Below, in pieces: positions 1 to 64,000 of a stretch of DNA of 64,000 nucleotides (the first letter of the stretch is position 1; every line of letters begins with the position of its first letter). A program made the position numbers and the translations under genes. The DNA lies in NCBI GenBank assembly GCA_023384095.1, contig JAHDXT010000008.1, forward strand, positions 1 through 64,000, read 5' to 3'. This DNA is from Hyphomicrobiaceae bacterium. Its GTDB lineage: Bacteria; Pseudomonadota; Alphaproteobacteria; Rhizobiales; Hyphomicrobiaceae. A model generated the notes under the pieces. It was not told where the DNA came from and did not search any database. It saw only the letters and a list, made by a program, of their open reading frames with translations.

Positions 1-116
1 TGCCCCATGTGAATCCAGCACATAGCGTGAATCAATCAGCCGGAGTCGGTATGACGGCTTGGAAAGGCGGTCACGTCTCGGAGCTGCCTCCTGCCGAAGC
101 CTTGCCGGTGCCGGAC

Positions 117-1106
117 CTAGCTCCTGCGCCTGTTCAGGACTTCCAGCGCGACTTCCTCGATGCCGGCGGCGTCGAGCCGGTAGTGCGCGTAGAGGTGGGT
201 CGGCGGCGCGATGAGGCTGTATTCGTCGTAGATCCCGTGGCGCCGTAGTGGCACGCCGCATCCCTCATCCGCGAGGACCTCCGCCACGGCGGACCCCAAG
301 CCGCCAAGCACGTTGTGCTCCTCGACGGTCAGCAGCGCCTTCGACCGGGCCGCGGCGCTCAGGACCGCCTCGTGATCGAGCGGCTTCACCGTCGCCATGT
401 CGATCACGCCGATGGAGCGGCCTTCGGCGTTGAGCTTACGGGTGGCCTCCAGCGCCGGGTGCACCGGCAAGCCGCAGGCGATGATCGTCAGCTCATCGCC
501 TACCATGTGCTCGATCGCCTTGCCAATGACGAACGGTTGCCCCTTTTCGTAGACGTCGGGCTCGCGGCCGCGGCCGATGCGGAAATAGATCGGCTGGTCC
601 CAGTCGGCCGAAGCCTTGACGGCGGCGGCGAGCTGCGGACCGTCGGCCGGCGAGATCACCGTCAGATCGGCGATCGCCCGCATGGTGGAGATGTCCTCGG
701 TGGCGTGGTGGGAGGTTCCGTAGAAGCCGAGCGAGATGCCGGTATGGTGCCCCACCAGGCGCACCTTCTGGGCGCAGTAGGCGAGATCCATCCGGATCTG
801 CTCGCAGCAGAGCAGGCCGAGGAACGACGCGAACGTGGCCACGAACGGCGTGTAGCCGGTGGTCGCCAGTCCGGCCGCCACCGTCACCATGTTCTGCTCG
901 GAAATGCCGAACTGGATGTAACGATCGGGGAACCGCTTCGCGAACCTGTTGAGTCCGTTCGAATACTGAAGGTCCGCCGACCCGGCGACGACCGGATGGC
1001 CGTCTTCGACCAGCCCGATCAGCGCGTTGGACAGGAAGCTCAGGCCCGGGTTCGCGGCATTGAGCGCGCGGTACTGCCAGGAATTGGGCGATTGGGGTCC
1101 GGCCAT
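117..1106 (-). CDS. Transketolase C-terminal subunit (split transketolase)
   Basis: 329 aa ORF; GISEQNMVTVAAGLA and pyrimidine-binding/C-terminal transketolase-like sequence; adjacent to the N-terminal half gene. Confidence 0.9.
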   Translation of the reverse strand: MAGPQSPNSWQYRALNAANPGLSFLSNALIGLVEDGHPVVAGSADLQYSNGLNRFAKRFPDRYIQFGISEQNMVTVAAGLATTGYTPFVATFASFLGLLCCEQIRMDLAYCAQKVRLVGHHTGISLGFYGTSHHATEDISTMRAIADLTVISPADGPQLAAAVKASADWDQPIYFRIGRGREPDVYEKGQPFVIGKAIEHMVGDELTIIACGLPVHPALEATRKLNAEGRSIGVIDMATVKPLDHEAVLSAAARSKALLTVEEHNVLGGLGSAVAEVLADEGCGVPLRRHGIYDEYSLIAPPTHLYAHYRLDAAGIEEVALEVLNRRRS

Positions 1107-1109
1107 GGC

Positions 1110-1982
1110 TCAGATCTCCCGGCTCATGATCTCTTCAACGGCAGTCCGGGCATCCACCGGGTCGAGATAGCCGAGGTGCCAGCCGGGCTCCGTCTCCATG
1201 AAGGAGACGCCCTTGCCCTTCAGTGTCCGCGCGACGATGCAGGCCGGGCTCCGGCGCGTGACGTCCGCCTTCACCCGGCGCAACAGCGTCGTCAGCGCGG
1301 AGAGGTCGTGGCCGTCAACCTCGTAGGCGTCCCATCCGAAGGCCCGCCACTTCTCGGCCAGCGGCTCGATGCCGTTCACGTCGTCGACGGCGCCGTCGAG
1401 CTGGAAGCCGTTGCGGTCCACGACCACGACGAGCCGGGACAGCTTGTGGTGGGCCGCGAAGAGCGCCGCCTCCCAGACCTGCCCCTCCTGCATCTCGCCG
1501 TCGCCCAGCATGACGAAGACGTTGAAATCGCGCCCGGAAACCCGGCCGCCGTAGGCCATTCCCGCGCCGGCGGAGAGGGCATGACCGATGGAGCCGGAGC
1601 TGAAGTCGATGCCCGGCACCTTTCGCATGTCGGGATGGTCGCCGAGCGGGTTGCCGAGGCGGGTGTAGCCGTCCAGCGTCTCCCTGGAGATGAACCCGTA
1701 GTCGGCGAGGATTGGGAAAAGGCCGACCGCGGCGTGGCCTTTGCCCATGAGGAAGCGGTCGCGGTCCGGCCAGTGCGGCTCGCCGCGCCTAAGCGACATG
1801 ACGTCGTAATAGAGCGCCGCGAAGATCTCGGCCGCCGAGAACACGGAGCTGTAGTGCCCCACCTTGGCGATCTCGATCAGCCGGATCGCCTCCAGCCGGA
1901 CGAAGCGGGCCCTCTCGCGCAGCCGCGCGATCTCGGCCTCCGTCGGCTCAATCTCGTTCCTCGGTGTGCTCGCGGCGGGCAA
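1110..1982 (-). CDS. Transketolase N-terminal subunit (split transketolase)
   Basis: 290 aa ORF; TPP motif GDGEMQEGQVWEAALFAAHHKLSRLVVVVDRN. Confidence 0.9.
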   Translation of the reverse strand: MPAASTPRNEIEPTEAEIARLRERARFVRLEAIRLIEIAKVGHYSSVFSAAEIFAALYYDVMSLRRGEPHWPDRDRFLMGKGHAAVGLFPILADYGFISRETLDGYTRLGNPLGDHPDMRKVPGIDFSSGSIGHALSAGAGMAYGGRVSGRDFNVFVMLGDGEMQEGQVWEAALFAAHHKLSRLVVVVDRNGFQLDGAVDDVNGIEPLAEKWRAFGWDAYEVDGHDLSALTTLLRRVKADVTRRSPACIVARTLKGKGVSFMETEPGWHLGYLDPVDARTAVEEIMSREI

Positions 1983-2061
1983 TGCAGTCGCTCCTCGGTG
2001 CCTCGGGAAAGCGCTTCTATCGGGATCACGCGGCGGCCGTCGCCGGCCGCCGCGGTCGCGA

Positions 2062-3072
2062 TCAGATCTTGAGCTGGGAGATGAACGGCTTCATCTTGTT
2101 GGTCGACTCGTCCCAGATCTCCTTCACGTTCTCCTTCGTGATGAACGGCGACTGGAACAGGATCTCCTTCGGCACGCTCTTGCCCTCGAGGATCCTGGCG
2201 GCGACCTCGACGCCTTCGACGCCCATCGGCGTGTACTGCCAGGTGCCGTGGACGTCGCCCCGGTTGATGGCCGCCATCATCTCCGCCTGGATGCCGTCGT
2301 ATCCGGTGATCATCATGCCCTTGAGGCGGCCGGCCTCCCTGGCGGCCTGCATCGCGCCGAGCGCCATGTCGTCGTTGTTGCAGTAGACGCCGTCGATCTC
2401 CCGCTGCGACTGCAGGAAGTCCTCCATCCGGCGCAGCGCCTGCGAGCGCTCGTAGTTGGCGACGGCGTGGCCGACGATCTTCATGCCGCTCTTCTCGACG
2501 ACCTCGCGCCAGCCTTTCGAGCGCTCCTGATTGACCATCGAGCCGGTCTTGCCCTCGATCTGCACGACCTTGGCCGAGGACCCGAGCTTGTCGACGTAGT
2601 ACTTGCCCGCGTTCCGGGCCGTACCGAGGTTGTCGGCCGCCAGACGGCACGTCCAGTTCGCGTCGCCGACGAGCGAGGAGGACAGGACCACGATCGGGAT
2701 GCCGGTCTTGTTGATCTCCTTGACCGCCGGCGTGATGGCCTCAGCGTAGTAGGTCGAGATGATGATGAGGTCCATGCCGCGCGTGACGAAGTCCTCGAGG
2801 TCCTGGACCTGCTGCGAGGGCCGGTCCTTCGCATCCGACACGCTGACATTGAGGCCGAACTTCTCGGCCGTCTCCGTCACGCCGCGGCGCTGGGTGACGA
2901 GCCACTCGATGGTCGAGAAGCTCATCGAATAGCCGACCTTCTTTCCGGCGACCGACGACTGCGCGAAGCCGGAGCGCGCGACGAAGGGGGCGCCGAGGGC
3001 GATCGCGCCCGTGGTGGCCGCGGCGGTTTTCAGGAACTGGCGCCGGGACGCCGTCATATCGAGCTTCTTCAT
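2062..3072 (-). CDS. Sugar ABC transporter substrate-binding protein (ribose-type periplasmic binding protein)
   Basis: Lower part of ORF 2062..4032 starting MKKLDMTASRRQFLKTAAATTGAIALGAPFVARSGFAQ (Tat-like signal) followed by type-I PBP sequence; alternative start at 3090. Confidence 0.88.
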   Translation of the reverse strand: MKKLDMTASRRQFLKTAAATTGAIALGAPFVARSGFAQSSVAGKKVGYSMSFSTIEWLVTQRRGVTETAEKFGLNVSVSDAKDRPSQQVQDLEDFVTRGMDLIIISTYYAEAITPAVKEINKTGIPIVVLSSSLVGDANWTCRLAADNLGTARNAGKYYVDKLGSSAKVVQIEGKTGSMVNQERSKGWREVVEKSGMKIVGHAVANYERSQALRRMEDFLQSQREIDGVYCNNDDMALGAMQAAREAGRLKGMMITGYDGIQAEMMAAINRGDVHGTWQYTPMGVEGVEVAARILEGKSVPKEILFQSPFITKENVKEIWDESTNKMKPFISQLKI

Positions 3073-3092
3073 GGTTTTCCTTCCCTTCATGT

Positions 3093-4094
3093 CTACTTCT
3101 TCACTCGTGAGCGGATATCGCTCATGATCACCGCGACGACGATGATCACTCCCTGCAGCAGCATCTGAACGAATGGCGATATTCCGAGCAGATTCAGGAT
3201 GTTGCCCAGGATCGCCAGGATCAGGATGCCCAGGATGGTGCCGTGCACGCCGCCGATGCCGCCGTCGAAGGTGGTGCCGCCGATGAGCGCGGCCGAGATG
3301 GCGTCGAGCTCGATGAGCTGGCCGGCGTTCGGCTCGGCGACGGTGAGCCGGCTGACCAGGATGATGCCGGCCACCGCGGCGAGCAGGCCGCTGATCGCGT
3401 AGATCTTGATCTTCATCCAGTCGACCGCGATGCCGTAGAGGCGGGCGGCGTCCTCGTTGGCGCCCACCGCATAGACATGGCGCCCGAACCGCAGGCTCCC
3501 CAGGGCGTAGGCGGCCGCGGCCCAGACCAGCGCGGCGATGATGACCGGCACCGGAACCGGCCCGACGTAGCCGGACCCGATGAACAGGAACCACTCCGGC
3601 GGGTTGCGCACGACGATGTTGGCTCCGTCGGTGACGATGTAGACGAGGCCGCGCGCGAAGATCAGCATCGCCAGGGTGGCGATGAAGGGCTGCAGCCGCG
3701 CCTTCGTGATCAGCACGCCGTTGACGGCGCCGAGCACCGTGCCGGCAGCGAGCGCCGCCGGGATCGCCAGCGCGGGGCTCAAGGGCGCCATGATGCCGGT
3801 GACCATGGCCGCGACGCCGAGGATCGACCCGACCGACAGGTCGATCCCCCTGCTCAGGATCACGATCGTCATGCCGATCGCCACGACACCCATCGGGGCG
3901 GCGCCGCGCAGCAGGTTCATGATGTTGCGGACTTCGAAGAAATAGGGGGACGCGACCGCCGCCGCCGAGATCAGGATCACCAGCGCCACGACGTGGCTGT
4001 ACTGCAGCAGCAGCTGCTTCACCGATTTCCACGACTGCCGCCCGCCCGCGGCGGCACTTCCGGCCATGGCATTCTCACTCCATTGGACGCTCAT
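3093..4094 (-). CDS. Sugar ABC transporter permease (RbsC-like)
   Basis: 333 aa hydrophobic protein; GMTIVILSRGIDLSVGSILG motif typical of RbsC/XylH permeases. Confidence 0.9.
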   Translation of the reverse strand: MSVQWSENAMAGSAAAGGRQSWKSVKQLLLQYSHVVALVILISAAAVASPYFFEVRNIMNLLRGAAPMGVVAIGMTIVILSRGIDLSVGSILGVAAMVTGIMAPLSPALAIPAALAAGTVLGAVNGVLITKARLQPFIATLAMLIFARGLVYIVTDGANIVVRNPPEWFLFIGSGYVGPVPVPVIIAALVWAAAAYALGSLRFGRHVYAVGANEDAARLYGIAVDWMKIKIYAISGLLAAVAGIILVSRLTVAEPNAGQLIELDAISAALIGGTTFDGGIGGVHGTILGILILAILGNILNLLGISPFVQMLLQGVIIVVAVIMSDIRSRVKK

Positions 4095-4165
4095 GCCTCC
4101 CCCTCCCGTCCTGAGCCGCCGATTGCAGTCCCGATCGGATGTCGCCCGACCAGGCGGCCCTGTCA

Positions 4166-4180
4166 GAAAATCGTTTTTTC
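4166..4180. promoter_or_regulatory. Candidate LacI-family operator 1
   Basis: GAAAATCGTTTTTTC, CG-centred imperfect palindrome, upstream of the permease/SBP/transketolase operon. Confidence 0.7.
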
Positions 4181-4301
4181 GACTTTATTGAGGCCGTCCC
4201 AGGCTGTCAATCGGGGATTTCCGGGATGAATCCGCCGTTGCCGGCCGGTTTCGACAGAGCTTGCCGGGTTGATTCCTTCCGTCGACCCGAGTTATAAGCG
4301 A

Positions 4302-4316
4302 GAAAACCGTTTTTTC
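4302..4316. promoter_or_regulatory. Candidate LacI-family operator 2
   Basis: GAAAACCGTTTTTTC immediately 5' of the GGAGG Shine-Dalgarno of the 4327 CDS. Confidence 0.7.
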
Positions 4317-4326
4317 GGAGGATTAA

Positions 4327-5256
4327 TTGTCCATCCCAGCAAATGCGGCCGCGGGCGCGCGACGGTTGGAGAAGGTGCAGAGCCTTGCGGACGCGGCCGG
4401 CCTCGTCGCGGACGGCTGCCGCATCGCCATCGGCGGCTTTGCGATCTACCAGCGGCCCATGGCCTTCGTGCGCGAGCTCGTCCGGCAGCGGCGGAAGGGA
4501 CTGACGGTCGTCGGCGTCACCAACAGCATCGACACCGACATGCTGATCGGGGCGGGCGCGGTGCGCCGCGTCGAGACGAGCTACGTCGGCTTCGAGAAGT
4601 ACGGGCTCGCGAGGAACTTCCGCCGCGCCTGCGAGCGGGACGGCCTCGACGTCGTCGACTACCCGGAGCTGCTGAGCTGGGACCGCTTCCGCGCCAGCCA
4701 GGAGAACCTGGCGTTCTGGCCGGCGCCAGGGCTCGGCGGCACCGACGTGGTGCGCCTCAACGCCGACATCCGGCCGTTCACCTGCCCGGCCTCGGGCCGC
4801 CCCCTTCACGCGCTCCCGGCCGCCGCGCCGGACGTCGTCGTCCTCCACGCCCTGGCGTCCGACGTCTACGGCAACGTGATCTTCCCGCCCTACCGGAACC
4901 TGCCGCAGAACCTCGATCTCACCCTGGCGAGGTGCTGCGACAGGCTGATCGTCACGGTGGAGCGGATCGTCAGCGAGAACTTCCTGCGGCGCCATTCCCA
5001 CCTGGTGGAGATCCCGTCCGTCCGGGTGAGCGCCGTCTGCGTGGCGCCTTTCGGGGCCCATCCCACGTCCATGCTCGGCCGCTACGAGGACGATCAGGCG
5101 CACTGGCAGGCCTATGTGGACGCATCGCAGACGGACGAGGGCTTCCGCCGCTACCTCGACGACTACGTGCTCGGGCTCGACAGCCACGCCGCCTACCTGG
5201 ACAAGGTGGGCGGCTCGCGCCTCGCTTCGCTCTTCCAGGTGGACACCCAGAAATGA
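4327..5256 (+). CDS. CoA-transferase-fold subunit A (glutaconate CoA-transferase alpha / IpdA-like)
   Basis: 309 aa; family-I CoA-transferase-like sequence (RPMAFVRELVRQ..., APFGAHPTSMLGRYEDDQAHWQAYV); TTG start with good SD. Confidence 0.82.
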   Translation: MSIPANAAAGARRLEKVQSLADAAGLVADGCRIAIGGFAIYQRPMAFVRELVRQRRKGLTVVGVTNSIDTDMLIGAGAVRRVETSYVGFEKYGLARNFRRACERDGLDVVDYPELLSWDRFRASQENLAFWPAPGLGGTDVVRLNADIRPFTCPASGRPLHALPAAAPDVVVLHALASDVYGNVIFPPYRNLPQNLDLTLARCCDRLIVTVERIVSENFLRRHSHLVEIPSVRVSAVCVAPFGAHPTSMLGRYEDDQAHWQAYVDASQTDEGFRRYLDDYVLGLDSHAAYLDKVGGSRLASLFQVDTQK

Positions 5257-6086
5257 CCGCGACCGACTTCACCCTCAACGAGCTCCTGGTCGCCAACCTG
5301 GCGCGCGATCTCAGGGACGGCGAGCTCGGCTTCACCGGCCTCGCCACGGGCAGCGCCGCCGCGCTCTATGCCACCGCGATCCCGCTCGTCGCGATGGAGC
5401 TGGCCCGGCGGCTCCATGCGCCCAATCTCACCGTCCTGCTGGCGGGCTGGGTGCACAATCCCGATCTTGCCGCGCTCGACGAGCTCCCCGACGCCGAGTT
5501 CGACGAGCGGCTGCGCGACCTGCCCTGCGAGTCCCAGCTCCTCACCTATCCCGGCCAGTTCAGCCTGAGACGGGGCAACATCAGCTTCGGCTTCGGGTCC
5601 GGCGTCCAGATCGACCGCGTCGGCAACATCAACAGCGTGTGCATCGGCGACCATGCGAAGCCGAAGGTCCGCCTCGTCGGTCCCATCCTCCTGCCGGAGC
5701 ATTTCTCCATGTTCGGGCGCGAGTACGTCATGATGCCGCGCCACGACAGCCGGACCATCGTCGAGAAGGTCGACTACGTCGCCGGCGTCGGCTACCCGGG
5801 CGGCCTCGAGGGCCGCAAGGCGCTGGGCCTCGCCTGGGGCGGCCCGGAGCTCGTCATCACGCCGAAATGCTTCTTCGACTTCGACAAGGCCGCGGGGCGG
5901 ATGACGGTGCGCTCCATCCACCCCGGCGTGGACATCGACGACCTGCGCGCGTCCACCGGCTTCGATCTCGGCGACCTGGCGGCCGTCCCGGTCACGCCGG
6001 CCCCGACGTCCCGGGAGCTCTCCATCATCCGCGCGGAGATCGATCCGCGCGGCATCCTGATCGGGAACGGGCCACGCGCCGGCTGA
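5253..6086 (+). CDS. CoA-transferase-fold subunit B (glutaconate CoA-transferase beta / IpdB-like)
   Basis: Starts MTATDFTLNELLVANLARDLRDGELGFTG, ATGA overlap with the A subunit; within ORF 4269..6086; catalytic Glu position appears to be Ala. Confidence 0.82.
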   Translation: MTATDFTLNELLVANLARDLRDGELGFTGLATGSAAALYATAIPLVAMELARRLHAPNLTVLLAGWVHNPDLAALDELPDAEFDERLRDLPCESQLLTYPGQFSLRRGNISFGFGSGVQIDRVGNINSVCIGDHAKPKVRLVGPILLPEHFSMFGREYVMMPRHDSRTIVEKVDYVAGVGYPGGLEGRKALGLAWGGPELVITPKCFFDFDKAAGRMTVRSIHPGVDIDDLRASTGFDLGDLAAVPVTPAPTSRELSIIRAEIDPRGILIGNGPRAG

Positions 6087-6145
6087 CCGCCTGCGCGAAG
6101 GCCCGGAGCACCGACATCCAGCGGTAGTCCAGAGCGGGAGAACGC

Positions 6146-6994
6146 ATGATCACCGGCCGCACGAAGCTGTTCTGTATTGTCGCCGACCCGATCGAGCATG
6201 TGAGGACGCCGCAGATGTTCAATGCACATCTGGAGAGCGTCGGGATCGACGCGGTGCTCGTTCCCGCCCACGTCACGTCCGACAGGCTGCCGTCGCTCGT
6301 GTCCGGCCTGCGGCACTGCGAGAACCTGCTGGGCATCGTCGTCACGCTGCCGCACAAGATCGCGATCGTGGACCTGTGCGACGAGCTGCACGGCACGGCC
6401 CGCCTGGCCGGTGCGGCCAACATTCTGCGGCGCGAGCCCGACGGACGCCTCACGGGCGCGAACTTCGACGGCATCGGGTTCCTGCGGTCCCTGGAGGAGG
6501 TGGTCGCCAGCGTGCGGGGCAGAAGCGTGTACCTGGCCGGCGCCGGCGGCGTCGCCCGCGCCATCGCCTTCAGTCTCGCCGGCGCCGGAGCGAGCCGGCT
6601 TTCGATCTGCAACCGCTCCGAGGCGAGGGCGGCCGAGCTTCTGGACGCGGTCAGGAGGCAGTACCCGGACGTGATCACCGGCCTGGCGGGCGGCGCGCCC
6701 GAGGGCTGCGACATCGCGATCAACGCCACGCTCCTCGGCCTGCGCGCGGACGATCCGCTCCCGTTCTCGGTCGATGCGCTGCCGCCGCACGCGGTGGTCG
6801 CCGACGTGGTCATGGAGCCGATCATGACGCCGCTGCTGAAGACGGCCCGGCGGCGGGGCCTGAACATCCTGACCGGGGATGCCATGCTGCGGTTCCAGCT
6901 CGGACTGTGGGTGGAGTTCATCGCAGGCGGTCCGGCGGCTCCCGCGCTCTCCAACGGCGCCGCCGCCGCCGCGACGCTCGCCCCCAAGGCCTGA
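6146..6994 (+). CDS. Shikimate dehydrogenase-like (AroE family) oxidoreductase
   Basis: 282 aa; VTLPHK, NFDGIGF and YLAGAGGVARAIAFSL Rossmann motif; catabolic context. Confidence 0.85.
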   Translation: MITGRTKLFCIVADPIEHVRTPQMFNAHLESVGIDAVLVPAHVTSDRLPSLVSGLRHCENLLGIVVTLPHKIAIVDLCDELHGTARLAGAANILRREPDGRLTGANFDGIGFLRSLEEVVASVRGRSVYLAGAGGVARAIAFSLAGAGASRLSICNRSEARAAELLDAVRRQYPDVITGLAGGAPEGCDIAINATLLGLRADDPLPFSVDALPPHAVVADVVMEPIMTPLLKTARRRGLNILTGDAMLRFQLGLWVEFIAGGPAAPALSNGAAAAATLAPKA

Positions 6995-7014
6995 TTTTCG
7001 GAAAGCTGACCGCC

Positions 7015-8091
7015 ATGCTGGTTTTCGGCGCGCCCGCCCGCTACGTCCAAGGCCCCGGAGCCCTCGCCTCGATCGGCGAGGAGCTGGGCCGGCTCGGCCG
7101 CTCGGCCGTGCTCCTCATCGACCGCGGCGTTGCCGGCCGGCTGCTGCCGGCCATCGAGCGGAGCTGCGGCGCGGCCGGCGTCGCGCTGACGGTGCTGGAG
7201 TTCGCGGGCGAGTGCTCGCCCGAGGCCATCGAGGACCTGGCGGGCCGCCTCGGCTCCGCGCGGCCGGCGATCGCCGTGGCTGCCGGCGGGGGCAAGTGCA
7301 TCGACACGGGCAAGGGGCTCGGCAAGCGCCTCGGCGCCAGGATCGTCACGGTCCCGACGATCGCCTCGAACGACTCGCCCACGAGCCACATCTATGTCCT
7401 CTACGATGCCGACCACCGGCTGCTCAGCGTCGAGAAGCTGGAGCGCAACCCGGACCTCGTGCTGGTCGATACGGACGTGATCGTCCGTGCCCCGGCGGTG
7501 TTCCTGCTGGCCGGCATCGGCGACTGCCTCGTCAAGAAGTACGAGGTCGAGGCCTGCGTGCAGTCCGGCGGCCGCAACGTCTTCGGGTCGGAGCCGTCGC
7601 TGGCGGCGCTCGCCATGGCGCGCGGCTGCTACGATATCCTGCGCGAGGATGCTGAGGCCGCCTTGGAGGCGGTGGCCGCCGGCACGGTCAGCCCGGCGTT
7701 CGAGCGGGTCGTGGAAACCTGCATCCTGATGTCCGGCCTGAGCTTCGAGAACGGCGGGCTGTGCATCGCCCACGCCATGACGCGCGGCCTGTCGGCGGTG
7801 CCGGCCGTCGCGCATACGCTGCACGGCCTGCAGGTCGCCTACGGCATCACGGTCCAGCTCGCCCTCGAGGGCCGCGACCCGGACTTCATGCGCGACCATG
7901 CCGGCTTCTACAACCGGGTCGGCCTGCCGGCGACGCTCAAGGCGCTCGGCCTTGCGGACCCGTCTCCCGACGTCTTCGACGTGATCGCCGACGCGACGCT
8001 CGGCGTGGTCCACATGCAGAACTTTCCGCGGTCGGTGTCGAAGGCGGAGTTCGTCGCGGCTATGCGCGATGTCGAGGAGAGATTCGGCTGA
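7015..8091 (+). CDS. Iron-containing alcohol dehydrogenase, glycerol dehydrogenase (GldA)-like
   Basis: 358 aa starting MLVFGAPARYVQGPGALASIGEEL; GGGKCIDTGKGLGKRLG and VPTIASNDSPTSHIYVLY motifs. Confidence 0.85.
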   Translation: MLVFGAPARYVQGPGALASIGEELGRLGRSAVLLIDRGVAGRLLPAIERSCGAAGVALTVLEFAGECSPEAIEDLAGRLGSARPAIAVAAGGGKCIDTGKGLGKRLGARIVTVPTIASNDSPTSHIYVLYDADHRLLSVEKLERNPDLVLVDTDVIVRAPAVFLLAGIGDCLVKKYEVEACVQSGGRNVFGSEPSLAALAMARGCYDILREDAEAALEAVAAGTVSPAFERVVETCILMSGLSFENGGLCIAHAMTRGLSAVPAVAHTLHGLQVAYGITVQLALEGRDPDFMRDHAGFYNRVGLPATLKALGLADPSPDVFDVIADATLGVVHMQNFPRSVSKAEFVAAMRDVEERFG

Positions 8092-8127
8092 CGGCCGCGG
8101 CGAGCGCCGTCCGCCGACGAGCCTCGC

Positions 8128-8820
8128 TCACGCGATGCCGTAGCCCCCGTCGACGGGCAGGATGACGCCCGTAACGTAGCGCGCTGCGTCGGAGAGCAGG
8201 AAATCGACCACGTCCGCCACGTCGGCCGGTGTCCCCCACCTCTTCAACGGCAGCCGCGCCATGATGGCCGTGCTCCGCTCCTCGTTCCGGATCGCCCCGG
8301 CCGACAGGCGCGTGTCGATCCACCCCGGCGCCACCGCGTTCACCCGGATGCCGTCGGGCGCGAAGGCCACCGCCAGCGATCGCGTGAGCTGCACCACCGC
8401 GCCCTTGCTGGCCGCGTAGCCCGGATTGCGGCTCGAGCCGAAGAAGCTCCACATCGAGGCGATGTTCACCACGGCGCCCTTGCCGGCGACCAGCGCCGGC
8501 TTCAGGGCCATGGTCACGATGAGGCCGGACGCAACGTTCACGTCCATGACGCGGCGGAACCCGTCGGCCTCGAACTCGCGGCCATCGTGCAGGATCATGC
8601 CGGCACAGTTCACCAGCGCTGACAGAGCCGGGAACTCGGCGGCGAAGCGCGCGACCTCGCCGGCGTCGGTCACGTCGAGGCGCTGGAACTCGATGCCGGC
8701 CGGAAGGTACTCGTCTCGGTCGATGCCGCAGCACACGACCCGGCCCTGCGCCGCCAGCTTCTCGGCGCACGCCCGCCCTATGCCGGTGCCCCCGCCCGTC
8801 ACGATCGCCACCTTGGTCAT
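8128..8820 (-). CDS. SDR family oxidoreductase
   Basis: 230 aa; TGGGTGIG cofactor motif, NCAG, YAASKGAVVQLTRSLA, C-terminal VDGGYGIA. Confidence 0.9.
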   Translation of the reverse strand: MTKVAIVTGGGTGIGRACAEKLAAQGRVVCCGIDRDEYLPAGIEFQRLDVTDAGEVARFAAEFPALSALVNCAGMILHDGREFEADGFRRVMDVNVASGLIVTMALKPALVAGKGAVVNIASMWSFFGSSRNPGYAASKGAVVQLTRSLAVAFAPDGIRVNAVAPGWIDTRLSAGAIRNEERSTAIMARLPLKRWGTPADVADVVDFLLSDAARYVTGVILPVDGGYGIA

Positions 8821-8871
8821 GGATCATGTCCTGTGCTTCACGAAGGCGGCCGTTCGGTCTCAGGGTACGGG

Positions 8872-9651
8872 TCAGTGCTGCGTGGTGTTCACCGGCCGCC
8901 CGCTTACGATCATGCTGACCACCTGGTCGTGGTCCACGCCGGCGGTCTCGACCACGTCGACGAGGTTGCCGTTCTTCATCACGGCGATCCTGTCCGCCAC
9001 CGTGAAGACGTGCTCCAGGTTATGGCTGATGATGAGCACAGCAAGGCCCTTGGCCCGCAGGCTGTTGATCAGCTCCAGGACCTTCCGGCCCTCGTCGACG
9101 CCCAGCGCCGCCATCGGCTCGTCCATGATGAGCAGCTTGACGTCCTCGAGCAGCAGGCGGGCGATGGCCACCGACTGGCGCTGGCCGCCCGACATGGAGC
9201 GCACGGGGGCGTCGATGGCCGGCAGCTTCAGGCCGATCCGCTCGAGCAAATCCAGGGTCTGCTTGCGCATGCTGGCGCGGTCGAGCGTCGGGAAGATGCC
9301 GAAGCGCCGGGTCTGAAGCTCGCGCCCGAGGAAGATGTTCTCCTGGACGTTGAACACGTCGATCAGGCCGAGATGCTGGTGCAGCGTCTCGATGCCGTGC
9401 TTCCTGGCATCGGTCGGACCGCTCAGCCGGACGTCATGCCCCTCGATCCGGATCGAGCCTTCGTCGGGCACCATCACGCCGGCCAGCATCTTGATGAAGC
9501 TCGATTTGCCGGCGCCGTTGTCGCCGACCAGCGCCACCACCTCGCCCCTGCGGATGTCGAGCGAGACGGAATTCACGGCCTTGAGACCGCCATAGCTCTT
9601 GCTCAGTCCACGCACGGACATGAGAGCGTCTGTCGCGGCGGCCGTGTTCAT
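8872..9651 (-). CDS. Sugar ABC transporter ATP-binding protein
   Basis: Starts MNTAAATDALMSVRGLSKSYGGLKAV; Walker A GDNGAGKSS, signature SGGQRQSVAIARLLL, Walker B LLIMDEP; part of ORF 8872..10470. Confidence 0.92.
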   Translation of the reverse strand: MNTAAATDALMSVRGLSKSYGGLKAVNSVSLDIRRGEVVALVGDNGAGKSSFIKMLAGVMVPDEGSIRIEGHDVRLSGPTDARKHGIETLHQHLGLIDVFNVQENIFLGRELQTRRFGIFPTLDRASMRKQTLDLLERIGLKLPAIDAPVRSMSGGQRQSVAIARLLLEDVKLLIMDEPMAALGVDEGRKVLELINSLRAKGLAVLIISHNLEHVFTVADRIAVMKNGNLVDVVETAGVDHDQVVSMIVSGRPVNTTQH

Positions 9652-9710
9652 CTCTGCTGGTGTCACCTGCTGCTCCTCCCGAGACTGCGGGCCCGCTTCC
9701 TGCGCGCCCT

Positions 9711-10661
9711 TCACTGGCCGATGGCCCAACCGACCGCGGCCGACGTGCCCTGGGCATTGGTCGACCAGAACTCCACCCCCTTCGAGCCGTCGGGATTGAT
9801 GGTGCGGACCACGGCCCGGCACTCGATCGTCTCCCCGCTCTTGACGGGAGACAGGAACGTGGCGCCGAGCCGGCCTCCCGACAGGAACCCAGGGCCGAAG
9901 AACGAGACCATCATTTCCGAGAACCAGCAGACCTGAATCATGCCCGACATGATGGTGCTGTCGAAGCCGGCCTCCCTGGCCACGTCCGGGTCGGTGTGGA
10001 TGTTCTTCCAGTTTTCGTTGGCGCCGACGAACATGGACATCTGGTCCTGGTGGATCGTCTTCCTCAGAACGGGCAGCGGCGTGTCCGGTGCCGTCACGTC
10101 GGCAGCGCGCGCTGCGGGTGCGCGCCCGGCGGGCCATTCGCCGCTCACGCGCCGGGCCGACAGGCCGTCGGCCTCCCGCTGCGGGACGTCCTCGAGGGGC
10201 ACATCCGAGCTCACGATCTCGACGCTGCGCTGCCGGACCAGGAGATGGCCGGCTGCGTCCCGTGCCTCGCCGTCGAGCACGACGCAGGGTCGCCCCTTGC
10301 GCACGAACTTGTCCGTGTAGCGTCCCGTCAGCGAGATGGTCTCGCCGAACGGCACCGGGGCGTGGAACCAGACGTCCTCCTTGAGGTGCACGGCCTTGAT
10401 GCCCTGCGGGTCGTAGCCTTCCATGAAGATATGCAGCAGCTTCTTGGCGATGCCGGACGAGTGCGCCCACGGCCCGCAGGTGCCCGGAGCCCGGAAATAG
10501 GGCGGGCTCCAGTCGTCCACCGCGAACGCGAATCCCTTGACGAAATGGTCGTCCACCGGGAACCGCACTGGACCGAAGCTCTCCCCGACGTCGATGGCCT
10601 GGTATGATTGCTGTTTCAAGTTGTCGTCTCCGCTAAGGCACTTGACCGGGCGTGCGCGCAA
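9711..10661 (-). CDS. MaoC-like hotdog-fold protein (two hotdog-like halves; acyl-CoA hydratase/dehydratase family)
   Basis: 316 aa ORF; N-half ...PFGETISLTGRYTDKF..., C-half ...NIHTDPDVAREAGFDSTIMSGMIQ...; TTG start at 10661 or 10619, start uncertain. Confidence 0.72.
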   Translation of the reverse strand: MRARPVKCLSGDDNLKQQSYQAIDVGESFGPVRFPVDDHFVKGFAFAVDDWSPPYFRAPGTCGPWAHSSGIAKKLLHIFMEGYDPQGIKAVHLKEDVWFHAPVPFGETISLTGRYTDKFVRKGRPCVVLDGEARDAAGHLLVRQRSVEIVSSDVPLEDVPQREADGLSARRVSGEWPAGRAPAARAADVTAPDTPLPVLRKTIHQDQMSMFVGANENWKNIHTDPDVAREAGFDSTIMSGMIQVCWFSEMMVSFFGPGFLSGGRLGATFLSPVKSGETIECRAVVRTINPDGSKGVEFWSTNAQGTSAAVGWAIGQ

Positions 10662-10671
10662 CGCTTATCTA

Positions 10672-10686
10672 GAAAATCGTTTTTTC
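10672..10686. promoter_or_regulatory. Candidate LacI-family operator 3
   Basis: GAAAATCGTTTTTTC, identical to operator 1, in the divergent region between the maoC-like gene and the CaiB-type gene. Confidence 0.7.
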
Positions 10687-10743
10687 TCGGAGGATAAGGG
10701 TTATGAACGCGTTGTCAACACGCCGCGGAAGGGGAGCGCGGAG

Positions 10744-11931
10744 ATGACGGGCGCGCTCCACGGGCTTCGCGTGCTCGACCTGTCGCGCTACATCGCCGGC
10801 CCCTACTGCGGCATGCTGCTGGGGGACATGGGCGCCGACGTCGTCAAGGTCGAGACTCCGGAACGGGGCGAGAATACCCGCACGTTCCATCCCCGGATTG
10901 GCGACGAGAGCATCTACACGATGGTCTTCAACCGCAACAAGCGGGGCATGACGCTGAACTTCCGCAGCGCCGACGGCCAGGGGACCCTGCGCGACCTGAT
11001 CAAGGCGGCCGACGTGGTCGTCGAGAACTTCCTGCCGGGCACGCTCGAGAAGATGGGCTGCGGCTGGGAGGAGATGCGCAAGGCCAACCCGCGCCTGATC
11101 ATGACCCGGATCTCCGGTTTCGGGTCCACCGGCCCCTATTCCGGCGAGCCCTGCTTCGACCTGATCGCGCAGGCCATGTCCGGGCTGATGGACCTCACCG
11201 GCGAGCGGCAGGGTCCTCCCACCATGGCGGGCACTTTCATCGCCGACTACACCTCGGCCCTCTATGCCACGATCGGCACTCTTGGTGCCGTGCACAGCCG
11301 CGAGAAGACGGGAGCCGGCCAGCTCGTCGAGACCACGCTCCTCAACAGCGCCGTGTCGCTGCTGGTTACGGCCATCCCGAACCAGATGCTGTTCGGCAAC
11401 GAGACGACCCGCAACGGCAACCGCGACCGATTCGTGGCGCCGAGCAACACGTTTCCGACCAGGGACGGCGAGTGGATCATCTTCCAGGCCTCCGGCGAGG
11501 ATAAGTTCGCCTTTCTGGCCAACGCCATGAGTCGCCCGGATCTCGTCGAGGATCCGCGTTTCTCGACGAACGCCGCCAGGCTGGCCAACGCCGAGGAGCT
11601 GGAAGCCATCATCACCGGCTGGTCAAGCACGCACGGCACCGAGGAAGTCCTCGCCGTCATGAAGGCGGGCAAGATCCCCAGCACCAAGGTCGCCACCGTC
11701 GCCGACGTGATCGAGAACCCGCAGATCACCCATAACGAGCAGATCTTGTGGCTGGATCAGGCGGGCGGCAAGGTCCCGGTGCAGGGCTTCACCGTCAGGT
11801 TCGGCAACACCCCGATGAAGCTGCGGTATTCCGCGCCGTCGGTCGGGCAGCACACCGAGGAGGTCCTGCGGGAGTGGGTCGACTACTCACCCACAGCGAT
11901 CGCCCGGCTACGCGAGGTGAAGGCGATCTGA
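10744..11931 (+). CDS. CaiB/BaiF family (family III) CoA transferase
   Basis: MTGALHGLRVLDLSRYIAGPYCGMLLGDMGADVVKVE and NRNKRGMTLN motifs; within ORF 10537..11931. Confidence 0.93.
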   Translation: MTGALHGLRVLDLSRYIAGPYCGMLLGDMGADVVKVETPERGENTRTFHPRIGDESIYTMVFNRNKRGMTLNFRSADGQGTLRDLIKAADVVVENFLPGTLEKMGCGWEEMRKANPRLIMTRISGFGSTGPYSGEPCFDLIAQAMSGLMDLTGERQGPPTMAGTFIADYTSALYATIGTLGAVHSREKTGAGQLVETTLLNSAVSLLVTAIPNQMLFGNETTRNGNRDRFVAPSNTFPTRDGEWIIFQASGEDKFAFLANAMSRPDLVEDPRFSTNAARLANAEELEAIITGWSSTHGTEEVLAVMKAGKIPSTKVATVADVIENPQITHNEQILWLDQAGGKVPVQGFTVRFGNTPMKLRYSAPSVGQHTEEVLREWVDYSPTAIARLREVKAI

Positions 11932-11940
11932 CACGCTGCG

Positions 11941-12400
11941 CCCGCCTGCCAGCGCACCGCCGCGGCACGGCCGTAGGTGCCGGCCTCCGCCGACACGACG
12001 GGAGTGGGGGTCGGTGTTGGAGAAAAGAAGCGACAGGAGCCCTATCATCCCCGCACTGTCATCCCGCGCAGGCGGCCGCGATGCGTTTCGGCAAGAGGCA
12101 GGTCGAGAGCTTGCACGCGGGTGCCTCACCGCCAGCGCACCGTCGCGGCGCGGTGTCGTGGATGGCCGCCTCCGCGGCCATGACGGCGGATTGGGGCGGG
12201 TGTTGGAGGAAAAGTACGGGAGCGCTGCCCTCCCCTCACCGTCATTCCCGCGCAGGCGGGAAACCGTGATGCGTCTCGGCAAGGGGCAGGGGAGGCCTCA
12301 CACGCGGGTGCCTCACCGCCAGCGCACCGTTGCCGCACGGCGCCGTAGGTGCCGGCCTCCGCCGACACGACGGAAGCGAGAGGAGGAGGGGAGCGGCAGC
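11941..12400. repeat. Cluster of three imperfect direct repeats (period 183 and 187 bp) with REP-like palindromes
   Basis: CCAGCGCACCG at 11949, 12132 and 12319, each followed by similar sequence; units 1 and 2 carry GTCATTCCCGCGCAGGCGGGAA-like hairpins. Confidence 0.75.
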
Positions 12401-12486
12401 GCCCTCGCACGACAATCCAGAGGCAAGAGGCTTTGCCGCGATTCGAGAAAGCCGGTGGAGGGCTTGGAGCGGTCTGCCCCGAGCGG

Positions 12487-13548
12487 CTAATCGGCCGGAA
12501 CGGGCGCCGCCCCCGACGTCGCACGCACCACGAGCTCGGTCGGAATGATGATCCTACTGATCGGTGCGTCTCGATTGTTGATCCGCGAGATCAGCACCTT
12601 GGCGGCGGTCGCGCCCACGGTCCATTTCGGATGCCGCAGCGTCGTGAGACTGGCCCAGGGCATCGCCGACACGAAGATATCGTCGATGCCGATAATCGAT
12701 ACGTCCTGCGGGATCCGAAGTCCGAATTCCTGGATGGCCTCGATGGCGCCGAGAGCCATCAGGTCGTTGCCGCCGATAATGGCCGTTGGACGCTTAACCA
12801 TGGCGAGCATCCGGCGTGCCGCTTTCGCCCCGGACGTGTAGCTCCAGTCGCCCGGCTGGACCAGCTTCTCGTCGTGGCCTCCCGCCAGCGACTCCATCGC
12901 TTTGACGAAGCCGTCGTACCGGTCCTGTGCGGCGGTCGAGCCTTTCCGGCCCTGTATGAAACCGATCCTGCGGTGTCCGAGCCCCCAGAGGTACTCGCAG
13001 GTCTCCTTCATCCCGCTGATGTTGTCGACACCCACGTAATCGGTCACCGTCCCGGGATAGCGCTGGTTGATCATGACCAGCGGCAAGCCTTCCTCGACCA
13101 TACTCAGAATGTCGTCGGACTTCTGGATCTGTGACGCGATGACGATGCCGTCCACCTGCTGATCCCTGAGGATCTCGATGTAGGTCCTTTGCTTGTCCTC
13201 CCTGTAATCCGTATTGCAGAGGATCAGGTTGTATCCTTCCGTCGAGGCCACGTCCTCCACGCCCCGGACCAGTTCGGGAAAGAATGGGTTGGCGATATCT
13301 CCGACTAGGATGCCGATGGAATAGGTTCGGTGCGTTCTGAGGCTGCGGGCGATCTTCGACGCGCGATAGCCGACATCGGTCGCCGCCTTAAGCACCTTCA
13401 GGCGCGTCACATCGGAGACGTAGCGCCGGTTCGTGAGCGCGTTCGAGACCGTGGACAGGGCTAGCCCCGAGGCGTTGGCCACGTCCCTGATCGTGGCACG
13501 CTTCTGCCGGCGCGGACTTGCGGGCGCCCTTTTTCCGTCATCTGGCAT
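12487..13548 (-). CDS. LacI family transcriptional regulator
   Basis: 353 aa; HTH RATIRDVANASGLALSTVSNALTNRRYVSDVTRLKV plus sugar-binding-like effector domain. Confidence 0.93.
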   Translation of the reverse strand: MPDDGKRAPASPRRQKRATIRDVANASGLALSTVSNALTNRRYVSDVTRLKVLKAATDVGYRASKIARSLRTHRTYSIGILVGDIANPFFPELVRGVEDVASTEGYNLILCNTDYREDKQRTYIEILRDQQVDGIVIASQIQKSDDILSMVEEGLPLVMINQRYPGTVTDYVGVDNISGMKETCEYLWGLGHRRIGFIQGRKGSTAAQDRYDGFVKAMESLAGGHDEKLVQPGDWSYTSGAKAARRMLAMVKRPTAIIGGNDLMALGAIEAIQEFGLRIPQDVSIIGIDDIFVSAMPWASLTTLRHPKWTVGATAAKVLISRINNRDAPISRIIIPTELVVRATSGAAPVPAD

Positions 13549-13586
13549 CGCGTGGTCGACCCGTCCTTGCCTTGGCAGAGGTCAAT

Positions 13587-13602
13587 CTAAAAACGATTTT
13601 TT
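13587..13602. promoter_or_regulatory. Candidate LacI-family operator 4 (autoregulatory)
   Basis: CTAAAAACGATTTTTT, reverse complement closely matches GAAAATCGTTTTTTC; about 40 bp upstream of the lacI-type start codon. Confidence 0.62.
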
Positions 13603-13756
13603 TGCGCGAAATTCAAGAGCGCCGAGCCGCATGGCGCGCTTGACCCAAGTAACCGTCTCATTTCGAGAGTTCTCCCGGGCCTCATCATCCCCGTCCTGGC
13701 AGGCGCGTCGGAAGAGCACGCATCAAGGAGTGCGGAGGTGAACCGGCTGATTGGCA

Positions 13757-14575
13757 TCAGGCAACAACAACCACAGCCATTCCCGCTGTGATCAGTCCGA
13801 ACCCGAGCCAGGGCGTGAGCCGTGCGCCGAAGGGCGCCAGCTTCTCCACCAGCACGACCGCCGACAGGCCCGCGATCCACAGCAGGTTCATCACGCCGCC
13901 GGCGAACAGCAGCAGCATGAGCGCCCAGCAGCAGCCGAGGCAGAAGGCGCCGTGCTCGACGCCCATCAGGAAGGCGCCGCTGCGCCCTGGCCGCCAATGC
14001 CGCGACAGGTATGCGACAGGAGCGCGGCAGTGGCTGAGGCAGACGCCCTTCAAGGGCGAGAGCTGATAGAGCCCGGCAGCGACCAGAAGGCCGCCGGTCA
14101 GCCAGACATCGACGGACCCCATCATCATGCCGTCGACCGCGCCTGCGCGCTCCAGGCCCCACTCGAGCCCGGTCGCCAGAATGCTGAAGCAGAGCCAGAT
14201 CGCCAGGTAGCCGGCCGTGAAGGCGGCCGCCGGCACGGCGACGGTGCCGGCCGGTGCCCGGCGTGCAGCATGACGGGAAACCCGCGCGTGGAGCAGCACC
14301 ATCGGAGCCGCGCTCGGCAGCATCATGGCGATCATCATCGTCCACCACATGGCGACCATGACGAGCGCGTAGCCGGGTGTCCAATGGGCAGGGGTGGCCT
14401 CCATCATCATCGCGTGCGGAAGCCGCCAGCTCGTCATCGAGATGGCGCTCATGCCCGTTCCGCCGCCCGAGAGGACGTGCCCCCAGGCGAGGCCGATGAC
14501 AGCGCCCAGACCCGCAATGATGATGAGCTGCTCGCGTCTGAGCAGCGCCTCGGTTCTGGTCGTCGCCTCACGCAT
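13757..14575 (-). CDS. DUF2182-type predicted metal-binding integral membrane protein
   Basis: 272 aa, multiple TM segments, WWTMMIAMMLPSAAPMVLL and EHGAFCLGCCWALMLLLFAGGVMN. Confidence 0.8.
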   Translation of the reverse strand: MREATTRTEALLRREQLIIIAGLGAVIGLAWGHVLSGGGTGMSAISMTSWRLPHAMMMEATPAHWTPGYALVMVAMWWTMMIAMMLPSAAPMVLLHARVSRHAARRAPAGTVAVPAAAFTAGYLAIWLCFSILATGLEWGLERAGAVDGMMMGSVDVWLTGGLLVAAGLYQLSPLKGVCLSHCRAPVAYLSRHWRPGRSGAFLMGVEHGAFCLGCCWALMLLLFAGGVMNLLWIAGLSAVVLVEKLAPFGARLTPWLGFGLITAGMAVVVVA

Positions 14576-14596
14576 GGCCGCTCGTTCGTTCGCGCG

Positions 14597-15259
14597 CTAT
14601 GCCGCGGCAGGGCGGACGGACTGCTCGTCGATGATGCCGTAGGGACCGTAGGCCACGTAGCACAACGCGCCGTAGCGCTTCGACTGATCCATGGCGAGCT
14701 CCTCGCCGCCGGCCCTGAAGGTGGCGCTCGCCATCTCGGCGCTACGGAACTCGAAGCCGGTCGGCAGCACGATCTGCGCGAAGTGATCGGCGCCTGTGAC
14801 TGGGTTCTTGATCGGCTCGATCTCGAGCTTCAGAACGCCGGGTACGATGAAGCGGGCGGTACGCCTCTCGAAATCGCAGGCGAACGTCATCTCGGCGAAG
14901 ATGGGGTCGAGCTCGCGGGCGATCGTCGAGCCATAGATGTTGAACACCGTGGTGGGCTCCTGCTCCCGGCCGCCGAGGATCTGGAACAGGGCCTCGCGCT
15001 GGGCATCGCTGGCGCGGCTGTCGACGAAGCCCTGAACCGTGCCACGACCCTCGTGCACGGGGCCGGGCCAGCGGTAGCGGGCGCCGATCACGAGATCGTC
15101 GAGCCGGGTGTCTCCGAACCAACCCTCGTCGATGCGGTGCGCCTCCAGTCCCTCGCACCAGCCGTGCGTCGGCGGCGCATTGAACTCGCAAGGACAACCG
15201 TAGCTGCAGTTGCAGCCGCCGATCTTGGGGCCTTTGATCATCCAGTCGACATAGGCCAT
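14597..15259 (-). CDS. DUF1326-type protein
   Basis: 220 aa; Cys-rich N terminus GGCNCSYGCPCEF; adjacent to DUF2182-type gene. Confidence 0.8.
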   Translation of the reverse strand: MAYVDWMIKGPKIGGCNCSYGCPCEFNAPPTHGWCEGLEAHRIDEGWFGDTRLDDLVIGARYRWPGPVHEGRGTVQGFVDSRASDAQREALFQILGGREQEPTTVFNIYGSTIARELDPIFAEMTFACDFERRTARFIVPGVLKLEIEPIKNPVTGADHFAQIVLPTGFEFRSAEMASATFRAGGEELAMDQSKRYGALCYVAYGPYGIIDEQSVRPAAA

Positions 15260-15420
15260 GTCAGCCGACCAGCTCGTGAGCCTGGATATGCCACTCGATC
15301 ACGGCTGCCTCCCTTTGCCTGCCGCTCGGCTGGCGCCGGCTGCAATTTCGCCAGATCAGAATAATGACGATCAGCCTACAGGAGGACCCACCGGGTTGTC
15401 GACCCGGCTGAAGGTGAGGA

Positions 15421-16410
15421 TCAGCGCACGCGCGATTGCCTCGGCAGCGTGTTTGCCCAGCCGTAGGCGAGCATCGTGATGAGCGCCGACCCGGCGAAGA
15501 AATAGACGCCAGGCAGCACCGAAGCCTCCGTGTAGCCCGACGAGTTCACGTAGAAGATGAGCAGCGCCAGCACCATGACGTCGGTCATGGAGTAGCGGCC
15601 GAGCCATTCCATGGTGGAGATCGAGCGGTTGCGGAACTCCGGCGACAGGTCGGGCGAGGTGACGAGCGTGAGCAGGTAGAACAGCTTCAGGAACGGGAAG
15701 AAGATCGAGAACGCGAACAGGACCGCGCACAGGAAGAATTCCTGGTTCCGGTAGAGCGCGTAGATGATGGTCGCGATCGAGTGCTCGTTCGTCCACACGT
15801 AGATCGTCGTGAAGCGGATCACCGGCAGGATGACGCCGAGCGCGAAGAACACCGTGGCGAGGATGATGAAGAAGCTGAGCACGAAGTTGCGCAGCGTGGA
15901 GGCCGTCTCGGTGCCGGCCGGGACCGAAAGCCCGCCGCCGAGGTCCGCGTCCGTGCGCAGCCACGCGTAGGCGAGGATCATCAGCACGACCGCGGCGGTG
16001 AAGAAGTAGACGCCGGTGAGGCTGGCGGCGTCGTAGACGCCCTGGCTCTTGATGAAGAAGATCGTCAGCGCCAGCACGAGGACGTCGTGCATCGACCATT
16101 TGCCCAGCCACTCCAGCGCCTTGAGGTGGTGCTGCTGGCGCCGGATCTCGGCCACGGGCAGCGTCGAGACGAGCAGCAGGTAGAGCAGCTTGAAGACGGG
16201 GAAGACGATCGAGAACGTCAGCACGGTGAAGCCCAGGAAGAGCTGACCGTCGCGGATCAGCGCCCGCACCGTGGACAGCAGCGAGTACTCTGTCGACCAG
16301 AAGACGTAGCGGGTGAGCTTGATGACGGGCAGGCTGACGCCGAGCGCGAGACAGACGCTCGCCGCGATGATCGCAAGGCTCAACAGAAACCGCCGCCCGC
16401 CGAGCGTCAT
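15421..16410 (-). CDS. Paraquat-inducible protein A (PqiA-like), duplicated domain
   Basis: 329 aa, two similar halves each containing W.G.WSM.DV.VL.. Confidence 0.85.
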   Translation of the reverse strand: MTLGGRRFLLSLAIIAASVCLALGVSLPVIKLTRYVFWSTEYSLLSTVRALIRDGQLFLGFTVLTFSIVFPVFKLLYLLLVSTLPVAEIRRQQHHLKALEWLGKWSMHDVLVLALTIFFIKSQGVYDAASLTGVYFFTAAVVLMILAYAWLRTDADLGGGLSVPAGTETASTLRNFVLSFFIILATVFFALGVILPVIRFTTIYVWTNEHSIATIIYALYRNQEFFLCAVLFAFSIFFPFLKLFYLLTLVTSPDLSPEFRNRSISTMEWLGRYSMTDVMVLALLIFYVNSSGYTEASVLPGVYFFAGSALITMLAYGWANTLPRQSRVR

Positions 16411-16617
16411 CGCTGCCGGCCTGCCCTCCTGTTCGGGTCGACCTGGACAGTAGCCTATCGCACCCGCGCCCGGAAGGCGCGGATGCTATCGTCCCGGTGC
16501 CGGCGGGTCAGAGCATGTCCGACTTGAATCGGATCATATCGTCAGTCCCCCAAATTTAGCGGAAGTGGGCCAGGATGTCGGCGTCGTCGGCTGGTACGCC
16601 CTCCCCTTGACGGGGAG

Positions 16618-16880
16618 GGCGGCGCGGCGAAAGCCGCGCGGGTGGGGTGGGGCCACGATAGGAAACGTCGGCGCCCGGGCACCCCCACCCCCAACCCCTC
16701 CCCGCAAGGGGGAGGGGAGAAGTGCGCGCGACGGCTGCTGGAAAGGGGCGGCGCGGCGAAAGCCGCGCGGGTGGGGTGGGGCCACGATAGGAAACGTCGG
16801 CGCCCAGGCACCCCCACCCCCAACCCCTCCCCGCAAGGGGGAGGGCAGAAGTGCGCGCGACGGCTGCTGGAAAGGGGCGG
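16618..16880. repeat. Tandem direct repeat, two near-identical copies with 129 bp period
   Basis: GGCGCGGCGAAAGCCGCGCGGGTGGGGTGGGGCCACGATAGGAAACGTCGGCGCCC at 16621 and 16750, with CCTCCCCGCAAGGGGGAGGG hairpins. Confidence 0.93.
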
Positions 16881-16897
16881 CGGGGCGGCAGCCGTCC

Positions 16898-17251
16898 TCA
16901 GACGACTGTCGAGCTCTTGTCGTAGCCGATGCCCTTGGCGTCGAGGAGCTGCTGCAGCTCGCCCTGCTGGAACATCTCGCGGATGATGTCACAGCCGCCG
17001 ACGAACTCGCCCTTGACGTAGAGCTGCGGGATCGTGGGCCAGTTGCTGAACGCCTTGATGCCGTCGCGAATGCCCATGTCCTCGAGAACGTTCACATCCT
17101 TGTAACCGACGCCGACGTGGGCGAGGATCTGCGCCACCTGCGCCGAGAACCCGCACTGCGGGAAATTCGATGTACCCTTCATGAAAAGTACGACGTCGTT
17201 GTTTGCGACGGTCTTGGCGATCCAGTCGTGGACGGCTTGCTGCTCGGTCAT
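16898..17251 (-). CDS. grxD: Grx4-type monothiol glutaredoxin
   Basis: 117 aa; VLFMKGTSNFPQCGFSAQV (CGFS) motif. Confidence 0.95.
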   Translation of the reverse strand: MTEQQAVHDWIAKTVANNDVVLFMKGTSNFPQCGFSAQVAQILAHVGVGYKDVNVLEDMGIRDGIKAFSNWPTIPQLYVKGEFVGGCDIIREMFQQGELQQLLDAKGIGYDKSSTVV

Positions 17252-17327
17252 CGGTATCCTCTCAGCTCGTTCGGGCGGTTCAAAGGCGCCGTAGCGCCGT
17301 GAACATGGGGGCTCGGGCCGCCGGAAG

Positions 17328-17564
17328 TCAATCCTTCGGCGCGGACGTGGTCAGGGCCAGCGCGTGGAGCACGCCGCCCATGCGGCCGCCGAGCGCCTCG
17401 TACACCATCTGGTGCTGTTGCACCCGCGATTTGCCCGCGAACGCCGACGAGACGACGTGCGCGGCAAAGTGATCGCCATCGCCGGCGAGATCCCTGATGC
17501 TCACGTCGGCATCGGGAAAGCTGGCCTTGATCAAGCGCTCGATCTCTCTGGCGTCCATCGGCAT
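17328..17564 (-). CDS. BolA family protein
   Basis: MPMDAREIERLIKASFPDADVSIRDLAGDGDHFAAHVVS...; next to grxD as usual; within ORF 17328..17711. Confidence 0.92.
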   Translation of the reverse strand: MPMDAREIERLIKASFPDADVSIRDLAGDGDHFAAHVVSSAFAGKSRVQQHQMVYEALGGRMGGVLHALALTTSAPKD

Positions 17565-17710
17565 GTGCAGAGCGTCTCCCCGGCTCGTGTCCGGCCCAGA
17601 GCTGCCATCCGGCGCCGAGGTCGCGAAGTGCTCTAGCCACGCCACACGACCGGCCTTCAGCGTCGATCGATAGCCGCAACACGCCTGATCAGCTCTCTTG
17701 GGCAACATCA

Positions 17711-17828
17711 CTCATTACTGCAATCGTGCGAACATTGCAAGAACTCGCTTGCGACAGAATTGCGGTCCTCAGGTCCGAGCCATGCCGTCTGGCGGCCAGC
17801 TCTCGTCCGCCTTGCGCGGCTGGGCGAG
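17711..17828 (-). pseudogene. Decayed duplicate of the purL 3' end and its downstream flank
   Basis: Aligns with 18450-18568 by eye; reverse-strand translation ASLAQPRKADESWPPDGMART* vs PurL end [21 protein letters not shown]. Confidence 0.75.
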
Positions 17829-17961
17829 CGAGGCCGGCCGCGCAGCGGCAGAACGATCCAACGGAGCTGGCGTAACGGAACGCCGTGAGCGTCGGGTCGT
17901 TCTCATTCAATTCTGGTGTCTGCCGGATACGCCTTCTCGAAGGCTTCCGACATTTGCTTCG

Positions 17962-18447
17962 ATGGAGCTCGTCATGATGTTGGTCCCAGCCACCGCTAGT
18001 GCCGTTGTCGTTGCCTTGAGCCTGCTTGCCCCCGCCTCAGCGCAGGATGGCAGCAGGATCGTCACGCCGCAGGAGATCGAGTGGGGTGCGGGGCCAGCTT
18101 CTCTACCGGCAGGTGCACAGGGAGCCCTCCTATATGGCGACCCCGGCAAAGAAGGCCCGTTCGCCTTGCGATTGAGGTTGCCAAAGGGCTACGCAATTCC
18201 CCCACATAGTCATCCCATGCCCGAGATCGTCACAGTCATTTCGGGTACGTTTCGACTGGGGATGGGAGAAACGAGCGACCCCAGCAAGGCCCGACCGCTG
18301 CCAGCGGGCAGCTTCTTCGCGATGCCGCCGGGCATGAACCATTTCGCCTCGAATGACGAGGAAACCATCGTTCAGCTCAACAGCGTCGGCCCGTGGAACA
18401 TCACTTATGTGGACCCTAAGGACGATCCGCGCCGGCAAACGCAGTGA
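17962..18447 (+). CDS. Secreted cupin-domain protein
   Basis: 161 aa; signal peptide ...LSLLAPASAQ; IPPHSHPMPEIVTVISGTFRLGMGE and AMPPGMNHFA metal-binding cupin motifs. Confidence 0.82.
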   Translation: MELVMMLVPATASAVVVALSLLAPASAQDGSRIVTPQEIEWGAGPASLPAGAQGALLYGDPGKEGPFALRLRLPKGYAIPPHSHPMPEIVTVISGTFRLGMGETSDPSKARPLPAGSFFAMPPGMNHFASNDEETIVQLNSVGPWNITYVDPKDDPRRQTQ

Positions 18448-18508
18448 TTCTCATCACCGCAATCGCGTGGACGTTGCAAGAGCTCGCGAGCGAAAGGAGT
18501 TGTGGCAC

Positions 18509-20731
<2,223 letters not shown>

Positions 20732-20828
20732 GTCGTGCTGACTCGGGGTTGCGCCTTCGGGGAGCTTATAGCGGCAGGGGATGCGACTGTCCCCGCTCCA
20801 AGGCGTCGCTGCTCTCCTGTCCCCAATT

Positions 20829-20858
20829 CCTATTCGCTATTCGCTATTCGCTTCTCTG
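20829..20858. repeat. ATTCGCT short repeat cluster (family shared with 23230-23346)
   Basis: TATTCGCTATTCGCTATTCGCTT. Confidence 0.7.
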
Positions 20859-21893
20859 CAATGTGGTGCCGCTCGTTCCCCAGGTATCCGAAACGACATA
20901 GCCCTGCGGCCATGGATCGCTGGGATCGACGAAGTACTGATGCACACCCGTGATCCAGGCGCGGCCTTTGATGGTGGTCAGCACGGCTTCGGTACCGTTG
21001 ACCATGGTGGTGCCGAGGATGCGGCCCTCGAAGCGCGAGCCGATGATCGACTCGTGCGTGATGCCTTGGCCGACCCTGAGCAGGCCGCGCGCGTGGAGTG
21101 CCGCCATGCGGGCCGAGGTCCCGGTGCCGGTGGGGCTGCGGTCGGAGCGGCCCGGCGACACGATGCAGGTATTGCGGATCACCGCATCCGGCTCCGTGAA
21201 CGGGCAGGCGAACTGCACGATCGAGACGCCGCGGATCTGCGGGAGCTCAGGGTGCACGACCTCGTGCTGCTCGCGGGCGGCGATGCGGATCTTCTCTCCG
21301 AGGGCGGCGAGATCGCGCGCCTCGTGCGGCTCGACGGCGAAGCCCAGGGCCCGCGCATCCGCGATGGCGTAGAACATGCCGCCGTAGGCGATGTCGATGA
21401 GAATGGTGCCGTGGCCGGCGATCTCGAGCGGCGCGCCGAGCTTCGCTTTGAAGGCCGGCACATTGGCGATGGTGACGCTGACGCACTTGCCGCCGCGGCA
21501 CTCCGCGACGACATCCACCGGCCCGCCGGGCATGTCGAGGCGAAGCCGCGTCTCCGGCTCCTGCATCGGCACGATGCCGGTCTCCAGCAGGACAGTGGCG
21601 ATGCACATCGTATTGGAGCCCGACATGGGCGGGTACTCGGTCGGCTCCATGATGATGGCGCCGGCCTGCGCATCGGAGCGCGTCGGGGGCACGATCAGGT
21701 TGACGTGACGCGCGACCGAGCCGCGCGGCTCCTGGATCAGCATGCGGCGGATGTGGTCGTGCTGGCGCTCCATGGTGAGCTTCTTTTCGAGCATGGTGGC
21801 GCCTGCCGGCGGCAGCACGCCGCCGGTTATGACGTCGCCCACCTCACCCTCGGCGTGGCAGCCGACGACCGTGATCACGCGCGTGCTGCGCAT
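20844..21893 (-). CDS. Proline racemase / hydroxyproline epimerase-dehydratase family protein
   Basis: 349 aa; PPMSGSNTMC and SPGRSDRSPTGTGTSARMAALHA motifs. Confidence 0.9.
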   Translation of the reverse strand: MRSTRVITVVGCHAEGEVGDVITGGVLPPAGATMLEKKLTMERQHDHIRRMLIQEPRGSVARHVNLIVPPTRSDAQAGAIIMEPTEYPPMSGSNTMCIATVLLETGIVPMQEPETRLRLDMPGGPVDVVAECRGGKCVSVTIANVPAFKAKLGAPLEIAGHGTILIDIAYGGMFYAIADARALGFAVEPHEARDLAALGEKIRIAAREQHEVVHPELPQIRGVSIVQFACPFTEPDAVIRNTCIVSPGRSDRSPTGTGTSARMAALHARGLLRVGQGITHESIIGSRFEGRILGTTMVNGTEAVLTTIKGRAWITGVHQYFVDPSDPWPQGYVVSDTWGTSGTTLQRSE

Positions 21894-21925
21894 TCCAAAA
21901 TCCCCAATCCTCGCTACCCGCTCAA

Positions 21926-22054
21926 CTCCCCTCCACCTTGCGGGGAGGGGTTAGGGGTGGGGGGTGGTCAGGAGCTGTCGCGTTCGTGGCTCCACCCCAC
22001 CCGCGCATCGCGCCTGCGGCCCGATGCGCCACCCTCCCCGTCAAGGGGAGGGCC
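21926..22054. repeat. Dispersed palindromic element of the CTCCCC...GGGGAG family
   Basis: CTCCCCTCCACCTTGCGGGGAGGGG ... CCCTCCCCGTCAAGGGGAGGG; same family as 16600-16880 and 61955-62060. Confidence 0.75.
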
Positions 22055-22113
22055 AAAAATCTGCAGCCATCGCAACGCATCCGTTTCGGAGAGGGTGCGG
22101 GTAGGATGCGCCG

Positions 22114-22806
22114 CTAGGCAACAAGGCTCTCCACGATGCTCTCGAACAGCTTGCGGCCCTCGGTGGGCCCGAGCAGGGGGTCGGAGGTGTTCTCCGGATG
22201 GGGCATCAGCCCGAGCACGCGGCGGCGCGCGTCGCAGATGCCGGCGATGCTGCGCTGGGCGCCGTTGGGGTTGGCCTCGGGCGTGACGTTGCCGTGGCGG
22301 TCGGCGTAGCGGAAGACGACGCGGCCTTCGCCTTCGAGCCGGTTCAGCGTTTCCGGATCGGCGAAGTAATTGCCCTCTGCATGCGCAGCGATGGCGCGCA
22401 TCAGCTCGCCCTTCGCGAAGCGGCTCGTAAAGATCGTGTCGGGCTGCTCGACCCTGAGCCACACGTCCTTGCAGATGAACTTGAGCGAGGAATTGTGCAT
22501 CAGGACGCCCGGCAACAGGCCGGCCTCGCAGAGGATTTGGAAGCCGTTGCAGATGCCGAGCACGGGCGTGCCGGCCTCGGCCTTGGCGATCACGTCGCGC
22601 ATGATCGGCGAGTGGGCGGCCATGGCGCCGCAGCGCAGATAGTCGCCGTAGGAGAAGCCGCCGGGGAGCACGATCAGGTCAGAGTCCGGCACCTCGCTGT
22701 CGCCGTGCCAGACCATCTGCGGCCGCCGGCCCGAGACGGCCTCCAGCACGTCCGCGACATCGCGTTCGCGATTGGTCCCGGGAAAGATGACGACGGAAGC
22801 CTTCAT
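22114..22806 (-). CDS. purQ: Phosphoribosylformylglycinamidine synthase subunit PurQ
   Basis: 230 aa; LPGGFSYGDYLR and VLGICNGFQIL glutaminase motifs. Confidence 0.98.
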   Translation of the reverse strand: MKASVVIFPGTNRERDVADVLEAVSGRRPQMVWHGDSEVPDSDLIVLPGGFSYGDYLRCGAMAAHSPIMRDVIAKAEAGTPVLGICNGFQILCEAGLLPGVLMHNSSLKFICKDVWLRVEQPDTIFTSRFAKGELMRAIAAHAEGNYFADPETLNRLEGEGRVVFRYADRHGNVTPEANPNGAQRSIAGICDARRRVLGLMPHPENTSDPLLGPTEGRKLFESIVESLVA

Positions 22807-22877
22807 GATGCCCCGCTGGAATCTGGGCCGGTAAGCCCGCCCTCACGTTTTCCCAGCTCCCGCCACCTCCGCACTCC

Positions 22878-22965
22878 GTCATTCCCGCGGAGACGGGAAC
22901 CCACGACGCGCTGCCATTCAGGCGCGGACAGCCGCCTTCGCGGCCATGACGGGAGGAGCGGGTCG
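22878..22965. repeat. REP-like palindromic repeat, GTCATTCCCGCGGAGACGGGAA family
   Basis: CCGTCATTCCCGCGGAGACGGGAACCCACGACGCG...CGCGGCCATGACGGGAGGAG in the purQ-purS gap; related to 11941-12400. Confidence 0.7.
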
Positions 22966-22982
22966 GGAGCCCACTACGCCAC

Positions 22983-23225
22983 CTAGCTCTCTATCTCATA
23001 AACATAGTTCTCGATGACCGTGTTCGCGAGCAGCTCGCGGCACATGCGCTCGACTGTCGCGCGGGCGGCCGCCTCGCTGCCCGCCGCCAGGTCGACCTCG
23101 ATGAACTTGCCCTGGCGGACGGACTGGACGCCCTCGATTCCGAGCGCGCCGACCGCGTTCTGCACGGCCTTGCCCTGCGGATCGAGGACCCCGTTTTTCA
23201 AGGTGATGACGATGCGTGCTTTCAT
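22983..23225 (-). CDS. purS: Phosphoribosylformylglycinamidine synthase subunit PurS
   Basis: 80 aa; MKARIVITLKNGVLDPQGKAVQNAVGALG. Confidence 0.97.
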   Translation of the reverse strand: MKARIVITLKNGVLDPQGKAVQNAVGALGIEGVQSVRQGKFIEVDLAAGSEAAARATVERMCRELLANTVIENYVYEIES

Positions 23226-23229
23226 TTTT

Positions 23230-23346
23230 GAAGAAGCGAATAGCGAGTGGCGAATAGCGAATGGGGAAGCAAAGCGAGTGGCATCAGGGTCTCCTGCCCC
23301 TATTCGCTACTCGCTATTTCGCTATTTCGCTATTTCGCTATTCGCT
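23230..23346. repeat. Inverted ATTCGCT/AGCGAAT repeat array in the purC-purS gap
   Basis: GCGAATAGCGAGTGGCGAATAGCGAAT ... ATTCGCTACTCGCTATTTCGCTATTTCGCTATTTCGCTATTCGC. Confidence 0.8.
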
Positions 23347-24134
23347 CAATTCGGCTTTCCCCCAGGATTCGACGCCACGAGCACAGGCGCCGCGCCCTTG
23401 ATCGGCCGGTTGTCGGTGAAGACGCCGAGCCGCCGGGCAACCTCCTGGTAGGCTTCGAGCAGCCCGCCCAGATCGCGGCGGAAGCGGTCCTTGTCGAGCT
23501 TGTCGGAGGTCTGGATGTCCCACAGCCGGCAGCAGTCGGGGCTGATCTCGTCGGCGAGCACGATGCGCATCTGGTCGTTCTCCCACAGGCGCCCGAACTC
23601 CACCTTGAAGTCGACGAGCCGGATGCCGATGCCGAGGAACAGCCCGACCAGGAAGTCGTTGACGCGCAGCGCGAGCTGCATGACCTCGTCGATCTCGTGC
23701 GGGCTCGCCCAGCCGAAGGCCGTGATGTGCTCCTCCGAGACGAGGGGATCGTTGAGGTTGTCCGCCTTGTAGTAGAACTCGATGATCGAGCGGGGGAGCT
23801 GCACGCCTTCCTCGAGCCCCAGCCGCTGCGCCAGCGAGCCCGCGGCGACGTTGCGCACGACCACCTCGAGCGGGATGATCTCGACCTCGCGGATGAGCTG
23901 CTCGCGCATGTTGAGGCGGCGTATGAAGTGGGTCGGCACGCCGATCTCGCCGAGCTTCACGAAGATGTACTCGGAGATGCGGTTGTTGAGCACGCCCTTG
24001 CCTTCGATCAACGCGTGCTTCTTGTTGTTGAAGGCGGTGGCGTCGTCCTTGAAGTGCTGGATGAGCGTCCCGGGCTCCGGACCCTCGTAGAGCACTTTGG
24101 CCTTGCCCTCATAAACTCGACGGCGCCTGTTCAT
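23346..24134 (-). CDS. purC: Phosphoribosylaminoimidazole-succinocarboxamide synthase
   Basis: [36 protein letters not shown]; within ORF 23346..24356. Confidence 0.97.
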
Positions 24135-24467
24135 TGCGGTGGACCTCTGACTGCGATCGCTTGTTGCTTGGAGGGGACGGAATCGTCCCGCGGGCCCGAG
24201 CTGTCCGTGAGTGCAGCGTGCCGACACCTCGGCGCGGCGGGGCAAGGAGCCGGACCCGATGAAAGATCTGGCCGGGACACTAGCCGAACGCGGGGAGAGA
24301 AACAATCTTAGCGACGGGGCCAGTTGCCGCGTGGCTAATCCGACGCAGGCGAGCATTGATCTCGGCGCGTCCAGAGTCTATGGCTCCATCATACCGCGGG
24401 TTCGGCAGTACAACGTTCGACAGGCGAGTTCCCGGCAGATGAAGCACAAGGTGGTGGAGAGAATCGG

Positions 24468-24794
24468 ATGAAGTCTTTTGACGATCGCGAGAAAGCCTTT
24501 GAGAAGAAGTTTGCCCACGATCAGGAGCTCAAGTTCAAAGCCGAGGCCCGCCGCAACAGGATGCTGGGGGAGTGGGCGGCCGCCAAGCTCGGGATTACAG
24601 GATCTGCAGTCGACGACTACGTGAAAGCCGTCAGGAAGGCAGATCTCGCCGAGAAAGGCGACGATGACGTCTTCCAGAAGATCCGTGGCGATTTCGACGC
24701 CAAGGGGGTTTCCATCACGGATGCAGAGCTGCGCGCCAAAATGTCTGATTTCCTGTCCGAAGCGGTGAAGCAGCTCGAGGCCGGAAGCAAGTAG
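24468..24794 (+). CDS. DUF1476 protein (alphaproteobacterial F1-ATPase zeta-subunit inhibitor family)
   Basis: 108 aa MKSFDDREKAFEKKFAHDQELKFKAEARRNRMLGEWAAAKLG. Confidence 0.92.
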   Translation: MKSFDDREKAFEKKFAHDQELKFKAEARRNRMLGEWAAAKLGITGSAVDDYVKAVRKADLAEKGDDDVFQKIRGDFDAKGVSITDAELRAKMSDFLSEAVKQLEAGSK

Positions 24795-24805
24795 CGCATG
24801 CAACG

Positions 24806-24835
24806 CTCCCTCTCCCCGCACGCGGGGAGAGGGGA
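24806..24835. terminator. GC-rich hairpin between convergent genes
   Basis: CCCTCTCCCCGCACGCGGGGAGAGGGG. Confidence 0.55.
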
Positions 24836-24845
24836 CCCTGCCACT

Positions 24846-25733
24846 TCAAGGCCGATCCCCCGGCGGCAGCACCTCCAGGACCGCGGCGCCGTCGAGCTCG
24901 CTCTTGCCCTGGGCTATGAGCATCCGGAACAGCGTCAGGGCCTGGCTCGCCATCGGCATGGCGAGGTGGCGGCCCCTTGCCGCCTCGTTCAGCATCTCCA
25001 GATCCTTGAGGACCTGCCGGGCGTAGCCCTTGGGGGTCCAGTCGCGCGGGATCATGCGATCCAGCATCACCGGCAGCAGGTTGGAGCCGGCATGGCCGCC
25101 GCCGAGCGCTTGCGGGATGCGGGCGGCGTCGATGCCGAAGGTTTCCGCCACGCGCAGCGCCTCGGCGATGACGCAGTAGTTGGTCAGCACCAGGGTCTGG
25201 TTGACGAGCTTGGTCGCCTGGCCGGCGCCCACCGCGCCCATGTGCGTGAAGGTCCCGAGATTCGTCATCAACGGTGCCACACTGGCCACCGCCTCGTCGC
25301 CGCCGCCGGCCATGATCGCCAGCGTGCCCGATTCTGCCGCCCCCGGCCCGCCCGAGACGGGGGCATCGACGAACCTCATGCCGGCGCGCTCCGAGAGGAC
25401 GGCGGCGAGCCGGCGGGTCTCCTCGATCTCGGTGGTGGAGTGATCGACGAGCACCTTGCCGCGCACGTTGCGGGCCGTGAGCAGCCCCTGCGGGCCTTCG
25501 ACCACATCGGCCACCGCCGCCGTCGTCGTGACGCAGGCGAGCACCACGTCCGCCGCGTCGGCCACCTCCGCCGGGGACGACGCCCGGTCTACGCCCCAGG
25601 CTGCCGCGGCGGCGAGCCTCTGCGGCGAGATATCGTAGCCGGTCACGCGGTGCCCTGTGGCGAGCAACCGGCGCGCGAACCCGCTGCCCATCAGTCCCAG
25701 CCCGATGAAACCGACGACTGGTTTCGTCATCAC
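24846..25733 (-). CDS. NAD(P)-dependent oxidoreductase, 3-hydroxyisobutyrate dehydrogenase family
   Basis: 295 aa; GFIGLGLMGSGFARRL, FVDAPVSGGPGAAESGTLAIMAGG. Confidence 0.92.
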   Translation of the reverse strand: MMTKPVVGFIGLGLMGSGFARRLLATGHRVTGYDISPQRLAAAAAWGVDRASSPAEVADAADVVLACVTTTAAVADVVEGPQGLLTARNVRGKVLVDHSTTEIEETRRLAAVLSERAGMRFVDAPVSGGPGAAESGTLAIMAGGGDEAVASVAPLMTNLGTFTHMGAVGAGQATKLVNQTLVLTNYCVIAEALRVAETFGIDAARIPQALGGGHAGSNLLPVMLDRMIPRDWTPKGYARQVLKDLEMLNEAARGRHLAMPMASQALTLFRMLIAQGKSELDGAAVLEVLPPGDRP

Positions 25734-25901
25734 TTTCCCTCCTCGTGCTTCGATGGCAACCTCAGCCGCCGGTCGAGCCGCCGGCAGGCGCTCGCCGCAA
25801 CGCTGCAGCCGGCGCTCGCCAGCCGGGCGCTTGTGCGTTTATACTGTCCGTCCGGGGAGAGACGCCACAGCTCGAAAGAGCCCTAACGAACGGGGGATAG
25901 G

Positions 25902-26762
25902 ATGCGTATCGCGACGACGTGCGCGCTGGCGCTCTCAGCCGTGCTGGCCGGGACTGCCGCTTTCGCCGACTGTCCCGGCAAGCCGGGCGCGCTCGGGGTT
26001 TCCAGGACAGTCGAGATCGACACCACGGGCGGGCCGGGGTTCGGCTTCGAGCAGTACCGGATGCACGACTTCCTGCTGCTGAAGGAGGTCGTGCTGACGT
26101 TCGACGACGGCCCGTGGCCGACGAATACGCACGCCGTGCTCGACGCGCTCGACGCGCATTGCGCGAAGGCCACTTTCTTCATCATCGGCAAGCATGCGCT
26201 CTGGCATCCCGACATCCTCAAGGAGGTCGGGGCGAGGGGGCATACGGTCGGCAGCCACACGTGGTCGCATGCCAACCTCCGCAAGCTCAAGGCAGACAAG
26301 GCCCGGGAGGAGATCGAGAAGGGCCTGAGCGCGGTGAAGCTCGGCCTCGGCAGGGAGCCTGCGCCCTTCTTCCGGTTCCCCTATCTCCAGGATCCCAAGG
26401 ACCAGGTCGCCTATCTCGGCTCGCGCAACATCGCCATCTTCTCGCACGACGTGGACAGCTTCGACTTCAAGTACCGCAAGCCGGAGGACGTCGTGAAGTC
26501 CGTGATGTCGAAGCTCCAGAAGCACGGCAAGGGCATCATCCTGATGCACGACTTTCAGCAGGCGACCGCCAGGGCGATGCCGCAGCTTCTGAGCGAGCTG
26601 AAGGCACAGGGCTACAAGCTCGTGCACATGAAGGCAAAGGCCCCGGCCGCGACGCTGGCCGAGTTCGACGAGATCGCGAAGGCGGAGATCAAGGGGCCGG
26701 CCGGCACGGGCCGCCCGACCTCGAGCGTGGTGCGCACCATCAGCGCGGGACAGAGCAAGTAG
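25902..26762 (+). CDS. Polysaccharide deacetylase family protein (secreted)
   Basis: 286 aa; signal peptide; VLTFDDGPWPTNTHAVLDAL, HTVGSHTWSHANL. Confidence 0.93.
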   Translation: MRIATTCALALSAVLAGTAAFADCPGKPGALGVSRTVEIDTTGGPGFGFEQYRMHDFLLLKEVVLTFDDGPWPTNTHAVLDALDAHCAKATFFIIGKHALWHPDILKEVGARGHTVGSHTWSHANLRKLKADKAREEIEKGLSAVKLGLGREPAPFFRFPYLQDPKDQVAYLGSRNIAIFSHDVDSFDFKYRKPEDVVKSVMSKLQKHGKGIILMHDFQQATARAMPQLLSELKAQGYKLVHMKAKAPAATLAEFDEIAKAEIKGPAGTGRPTSSVVRTISAGQSK

Positions 26763-26880
26763 CGCGCACGGCCATGGGAGCCCTGCCGGCGGGGTCCGCC
26801 CCGCAACTCACTCCGCGCGTCACCCCATGCGCCGCAGAGGCAGCCGCGAGCACAGCGGCGAATTTTTTGACCGCCTCCCA

Positions 26881-26902
26881 GGGTCAGACCCGGCGGGTCT
26901 GA
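26881..26902. repeat. Palindromic hairpin GGGTCAGACCCGGCGGGTCTGA
   Basis: TCAGACCC-GGC-GGGTCTGA perfect stem; near-identical palindrome at 56373-56396. Confidence 0.7.
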
Positions 26903-27149
26903 AACGAAACCGAGCCGACGGGGTCAGATCCCCGATCAGCGTCGACGCCAGTGTTCCGCCTGGTCCCCTTTGCCCTTCCTTCCGTCATGGCTCCGCGGGA
27001 ATGACGGTGTGGGTATGCAGTGGCAATCATTTCGTCATCGAGGGTCGGCAAAGCCGGTGAGCGGCTGACCCCTTCCAAGGCTGCGACCTGACGATCCTGG
27101 CGATCACGCCTCGGACGCTCTGGCGATGCACGCCCGGCTCCGAAGGCTC

Positions 27150-28109
27150 TCACCTCGGGGAGATGGCCCGGCCGTTGTGGGCGGAGCGGGCTCGTTCGGC
27201 CCCGGTGCCCAGATCGAGCTCCACGCGCCTGTCGAGCTGGAACAGCATCTGCCGGTCGAGGCTCGCGCGATCCACGTCCTGATACGGCTCGGAGCTGCCC
27301 TTGGGGATCAGCACGAGCTTGCCTTCGAACCCGTTCTCGCGCAGGTAGCCGGCGACGGTCTCCAGGCGCTGCCGCGACAGCTCGACGTTGAACGCATCGC
27401 TGCCGCGTTCGTCCGCGTGCCCCGTCAGCACGATGCTGTCCGGCTTCTTGAGCTTCAGGTATTCGAGCAGCAGCCCCGCGGCCTGGCGGCCCTCGCCGGT
27501 GAATGCGGCCTGCCGGAACACGAACTGGATCGGGATCGGCAGCGGCGCGCGGAGGGTGGAGGGCGCCTCAGCTGGCTGCTCCGGCTCACGGGCAGCGGCG
27601 ACAAGATCCTCCAGCGCGCGCATCATGCGTCTGGCCGGATCGACAGCCGCTGCTGCCGATTTCGTCTGGCTGTCAAGTCGTTCAGCAACGGGCTTGCGGG
27701 GAGGCTGGTCAAAGCTGGTGGACAGGCCCAGGACCGGGTCCGTCTCGGCGAACTTGTGGTCCGACAGAAGCGTCCACTCGCCCCTCTCGTCCGCCTTGGC
27801 CGAGCCGATGGGCAAGCCGTCCGCAGTGACCGTCACCGTCGAGGATGGCGGCGCCGTTCCCGCGAACACGGACCAGCCGTCGCGGTCGATGCGGGCGACA
27901 TCGAAGCCGGCCGCTCCGGGGCTCGCCCCGCGGGGCATCAGGGCATCGAGCCCGGGCGGCAGCAGGCCGGCGTTCTCGCGCGCTGATTTCTGCCCGGAAA
28001 CGTCAGGGCTCGGGCCGGTGTCGATGAGGGCGGGCGACAGAACCCATGCCGCTGCCGCGACCGGCACGGCTGCGAGGACGAAGGGAACGATGAGGCCGCG
28101 ACGGAACAT
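27150..28109 (-). CDS. OmpA-family peptidoglycan-associated C-terminal domain protein
   Basis: 319 aa; IVLTGHADERGSDAFNVELSRQRLETVAGYL near C terminus; N-terminal hydrophobic segment. Confidence 0.88.
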   Translation of the reverse strand: MFRRGLIVPFVLAAVPVAAAAWVLSPALIDTGPSPDVSGQKSARENAGLLPPGLDALMPRGASPGAAGFDVARIDRDGWSVFAGTAPPSSTVTVTADGLPIGSAKADERGEWTLLSDHKFAETDPVLGLSTSFDQPPRKPVAERLDSQTKSAAAAVDPARRMMRALEDLVAAAREPEQPAEAPSTLRAPLPIPIQFVFRQAAFTGEGRQAAGLLLEYLKLKKPDSIVLTGHADERGSDAFNVELSRQRLETVAGYLRENGFEGKLVLIPKGSSEPYQDVDRASLDRQMLFQLDRRVELDLGTGAERARSAHNGRAISPR

Positions 28110-28263
28110 CGGGATACGCCTCTACTCGCTACTCTCTAACACTCCTGCGACTGTGCAGCAAGAAGTTACATGGCTCGCGCCCGGGCCGGCGGTCGGCATA
28201 GGGTTAACGCTTTCGCCGGCGACAACGGCCGCCGCTCCGTTCTCCGAACGGCCGGCGTGGCGA

Positions 28264-28719
28264 TCAGCGGCCGGCCTCGGTCAGTCGGTGCGCCGTCTCG
28301 ATGATCCGCTGCGCCCCAGGCGTCAGAGGATAGCTGCCGACGTCCCCGAGCGCAACGAAGCGGGCATCGCGGCAGTCGGTTGCGGCCATCGGCTCGCCTG
28401 CGAGCCAGCGCCCGTAGAACACGGCGAGCAGGTAATGGGCCGTGAGCGCCCCCGCCGCATCCCGGATGATGACGTCGTGCACGTCGGCGAGCCCCAGCAG
28501 CTCCGCCGTGACGCCGGTCTCCTCCGCGACCTCGCGCCGGGCCGCCTCGCGGGCGGTCTCGCCGGGCTCGATATGCCCGCCGGGAAGGCTCCACACCCCG
28601 CCCGCCGGCGGTTTGCCGCGCTCCACCAGCAGCACGGCGCCGCCGCGGAACACCGCCGCGCTCGCCGCCGCCCTGGGCCAGCTCTGGGGCCTGCGCCCGC
28701 CGTTCCGATCTGCGCTCAT
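28264..28719 (-). CDS. NUDIX hydrolase
   Basis: 151 aa; [24 protein letters not shown] Nudix box. Confidence 0.93.
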
Positions 28720-28893
28720 GACAGGCTCTTGCCGTTGGCCGTTGCGAGCCCGACGTTAATTGGGGGGTTGCAGGGCGTCGAGAGCGGATCGATAAGCGGG
28801 GCCCATGCATGCTCATCCGGGATTCCCCGCAACAGGCGGCCGGGACAGGATGAACGCCGACGCAACGCCTGAAACCTGCGAGGTCAGCGGCTC

Positions 28894-29610
28894 ATGAGGC
28901 TGTTCGTCGGACTTGGCAACCCGGGCGAGAAGCATGCCCGCAACCGGCACAACGTCGGTTTCATGGCGGTCGAGCGGATTGCCGAGAAGCACCGGTTCCA
29001 GCAATGGCGGCGCCGGTTCCAGGGCGAGACGGCGGAGGGCGCGATCGGCGGCGAGCGCGTGCTGCTGCTGAAGCCGCTGACCTACATGAACGAGAGCGGA
29101 CGTGCGGTCGGGGAGGCCGCGCGGTTCCTCAAGATCGACCTTTCAGACATCATCGTCTTCCACGACGAGATCGACCTCGTGCCCGGCAAGGTGAAGATCA
29201 AGACCGGCGGCGGCAATGCGGGCCACAACGGTCTGCGGTCGATCAGCGCCCATCTCGGCAACGACTTCGCCCGGGTCAGGATCGGCGTCGGCCACCCCGG
29301 GGCCAAGGACGCGGTCGTGCATTACGTGCTGCACGACTTCGCCAAGGCCGATCAGGAATGGCTGGAGCCGTTGCTCGACGCGCTCGCCGATGCGGCGGGC
29401 CGGCTCGCCGCCGGCGATGCTGCGCGTTTCCTGACCGACGTCGCGCAGGCCATGCACGAGTCGGACCGTGCCCCTCCGGTCGCCGAACAGACTGCCGCGA
29501 AGCCGACTGAGAAGCCGCGCCCGCACCCCGCCGGCGAGCGGATGCAGAAGCGGCAGTCCGCACTGGCGGAGAACCTGAAGCGCTGGCTGGCAGGCCGCTC
29601 CAAGCCGTGA
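28894..29610 (+). CDS. pth: Peptidyl-tRNA hydrolase
   Basis: 238 aa; [44 protein letters not shown]-terminal extension. Confidence 0.97.
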
Positions 29611-29735
29611 GGCGAGCGAGCCGGTCAGGCGCTCCGCTCGTGGGCGCGCGCGCGCTTCGTGCCCCTTCGGCAGCCGATGCGGTCGTGCTAAGCCCGCCGG
29701 GATGCCGGCCAGCGCCGGCGGAGCGAGGAGGAGCC

Positions 29736-30719
29736 ATGCAACTCGGCATGATCGGACTCGGCCGGATGGGCGCCAACATCGTGCGGCGGCTCATGCGGCA
29801 GGGCCATGAATGCGTCGTCTTCGACCGCAACGCGCAAGCGGCGGCGACGCTTGCGGCAGAAGGAGCCGACCCGGCCGCGGACATCGCGGGCCTTGTCGGC
29901 GCACTCGCGCCGCCGCGCGCGGTGTGGATCATGCTTCCTGCGGGCGGGCCCACCCGCGAGGCGGTCTCGACCCTTGCGGGGCTGCTGGCGCCGGGCGACA
30001 CCGTGATCGACGGCGGCAACACGTTCTGGAAGGAGGACATCGCACGCGCACGCGAGCTGCGGGTGAAGGGCATCGCCTACCTCGACGCCGGCACCTCGGG
30101 CGGCGTGTGGGGTCTCGAGCGGGGCTACTGCCTGATGATCGGCGGCGAGAAGGCGGAGGTCGATCGTCTCGACCCGATCTTCGCCGCGCTCGCACCGGGC
30201 CCCGGCGGCATCTCTCGCACGCCCGGTCGAGAGGACCGCGACTTGCGCGTCGAGCGCGGCTATCTGCATGCCGGGCCGTGCGGCGCCGGCCATTTCGTCA
30301 AGATGATCCACAACGGCATCGAGTACGGCATGATGCAGGCCATTGCCGAGGGCTTCGACATCATGCGCCATGCCGGCACCGGGCGGCTGCCCGAAGAGCT
30401 GCGGCTCGATCTCGATCTCGCCGACATCGCCGAGGTGTGGCGGCGCGGCAGCGTGATCACCTCCTGGCTGCTCGATCTTACCGCGGCGGCGCTGGCGGCC
30501 GACCCGGACCTTGCAGGCTACTCCGGCCATGTGGAAGATTCCGGCGAAGGCCGCTGGACGGTGCAGGCGGCGATCGAGGAGGCGGTTCCGGCCGAGGTCC
30601 TGACGTCGGCGCTCTACACCCGGTTCCGGTCGCGCCAGGAGCATACCTTCGCCGAGAAGATGCTATCCGCCATGCGCAGGGGCTTCGGCGGGCACATGGA
30701 GCCCGGCAAGGGAGAGTGA
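29736..30719 (+). CDS. gnd: 6-phosphogluconate dehydrogenase (decarboxylating), short NAD-type
   Basis: [55 protein letters not shown]. Confidence 0.93.
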
Positions 30720-30722
30720 GAG

Positions 30723-31274
30723 ATGCCGCAGCGCGGTGCCGGTCCCGGGCCACTGCCGGCCGCCATCCTGCTGATGGGCGTCTCCGGCTGCGGCAAGAGC
30801 ACGACCGGCGAGAGCCTCGCCGCCGAGCTCGGATGGCCCTTCCGCGACGCCGACAGCTTCCATCCGCCTGCGAGCATCGAGAAGATGCGACGCGGCACTC
30901 CGCTCGTGGACGAGGACCGCTGGCCGTGGCTTGCGGCCATCGCCGCCTGGATCGACGAGCGCCGGGGCAACGGCCAGCCGGGGATCGTCTCATGCTCCGC
31001 TCTGAAGCGGACCTACCGGCGCCTTCTTCTCGAGGGGCGGTCCGACGTTCGGCTCGTCTATCTCAAAGGCGAGATGCCGCTGATCGCGGGCCGGATGGCG
31101 CGGCGCACGGACCATTTCATGCCGCCGGGTCTGCTCGCGAGCCAGTTCGAGGCCCTGGAGGAGCCAGGGCCCGACGAGTGGCCGATCACCGTCCCGATCG
31201 ATACCTCGCCCCGGCGGGTCGTCGAGTACATCCTGGCCGACATGGCCCGGAGCGGGCGGCATTGGCGGGAATGA
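30723..31274 (+). CDS. Gluconokinase
   Basis: 183 aa; LLMGVSGCGKSTTGESLAAELGWPFRDADSFHPPASIEKM; directly downstream of gnd. Confidence 0.92.
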   Translation: MPQRGAGPGPLPAAILLMGVSGCGKSTTGESLAAELGWPFRDADSFHPPASIEKMRRGTPLVDEDRWPWLAAIAAWIDERRGNGQPGIVSCSALKRTYRRLLLEGRSDVRLVYLKGEMPLIAGRMARRTDHFMPPGLLASQFEALEEPGPDEWPITVPIDTSPRRVVEYILADMARSGRHWRE

Positions 31275-31342
31275 GGCCGACGCTCGACAGGGCGTCAGGA
31301 CGGACGCGACCGCCGGCTGGGCACCTCGCGGGCGTGGCCTCT

Positions 31343-31900
31343 TCAATGCTTCCTTGCTCTTTCCTGCGCCTGACTGCCCAGACGGTCGACGTAGGCAATG
31401 CCGATGGCGGACGCGATGAACGTGATGTGGATGAGTGTCTGCCACATCACGCCCGCCTCGGTGAACTTCGCTCCCTGTGTGCCGAGGTTCCCCGCCTCGA
31501 TGAACGTCTTGAGCAGATGAATCGACGAGATGCCGATGATGGCCATGGCCAGCTTGATCTTCAGCACGCTGGCGTTGACATGGTCGAGCCATTCCGGCTG
31601 GTCGGGGTGGCCCTCGAGCTGCAGGCGCGAAACGAATGTCTCGTAACCGCCCACGATGACCATCACCAGCAGGTTCGAGATCATCACCACGTCGATGAGA
31701 GCGAGCACGATCAACATGATCTCCTGCTCGGAGGAGCTGGCACCATGCAGGATGAGGTGTGCAAGCTCCTTCAGGAACAGCACGACATAGACGCACTGCG
31801 CCAGGATGAGCCCCAGGTAGAGTGGCACCTGGAGCCATCGCGAGCCGAAGATGAAGGAGCCCAGAATTCGGAGATGGGCGCGATCGAAGAAGTGCTGCAT
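31343..31900 (-). CDS. YqhA family (UPF0114/TIGR00645) membrane protein
   Basis: 185 aa; LIDVVMISNLLVMVIVGGYETFVSRL. Confidence 0.85.
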   Translation of the reverse strand: MQHFFDRAHLRILGSFIFGSRWLQVPLYLGLILAQCVYVVLFLKELAHLILHGASSSEQEIMLIVLALIDVVMISNLLVMVIVGGYETFVSRLQLEGHPDQPEWLDHVNASVLKIKLAMAIIGISSIHLLKTFIEAGNLGTQGAKFTEAGVMWQTLIHITFIASAIGIAYVDRLGSQAQERARKH

Positions 31901-32119
31901 GGCCGCTCACGCAAGTCGTGAAAAAATGGGATCTGCCGCCGCATGCCGGTGGTCCCGGCGGATGCCGCCTTCACGGCTGACGAATGCGGCAACTCTTTGA
32001 CCGGCGCGCGCCGGATAGCCACGCGCGCCACGGTCGTCCCCTCCTTCGGGGTCAGCCGCTCACCGCATTCGATAGGCTGTGCCCCCTTGGCTGACCCCGT
32101 GCCTCGAACCGCACGCCCT

Positions 32120-32572
32120 TCAGCGCCAGCGCTCGAGCGCCCTCTCGTCGCTGTCGCGGGCGTCGACCCAGCGGCCGGCGCCGCCGGGGCCGGTCTCCTT
32201 TTTCCAGAAGGGGGCGCGGGTCTTCAGGTAGTCCATCAGGAACTCGGCGGCCGCGAAGGCCGCCTGCCGGTGCGCCGACGCGGTGACCACGAGCACGATG
32301 TTGTCGCCGGGCTCGAGCGCGCCGGTGCGATGGATGACGAGGCTCGCCTGCAGCGGCCAGCGCGTGCGGGCCTCCTCCTCGACGCGGCGCAGCTCCTCCT
32401 CGGTCATGCCCGGGTAGTGCTCGAGCGTCATCGTGCTGACCGGCTGGCCCTTGGCCTCGCTGCGCACCAGTCCCGTGAACGTGACGACGGCGCCGATGTC
32501 GGTGCGCTCGGCGGTCAGCCTGCGGACTTCCGCGCCGGCGTCGAAGTCCTCCCGCTGCACGCGCACGGCCAT
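32120..32572 (-). CDS. moaE: Molybdopterin synthase catalytic subunit
   Basis: 150 aa; ALEPGDNIVLVVTASAHRQAAFAAAEFLMDYLKTRAPFWKKE. Confidence 0.95.
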   Translation of the reverse strand: MAVRVQREDFDAGAEVRRLTAERTDIGAVVTFTGLVRSEAKGQPVSTMTLEHYPGMTEEELRRVEEEARTRWPLQASLVIHRTGALEPGDNIVLVVTASAHRQAAFAAAEFLMDYLKTRAPFWKKETGPGGAGRWVDARDSDERALERWR

Positions 32573-32576
32573 TGCG

Positions 32577-32846
32577 TCAGCCCCCGGTCACGGGAGGGAA
32601 GAAGGCGATCTCGCGCGCGCCGCGGATGCTGGCCGATGGCTGGACATGGCGCCGGTCGACGGCGGCGCGGATGACGTCGTGCCGCTCGAATGCGGCGGCA
32701 TACTCCGGCCCGCGCGACTTGATCCAGGCGACGAGGTCGGCGACGGTCTCGACGCCTTCCGCGAGCTCGACCGCCTCCTCGGCGCGCCCCACCTTCTCGC
32801 GCACCCAGGCGAAGTAGAGGAGCTTGACTGTCGTGCCCCGGGTCAT
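32577..32846 (-). CDS. moaD: Molybdopterin synthase sulfur carrier subunit
   Basis: MTRGTTVKLLYFAWVREKVG...EIAFFPPVTGG, C-terminal GG. Confidence 0.93.
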   Translation of the reverse strand: MTRGTTVKLLYFAWVREKVGRAEEAVELAEGVETVADLVAWIKSRGPEYAAAFERHDVIRAAVDRRHVQPSASIRGAREIAFFPPVTGG

Positions 32847-32854
32847 GTCACCCG

Positions 32855-33454
32855 TTACCGCTCCATCGCGTGCTGCACGGCGGCACGCAGGTAATCGTAG
32901 CCCGTCCAGAGCGTGAGTAAAGCCGCCATCCACAGCAGCGCCAGCCCGCTCGCCGACACGACGGGGACGATCTGGTCCCCGGCGGGGCCGGCCAGCAATA
33001 CCGCCAGCGCCACCATCTGGAGGGATGTCTTCCACTTGGCGAGCTGCGTCACGTGGATCCTGACGTTGAGCTCCGCCAGGAACTCGCGCAGCCCCGAGAC
33101 CAGGATCTCGCGGCACAGGATGATCACGGCGGCCCAGACGTGCCAGCCATAGATCGTGTTGATGTGGGTGAGCATCAGCAGAGTGGTGCCCACCAGAAGC
33201 TTGTCGGCGATCGGGTCGAGCATGCGCCCGAGCGTCGACTGCTGGTGCCATGCGCGGGCGATATAGCCGTCGAGCCAGTCCGTCACCGAGGCCGTGACGA
33301 AGAGGCCGAATGCCGCCCAGCGCGCGGCGTCCCCCTGCAGGAAATAGAGGCACGCCACCAGCAGCGGCACGGCGAGGATGCGCCCGTAGGTCAGGACGTT
33401 CGGCAGGCTCATGACGAGGGGGCGCGAAGCGGCATGATGCATGGGCAGGGACAT
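32855..33454 (-). CDS. pgsA: CDP-diacylglycerol--glycerol-3-phosphate 3-phosphatidyltransferase
   Basis: 199 aa; SLPNVLTYGRILAVPLLV, TDWLDGYIARAWHQQSTLGRMLDPIADKLL. Confidence 0.95.
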   Translation of the reverse strand: MSLPMHHAASRPLVMSLPNVLTYGRILAVPLLVACLYFLQGDAARWAAFGLFVTASVTDWLDGYIARAWHQQSTLGRMLDPIADKLLVGTTLLMLTHINTIYGWHVWAAVIILCREILVSGLREFLAELNVRIHVTQLAKWKTSLQMVALAVLLAGPAGDQIVPVVSASGLALLWMAALLTLWTGYDYLRAAVQHAMER

Positions 33455-33605
33455 GACACCCGACGGGCGGGGGCGTCAATGGGGAGCGGCAATGGGCAGC
33501 TTTGCGGTGTCTGCAGGGCCGACGGCAACTTGCCATCTGTCGACGTTCCGCAAGTATGCTACAGGTCGGGCCACATCGAATGCAGCAAACGGGCTCCGAT
33601 CTCCG

Positions 33606-35054
33606 ATGACCCAGCATCTGCGGCCGCCGGCGCTGGCGGCGCCGGCACCCGAGCTCATCGACCGGCTTGCCGCGATCGTGGGGCCGGAGCATGCGCTCAC
33701 CGACCCCGATCAGCAGCTCCCCTACCTGCGCGAATGGCGCGATCTCTTCTTCGGCCGCACGCCTCTCGTCTTGCGCCCGGGCTCTACCGAAGAAGTGTCG
33801 CGCATCCTGGCGCTCGCCAACGAGGCGCGGGTCGGCGTCGTGCCGCAGGCCGGCAACACCGGGCTCGTCGGCGGACAGACGCCGTTCGGGACCGGGACCG
33901 AGATCGTGTTGTCCGTCTCGCGGCTGAAGCAGGTGCGAGACATCGACCCGGCCGCCTACTGCATGACCGTCGAGGCGGGGCTGACGCTAGCCGAATGCCG
34001 GGCCGCAGCCGAGCGTGCCGACCGCCTGCTCCCGCTCAGCCTGCCATCGGAGGGAAGCTGCCGGATCGGCGGCAATCTCGCCACCAATGCCGGCGGCGTC
34101 GGCGTGCTGGCCTACGGCAATGCGCGCCAGCTCGCACTCGGCCTCGAGGTGGTGCTCGCCGACGGGCGGGTGATCCCGGGCCTCAAGGCGCTGAAGAAGG
34201 ACAACACCGGCTATGACCTGAAGGATCTGTTCATCGGCTCGGAGGGTACGCTCGGGATCATCACGGCCGCGGTGCTGAAGCTGTTCCCGCGCCCCGTCGA
34301 GACCGCGACGGCAATGGTGGCGCTCTCCGAGATCGCCCAGGCGCTGGACCTGTTCTCGCTCTCGCAGGAGACGGCGGGCCGCTCCGTCACCGCGTTCGAG
34401 TTCATTCCCCGCATCTGCGTCGAGTTCGTGACGCGGCACGTCGCCGGCACGCGCGAGCCCTTCGCCAAGGCTTATCCCTGGTACGTGCTGATCGAGATTT
34501 CGGGCGCCAAGCCGGACGGCCAGGCAGCCCGCGAGATGGAGGATGTCCTCGGCCAGGCGGCCGAGCGCGGGCTGCTGCTCGACGCTGTGCTCGCCAGCTC
34601 GCTGGCCCAGGCCCGCGACCTCTGGCGCCTGCGCGAGAGCATCTCGGAGGCGCAGAAGCCGGAGGGCGGCAACATCAAGCACGACGTCTCGGTGCCGATC
34701 GCGCGCATCGCCGAGTTCATCGCCCGCGCCGACCGGATCGTCGAATCGATCTGTCCAGGTGCGCGGCCGCTGCCGCTCGGCCACTTCGGCGACGGCAACG
34801 TGCATTACAACGTCGCCCAGCCTGTCGGGATGGACAAGCAACGCTTCATGGAGCTGTGGGAGCCGATCACCGGCGCCGTCCATGCGCTCGCGGCGGAGAT
34901 GGACGGGTCGATCTCGGCCGAGCACGGCATAGGCCGCGTCAAGCGGGCCGACCTCGAGCGTCACAAGAGCCCGGTCGAGCTCGACCTGATGCGGCGGATC
35001 AAGGCGGCCTTCGACCCGAACGGGATCCTCAATCCGGGGAAGGTGCTTTCGTGA
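33606..35054 (+). CDS. FAD-binding oxidoreductase (GlcD/D-2-hydroxyglutarate dehydrogenase-like)
   Basis: 482 aa; PQAGNTGLVGGQTPFG, SAEHGIGRVKRADL. Confidence 0.93.
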   Translation: MTQHLRPPALAAPAPELIDRLAAIVGPEHALTDPDQQLPYLREWRDLFFGRTPLVLRPGSTEEVSRILALANEARVGVVPQAGNTGLVGGQTPFGTGTEIVLSVSRLKQVRDIDPAAYCMTVEAGLTLAECRAAAERADRLLPLSLPSEGSCRIGGNLATNAGGVGVLAYGNARQLALGLEVVLADGRVIPGLKALKKDNTGYDLKDLFIGSEGTLGIITAAVLKLFPRPVETATAMVALSEIAQALDLFSLSQETAGRSVTAFEFIPRICVEFVTRHVAGTREPFAKAYPWYVLIEISGAKPDGQAAREMEDVLGQAAERGLLLDAVLASSLAQARDLWRLRESISEAQKPEGGNIKHDVSVPIARIAEFIARADRIVESICPGARPLPLGHFGDGNVHYNVAQPVGMDKQRFMELWEPITGAVHALAAEMDGSISAEHGIGRVKRADLERHKSPVELDLMRRIKAAFDPNGILNPGKVLS

Positions 35055-35122
35055 GGTCGTGATCGTGCGATTTCACGATTTGGCGACCTCACGATCTCAC
35101 GAGCACCGGCAAAGCCGGTGCT
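35052..35122. repeat. Inverted-repeat cluster TCGTGA/TCACGA plus AGCACCGGC-AAA-GCCGGTGCT hairpin
   Basis: GAGGTCGTGATCGTGCGATTTCACGATTTGGCGACCTCACGATCTCACGAG; hairpin 35102-35122 overlaps the rplY stop codon. Confidence 0.75.
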
Positions 35123-35762
35123 ATTTCTTCTCGCCGCCCTCGGCGGCTGCGACGGGCTCCGCCGGAGCCGCGCCTTCGGCTGCCCTTTCCTCCTCGACCT
35201 TCTTGCCGGCGATGGTCGCCACGGTGAAGTCGCGGTTGAGGATCGTCGGCCTGACGCCTTCGGGGAGCTTGATCGACGAGATGTGGATCGAGCGGCCGAT
35301 CTCCAGGCCCTCCAGATCGACGACGAAGTGTGCCGGGATGCGGTCCGGCGGGCAGGTGACCTCGACCTCGTGGCGCACGATGTTGAGCACGCCGCCGCGC
35401 TTCAGGCCGGGAGAGAGCGCCTCGTTGACGAAGCGGACCGGCACCACGACCCGGACGAAATCGGACGCGCCGACGCGCTGGAAGTCGACGTGCAGCGGCG
35501 TGTCCATGACCGGATCGAGCTGGACGTCCCGCGGCAGCACCCGCCGCTTGGCTCCGTCGATGTCGATGTCGAGCACCGTCGACAGGAACCGTCCCTTCTG
35601 GACGATCTTCCAGAGCTCGTTGGCATCGAGCGCGATGGTCTCGGGCTCCTGCTTCTCGCCATAGATCACGGCAGGAATTCTTCCCTCGCGGCGCACTGCC
35701 CGGGCGGCCCCCTTGCCGGCCCTGGGACGCGCCGTGGCCTTGATCTCAACTACGTCAGCCAT
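35121..35762 (-). CDS. rplY: 50S ribosomal protein L25/general stress protein Ctc
   Basis: MADVVEIKATARPRAGKGAARAVRREGRIPAVIYGEKQ. Confidence 0.96.
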   Translation of the reverse strand: MADVVEIKATARPRAGKGAARAVRREGRIPAVIYGEKQEPETIALDANELWKIVQKGRFLSTVLDIDIDGAKRRVLPRDVQLDPVMDTPLHVDFQRVGASDFVRVVVPVRFVNEALSPGLKRGGVLNIVRHEVEVTCPPDRIPAHFVVDLEGLEIGRSIHISSIKLPEGVRPTILNRDFTVATIAGKKVEEERAAEGAAPAEPVAAAEGGEKK

Positions 35763-35917
35763 GGCTGCTCTCCAAATGCGATATGGGCCGGATCGGGCCC
35801 GTGCTTCTGCCCCGGCCTCCAAGGGTGCCGCGGGCTAGTCTCATGTCCCTGAGTGGGCGGCTTATACCCGCGAGGCCGCCGGTTGGCAATCGGCGCGCGG
35901 GCAGGCGGGGTGGGCCT

Positions 35918-36898
35918 TCAGTAGAACAGGCTCGAGACGCTCTCCTCGCGCGAGGTGCGGGCGATGGCCTCGGCGATCAGCGGAGCGATCGAGAGCACGC
36001 GGATGTTCCTGGACGCCTTCACCGCCTCCGTCGGCTCGATGGAATCGGTGATGACCAGCGATTTCAGGCTCGAGCTCTGCACCCGCGCCACCGCGCCCCC
36101 AGAGAGCACGCCGTGCGTGATGTAGGCCATCACCTCGACGGCGCCGCTCTGCAGCAGGGCCTCCGCGGCATTTGTCAGCGTGCCGCCGCTGTCGACGATG
36201 TCGTCGACCAGGATGCAGCGCTTGCCCCGCACGTTGCCGATGACGTTCATCACCTCGCTCTCGCCGGGACGCTCGCGCCGTTTGTCGCAGATCGCGATCG
36301 GGGCGTCGATCCGCTTGGCGAGCGCGCGGGCCCGCACGACGCCGCCGACGTCGGGCGACACCACCATGAGGTTCGCAAGCTCGAACCGCTCCTTGATGTC
36401 GCGCACCATGACGGGGGCGGCGAAGAGATTGTCGGTCGGAATATCGAAGAAGCCCTGGATCTGACCGGCATGGAGGTCCAGCGTCATGACGCGGTCCGCG
36501 CCGGCGCGCTCGATGAGGTTGGCGACCAGCTTGGCCGAGATCGGCGTGCGCGGGCCGGGCTTGCGGTCCTGCCGCGCGTATCCGTAGTACGGGACGACGG
36601 CGGTGATGCGCCGCGCCGAGGCGCGCTTCAGCGCATCGATCAGGATCAGAAGCTCCATCAGGTTGTCATTGGCCGGAAAGGACGTCGATTGCAGCACGTA
36701 GACGTCCTCGCCGCGGACGTTCTCCTGAATCTCGACGAAGATCTCCATGTCCGCGAAACGTCGGCACACGCCCCTGGTCAGGGACAGACGGAGGACGGAG
36801 CTGATCTCCTCCGCCAGCGGCCGGTTGCTGTTGCCGGCAACGAGCTTGATACGCAACCCGTCGAACTGGTCGCTTGGCTTGCTGACTTCCTGCATCAT
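35918..36898 (-). CDS. prs: Ribose-phosphate pyrophosphokinase
   Basis: [52 protein letters not shown] and [15 protein letters not shown]. Confidence 0.97.
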
Positions 36899-37008
36899 CA
36901 CAGCCGCTCTCACCCCCGCAGACGCGCGGCTTCTAGCAAGCTGGCCCGGACGTGTAAACGCCGGGCCATCGGATCCATGCAGGCTATATGCCGCCGCTGC
37001 GCGAGCGT

Positions 37009-38028
37009 CTAGTTGACGCTCTTTGCCGGCAGCAGCTTCAGGATGCCCTGGGCGGCAGCGGCCGCGGCCGCGTCGGCGACCTTGCCCCAGCTTCCATCGA
37101 GCGAGCCTTGCGGTATCTCGTTCTTCTGCGAGACCGTACCGAGCTGCTTGCCGTGCGGGTCCTTGACGTGCCAATCGATCTGGATCGGCTGCTTGCCGTC
37201 CTTGCTCTGGCCGACCTTGACCTTGCCTTCGACCCGGTAGGTGCCGTCGGCGGCCCTGTCGGCAAGAGCGATGCCGCTGCGCGACAGCTCCCGCTGCAGT
37301 GCGCTCGTCAGCGACACGGAGCCGTCCCCGGGAGCCCCGGTCACGCTCGGTACCAGAGCCGTGACGGCGCCGTTGCGGCCGATGCTGCCGGTGGTCGCGT
37401 CAGGCGGCGTCTGAACCGGCGCCGCGTTGGCAGGGGTGCCGGGGAGAGCTGCAGTCTGGACCGGCTGCGCAGCGGAGGCCACGGCGGATTGCGACTGCAT
37501 CCAGGCGCCGAGCGACGTCGCCGTCTTGCTGGTGATGGACTGCATGACAGCCGGCGTGACGGCCGCCCACGGGTCCCGGGAGTCGGTGCCGCCAGCCAGC
37601 TCCTCGCCGGTGATCCTGTTGACGCGCTTGCCCGTCGGGTCCGCGACGTCCCAGATGTAGGAGACCTTGGTGCCGGTCTTCTCGCGGGCGGCCACGATAT
37701 AGCCCCGCAACGTGAAGTCGGCCCGGTCGGTCGGCGCCTTGGCCACCGAGACGCTCTTCTGCTCGAGGTCCTGGGTCAGTTGCGCGGTGAGCTGCTTGCC
37801 GACGGCCTCGGGCGCGCCGATGACGGGCGCGATGGTGATCCGCGACGGCGCCGGCGCCGGCTGCACGGCGGTCTGTTGCGACAGCACCTGCGCCTCGTCG
37901 CCGGAGCTGCCGAGAAGATTGCTATTCGTGCTGCAGGCGCCGACGCCTGCGGCCAGGAAGCTGGCCAGCGCCGCGAGCGCGACCCGTTTGCGAAGGTGCC
38001 GCGCCGCAGCAGCATCGATGGTCGTCAC
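37009..38028 (-). CDS. Putative lipoprotein of unknown function
   Basis: 339 aa; N-terminal signal with lipobox-like FLAAGVGAC. Confidence 0.7.
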
Positions 38029-38227
38029 GATGACGTCCCCCTCTCAATGTCCCGCTGTATCCCCCGGCAGCCGGCGTACCAACCCTGCGGCCCCTTTTTG
38101 AATCCGGTACCCGTGATGCAGATCCTCTAACCTCTGTGTCGCGAGGCGTCCAGACCGATTGCCCCGACCAGGCCCTCAACGTGCCCCTTGAGGCCTGAAC
38201 TTGCCGGTCATTTCTGTGGACGAAGGG

Positions 38228-39049
38228 CTAAGTCAAGACAATGGCGGAGATTTGACGGCCGTAATCGGGTTCTTTCCGGTGCGTCGCGCGCCGGTAGCTG
38301 AAGAAAAGCGATTCGTTCCCGTAGCTGCACGGGGAACGGCGCTCGACGACCGCGAGCCCTGCCTGCGACAGCCGGTGCTCGACGTAGCCGGGCAGATCGA
38401 ACCGGGGTCGCGCGGGGGCTGCATCCCGCGAGAAGAATTGCGCATTACGGGGGTCGGCGCCCAGGAACTCCGACTCGAACTCCGGCCCGACCTCGTAGGC
38501 GTGCTGACTGATGCACGGGCCGATGGCGGCATGGATGCGGCTCCGCTCGGCTCCCAGGCCGATCATGGCCTCGACAGCCGCCTCCAGGATGCCGCCGAGC
38601 GCGCCGCGCCAGCCGGCGTGGGCGGCGGCGACGACGCGGGCCCGCGGCTCGGCCAGAAGCACCGGCGTGCAGTCGGCCGCCAGTGCGCCGATGACGAGGC
38701 CCGGCGTGCGGGTGACGAGCGCATCGGCCCGCGGCAGCTTGCCGGGTGCGAATGGCTCGTCGACGACGAGAGCGGTAGCACTGTGCACCTGATGGAGAGT
38801 CATCACCTCGTCGCGCGGGGCTGCGAGCGCCCGGGCCACGCGTGCGCGGTTTTCACGGACGAGGCGGGGTTCGTCCCCGGACCCCAGGCCGCAGTTGAGC
38901 GCTCCGTAAAGCCCGGTCGAGACGCCGCCCTGGCGCGTGAAAAAGCCATGGCTGATGCCGGCAAGACCGCTGAGGGAGTCCGCGCGGACGACCTCGCCAT
39001 CGATGGGCATTCGGGGTAGTGCCTCGCTTTGAAATTCGCCGACCGGCAC
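38228..39049 (-). CDS. pgeF: Peptidoglycan editing factor PgeF (YfiH family)
   Basis: 273 aa; HQVHSATALVVDE, ALAADCTPVLLAEPRARVVAAAHAGWRGALGGI. Confidence 0.95.
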   Translation of the reverse strand: MPVGEFQSEALPRMPIDGEVVRADSLSGLAGISHGFFTRQGGVSTGLYGALNCGLGSGDEPRLVRENRARVARALAAPRDEVMTLHQVHSATALVVDEPFAPGKLPRADALVTRTPGLVIGALAADCTPVLLAEPRARVVAAAHAGWRGALGGILEAAVEAMIGLGAERSRIHAAIGPCISQHAYEVGPEFESEFLGADPRNAQFFSRDAAPARPRFDLPGYVEHRLSQAGLAVVERRSPCSYGNESLFFSYRRATHRKEPDYGRQISAIVLT

Positions 39050-39780
39050 CTATGCAAGCGCGGCTAGCGGCATGCGTATCCGGCATACGAGGCCTGAGCG
39101 CCGGAAATCAAGTATTACATCGGCATCGGGTATCGCCACCTCGATCATGCTTGTCCCGAAGCCGCGGGACTTGGGCTCGTTCACGGGCGGACCATTGACC
39201 TCGGTCCAGACCACCGTAAGCGCGTCGGCATCTACTGCTCCACGGATTTCCACCCCCCCCTGTCCGCAGACAGCGAGCCATACTTCACGGCGTTGGTGCA
39301 CAACTCATTCAACATGAGGGAGAGCGACAGGACCTTCGATGCACCGACCATGACCTCGGGCAATGAGATCGTGAAGCGCCCGTCCGCGTTATATGGCTCT
39401 ACGGCGTTCTCGACGACTGGTCTCAGGGGTGCTGCGTCCAGGTCCTGGTGCAAGAGATCGTACGACCGCGAAAGCGCCATGATGCGGGAGCGGAGGGCCG
39501 TCTGTGCATCGGCAACAGACGTCGAGCTCTTCAGGGTTTGGTTGGAGATCGCCAGGACCGTCGCCAGCAAGTTCTTCACGCGATGACGCAATTCGGCGAT
39601 CAGCGTCTTCCGCACCTGGTTGGCCGCGTCGCTGGCCGCAGCATCTGCTCCGGCTTGCACCAGGAGCTCCCGGAGCCGACTGATATCAGCCTCGCTGGCC
39701 TCAGCATCCGCTCCGGCTTGCACCAGGAGTGCCCGGAGCTGACGGTTGTCAGCCACTAGGCGTTCTTCTTTTTCAGACAT
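39050..39780 (-). pseudogene. HWE/HisKA_2-type sensor histidine kinase, frameshifted at a C8 (G8 on coding strand) tract
   Basis: ORF 39232..39804 (ELRHRVKNLLATV...LSLMLNELCTNAVKYGSLSADRGG) ends early; ORF 39050..39301 continues the kinase (GGVEIRGAVDADALTVVWTEVNGPPV...RGFGTSMIE); junction at 39253-39260. Confidence 0.82.
39631..39756. repeat. Intragenic tandem repeat, 63 bp period (21 aa, two copies)
   Basis: GCTGGCC[G/T]CAGCATC[T/C]GCTCCGGCTTGCACCAGGAG at 39631 and 39694; encodes LR[A/E]LLVQAGADA[E/A]AS. Confidence 0.9.
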
Positions 39781-39892
39781 GCAGAAGGCCCTATCGGCAG
39801 GCAACGCAAGGCAAAATGTAGGGTTCCATGCCCAGGGCCAACCGACCCCGAAACGCGGTCTCTACAAAGATTGATAGGCTCAATTTGAGACA

Positions 39893-41029
39893 CTACCGCA
39901 ATCGGGCCTTGCTTGTCATCGGCCGGGGCGGGAACGGCGGCAGCACCGGCACGCCGGCCGAGCGGACGCAGAGCACCTTGAAACGTCCACCCATGCCACC
40001 CGGATCGGAGATGCGCTGTACACCTGCCTCTAGCATTCCGATCTGGTCCGGTCGAGCGGAGGCCATGAGCCTGGCGCTGCGCTCGGCAAGACCGAGGCCG
40101 AGAAGGAACTCGCCCTGCGTGATCGGGCCGTCGATCGTGAGGCCGCGGCTGAGGCACTCACGCGCGAATGCGGCGAAGTCCACGTGAGCGGTGAGGTCGA
40201 CCTCGCCAGGGCACTCGAACGGCGAGGCATAGCGATGCTGGCGGACGGCCTGCAGCGTATCGCCGAACGCGGTCCGCGTATGGCCGTAGTCGATGAAGAG
40301 CGCCGCCAGCGGATGGCCGGACCACTGCCCGAGGACGTCCGCGACCTCCGCGAAATCGGGATGGCTTTCCAGAACGTCGCCCTCGCATGGTGGGTGCCCG
40401 TCGGGCAGCGCTTCCGGGTCAGCCGTGCCGCCGGGCACGAGCGCGAGCCGGCCGCTCCAGTCGAGGCCGACGGACCGCTCGCGCCAGGTCCCGCCGGTGA
40501 AGACGAGCTGGCGCACCGGCAGCGCGTCGAGGAGCTCGTTGGCGAGCACGACCGTCGCCGGCCCCGCGGCTAGTGCGGGCGAGAGCGCATCGTGCCACGC
40601 GATAGGCACTGCCGGGGCCGAGGCGGAGAGCGTCCGGTGCTGTACCTCCCGGAGCGCAACGTTGCTCTCGACGAGATGGACGCGCACTGCCGCTGAGAAC
40701 CCCGGGACGACTCGGGCGGCCCGCAAGGCATCGCTCATCATGGTGCCGCGCCCCGGGCCGAGCTCCACGAGGTCGAGGTGCGCCGGGTGCCCCATGGCCC
40801 GCCATGCGACTGCAGCCCAGATGCCGATCAGCTCCCCGAAGACCTGGCTGATCTCGGGCGCCGTGGTGAAGTCGCCGCCGGCGCCGACCGCCGGCCGGCG
40901 CCGGTAGTAGCCGTGCTCCGGATCCTGCAGGCAGGCGCGCATGTACTCATAGACCGGCAGCGCCCCCTCGCGCCTGATCCGCTCCTCGAGCTTCAGCGCG
41001 AGCGGTGTCGGCTGCTGCTCGGCGGCCAT
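39893..41029 (-). CDS. Class I SAM-dependent methyltransferase (MidA/NDUFAF7-like)
   Basis: 378 aa; DFTTAPEISQVFGELIGIW, LVELGPGRGTMMSDALRA. Confidence 0.93.
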   Translation of the reverse strand: MAAEQQPTPLALKLEERIRREGALPVYEYMRACLQDPEHGYYRRRPAVGAGGDFTTAPEISQVFGELIGIWAAVAWRAMGHPAHLDLVELGPGRGTMMSDALRAARVVPGFSAAVRVHLVESNVALREVQHRTLSASAPAVPIAWHDALSPALAAGPATVVLANELLDALPVRQLVFTGGTWRERSVGLDWSGRLALVPGGTADPEALPDGHPPCEGDVLESHPDFAEVADVLGQWSGHPLAALFIDYGHTRTAFGDTLQAVRQHRYASPFECPGEVDLTAHVDFAAFARECLSRGLTIDGPITQGEFLLGLGLAERSARLMASARPDQIGMLEAGVQRISDPGGMGGRFKVLCVRSAGVPVLPPFPPRPMTSKARLR

Positions 41030-41036
41030 GGCGGGC

Positions 41037-41891
41037 TCATGCGGTAACGCGCATCCGCGCGCTGCGGGCGAAGTAGAGGCCGAGCAGGATCATCGGGACC
41101 GAGTAGGCGATGCCCGGCGTCAGCAGGCCGACGGTCAAGCCGTGCAGCACGTCCGGCTGGCGGAAGAGCTCGCAGAAGGAGCGCGCCAGCCCATAGCCGA
41201 TCATGAAAACGCCCGCAGTCAGGCCCGGGCTCTTCAACGCGCACCTGCGATGCGTCATCCAGCGCAGGACCAGGAAAAGCACCATCCCCTCGAAAAACGC
41301 CTCGTAGAGCTGGCTCGGATGGCGCGGCGTCGGCTCGATGGCGGAGTACTGGTACATGGCCTCGGGGAAGACCATGCCCCACGGCATCGAGGTCGGCCGC
41401 CCGAACAGCTCGCCGTTGATGAAGTTCGCGATGCGCCCGAAGAACAGCCCGATCGGCACGGCGGCCGCGCACATGTCCATCGCCGACCAGGGCGAGACCG
41501 CATTGCGCCGTGCGAACAGCCAGATCGCCAGCCCGCAGCCGACGAGCGCGCCGTGGAAGGCCATGCCACCGCGCCAGACCTGCACGATCTCCAGCGGATG
41601 CGAAAGGTAGTAGGCAGGCTCGTAGAAGAGCACGAAGCCGAGGCGGCCGCCGAGCACGACGCCGAGCGTGATGTAGAAAAGCAGGTCGTCGGTCCTGTCG
41701 ATGTTGAGCGGAGGCTGGCCTGCCGGCCAGAGCCCCGGGTTGCGGACCAGCCGGCGGATATAGAGCCAGCCGAGCAGCAGCCCCGCCATGTAGGCCAGCC
41801 CATACCACTTCACCGCGATGGGTCCGACCTGCAGCGCGACGGGATCGAGGTCAGGGAAGGGGATTGCCAATACGCTCGCGAGTGGACTCAT
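41037..41891 (-). CDS. lgt: Prolipoprotein diacylglyceryl transferase
   Basis: 284 aa; GRIANFINGELFGRPTSMPWGMVFP, HPSQLYEA. Confidence 0.97.
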   Translation of the reverse strand: MSPLASVLAIPFPDLDPVALQVGPIAVKWYGLAYMAGLLLGWLYIRRLVRNPGLWPAGQPPLNIDRTDDLLFYITLGVVLGGRLGFVLFYEPAYYLSHPLEIVQVWRGGMAFHGALVGCGLAIWLFARRNAVSPWSAMDMCAAAVPIGLFFGRIANFINGELFGRPTSMPWGMVFPEAMYQYSAIEPTPRHPSQLYEAFFEGMVLFLVLRWMTHRRCALKSPGLTAGVFMIGYGLARSFCELFRQPDVLHGLTVGLLTPGIAYSVPMILLGLYFARSARMRVTA

Positions 41892-42072
41892 CTACGGCCT
41901 GCGTTTCGAGGATGGGCTGGGCGCACGCCCTTGGGCCACGCACCGCGCCGGACGTTGGCGGCATGGTGCGGCTGCTGTCAAGCCGGTGCGCTGATGTGCT
42001 TGCGCCGGCGCGGAACGGCACCCATAGTTACATGCAACCCATTCCGAATGAACCAGCGATGGCAGCTTCCCG

Positions 42073-42339
42073 ATGACACAGACGACCAATCGTTTCTTCG
42101 ACGAGCTTACGCGAATGATGACGGATGCCGCGGGTGCCGCGCAGGGAATGCGGCGCGAGCTGGAAGCCATCGTGAAGGCGCAGGGGGAACGCATGCTGCG
42201 CGAGATGGATGTCGTCAGGCGCGACGAGTTCGAGGCGGCCAAGGCCATGGCGCAGCGCGCGCGGGAGGAGAACGAGCGCCTCGAGTCGCGCGTCGCGGCG
42301 CTGGAGGCGGAGATGGCGCGGATCAGGGCCGGCACCTGA
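42073..42339 (+). CDS. ubiK: UbiK-type accessory factor (BMFP/DUF526)
   Basis: 88 aa MTQTTNRFFDELTRMMTDAAGAAQGMRRELEAIVKAQGERML...REEFEAAKAM-type sequence. Confidence 0.85.
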   Translation: MTQTTNRFFDELTRMMTDAAGAAQGMRRELEAIVKAQGERMLREMDVVRRDEFEAAKAMAQRAREENERLESRVAALEAEMARIRAGT

Positions 42340-42651
42340 GGCCGGACCGGCCAGCCCGCCCTGGCGCCCTACGGCCCGGCGAATCCCCAGGTTCTTCAAG
42401 ACTGATGCACAGGAGATCAAGTGCCGTCGCGGTTTTTTCCGCCCTGCCCGAAACTGATCACTTTGACCGTGGACAATGGGAGGGTCAGCTTGCGACTCGT
42501 GCCCCGCATCTGATTTGGTCGCACCGCTCGGCGGCCGGTCTGTCCGGGTCCGTCGTCCCGCGTCGCCGGCGCCGATCGTCTTCGGGGGGCCAGGGGAGAT
42601 GGGCGTAGGATTTCGGGGTACGCGGCGGGAAACAACAGGGGGTGGCTGGGA

Positions 42652-43146
42652 ATGGCATCGGCGGCAGGCTATGAGCGCATGACCAACCCGATCGATATCG
42701 TCGAGCAGGTGGCCCACGCCCACGACTGGGCCTGCGACCGCACGGCCGACGACGAGGTCACGCTGATCGTGGCCGGCAGCTGGACCGACTATCACGTCTC
42801 CCTGAACTGGCGCGACGATCTCGAGGCCATGCACCTGGCCTGCGCCTTCGATTTCAAGGTGCCGGAGAACCGGCTGGTGGAAATCTACCGGCTGATCGCC
42901 CAGATCAACGAGCAGCTTTGGCTCGGGCATTTCGACCTCTGGACGCAAGAAGGCCTCATCATGTTCCGCCATGGCCTGATGCTGAACGGGACGCTGGCGA
43001 CGCCACGGCAATGCGAGGCGCTCCTGAAGGCGGCGCTCGATGCGTGCGAGCGGTACTATCAGGCGTTCCAGTTCGTCGTCTGGGCCGGCAAGGAGAGCCG
43101 CGAGGCCCTCGTTTCGACCATGTTCCATACCGAGGGGCAGGCGTGA
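42652..43146 (+). CDS. YbjN domain-containing protein
   Basis: 164 aa; YHVSLNWRDDLEAMHLACAFDFKVPENRLVEIYRLIAQINEQLWLGHFDLW; start could be 42679. Confidence 0.88.
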   Translation: MASAAGYERMTNPIDIVEQVAHAHDWACDRTADDEVTLIVAGSWTDYHVSLNWRDDLEAMHLACAFDFKVPENRLVEIYRLIAQINEQLWLGHFDLWTQEGLIMFRHGLMLNGTLATPRQCEALLKAALDACERYYQAFQFVVWAGKESREALVSTMFHTEGQA

Positions 43147-43156
43147 GGATGGGGCC

Positions 43157-43255
43157 GTGAAGTCGTGAGATCGTGAAGTCGTGAGATCGTCAAGTCGAGG
43201 TGCGCCACTCCACCATTTCACGACTTGGCGACTTCACGATTTCACGAGTTCACGT
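43157..43255. repeat. Long inverted repeat of TCGTGAAGTCGTGAGA units
   Basis: GTGAAGTCGTGAGATCGTGAAGTCG... pairs with ...CGACTTCACGATTTCACGAGTTCAC; related to 35052-35100. Confidence 0.85.
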
Positions 43256-43286
43256 CCTCCAGTTCCCCGAGACTAGGTTCCCTGCG

Positions 43287-44111
43287 ATGTCACTGATCTT
43301 GAACGGCAGACTGCTGCTGGCCGGCGCGGGCAAGATGGGCGGCGCCATGCTGGCGGGCTGGCTCGACCGCGGGCTCGATCCGCGGCAGGTCGTGGTGCAG
43401 GATCCGGCGCCGCCGCCCGAGACCGCCGCCCTGCTGTCCCGGCACGGCATCGAAGTGCGGCAGTCGCCCGCTCCCCTTTCCGAGCCGCCCGCCGTCATCG
43501 TGGTGGCGGTCAAGCCGCAGATCATGGATCAGGTCTTCCCCGCGCTCGCGGCCTCGGCCGGCGCGCAGACGCTGGTGTTGTCGGTGGCGGCGGGCAAGAC
43601 GATCGCCAGCTTCGCGGCGCACCTGCCTGCGGGCACGGCGGTCGTGCGCTCCATCCCGAACACGCCGGCGGCGATCGGCAGAGGCATCACCGTCTGTTGC
43701 GCCAACGCACACGTCTCGCGCGCCCAGCGCGAGGTCTGCCATGCGCTGCTGTCCGCGGTCGGCGAGGTGGGATGGGTCGAGGACGAGGGCCTGATCGACG
43801 CCGCCACGGCGGTTTCCGGCTCGGGTCCCGCCTACGTCTTCCTGCTCGCCGAGTGCCTGGCGGAGGCCGGCCGCGCCGTCGGTCTCGAGCCGGGGCTCGC
43901 CCGGCGGCTTGCCAACGCGACGGTCTCCGGCTCCGGGGAGCTGTTGCGCCAGTCGGGGCTGGAGCCCCCGACATTGCGGCAGAACGTGACCTCGCCAGGC
44001 GGTACGACCGCGGCCGCGCTGGCGGTGCTCATGGGGCCGGACGGCCTGCAGCCTCTGCTGACGCGCGCGGTGGAGGCGGCGGCAAGGCGCAGCCGCGAGC
44101 TCAGCAGCTGA
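43287..44111 (+). CDS. proC: Pyrroline-5-carboxylate reductase
   Basis: LLLAGAGKMGGAMLAGWLDRG; AVSGSGPAYVFLLAECLAEAG; TSPGGTTAAAL. Confidence 0.96.
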   Translation: MSLILNGRLLLAGAGKMGGAMLAGWLDRGLDPRQVVVQDPAPPPETAALLSRHGIEVRQSPAPLSEPPAVIVVAVKPQIMDQVFPALAASAGAQTLVLSVAAGKTIASFAAHLPAGTAVVRSIPNTPAAIGRGITVCCANAHVSRAQREVCHALLSAVGEVGWVEDEGLIDAATAVSGSGPAYVFLLAECLAEAGRAVGLEPGLARRLANATVSGSGELLRQSGLEPPTLRQNVTSPGGTTAAALAVLMGPDGLQPLLTRAVEAAARRSRELSS

Positions 44112-44181
44112 AGCTGGCCGGCGCCGAGCGGGCTTTCATTCCCGCTTGCGCGCGCTTATCTCTTGCCGACGGAGGCGTGCC

Positions 44182-44871
44182 ATGTTCGATCAATCGCACC
44201 TGCGCGGCCGCATCGTCGCCGCGACCATGAAGCTGGCCTCGGAGCGGCCCTGGAGGGACGTGACGCTGCTCGACATCGCGGAGGCGACGGGCGTGACGCT
44301 CGTCGACCTCAAGAACGAGTTCGCGACCAAGTCCGAGATCCTCGCCGCGTTCACGCGCTCGGTCGACGACGAGGTGCTGAGGCGGGCCCCGAGGCGGGAG
44401 AGCGCGACCAGCCCTCGCGACGCCATCTTCGAGATACTGATGACGCGCTTCGACGTGCTGGCGCCCTACAAGGAGGCGCTGCGCTCCATTGCAGGCGGCT
44501 CCCGGGCGCCCGATCCGGCTTTCGTGTGCACGTTCCTCGCCTCGCAGCACTGGATGCTGCAGGCGGCGGGGATCGACACCAGCGGCGTCAGGGGCGGCAT
44601 GAAGGTCAGCGGCCTCGCGGGCGTCTATGCGTCGGTGCTGCGCACGTGGCTCAAGGACGACGACCCGGGGCTTGCGCGGACCATGGCCGCCCTCGACCGG
44701 CGACTACGCCGAGGCGAGCGGGCGATGTCGAACGTCGAGGACGTGAAGGCCGGCTTGCGCCGCATCGCGGAGATGTTCGCGTCGGTGTGTCGTCCGAGGC
44801 GGCGCCCGTCCGACGTTTCGCCCGAGAGCGGGACCCCGCGCGCGGAGGAGACCTCGGGCTCGGGCATCTGA
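44182..44871 (+). CDS. TetR-family-like transcriptional regulator
   Basis: 229 aa; RIVAATMKLASERPWRDVTLLDIAEATGVTLVDLKNEFATKSEILAAF. Confidence 0.82.
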   Translation: MFDQSHLRGRIVAATMKLASERPWRDVTLLDIAEATGVTLVDLKNEFATKSEILAAFTRSVDDEVLRRAPRRESATSPRDAIFEILMTRFDVLAPYKEALRSIAGGSRAPDPAFVCTFLASQHWMLQAAGIDTSGVRGGMKVSGLAGVYASVLRTWLKDDDPGLARTMAALDRRLRRGERAMSNVEDVKAGLRRIAEMFASVCRPRRRPSDVSPESGTPRAEETSGSGI

Positions 44872-44908
44872 CGACGGGGCCGCGCGCCCTGGTCGGCGCG
44901 AGTATGCC

Positions 44909-45289
44909 TTGCACACGTGGGGGAACAGAGCCGTGCAACGCGCGCCGCAGACGCCGACGATCGCCTACGACGATTTCGCCAAGGTCGACATCCGCGTCGG
45001 CACCATCGTCGAGGCGGAGCCCTATCCAGAGGCGCGCAAGCCGTCCATCAAGCTGAAGATCGACTTCGGCCCGGACATCGGCATCAAGAAAAGCTCTGCC
45101 CAGCTCACGGTGCATTACGAGCCTGGACGGCTCGTCGGCCGTCAGGTCGCGGCCGTGGTCAACTTTCCCCCGCGCCAGATCGGCAAGTTCGTCTCCGAGG
45201 TCCTGACGCTCGGATTTCCCGATGCCGGCGGCGCCGTGGTGCTGATCGGGCCAGATCAGCGCGTCCCCGACGGCGCCCGCCTGTTCTGA
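44909..45289 (+). CDS. CsaA-type tRNA-binding/chaperone protein
   Basis: 126 aa; FAKVDIRVGTIVEAEPYPEARKPSIKLKIDFG, VVNFPPRQIG. Confidence 0.92.
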   Translation: MHTWGNRAVQRAPQTPTIAYDDFAKVDIRVGTIVEAEPYPEARKPSIKLKIDFGPDIGIKKSSAQLTVHYEPGRLVGRQVAAVVNFPPRQIGKFVSEVLTLGFPDAGGAVVLIGPDQRVPDGARLF

Positions 45290-45297
45290 CGAGCAGC

Positions 45298-46722
45298 TTA
45301 CAGCGGCACCGTCACCACCGCGCGCAGGCCGCCCATCGCGCTCTGTGCCAGCGTCACGTCGCCGCCATGGCTGCGGGCGATGTCGCGGGCGATGACAAGG
45401 CCCAGGCCCGAGTTGCCGCTGTCCTGGTTGCGCGCGTGATCGAGCCGGTAGAAGGGGCGGAAGACGTTGTCTCGCTCCGAGGGCGGGATGCCTGGGCCGT
45501 TGTCGTCCACCTCGATCCGCAGCCGATCGCTTCTCGTTGCCGCCCGGATCACGACCCGGTCGCCGAACCGCGCCGCGTTGCTGACGAGGTTGATTATGGC
45601 ACGCTTGAAGGCCTGCCGCTTCAAGGGCAGCACGAGGTCGCGGGGGCGCCGCGGCAACCTGAGCTCGATCGAGCTGCCGAACACCTGCGCATCGTCGTGG
45701 ATCTCCTCCAATAGCTCGCGCAGGCTGGTCGGCGCCGCCTCCTCCCCGCCGTCACCCTTGGCGAAGGCGAGGTAGTCCTCGAGCATATGCTGCATCTCCT
45801 TGACGTCCGACTGCAGGGCGTGGACCTCGGGCGTGTCGCCGATGAGCGCCAGCTCGAGCTTGAAGCGGGTGAGAACGGTCCTGAGATCGTGGCTGACGCC
45901 GGCCAGCATGGTGGTGCGCTGGTCGACGTGATGCCTGATGCGGTTGCGCATCTCCAGGAACGCCTGGGCGGCCTGCCGCACCTCGCGGGCGCCGCGCGGC
46001 CGGAAGTCGTCGGGCACCGGCCGCCCCTTGCCGAACGCATCGGCCGCCTCGGCCAGCCGCAGGATGGGACGGATCTGATTGCGCAGGAAAAGGATGGCCA
46101 CGGTCAGCAGCACGATGGATGTGCCCACCATCCACATCAGGAAGATGTGGGAGTTGGAGGCGTAGGTCTGGGTGCGGGTGGCGACGAACCGCAGGATCGC
46201 GTCGTCGAGCTTCACCTTGATCTCGACGTGCCGGGAATTGCCGACCGTATCCACCCAGAACGGCTGCTTCACCTGCTTGCGGATCTCGTTCGACAGAGTG
46301 CGGTCGAGCAGCGAGAAGAACGGCTTCGGCTGTGCGGCGGGCAGGTCCCCCGGCGGCAGAAGCTGCATGGAGAGGTTGAGCCGGCTCTTGGCCATGTCGA
46401 TGAGCCGGCCGTAATCGGCTTCGTGCGGGTACTCCCGGTAGACGTCGATGATCGCGGCGATGTCGCGGGCCGTCGCCTCGGACAGCCGGCGGGTCACGGC
46501 CTGCCAATGCCGCTCCATGAACACGAACGCGACCACGCTCTCGAGCAGCACGATGGGCGCGATGATGATGATCAGGGCACGGGCGTAAAGGCCCTTCGGC
46601 AGCAGTTCGCCGGCTGACGCCAGCACTCCAGTGGCAAGCCGCACTCCGGTGGCTCTCACGCGGCCCCACCAGGGCTCCAAGGTCCGGGCGGCGTTGTCGC
46701 GGGCGGCGACCATGCGTTGCAT
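45298..46722 (-). CDS. EnvZ-type sensor histidine kinase
   Basis: 474 aa; HAMP-like region, MLAGVSHDLRTVLTRFKLELAL, DNGPGIPPSERDNVFRPFYR, NSGLGLVIARDIARSHGG. Confidence 0.95.
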   Translation of the reverse strand: MQRMVAARDNAARTLEPWWGRVRATGVRLATGVLASAGELLPKGLYARALIIIIAPIVLLESVVAFVFMERHWQAVTRRLSEATARDIAAIIDVYREYPHEADYGRLIDMAKSRLNLSMQLLPPGDLPAAQPKPFFSLLDRTLSNEIRKQVKQPFWVDTVGNSRHVEIKVKLDDAILRFVATRTQTYASNSHIFLMWMVGTSIVLLTVAILFLRNQIRPILRLAEAADAFGKGRPVPDDFRPRGAREVRQAAQAFLEMRNRIRHHVDQRTTMLAGVSHDLRTVLTRFKLELALIGDTPEVHALQSDVKEMQHMLEDYLAFAKGDGGEEAAPTSLRELLEEIHDDAQVFGSSIELRLPRRPRDLVLPLKRQAFKRAIINLVSNAARFGDRVVIRAATRSDRLRIEVDDNGPGIPPSERDNVFRPFYRLDHARNQDSGNSGLGLVIARDIARSHGGDVTLAQSAMGGLRAVVTVPL

Positions 46723-46743
46723 GCCTGTCTCGAGGGCGCGCGG

Positions 46744-47481
46744 CTAGTCGGTATAAAGGATATAGCCCTTGCTGCGCACCGTCTGCAGATACACGGGGTT
46801 CGACGGGTCCGTCTCGATCTTTCGGCGCAGGCGGTTGATCTGCACGTCGATGGCGCGCTCGCTGCCCGTCGAGTCGTCGCTGGCGAGCTCGTGGCGCGCG
46901 ATGGCGATCCCCGGCCGCTGCGCGAACTGGCGGAGCAGATCGCGCTCTCGCTCCGTCAGCTTGATGCTCTCCTCGCCGCGCCTCAGCTCGCCGCGTGCGA
47001 TATGGAAGACGAAGTCGCCCATGCGCGCCTCGTCGAGGTTGGCCTGCTGGCTCTGCCCGCGCCGGAGGATATTCTTGACGCGCAGCACCAGCTCGCGGGG
47101 CTCGAAGGGTTTCGGCAGGTAGTCGTCGACGCCGGCCTCCAGACCCTCGATGCGGTGCTCGGGGTCCGCGCGCGCCGTCAGCATGCAGATCGGAACCTCG
47201 GAGGTCGATTTCAGGTAACGGGCGAGATCGAGCCCGCTCTCGCCGGGCATCATCACGTCGAGAATGACGAGGTCGAACCTGAGCCCCCGCATGGCGGCGC
47301 GCGCCGAGCCCGCGTCGGCAGCCGGCGTGACGCGGAAGCCGTGCTCGGTCAGGTAGCGCGTCAGCAGGTCGCGAATCCGCTGATCGTCGTCGACGATGAG
47401 CACGTGCGGCGCATCGTCGGGCGGACAATCGCGGCGCAGCGCTCCCTCCTCGGCGGTCATGATCGGTCCCCTCCCTGTCAA
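46744..47481 (-). CDS. OmpR/PetR-type response regulator
   Basis: 245 aa; receiver domain LVILDVMMPGESGLDLARYL and winged-helix C terminus INRLRRKIETDPSNPVYLQTVRSKGYILY. Confidence 0.95.
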   Translation of the reverse strand: MTGRGPIMTAEEGALRRDCPPDDAPHVLIVDDDQRIRDLLTRYLTEHGFRVTPAADAGSARAAMRGLRFDLVILDVMMPGESGLDLARYLKSTSEVPICMLTARADPEHRIEGLEAGVDDYLPKPFEPRELVLRVKNILRRGQSQQANLDEARMGDFVFHIARGELRRGEESIKLTERERDLLRQFAQRPGIAIARHELASDDSTGSERAIDVQINRLRRKIETDPSNPVYLQTVRSKGYILYTD

Positions 47482-47494
47482 CCGCCCCCGGTCT

Positions 47495-48046
47495 TCAGGC
47501 CGGGTCGTCGGGCCCGAAGATCAGCTTCTCGATGCGCGGCCGCTCAGCCTCCGCGATCATGCTGGCGAGAAAGCGGCGGGTCACCGGACCGGCTTCGGGC
47601 CCCGCGCGGGCCAGCGCGTCGGCGACGCGCGCGATCTGCAGCGCCGCGAGCTTGTCGGCAAGCTCCGTCCCCTTGCCTGTCAGGTACAGCAGCCGCTGGC
47701 GCCGGTCCTCCGACCCTGCCTGCTGCAGGATGTAGCCTTCGTCCACGAGCTGCTTCAGCACCCGGGCCAGACTCTGCTTGGTAATCTTCAGGATATCAAG
47801 GAGGTCGGCGACCCTGAGGCCGGGACGTCTGTTCACGAAGTGCAGAACGCGGTGGTGCGCGCGACCGAAGCCGAGCTCTGTGAGCACGGCGTCGGCCTCC
47901 CCCGTGAAGTCGCGGTAGGCGAAGAACAGCAGCTCGACGGTCGCGATGAGGCGCTCCCGGTCGCGTGGATCGGGACGACCGTCGGCAGGGTCGACCTGTT
48001 TGGGGGGCTTCGAGCGCACCCCGGCGCCGGCATATATGTCAGTCAT
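47495..48046 (-). CDS. MarR family transcriptional regulator (PetP-like context)
   Basis: 183 aa; GRAHHRVLHFVNRRPGLRVADLLDILKITKQSLARVLKQLVDEGYI. Confidence 0.93.
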   Translation of the reverse strand: MTDIYAGAGVRSKPPKQVDPADGRPDPRDRERLIATVELLFFAYRDFTGEADAVLTELGFGRAHHRVLHFVNRRPGLRVADLLDILKITKQSLARVLKQLVDEGYILQQAGSEDRRQRLLYLTGKGTELADKLAALQIARVADALARAGPEAGPVTRRFLASMIAEAERPRIEKLIFGPDDPA

Positions 48047-48225
48047 GTTGACTTATTTGGAGCCCATTGTTACCCGTGGCAAGTGCCTTCGCGCACTGGA
48101 CTGCGGGTCATGACCGCTCACCACGTCTGCCGGCGCCCGGCCGCCGGGGCACGAGCGCAGCCCCGCAGCGGGATCATGACGTTTGCAGCATCGCTGATGC
48201 CGGCGGCAATTGCATCATCGAGGAG

Positions 48226-49125
48226 ATGGAAATGGCTCCGCTCGTTCCCTATCACGACCGCGATGGATTCATCTGGCTGGATGGCAAGCTCGTGCCGTGG
48301 CGCGAGGCCAACCTGCACGTGTTGAGTCACGCCCTGCACTACGCGAGCGCGGTCTTCGAGGGCGAGCGTGCCTACGGCGGCGAGATCTTCAAGTTGACGG
48401 AGCATTCGGAGCGCCTCGTCGAGGGCGCCCGCACGTTGGACTTCGAGATCCCCTACTCGGCGGTCGAGATCGATTCCGCCTGCCGCGAGACCGTTCGGGC
48501 GAACAAGCTGGTCGACTGCTATGTGCGCCCGATCGCATGGCGCGGCAGCGAGCAGATGGGGGTCTCGGCGCAGCTCACGAAGATACACATCGCCGTCGCC
48601 GCCTGGGACTGGGGCTCCTACTTCGACCCCAAGGAGCGCCTGCGCGGCATCCGCCTGACGCATGCGCAGTACCGGCGCCCCGACCCGCGCACGGCGCCGG
48701 CCAAAACGAAGGCCGCCGGCCTCTACATGATCTGCACGCTGGAGAAGCATCGCGCGGAACGTGCCGGCTATGCCGACGCCCTGATGCTCGACTGGCGCGG
48801 CCACGTCGCCGAGTGCACCGGCGCCAACATCTTCTTCATCAAGGACGGGGTTCTCCACACGCCGACGCCGGACTGCTTCCTCGACGGGATCACGCGGCGT
48901 ACGGTGATCGGGCTGGCGAAGAAGCGCGGCATGGCGGTCGAGGAGCGCACCATCCTGCCGGACGAGCTCGGCATGTTTTCCGAGTGCTTCATCGTCGGCA
49001 CGGCAGCCGAGGTGACGCCGGTGCGTGAGATCGGCGAGCACCAGTACCAGCCGGGCCGCATCTGCGAGACGCTGCTCAATGATTACATGGCGGCCGTTCA
49101 GCCGCAGAAGACGGCGGCACAGTAG
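48226..49125 (+). CDS. ilvE: Branched-chain amino acid aminotransferase
   Basis: MEMAPLVPYHDRDGFIWLDGKLVPWREANLHVLSHALHYASAVFEGERAY. Confidence 0.94.
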   Translation: MEMAPLVPYHDRDGFIWLDGKLVPWREANLHVLSHALHYASAVFEGERAYGGEIFKLTEHSERLVEGARTLDFEIPYSAVEIDSACRETVRANKLVDCYVRPIAWRGSEQMGVSAQLTKIHIAVAAWDWGSYFDPKERLRGIRLTHAQYRRPDPRTAPAKTKAAGLYMICTLEKHRAERAGYADALMLDWRGHVAECTGANIFFIKDGVLHTPTPDCFLDGITRRTVIGLAKKRGMAVEERTILPDELGMFSECFIVGTAAEVTPVREIGEHQYQPGRICETLLNDYMAAVQPQKTAAQ

Positions 49126-49445
49126 GTCCGGCGCGATTCGCCCGGCGCCGGCTCGCGGGCCGGAATTGACGGTTCCGGCCCGCGAACGGGTTCCTCGCTC
49201 CCCCGAGAGGGTCGATTGCTTTTTTGAGTTGTTGCACCGGAACCCGGGCATCGCCGGCTGCTCCGGGGTCGGATCGATTGCATTGAAATAAGCCGATTTT
49301 TCGCCGGTCCGGCGCAAGTGTTGCCGATCGGTCCACACGGTCCGCTCATTTGCGGATTCAATGGAACCATCCTCCGACGACGGCGTTAGCTGTTCGGCCG
49401 CGTGCACCATGTGTCGGCGTTTGCATGCCGTGGTCTGCATATCAG

Positions 49446-50132
49446 ATGAACCAGATTACGGGGGATGCCATGGCCGACACCGGTCAGACTGCGGTCGCAT
49501 GGGAAATGCTCAGCAGCGTCGTGGTCCTGCGGGCCAAGGCGCGTGAGAGCAAGCTTCCGAAGTTGTTGTCCTCACTGCACGGCGTCGAGGTGGAGCTGGC
49601 GAGGATCATCGCCGGCTCTGAAACCGGCAACGGGCAGATCGCCGCCAACGGCAGCTCGCGCGGCAGCCGTTCGCCGGCCCTGCCTGCGCTCAACGGCCAG
49701 CACCTCGATGCGCTGGCCGAAATTCAGGGGCTCGAGTTGGAATCCGACATGGCCCTCAAGGCACGTCCCGCAAGGCGCAACGGCCCGGCTCGCGGCGACC
49801 AGCAGCTTCGCGCGCACGCCAAGAAATACCTCGCACTCTCCCGCCAGCTCAGCGAGCTGGTCAATCACGGCGAGGCCGTGGCTTCAGGCGCGCTCGACGG
49901 CGATCCGCTCGGCGAGGACTGGGACGCCAGGTCGGACCCGATGCTGGCCGAGCAGCACGACCTGTCCTCCACCATCGCGCGGCTGAAGGCCTCGACGTTC
50001 GAAGGGCTCGTCGACAAGGCAGCCGTTCTCGACGACCTCGTCGAGGAGAACTCGGACGACCCTGTGCAGACGCTGGCCCGCTCTCTGGCCCGGGACGTCA
50101 TCGCCATGGGTTCGAAGAAGCCGGTGCGCTGA
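49446..50132 (+). CDS. Hypothetical protein
   Basis: 228 aa MNQITGDAMADTGQTAVAWEMLSSVVVLRAKARESKLPKLLS; no recognised family; start could be 49470. Confidence 0.6.
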   Translation: MNQITGDAMADTGQTAVAWEMLSSVVVLRAKARESKLPKLLSSLHGVEVELARIIAGSETGNGQIAANGSSRGSRSPALPALNGQHLDALAEIQGLELESDMALKARPARRNGPARGDQQLRAHAKKYLALSRQLSELVNHGEAVASGALDGDPLGEDWDARSDPMLAEQHDLSSTIARLKASTFEGLVDKAAVLDDLVEENSDDPVQTLARSLARDVIAMGSKKPVR

Positions 50133-50338
50133 GCTGCATTTGCCGAGCCGCCGGCCCGGATGCGCCGCAGCCTGTCCATGGCGCGGCGCTGATGCGGGTC
50201 CGCGCCGGCGTCGAGATTGTCCTCGGGCCCGCGACATCGGCGGGCTCCCTTCCCGATTGACAACCGGCGCCGCATCGGCCAACACCGCTGCGGGCCACTC
50301 CTCCCCACCGAGGAGCATCTATCTGGAAGGGTAGGCAG

Positions 50339-51514
50339 ATGACCGAATCGAAGAAGCCGGCCGTGAGGCCGGCGCGGCCGCATTTCTCCTCCGGCCCCTG
50401 CGCCAAGCGCCCCGCCTGGTCCCCTGAAGCACTCGCCGACGCCGTTCTCGGCCGCTCTCACAGGTCGAAGGAAGGCAAAGCGCGCATCAAGCTCGCCATC
50501 GACAAGACGCGGCGGATCCTCGGACTGCCGGACGGATACCAGTGCGGCATCGTGCCGGGCTCCGACACCGGCGCGTTCGAGATGGCGATGTGGTCGCTGC
50601 TGGGAGCGCGCGGCGTCGAGGCGCTGGCCTGGGAGAGCTTCGGCAAGGGCTGGGTCACGGACATCCTGAAGCAGCTCAGGCTCGACGACGTGCGCCTGCA
50701 CGAGGCCGGCTACGGCGAGCTGCCGGATCTCGGCAAGGTCGATTTCAGCCGCGATGTGGTCTTCACCTGGAACGGCACCACGTCCGGCGTGCGGGTGCCG
50801 GACGGGAGCTGGATCGCCGACGACCGGCAGGGCCTGACGCTCGTCGATGCCACCTCCGCCGTGTTCGCCCAGGAGATCGACTGGAGCAAGGTCGACGTCG
50901 CCACCTTCTCCTGGCAGAAGGCGCTCGGCGGAGAAGCGGCGCACGGCATGCTCGTGCTGAGCCCGCGGGCCGTCGCGCGGCTGGAAAGCTATACGCCGTC
51001 CTGGCCCCTGCCGAAGCTGTTCCGCCTGACGAAGGGCGGGCGCCTCATGAAGGAGGTGTTCGACGGCGAGACGATCAACACGCCCTCCATGCTGTGCGTC
51101 GAGGACTACCTCGACACGCTCACATGGGCGGAAGGCATCGGCGGCCTCGAGGCGTTGCAGGCGCGCGCCGACGCCAATGCACAGGCCATTTTCGACTGGG
51201 TCGAGCGCACGCCCTGGATCGCCAATCTGGCGCGCGACCCGGCCACGCGCTCGAATACGTCGGTTTGTCTCAGCATCGTCGATCCCGCCGTGACGCGGCT
51301 CTCCGCCGACGAGCAATGGGCGTTCGCGAAAGATGTCGCAGGCGCTCTCGACAGGGAGGGCGTGGCCTACGACATCGCGGCCCATCGCGATGCGCCGCCT
51401 GGCCTCAGGATCTGGACCGGCTCGACGGTGGAGCGTGCCGATCTCGAGGCGCTGACCCCATGGCTCGACTGGGCGTTCGCGAGATCTCGCGCCAGCCTGC
51501 CCAAAGCTGCCTGA
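50339..51514 (+). CDS. serC: Phosphoserine transaminase
   Basis: 391 aa; [37 protein letters not shown]; upstream of serA. Confidence 0.96.
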
Positions 51515-51611
51515 ACGACCCGACCGGCTTTGCGAGGAGCGCCCAGGCATCCAGTTGCGCCGGGCCATCGCGGCCGGTGCGCCACTCCGCTTTCGAGAAG
51601 GATCGGAACCA

Positions 51612-53192
51612 ATGTCCCCAAAGGTGCTCATATCCGATGAGCTGTCGCCGGCCGCCGTCGCGATCTTCAAGGAGCGCGGCATCGACGCCGAGGTGAAGGT
51701 CGGCCTCGGCAAGGACGAGCTCGAGCAGGTCATCGAGGGCTACGACGGCCTCGCCGTGCGCTCGGCGACCAAGGTCACCGCGAAGATCATCGCGGCCGCC
51801 GGCCGGCTCAAGGTGATCGGCCGCGCCGGCATCGGCGTCGACAACATCGACACCCGCGCCGCCACCGCCCGCGGCATCATCGTGATGAATACGCCCTACG
51901 GCAACTCCATCACAACCGCCGAGCACGCCATCTCCCTGATGCTGGCGCTGGCCCGGCAGATCCCCGAGGCCGACCGCTCGACGCAGGCCGGCAAATGGGA
52001 GAAGTCGAGGTTCATGGGCGTCGAGCTCTTCGGCAAGACGCTCGGCGTGATCGGCTGCGGCAATATCGGATCGATCGTCGCGGACCGCGGCATCGGGCTC
52101 AAGATGCGCGTCATCGCCTACGACCCGTTTCTGTCCCCGGAGCGCGCCATGGAGCTCGGGGTCGAGAAGGTCGAGCTCGATGATCTGCTGCAGCGCGCCG
52201 ACTTCATCACCCTCCATACGCCGTTGACGGAGCGCACGCGCAGGATCATCGATGCGCGCGCGCTGGCGCGCATGCGGCCGACGGCGCGCATCATCAACTG
52301 CGCGCGCGGCGGACTGATCGACGAGACGGCGCTCGCGGAGGCGCTGAGGTCGGGCCGCGTGGCGGGCGCCGCGCTCGACGTGTTCGAGGTCGAGCCGGCG
52401 CGCGAGAGCCCGCTGTTCGGCCTCGGCAACGCCGTCTGCACGCCCCACCTCGGCGCCGCCACGACCGAGGCGCAGGAGAACGTCGCGCTGCACGTCGCCG
52501 AGCAGATGTCGGACTACCTGCTCAAGGGCGCGATCTCGAACGCCGTCAACTTCCCGAGCATCACGGCCGAGGAGGCGCCGAAGCTCAAGCCCTTCATCAA
52601 GCTCGCCGAGCAGCTTGGCTCGTTTGCCGGCCAGCTCACCGAGACCAGGCTGAAGCAGGTCAAGATCGAGTACACGGGCGACGTCGCCGAGATGAATACG
52701 CGCGCCTTGACGTCTGCGATGCTGGCTGGCCTGCTCCGCCCGCTGCTCTCCGACGTCAACATGGTCTCTGCTCCCGCCATGGCCCGCGAGCGCGGGCTGA
52801 TGATCGAGGAGGTCAAGCGCAGCGAGGAGGGCGCCTACCAGACCTATGTGCGCGTCACGGTCGAGACTGAGCGCGGCGAGCGCTCCGTGGCCGGGACGGT
52901 GTTCTCCGACGGCCGTCCCCGGCTCATCCAGATCAAGGGGATCGACATGGAGGCCGAGCTCGGCGCGCACATGCTCTACATCACCAACCAGGACAAGCCG
53001 GGGTTCATCGGCAGCTTCGGCTCGCTGATGGGCGAGGCGATGGTCAACATCGCGACGCTGAACCTCGGGCGCGACCGGCCGGGCGGCGACGCCATCTGCC
53101 TCGTTGCTGTCGACGGACCCGTCTCCGACGAGATCCTGGCCAAGGTGAGGGCGCTGCCGATGGTCACGCGGGCGAACCGCCTGGCGTTCTGA
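51612..53192 (+). CDS. serA: D-3-phosphoglycerate dehydrogenase
   Basis: MSPKVLISDELSPAAVAIFKERGIDAEVKVG; IGRAGIGVDNID; C-terminal ACT-like domain. Confidence 0.97.
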   Translation: MSPKVLISDELSPAAVAIFKERGIDAEVKVGLGKDELEQVIEGYDGLAVRSATKVTAKIIAAAGRLKVIGRAGIGVDNIDTRAATARGIIVMNTPYGNSITTAEHAISLMLALARQIPEADRSTQAGKWEKSRFMGVELFGKTLGVIGCGNIGSIVADRGIGLKMRVIAYDPFLSPERAMELGVEKVELDDLLQRADFITLHTPLTERTRRIIDARALARMRPTARIINCARGGLIDETALAEALRSGRVAGAALDVFEVEPARESPLFGLGNAVCTPHLGAATTEAQENVALHVAEQMSDYLLKGAISNAVNFPSITAEEAPKLKPFIKLAEQLGSFAGQLTETRLKQVKIEYTGDVAEMNTRALTSAMLAGLLRPLLSDVNMVSAPAMARERGLMIEEVKRSEEGAYQTYVRVTVETERGERSVAGTVFSDGRPRLIQIKGIDMEAELGAHMLYITNQDKPGFIGSFGSLMGEAMVNIATLNLGRDRPGGDAICLVAVDGPVSDEILAKVRALPMVTRANRLAF

Positions 53193-53271
53193 GCACAGCC
53201 CGATCTGACCCACGGAATCGTCACAGTAGGGACATGAAGACTGCTAATCTCTCGCCGGTCGGGACAAAAAA

Positions 53272-54963
53272 GTGAAGCGCTGGGGGAGGGCTGTCATGCG
53301 TCTCGTGATCGGTGCCGTGACGATGCTGCTGACGGCGATGCCGCTCGGCGCCGCCGAGCTGCCGGCGACCTCGAAGGTCGATGCTGTCACCGTGTTCGCC
53401 TCGGGCGCCGAGGTGCGCCGTCTCGCCCGGTTGAGGCTGGAGGCTGGCGAGCACACGGTCATCATCAGCGATTTGCCGCAGCAGGCCGTCGCCAACTCGA
53501 TCCGCGTCGACGGCAAGGCCACCGGCAAGCTCGAGATCGGCGCCGTCGACAGCCGCCGCATCGTGCTGCCGCGGGCGGGCGCCGAGGCCCAGCAGAGCGA
53601 GCGGCGCCGGATCGAGGACCAGATCGAACGGCTCAAGGACGAGCGGACGGGCTTCGAGGGACGCATCGAGGCGGCCGAGAGCCAGAAGGTGTTCATCAAG
53701 GAGCTCATGGAGCTGCCGGCGCGGCCCGTGCCGGCGGCAGCCGCAGGTCAGACGGCGCGCGAGGACTGGCCGCAGGTCCTGACCCTGATCGGGACCGGCA
53801 TCGCCGACGCCAATCGCGCGATCCAGGACGCCGAGGTGCGCATCCGCGAGATCGACCGGCGCATCGCCGAGCTAGAGAAAGAGCTTGCAGCCCAGGCGCC
53901 GCCGCTCGAGGAGCGCACGCAGGTGAAGATCCACCTCATCGCGCCGGCGCCGCTCGAGGCGGACCTGGTCGTGCGCTACCAGGTGCCGAACGCATCCTGG
54001 ACCCCGGTCTACGATTCGCGCCTGACGACGGGGGCCAAGAACGCCGCCCCGCAGCTCACTCTGACGCGGCGTGCCAGCATCACCCAGCGCACCGGCGAGG
54101 CCTGGCAGGACGTCGCCCTGACGCTGTCCACGACACGCCCGGCGAGCAACGTCTCCGCTCCCGACCTCAAGGTGATCACCGTCGACTTCATGCCCGAGCG
54201 CCCGCCGGTAGCTGAGGCTCCGGCCGCCGCCCGCGACATGGCGAGGCGGCGCAGCGCCGCCGAGACCTTGGCCGGGGCGCCGCCGCCGCCGGCTGGTCTG
54301 GTTGCCGCCGGTGAGCAGAAGGCGGACGCCAGCCTGTCGGAGTTCGCTGCGACGTTCGCCGTTCCCGGCCGCGTCACCATCGAGAACACCGGCGAGATCA
54401 AGCGGGTCGTCATCGACGAGGCCCAGCTCGAGCCTACGCTCGTGGTGCGCGCGGTGCCGAAGCGCGAGGAGCGCGCTTTCCTCTACGCGAAGCTGGTGCT
54501 GCCGAAGGCGAGCGTATTCCTGCCCGGCCCGATCTCGCTGTTCCGCGATCAGACCTTCGTCGGCACCGGGCACCTGCCGCAGCTTGCCGGCGGCGATGAG
54601 CACGAGCTCGGTTTCGGCGCCGACGACGCGGTGCGCATTCGCTATACCATCGCGGACGAGAAGCGCGGTGAAACGGGCCTGATCTCGACCTCACGGACCG
54701 ACCAGCGCAACTACCGCATCACGGTCAAGAACCTGCACGAGCGGCCGATCGCGTTCACGGTGCTCGACCAGGTCCCGGCCTCGCTGAACCAGGAGATCAA
54801 GGTGGAGCTGATCGGCCGCGCGGCTCCGACGCGACGCGACGTCGACGACAAACGCGGGGTGCTGGCCTGGGAGGACAAGCTCGCCCCCGACGAGGAGCGC
54901 GTCATCGAGTTCGGCTACAGAATCACGTGGCCCGCGGCGAAAAACATCACGTTCCGGCCCTGA
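53272..54963 (+). CDS. Mucoidy inhibitor MuiA family (DUF4139) protein
   Basis: 563 aa; signal peptide, coiled coil, C-terminal LDQVPASLNQEIKVELI... Confidence 0.9.
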   Translation: MKRWGRAVMRLVIGAVTMLLTAMPLGAAELPATSKVDAVTVFASGAEVRRLARLRLEAGEHTVIISDLPQQAVANSIRVDGKATGKLEIGAVDSRRIVLPRAGAEAQQSERRRIEDQIERLKDERTGFEGRIEAAESQKVFIKELMELPARPVPAAAAGQTAREDWPQVLTLIGTGIADANRAIQDAEVRIREIDRRIAELEKELAAQAPPLEERTQVKIHLIAPAPLEADLVVRYQVPNASWTPVYDSRLTTGAKNAAPQLTLTRRASITQRTGEAWQDVALTLSTTRPASNVSAPDLKVITVDFMPERPPVAEAPAAARDMARRRSAAETLAGAPPPPAGLVAAGEQKADASLSEFAATFAVPGRVTIENTGEIKRVVIDEAQLEPTLVVRAVPKREERAFLYAKLVLPKASVFLPGPISLFRDQTFVGTGHLPQLAGGDEHELGFGADDAVRIRYTIADEKRGETGLISTSRTDQRNYRITVKNLHERPIAFTVLDQVPASLNQEIKVELIGRAAPTRRDVDDKRGVLAWEDKLAPDEERVIEFGYRITWPAAKNITFRP

Positions 54964-55020
54964 GTCATGGCCGCGGCATGGTGCGGCCGCTCGCCCGTTG
55001 AGCTATAGAGTCCGTCGCGG

Positions 55021-55039
55021 CCCCGGCGCTCAGCCGGGG
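55021..55039. terminator. GC hairpin between the MuiA-like gene and purA (no U tract)
   Basis: CCCCGGC-GCTCA-GCCGGGG. Confidence 0.4.
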
Positions 55040-55064
55040 TCGAGCCGTGACATAGGGACTCGCA

Positions 55065-56357
<1,293 letters not shown>

Positions 56358-56372
56358 CCGCCGCCATGGAGC

Positions 56373-56396
56373 GGGTCAGACCCGGCGGGCCTGACC
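56373..56396. terminator. Hairpin between convergent purA and GNAT genes
   Basis: GGGTCAGACCCGGCGGGCCTGACC, also a copy of the repeat at 26881. Confidence 0.5.
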
Positions 56397-56397
56397 C

Positions 56398-56895
56398 TCA
56401 TCCAGCGGTCACTAGCCCGCTGAGCTGGAAAAGTGCGTCCGGGGCGAGCTCGGCCGCCAGGACGCGGGCCGGATCGACGGGGCCGGGCAGACGGATGCGG
56501 CCCGGGGCGACTTGGGAAAAGCCGAAACGGCCATAGTAGGGCTCGTCGCCGACGAGGACCACGAGACGGACGCCGTCGGCCTTCGCCTGCGCCATCCCCT
56601 CCGCGATCAGGCGACGGCCGTAGCCTTTGCCGGCCCATTGCGGCTCGACGGCCAGCGGGCCGAGCAGCAGCGCGCCGGACTCGCCTCCGATGGCCACGGG
56701 CGTGAACCGGATCGCCGCCGCCAGTCTGCCGTCGAGCAGCGCCTTGCGGCAGAACGGCGAGACGGGCGGCGTGCCCTCGCGGATGCGGTAGGCCGTGCGC
56801 GTGAATCGACCCGGCCCGAACACCCGGGCGTGAAGTGCGGAAACTTGAGGCAGGTCCTCCGGCAGCACGTGCCGGATCACGATATCGGAAGCCAT
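56398..56895 (-). CDS. GNAT family N-acetyltransferase
   Basis: 165 aa; LLLGPLAVEPQWAGKGYGRRLIAEGM. Confidence 0.92.
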   Translation of the reverse strand: MASDIVIRHVLPEDLPQVSALHARVFGPGRFTRTAYRIREGTPPVSPFCRKALLDGRLAAAIRFTPVAIGGESGALLLGPLAVEPQWAGKGYGRRLIAEGMAQAKADGVRLVVLVGDEPYYGRFGFSQVAPGRIRLPGPVDPARVLAAELAPDALFQLSGLVTAG

Positions 56896-57083
56896 GGCAG
56901 GGAGCTCATGAGGCTGGAGTGAACCGAAGCCCGCCTGCGGGACGCCGCGGGCGCACGCCTATCGGGTGCGGCGTCGTCGCTGAGCTCTGATCGGCAGTGA
57001 TTTCCGGTCCACCATGGCCGCCATGCTGTAGCAGCAGGGAAACTCCCGGTCCAGGCATCCGATGCAGACTGAGGTGCGGCGGC

Positions 57084-57626
57084 TTACCACCAGTCCGCCC
57101 GCTGTACGCCGTGGAGCAGTTCCGCCAGCCGCCGCCGGACCGGGCCGATGACGCCGTCGGGCAGGGCGTCCGGAGGGAAGAAGCTCTGCTCGGCGATCTC
57201 GCGGTTCGGCTGCGGCGCGGCGGGCTGCTCCCACTGCCGGACCGCGAACAGTGCAATGTGGTCGGAGGGGAAGGCCCGGAAATTGGCGTAGACGCCCACC
57301 AGCTCGGGCCGGCCGCGGAGGCGAACGCCGGCCTCCTCGGCAAGCTCGCGCTCGAGTGCCGCGAGCACGGTCTCGTTGCGCTCCACGCCCCCGCCCGGGA
57401 AGTGCCAGCCCGGGCGATAGGTGTGGCGGACGAGGAGCACGCGGCCTTGGGTGTCGAGCACGACGCCCTGCGCGCCCATGGTGAGCCCTCGCCTGAGGCG
57501 CCAGTAGCGCTGCACTATCCTCCGTGTAGCTCGCTGCAGGGCCAAGGCTCGTTCTCCGGCGACGGCGACGATTTGCGGCGGCGGGCCGCCGGTGGCGAGC
57601 GCGCTGCCGCCGAACCATGTTAACAC
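57084..57626 (-). CDS. NUDIX hydrolase
   Basis: 180 aa; [24 protein letters not shown] Nudix box. Confidence 0.9.
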
Positions 57627-57660
57627 TCGCGGCGCGCGCGCAGCATCCGGGGCCGGGACA

Positions 57661-58605
57661 ATGCACTCTCACTTCACCATCGCCCACCTGTCGGACATCC
57701 ATCTGGCTCCGCTCGCCGCCTTCTGGCCGAACTACTGGAACGCCAAGCGATTTCTCGGATTCGCCAATTGGGTGATGCGGCGTCGCCGGTCGCATCTGCG
57801 CGCCGTGGTCGACCTCCTCGTGTCGGACCTGCGCCACCAGGGTGTGGACCACATCGCCGTGACGGGCGACCTCGTCAACATCGGTCTGCCGCAGGAGTAC
57901 GAGACGGCGCTGCTCTGGCTGCACACCCTCGGTCCCCCCGACAGGGTGTCGGTGGTGCCTGGCAACCACGACATCTACACGCGCCTGCGCAGGCACAGCG
58001 GCGTCGGGCGATGGGCGCGGTACATGGAATCGGACGACTGGGGTGCCGAGCTGGCCCCCGGCTCCGGTCCCCGCTTTCCCTATGTCCGCCGGATCGGCAA
58101 ATCGATCGCGCTGGTGGGGCTCAACTCGGCGGTGCCGACGCCGCCGGGCATCGCCTCGGGCGAGGTCGGCGCCGGGCAGATCCGGCAGTGCCGGGATCTG
58201 CTGCGCGAGCTCGGGCGCATGGACCTGTTCCGCCTGGTCATGATCCATCATCCGCCGCTCGTGTCCCAGATCCGGCCCGGCCGCGATCTGAGGGACGCGG
58301 CTGCGCTGGAATCGGCGCTCGTCGACGCCGGCGCCGAGCTCGTCATCCACGGCCACAACCATCGCGACATGGTGAGCTGGCGCACGTCGGCGAGCGGCCC
58401 GATGGCGGTGGTCGGGATCGCCTCGGGCTCCATCGGGCGGGTGCACCGCCACGAGCCGCTGGCGCGATACAACATCTACCGGATCATGCCCGCCGGCGCC
58501 GGCCGGCCCTGGCGGATCGAGTTGATCGGTCGCGGCATCCGGGAGCCCGACGGGCCGGTCGTCCAGGTCGAGCGCCGCTGGCTCGAGCCCGTGCTCGCCG
58601 AGTAG
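57661..58605 (+). CDS. Metallophosphoesterase
   Basis: [24 protein letters not shown]-like [24 protein letters not shown]. Confidence 0.93.
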
Positions 58606-58635
58606 CCTGGCGGTCCATAAGGCTCGCTTATCAAT

Positions 58636-58663
58636 CTCACGTGTAATCCTCAACTTACGTGAG
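58636..58663. promoter_or_regulatory. Inverted repeat upstream of the MFS gene (operator or terminator)
   Basis: CTCACGT-N14-ACGTGAG. Confidence 0.3.
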
Positions 58664-58716
58664 GCTTCGCCTGTGCCATAAGAAGGGCCGGTCCGGAGCT
58701 TCCAGGCATCGCGCGC

Positions 58717-59937
58717 ATGACATTCCTGCCCTCTCCAGCGAACCGTTTCCCCCCTTGGGCCATCGTGCTCACGGCCGGTGTCATCGTCGGCATGGCGATG
58801 GGCCTGCGCCAGGTGATGGGGCTCTATCTGACGCCGATGACGACGGAGCTCGGCATCGGCCGCGAGCCCTTCTCGAACGCCATGGCCATCGCCAACCTGG
58901 TATGGGGCATCGGCGCGGTGCTGGCCGGCGCCATTGCCGACAGATACGGCGCGGGCCGGGTGATCGCCGGCAGTGCGCTGGCGACGGCGGCAGGGCTCTA
59001 TCTGATGTACGCCGCGCAGTCGCCGCTCGATCTAAACTTCAGCGGCGTCCTGCTCGGCATCGGCGTGTGCGGCACGGGGGTGACGGCGCTCGTGGGCGCG
59101 GTGGGGCGCGCTGTCGAGCCCGGGAAGCGAGTTGCGGCCATCGCATCGCTCGGCATGGCGGCCGGTATCGGCGGCTTCGTTGCTTTTCCATACGCCCACG
59201 TGCTGATCGAATGGCTCGGATGGCAGATCAGTCTGCTCGTGCTTGCGGCCACTGCAATCGTGATGATCCCGCTCGCCTGGCCGCTTAGAGGCACGCCGGC
59301 CACCCAGCAATCGGCGATCAGGCCGCAGTCGCTGAGCGAGGCGTTCAACGAGGCCTTCCAGCACCCGAGCTTCTGGCTGCTGACGGCCGGCTTCTTCGTC
59401 TGCGGCTTCCACGTGGCGTTCTATTCCGTGCACCTGCCGGCGTTCGTCGCCGACAGCGGGCTCGACGCGAGCGTCGGGGTCCTGGCGCTGATGGCGGTCG
59501 GCATCGCCAACATCATCGGCACCTGGCTTGCCGGCCAGTCGGGCCGCTTCATGGAGAAGCGGGTCGGCCTCAGCCTCATCTACTTCATGCGCTGCTTCGT
59601 TTTCGTCGGCCTGCTGTTCCTGCCGATCACCGGGCCGGTGGTCATCGTCCTCAGCGCGGTTCTCGGGCTGTTCTGGCTGTCCACCGTGCCGCTGACGAGC
59701 GGGCTCGTCGCGGTCTTCTTCGGGACCACCTGGATGTCGATGCTGTTCGGGTTCGTGTTCCTGTCGCACCAGCTCGGCTCGTTCGCGGGGCTGTGGCTGG
59801 CAGGCCGGCTCTACGATCTCACCGGGTCATACGACGCGATGTGGTGGATCTCGATCGGGTTCGGGCTGTTCGCCGCCGCCATTCACTGGCCGATCAGGGA
59901 GCGACCGGTGGCGCGACTCGCGGCGGCCGTCAGGTGA
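58717..59937 (+). CDS. MFS transporter
   Basis: 406 aa, ~12 TM segments; GIGREPFSNAMAIANLVWGIGAVLAGAIADRYGAGRVIAG. Confidence 0.92.
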   Translation: MTFLPSPANRFPPWAIVLTAGVIVGMAMGLRQVMGLYLTPMTTELGIGREPFSNAMAIANLVWGIGAVLAGAIADRYGAGRVIAGSALATAAGLYLMYAAQSPLDLNFSGVLLGIGVCGTGVTALVGAVGRAVEPGKRVAAIASLGMAAGIGGFVAFPYAHVLIEWLGWQISLLVLAATAIVMIPLAWPLRGTPATQQSAIRPQSLSEAFNEAFQHPSFWLLTAGFFVCGFHVAFYSVHLPAFVADSGLDASVGVLALMAVGIANIIGTWLAGQSGRFMEKRVGLSLIYFMRCFVFVGLLFLPITGPVVIVLSAVLGLFWLSTVPLTSGLVAVFFGTTWMSMLFGFVFLSHQLGSFAGLWLAGRLYDLTGSYDAMWWISIGFGLFAAAIHWPIRERPVARLAAAVR

Positions 59938-60029
59938 CGGCCTCGCCCGCCGCGGCAGGTCGTGATAATGTTCCGCCGGGTCCGGCTTTCGTCGGAACTG
60001 GATCGACCGCCCTTGAGGCGAGAAGGATC

Positions 60030-60170
60030 ATGGAGCAGCCGCTGAGAATGGTGCTGGTCGGCGGAGCGGTTGCGGCGCTCATGCTGGGCGCCGGCTATCT
60101 CTACGCCGTGCGCGGCGAGGCGATCCTCCTCGACCTCGCCGCCATGGGCCGCGGCCTCTTCTGTCTGTGA
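60030..60170 (+). CDS. Small single-TM hypothetical protein (46 aa)
   Basis: MEQPLRMVLVGGAVAALMLGAGYLYAVRGEAILLDLAAMGRGLFCL; fits the gap between MFS and PhoD genes; in ORF 59793..60170. Confidence 0.6.
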   Translation: MEQPLRMVLVGGAVAALMLGAGYLYAVRGEAILLDLAAMGRGLFCL

Positions 60171-60216
60171 TGCGCTGCGGGCATACGCGCGCCGCTCTCC
60201 CGATCGTATCGGCTGA

Positions 60217-61344
60217 ATGACGAGCTATACGCGGCGCCGGGGGCTCCGGATGCTCGCCGGAGCAGCCCTTGCGGTCGTGCTTGGGCCTTCGCCGTACCCT
60301 GGCCGGTCCCGGGCCCAGACCTCTGACACCGATCCCGGTATCGAGCCGGCGACGCCCTGGCTGGTCCTGCCGGAGACGGCGGTCCTGGAGCGGATCGCCT
60401 TCGGCTCCTGCCTCGATCAGGTGAAGCCGCAGCCGATCTGGGCGGCGGTCATGGCTGCGCGGCCGCAGCTCATGCTGATGCTGGGGGACAACGTCTATGG
60501 CGATGTCGCGAGTCCCGACCTCCGACGGCTCAGGGCCGCATACGCCCTGCAGGCGGTCCAGCCGGAGCTCGCCGCGGCACGCGCGGAGATACCCTTCCTC
60601 CCGATCTGGGACGATCACGACTACGGGCTGAACGACGGCGGCGGCGAGTTCGGCTATCGCCATACCACCAATCGTCTTTTCCACGCGTTCTGGCAAAGGC
60701 CGCAGCCCGGACATCCCGACGGCGGCATCTACTACAGCCGACTGTTCGGCCCGGTGGGGCGCCGCGTGCAGATCATCATGCTCGACACGCGCAGCTTCCG
60801 CTCGCCGCTGCGGCCGAAGCCGCCCGGCTTTCCCTATTGGGGCAGGTACGCGCCGGACCCGGACCCGGCCAAAACGATGCTCGGTGAAACGCAGTGGGCA
60901 TGGCTCGAGGCCGAGCTGCGGCGGCCCGCCGACCTCCGCCTCGTCGTCTCCAGCGTCCAGGTGCTGGCCGAGGGGCATGGTTTCGAGCGCTGGGGGAACC
61001 TGCCGCGCGAGCGCGAGCGGCTGTTGGACGTCATCGGGCGGACGCAAGCCCGGGGCGTCGTGCTGCTGTCCGGGGACAGGCACTCGGGAGCCATCTACCG
61101 GTCCGAAGCCGCGGGGAGCTATCCGCTCGTCGAGATCACCTCGAGCTCGCTCAACAAGTCTTACGGACCCTCCAGAGATGCGCGCATCCCGCCGCTCGTC
61201 AGCAGAATCTACCACCCGGAGAACTTCGCCACCGTCGACATCGATTGGGTTTCGCGCCGCATCGTGTTGACGCTCCGGGATGTCGGCGGCCTCAGCGTCG
61301 CCGCCGTCGCGGTGCCGTTCTCCGGATCAGGGGCTCCGGACTGA
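60217..61344 (+). CDS. Alkaline phosphatase D (PhoD) family protein
   Basis: 375 aa; RRRGLRMLAGAAL signal; FGSCLDQVKPQPIWAAV, MLGDNVYGD, WDDHDYGLNDGG. Confidence 0.93.
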   Translation: MTSYTRRRGLRMLAGAALAVVLGPSPYPGRSRAQTSDTDPGIEPATPWLVLPETAVLERIAFGSCLDQVKPQPIWAAVMAARPQLMLMLGDNVYGDVASPDLRRLRAAYALQAVQPELAAARAEIPFLPIWDDHDYGLNDGGGEFGYRHTTNRLFHAFWQRPQPGHPDGGIYYSRLFGPVGRRVQIIMLDTRSFRSPLRPKPPGFPYWGRYAPDPDPAKTMLGETQWAWLEAELRRPADLRLVVSSVQVLAEGHGFERWGNLPRERERLLDVIGRTQARGVVLLSGDRHSGAIYRSEAAGSYPLVEITSSSLNKSYGPSRDARIPPLVSRIYHPENFATVDIDWVSRRIVLTLRDVGGLSVAAVAVPFSGSGAPD

Positions 61345-61443
61345 AAGCCCGAGGCCGGAGAGGCTCGGGTGGGGAGTTCGCGGTCGCCCCGTCGGCCGCG
61401 CTATATTGGGCGCATGGACCGCCGCGTCCGCGGTCGTCGCACG

Positions 61444-61938
61444 ATGGAGGTCGAGATGACACGGCTCACCCGCTACACTGGCTGGCTCGCGCTCGTGCCG
61501 GCGCTGCTCCTGGCGGCATCCGGCCCGGCGGCCGCACAGGAGGTGCGCACCTACAGCAAGAAGGGCAGCTACGACGACGTGCGCTTCGAGTTGACCAATG
61601 CGGTCATCAACCGGGGCCTGACGATCGACTACACCGGCCAGATCGGGAAGATGCTGGAGCGCACCGGGGCCGACGTCGGCAGCGAGAAACCGCTCTACAA
61701 GTCGGCAGAGTTCTTCACCTTCTGCTCAGCGAAGCTGTCGCGGCAGATGATCGAGGCCGATCCTATGAACATCGGGTTCTGTCCCTACGTGTTGTTCATC
61801 TACGAGAGCATCGGCCAGCCCGGCGTCGTCATCGTCGGCTACCGGCGTCCGCCGGCCTCCGGCAGCGGGGAGACGAAAGCGGCGTTGGCCGAGGTGGAGG
61901 CGCTGCTCGACGGCATCGCTCGCGATGCATTGAACTGA
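61444..61938 (+). CDS. DUF302-like secreted protein
   Basis: 164 aa; signal peptide ...AASGPAAAQEVRTYSKKGSYDDVRFELTNAVINRGL. Confidence 0.8.
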   Translation: MEVEMTRLTRYTGWLALVPALLLAASGPAAAQEVRTYSKKGSYDDVRFELTNAVINRGLTIDYTGQIGKMLERTGADVGSEKPLYKSAEFFTFCSAKLSRQMIEADPMNIGFCPYVLFIYESIGQPGVVIVGYRRPPASGSGETKAALAEVEALLDGIARDALN

Positions 61939-61954
61939 CGACGGTCGTAGTTGG

Positions 61955-62060
61955 CCCTCCCCTCGACGGGGAGGGCGGCGCGGCACAGCCGTGCGGGTGG
62001 GGCGGGGCCACAATCGAGACGCTGGTGCATAGGCACCCCCTCCCCGCAAGGAGGGCAGAA
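61955..62060. repeat. Dispersed CTCCCC-palindrome element (third site of the family)
   Basis: CCCTCCCCTCGACGGGGAGGGCGGCGCGGCACAGCCGTGCGGGTGGGGCGGGGCCACAATCGA..., highly similar to 16600-16680. Confidence 0.85.
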
Positions 62061-62084
62061 GTGCTCGCTGCTTCGGATTCAATC

Positions 62085-62867
62085 TCAACTGGAAAGGCTA
62101 TCGCCGTCGGCTGTGCCGGCAGACGACAGCCGCGCCAGCACTTCGGCCGGAAGCGGCGCTGCTGCCCCGAACCAGGCATGCCGGACGACGGCGATGCGGC
62201 CGGCGGCGACTGCGCTGGCCTCGTCGCCGGGGCTGGAGGTGCCCGGTCGCCCGCGCCGGATGCGAAACGAGACGAGCGCGTCGCCGTCGCGCGACACCAC
62301 GTCGACCTCGCTCGCGATCTTGTCGCGGCCGGTCTTTGCCTCCACGGCCGTAGCGGGCAGCCGGCGCGGCAGATTGATCGAGAGGTAATGCCCCTCCAGC
62401 GCCCACGACCGTCGCATCTCCCACAACGCGCCGATGAGGCGCGCCAGGCAGGGGGCGTCCTGCTCCTCGACGGGGCTGCCGCGCGGCCGTGAGAAGCCGA
62501 CCGCCGGAATACCCCAGAACGTCGCCTCCCGCGCAACGGCGAGAGTGCCCGAGTAGATCGTGTCCTCGCCGACGTTGCGGTCGTCGTTGACGCCCGACAG
62601 CACCACGTCAGGCCTTTGCCCGCCGTCTAGCGGGACCATCATTGCCGCGACGATGCAATCGGCGGGCGCTCCTGTGCAACTGTAGGTGCGCTCGCCGACC
62701 CGGACGAGATCGATCGTCCGGTCGAAGCTGAGCTGGTGGCTGGCCGCGGTCCATTTGCGCACCGGGGCGATGATCCGGACGTCGGGGCTGAGCAGCCGGG
62801 CGGCGCTCGCCAGCAGCGCCAGTCCCGGCGCGTCGATGCCGTCGTCGTTGCTCAGGAGGATGCGCAT
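62085..62867 (-). CDS. surE: 5'/3'-nucleotidase SurE
   Basis: MRILLSNDDGIDAPGLALLASAA; VLSGVNDDRNVGEDTIYSGTLAVARE. Confidence 0.94.
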   Translation of the reverse strand: MRILLSNDDGIDAPGLALLASAARLLSPDVRIIAPVRKWTAASHQLSFDRTIDLVRVGERTYSCTGAPADCIVAAMMVPLDGGQRPDVVLSGVNDDRNVGEDTIYSGTLAVAREATFWGIPAVGFSRPRGSPVEEQDAPCLARLIGALWEMRRSWALEGHYLSINLPRRLPATAVEAKTGRDKIASEVDVVSRDGDALVSFRIRRGRPGTSSPGDEASAVAAGRIAVVRHAWFGAAAPLPAEVLARLSSAGTADGDSLSS

Positions 62868-64000
62868 GCCGGACCAGCCTCCGCGACGAGATCCAGTCGG
62901 TCGCCGGTGCGGGCGGATGCGCGCAGCAGCGGCATGTGCGCCGCCAGCCGCTGCATCGTGGCCGGCTCGGCCGAGTGACCCAGGACGAGGCGAGGCCGGC
63001 AGGCTGCGATCAGCGCCTGGTTCTCGGGCAGATTGGGGTGAGTGGGCAGCCGCAGCCAATGGGCGCGGCCGTCCTTTAGCATCTGCTGGCCGGGGCTGCC
63101 GTCCGGGAGGTGTCCGGTGAACAGCACGGCCGCACCGCATTCGCCGGCGCGGGTCAGGATCGCGCGTGACGGCCCGGCGATCCCCATGCCGTCGTGGCAG
63201 AGCAGGGGGCCGTCGGGCAGCGCCTCGCCGTCCGTCCAGTCGGCGGCCGCGTCAAGGCGTGCCCTGAGCAGGCCGGCCGCGCCCGTCGCCAGCCAATGGC
63301 CGCTTTCGATCTGAGTTGCCAGGGACCGGCGCATGCCGACGTGGATGGCGAGCGGTCCGTCGAGGATCGCCATGAGCTCGAGCGGCCTGCCCTGCAGCGG
63401 CGCCGGCAGGACGCAGGCCGGATGCGCGCGTACCCAGTCGACGATTGCCGCGGCGCGATTCCGGGTGCTGACGGAATCGTCGGCGTAGGATGCGTCCAGC
63501 ACCAGCAGGTCGCACGGCGGCGGCGGATCCATCACGAAAACGCTGCTGTGCGGAACGCAATCCCCGCAGTAGCCCAGCACCGTGACGCCGTCGTCCAGCC
63601 ACAGCCATGCGCCGCCGGCGATATGCCCGTTGCGTCCGGTCCTGATCCGCACCGTGCCGATCCGCGTCTCGCCCGGGCAGGGGAGAGGCTCGATGGCCAC
63701 GCGCTCGGCGAGCTCCCGGTGATGCGGCAGGGCGTACTGGCTCCAGATCAGCGGCGCGTCCGCCCTGGTCGCCGCCGTCATCAGCACCCTGCCCGAGAAG
63801 CCGTTGGCGAGGCACCAGCCGAGCGCCCCGACGTGGTCCTCGTGGCTGTGCGTGATGACGATCGCGTCGCAGCGGGAGAGATCGCGGGCTTCGATCGCGG
63901 GATAGTAGTCCACACCGGTGGCGCTCGTGTTGATGCCGACGTCGATGATGAGGCGGGTCGCGCCCGCCTCGACGCCGAGCGACGTGCGGCCCTTCTCCCC
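62852..64000 (-). CDS. MBL-fold metallo-hydrolase (partial, 5' end beyond the window)
   Basis: Provided ORF ends at a GTG (63913), but the frame stays open to 64000 reading ...GVEAGATRLIIDVGINTSATGVDYYPAIEARDLSRCDAIVITHSHEDHVGAL. Confidence 0.88.
   Translation of the reverse strand, partial: GEKGRTSLGVEAGATRLIIDVGINTSATGVDYYPAIEARDLSRCDAIVITHSHEDHVGALGWCLANGFSGRVLMTAATRADAPLIWSQYALPHHRELAERVAIEPLPCPGETRIGTVRIRTGRNGHIAGGAWLWLDDGVTVLGYCGDCVPHSSVFVMDPPPPCDLLVLDASYADDSVSTRNRAAAIVDWVRAHPACVLPAPLQGRPLELMAILDGPLAIHVGMRRSLATQIESGHWLATGAAGLLRARLDAAADWTDGEALPDGPLLCHDGMGIAGPSRAILTRAGECGAAVLFTGHLPDGSPGQQMLKDGRAHWLRLPTHPNLPENQALIAACRPRLVLGHSAEPATMQRLAAHMPLLRASARTGDRLDLVAEAGPACASS

Follow-up and report, generated by a model that had tools for sequence, protein, structure and literature searches.

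Glutaconate CoA-transferase (GctAB, 1poi) has a two-subunit layout and carries its catalytic glutamate in the B subunit, where Glu54beta corresponds to Gly57 of IpdB (PMC5380842), the B subunit of the COCHEA-CoA ring-cleaving hydrolase IpdAB, which has the same fold. When this residue of a class I enzyme is changed from glutamate to aspartate, the transferase becomes a hydrolase, and a change to serine abolishes both the transferase and the hydrolase activity (PMC12400318). Two other described proteins also do without the glutamate. The 3-methylglutaconyl-CoA decarboxylase AibAB has Cys56 of AibB at this position; its C56A variant is still active, Glu72 of AibB is the computed proton source, and the AibB loop contacts the substrate via Ala133 and Gly134 (PMC7756340). 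ThnP, a Cat1-type class I family protein of anaerobic naphthalene degradation, which was compared here by description, has Gly at the Glu position, yet moves CoA within its substrate (PMC11659651).

A class I CoA-transferase-fold gene pair

In the window, that is, the whole 64,000-nt stretch of DNA analyzed, the gene of the A subunit (4327–5256, + strand) has a TTG start codon with GGAGG immediately 5′ of it, and shares an ATGA overlap (5253–5256) with the gene of the B subunit (5253–6086, + strand). Pfam, phmmer searches against the PDB, and Foldseek together identified the two as genes of a class I CoA-transferase-fold heterodimer. The A subunit matched Pfam CoA_trans (1.5e-15), and its AlphaFold model (pLDDT 72.6) gave TM values of about 0.7–0.8 to GctA, IpdA and AibA in Foldseek, those for IpdAB being about 0.75–0.80. 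B scored 21.7 against Pfam, slightly below the curated cut-off of 23, found no match in the NCBIfam search, and was assigned through its phmmer match to 1poi_B (8.5e-27), the ortholog alignment and the loop comparison; its AlphaFold model, made from five sequences, had a pLDDT of 50.6 and was left out of the structural comparison. In the PDB sequence search, glutaconate CoA-transferase was the top match of both subunits, followed by chains of IpdAB and AibAB, and both scored better against GctAB than against IpdAB.

The pair has orthologs, 60–67% identical to it, in Microvirga VF16, Shinella PSBB067, S. sumterensis, S. oryzae and Azospirillum argentinense plasmids, in a Pelagibacterales MAG and in two additional genomes (L060 and L061), one of the genes in the last two being truncated by a contig end. 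Searching 385 genomes of the class returned no ortholog apart from the window's own, while searches of two families returned 2 of 347 and 0 of 349 genomes, respectively. The A/B clade is rare. In a tree of 64 A subunits, the window clade (100/100) lay outside the Glu-type groups and was joined weakly (63/46) to IpdA and other Glu-less types. Judged from these sequence relationships, the window pair is probably not an IpdAB ortholog and forms a clade of its own.

Additional pairs of this fold were observed in the relatives. A second Glu-less A/B pair lies within the same clusters as the first at L039:4280-6008 and L040:963-2720, with RDFSE in A, YWGN in B and a CLAQPEH or SLAQPEH loop, and is a candidate second non-transferase clade. 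Three-gene A2-B2-A3 sets are present at L037:3889-6520, L038:4365-6888 and L060:12334-14793, of which B2 keeps the catalytic Glu (read for L060). In the Microvirga set, A3 carries Glu (HSE) at the position of residue 114 of A but lacks a dedicated B, and A3 may share a B subunit.

Active-site positions of the two subunits

The original prediction had stated, on the basis of an APNL-type motif, that B lacks the expected catalytic glutamate, and both the motif (phmmer to 1poi; PMC5380842) and the absence held. Ala64 of B (codon GCG, 5442–5444, + strand), in the sequence HAPNLTVLLAGWVHNPD, falls gap-free on the Glu of the VESG motif in GCT-B, which is Glu54beta, and the catalytic Glu motif (ESG/EGG) of GctAB-type transferases is absent from window B. 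An alignment restoring an active-site Glu would have spoken against the prediction; phmmer pairs the GCT catalytic Glu with Ala64. By phmmer, Ala64 also aligns with Cys56 of AibB, a position that is Ala or Ser in the 5n00/5n02 variants. Ala64 is kept in 9 of 9 clade members read, seven of them rows of the ortholog alignment that includes the window and two from L060 and L061, and is therefore not a sequencing error. Since the Glu-to-Ser change kills both activities in an ordinary class I enzyme, the conserved Ala implies different chemistry.

The loop of the B active site is also replaced. Residues 143–150 of window B read GPILLPEH where the Gly-rich active-site loop (GxGG[AG]) is expected, a loop found as GGGGAPE, GTGGGND or GSGGAND in nearly all Glu-type B subunits; the corresponding stretch is GSGGAN in GctB, G-V-R-G-A-P-G-N in IpdB and, as matched through the phmmer alignment, GVAGAA in AibB. 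In the window clade, the loop follows the consensus G[PS]I-x-x-PEH, in which Glu149 and His150 never vary. The exceptions among the Glu-type B subunits, L047 and L051, combine a GEM motif with a GAANxSY loop and have Ala at position 114 of A, fitting neither group, and acyl-CoA dehydrogenase genes adjoin the pair of L051. A further residue of window B, Glu82, is confined to the window clade among the aligned sequences and aligns with Glu72 of AibB by phmmer, the MAFFT placement being one column off.

The A subunit supplied a second diagnostic position. The IpdA chains 6co6 (wild type) and 6coj differ in their aligned part by a Glu-to-Ala change at chain residue 117, and the PDB title of 6coj names an IpdAB E105A COCHEA-CoA complex. 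Window A aligns gap-free with this mutated residue through Glu114 in a DYPE motif (codon 4666–4668, + strand), the equivalent of IpdA Glu105, which is invariant among the aligned A subunits of the clade. In GctA and AibA this position is not Glu, being Gly in AibA. Among 47 non-redundant A/B pairs, Glu was found at A114 only in 8, at B64 only in 34, at neither in 5 and at both in none; these pairs share descent and are not 47 independent events, and a Fisher p-value calculated from them is no real probability. Pairs with Glu at B64 mostly have His, and sometimes Asn, at A114. Another Glu-less type was observed in L003 (G000:C93:3791-4243), L028, L031 and L026, in which Leu or Ile takes the place of the Glu in B and A114 is Cys (ATCP/STCP).

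As the two glutamates never occur together in the 47 pairs, B has Ala64 and the Gly-rich loop is lost, classical CoA transfer is unlikely, and the pair is very probably no CoA-transferase of the glutamyl-anhydride route.

Gene cluster and operator-like sites

On the minus strand upstream of A lie the C-terminal (117–1106) and N-terminal (1110–1982) subunits of a split transketolase, an RbsB-type substrate-binding protein (2062–3090) and a CUT2-type, Rbs-like permease (3093–4094). Downstream of B, the plus strand encodes an AroE-like oxidoreductase of the shikimate dehydrogenase family (6146–6994; the genome has four copies) and a glycerol-dehydrogenase-like Fe-ADH (7006–8091; NCBIfam NF006941, 349 bits, above cut-off). 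These are followed on the minus strand by an SDR oxidoreductase (8128–8820), a single-domain CUT2-type ABC transporter ATPase (8872–9690) and a double-hotdog MaoC-type hydratase/dehydratase (9711–10661; Pfam MaoC and FAS1_DH), then by a CaiB/family III CoA-transferase (10744–11931, + strand), whose nearest solved relative is the succinate-hydroxymethylglutarate CoA-transferase SUGCT, and a LacI-family regulator (12487–13548, − strand). Quinate or shikimate as the substrate was considered and dropped, as there was no evidence for it and a 5-ketofructose reductase, too, belongs to the AroE-like family. Loss of the catalytic Asp from CaiB, suspected from an LLNS motif, was ruled out: the Asp position of formyl-CoA transferase (Frc), which we take to be Asp169, is the Asp of IADYTS and is conserved in every CaiB compared.

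A 15-bp site, GAAAAYCGTTTTTTC, has three exact copies in the window, every one in a promoter region of this cluster, and does not occur elsewhere in the 4.58-Mb genome at ≤1 mismatch. The copies are located between the permease and A (GAAAATCGTTTTTTC, 4166–4180), directly upstream of A (GAAAACCGTTTTTTC, 4302–4316) and between MaoC and CaiB (10672–10686), and a degenerate copy with three mismatches lies upstream of lacI (13587–13601). By position, the sites link four units: the CUT2 transporter with the split transketolase; A/B with the AroE-like and glycerol-dehydrogenase-like genes; MaoC with the ABC ATPase and the SDR; and CaiB. The site is likely a LacI-family operator that delimits the regulon, with LacI as its putative binding protein, and the A/B pair is probably part of this LacI-type regulon. 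Two further genes were noticed in the window: a PpoB2-family copper chaperone gene (13757–15259) beside a DUF1326 gene just beyond the regulon, and a proline racemase family gene (20844–21893) between PurL-like and PurQ-like genes.

This gene association recurs in the relatives. A CUT2 permease lies near A/B, each time with CaiB, in Azospirillum, three Shinella loci, Microvirga and L060, and MaoC often recurs too. The Azospirillum and Shinella PSBB067 clusters add a TPP enzyme, DhaK and DhaL, where the window has the split transketolase instead. No MaoC or dehydrogenase was found in the stretch of the Azospirillum cluster examined, and the oxidation steps may therefore not be common to all clusters. 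At the Pelagibacterales locus, fadB and thiolase genes are located downstream of B, which would fit a beta-oxoacyl-CoA product, and they may be ordinary beta-oxidation genes.

Candidate chemistry of the pair

Taken together, Ala64, Glu114 of A, the lost loop and the presence of CaiB in an operator-defined cluster make a non-transferase acting on a CoA thioester a well-supported reading. For its mechanism, an IpdAB-like (retro-Claisen) hydrolysis of a C-C bond in an oxidized acyl-CoA is the single best candidate, with about an even chance. The original prediction had named an IpdAB-type hydrolase as a candidate. The missing Glu of B, Glu114 of A on IpdA Glu105 and the loss of the Gly-rich loop agree with it, and IpdAB-like hydrolysis is plausible, but membership in IpdAB itself is not supported: the pair is nearer GctAB, it belongs to a separate clade only weakly joined to IpdA, and no steroid genes surround it, their place being taken by the CUT2 transporter, LacI, CaiB, MaoC and transketolase.

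Other activities have to be weighed against this hydrolysis. An AibAB-type decarboxylase, the next most likely reading and a serious rival, would decarboxylate a glutaconyl-like acyl-CoA via a dienolate, with Glu82 of B donating the proton. The active C56A variant of AibB, together with the phmmer match of Ala64 and the clade-specific Glu82 to Cys56 and Glu72, speaks for it; against it, AibA has Gly at the position of the invariant Glu114, the substrate-contacting loop of AibB is replaced and MAFFT shifts Glu82 by one column. AibAB also differs in its gene context. We consider a simple acyl-CoA thioesterase, which would hydrolyze the thioester and leave the C-C bond intact, to be improbable. 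Activation of water by Glu114 of A is possible, and class I enzymes do become acyl-CoA hydrolases by the Glu-to-Asp change, but that activity requires a carboxylate at position 64, with Ser being inactive (PMC12400318) and Ala present here. A dedicated thioesterase alongside a CoA-loading CaiB would presumably also be futile.

CoA transfer without the glutamate has a similarly small chance, for example a ThnP-like intramolecular transfer in which a dicarboxylic substrate forms an internal anhydride. The activity of ThnP shows that CoA transfer is compatible with the loss of the Glu by itself; here, however, the Gly-rich loop has gone too, Glu114 of A matches the IpdA pattern, and CaiB already supplies CoA transfer within the cluster. 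Loss of a catalytic residue would by itself permit a degenerate, inactive pair or a regulatory remnant, a reading that becomes very hard to maintain given the 60–67% identity across orders, the many residues that never vary, two intact ORFs that overlap, and a conserved gene association.

If C-C hydrolysis is the activity, the cluster may be arranged into a pathway whose reaction, substrate and sequence of steps are all conjectural. A polyhydroxylated sugar-like acid would be imported by the CUT2 transporter and loaded onto CoA by CaiB, and the MaoC hydratase and the dehydrogenases would generate an oxo-thioester. Glu114 of A would then act as the base, with the CoA-thioester enolate sitting in the pocket vacated by the Glu and the Gly-rich loop, and cleavage of the C-C bond would yield an acid and a shortened acyl-CoA. 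Transketolase in the window, or the TPP enzyme and dihydroxyacetone kinase in the relatives, would take up small ketol fragments. It is tentatively possible, though doubtful, that the pair represents a new catalytic class on this fold, a C-C hydrolase using Glu114 of A and the Pro-Glu-His loop of B in a CoA-thioester-dependent, non-phosphorylative pathway for a CUT2-imported polyhydroxylated sugar-like compound.

Were this pathway right, sugar-type import would be joined to CoA-thioester chemistry, a combination not found in the literature searched, in which no description linking these cluster gene types was encountered. Genes of the A/B type are labelled CoA-transferases in a deposited plasmid record, and this label is probably wrong for the window clade. 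The combination of A114 and B64 may distinguish true transferases from proteins of this fold that cleave C-C bonds, and can be applied to any genome.
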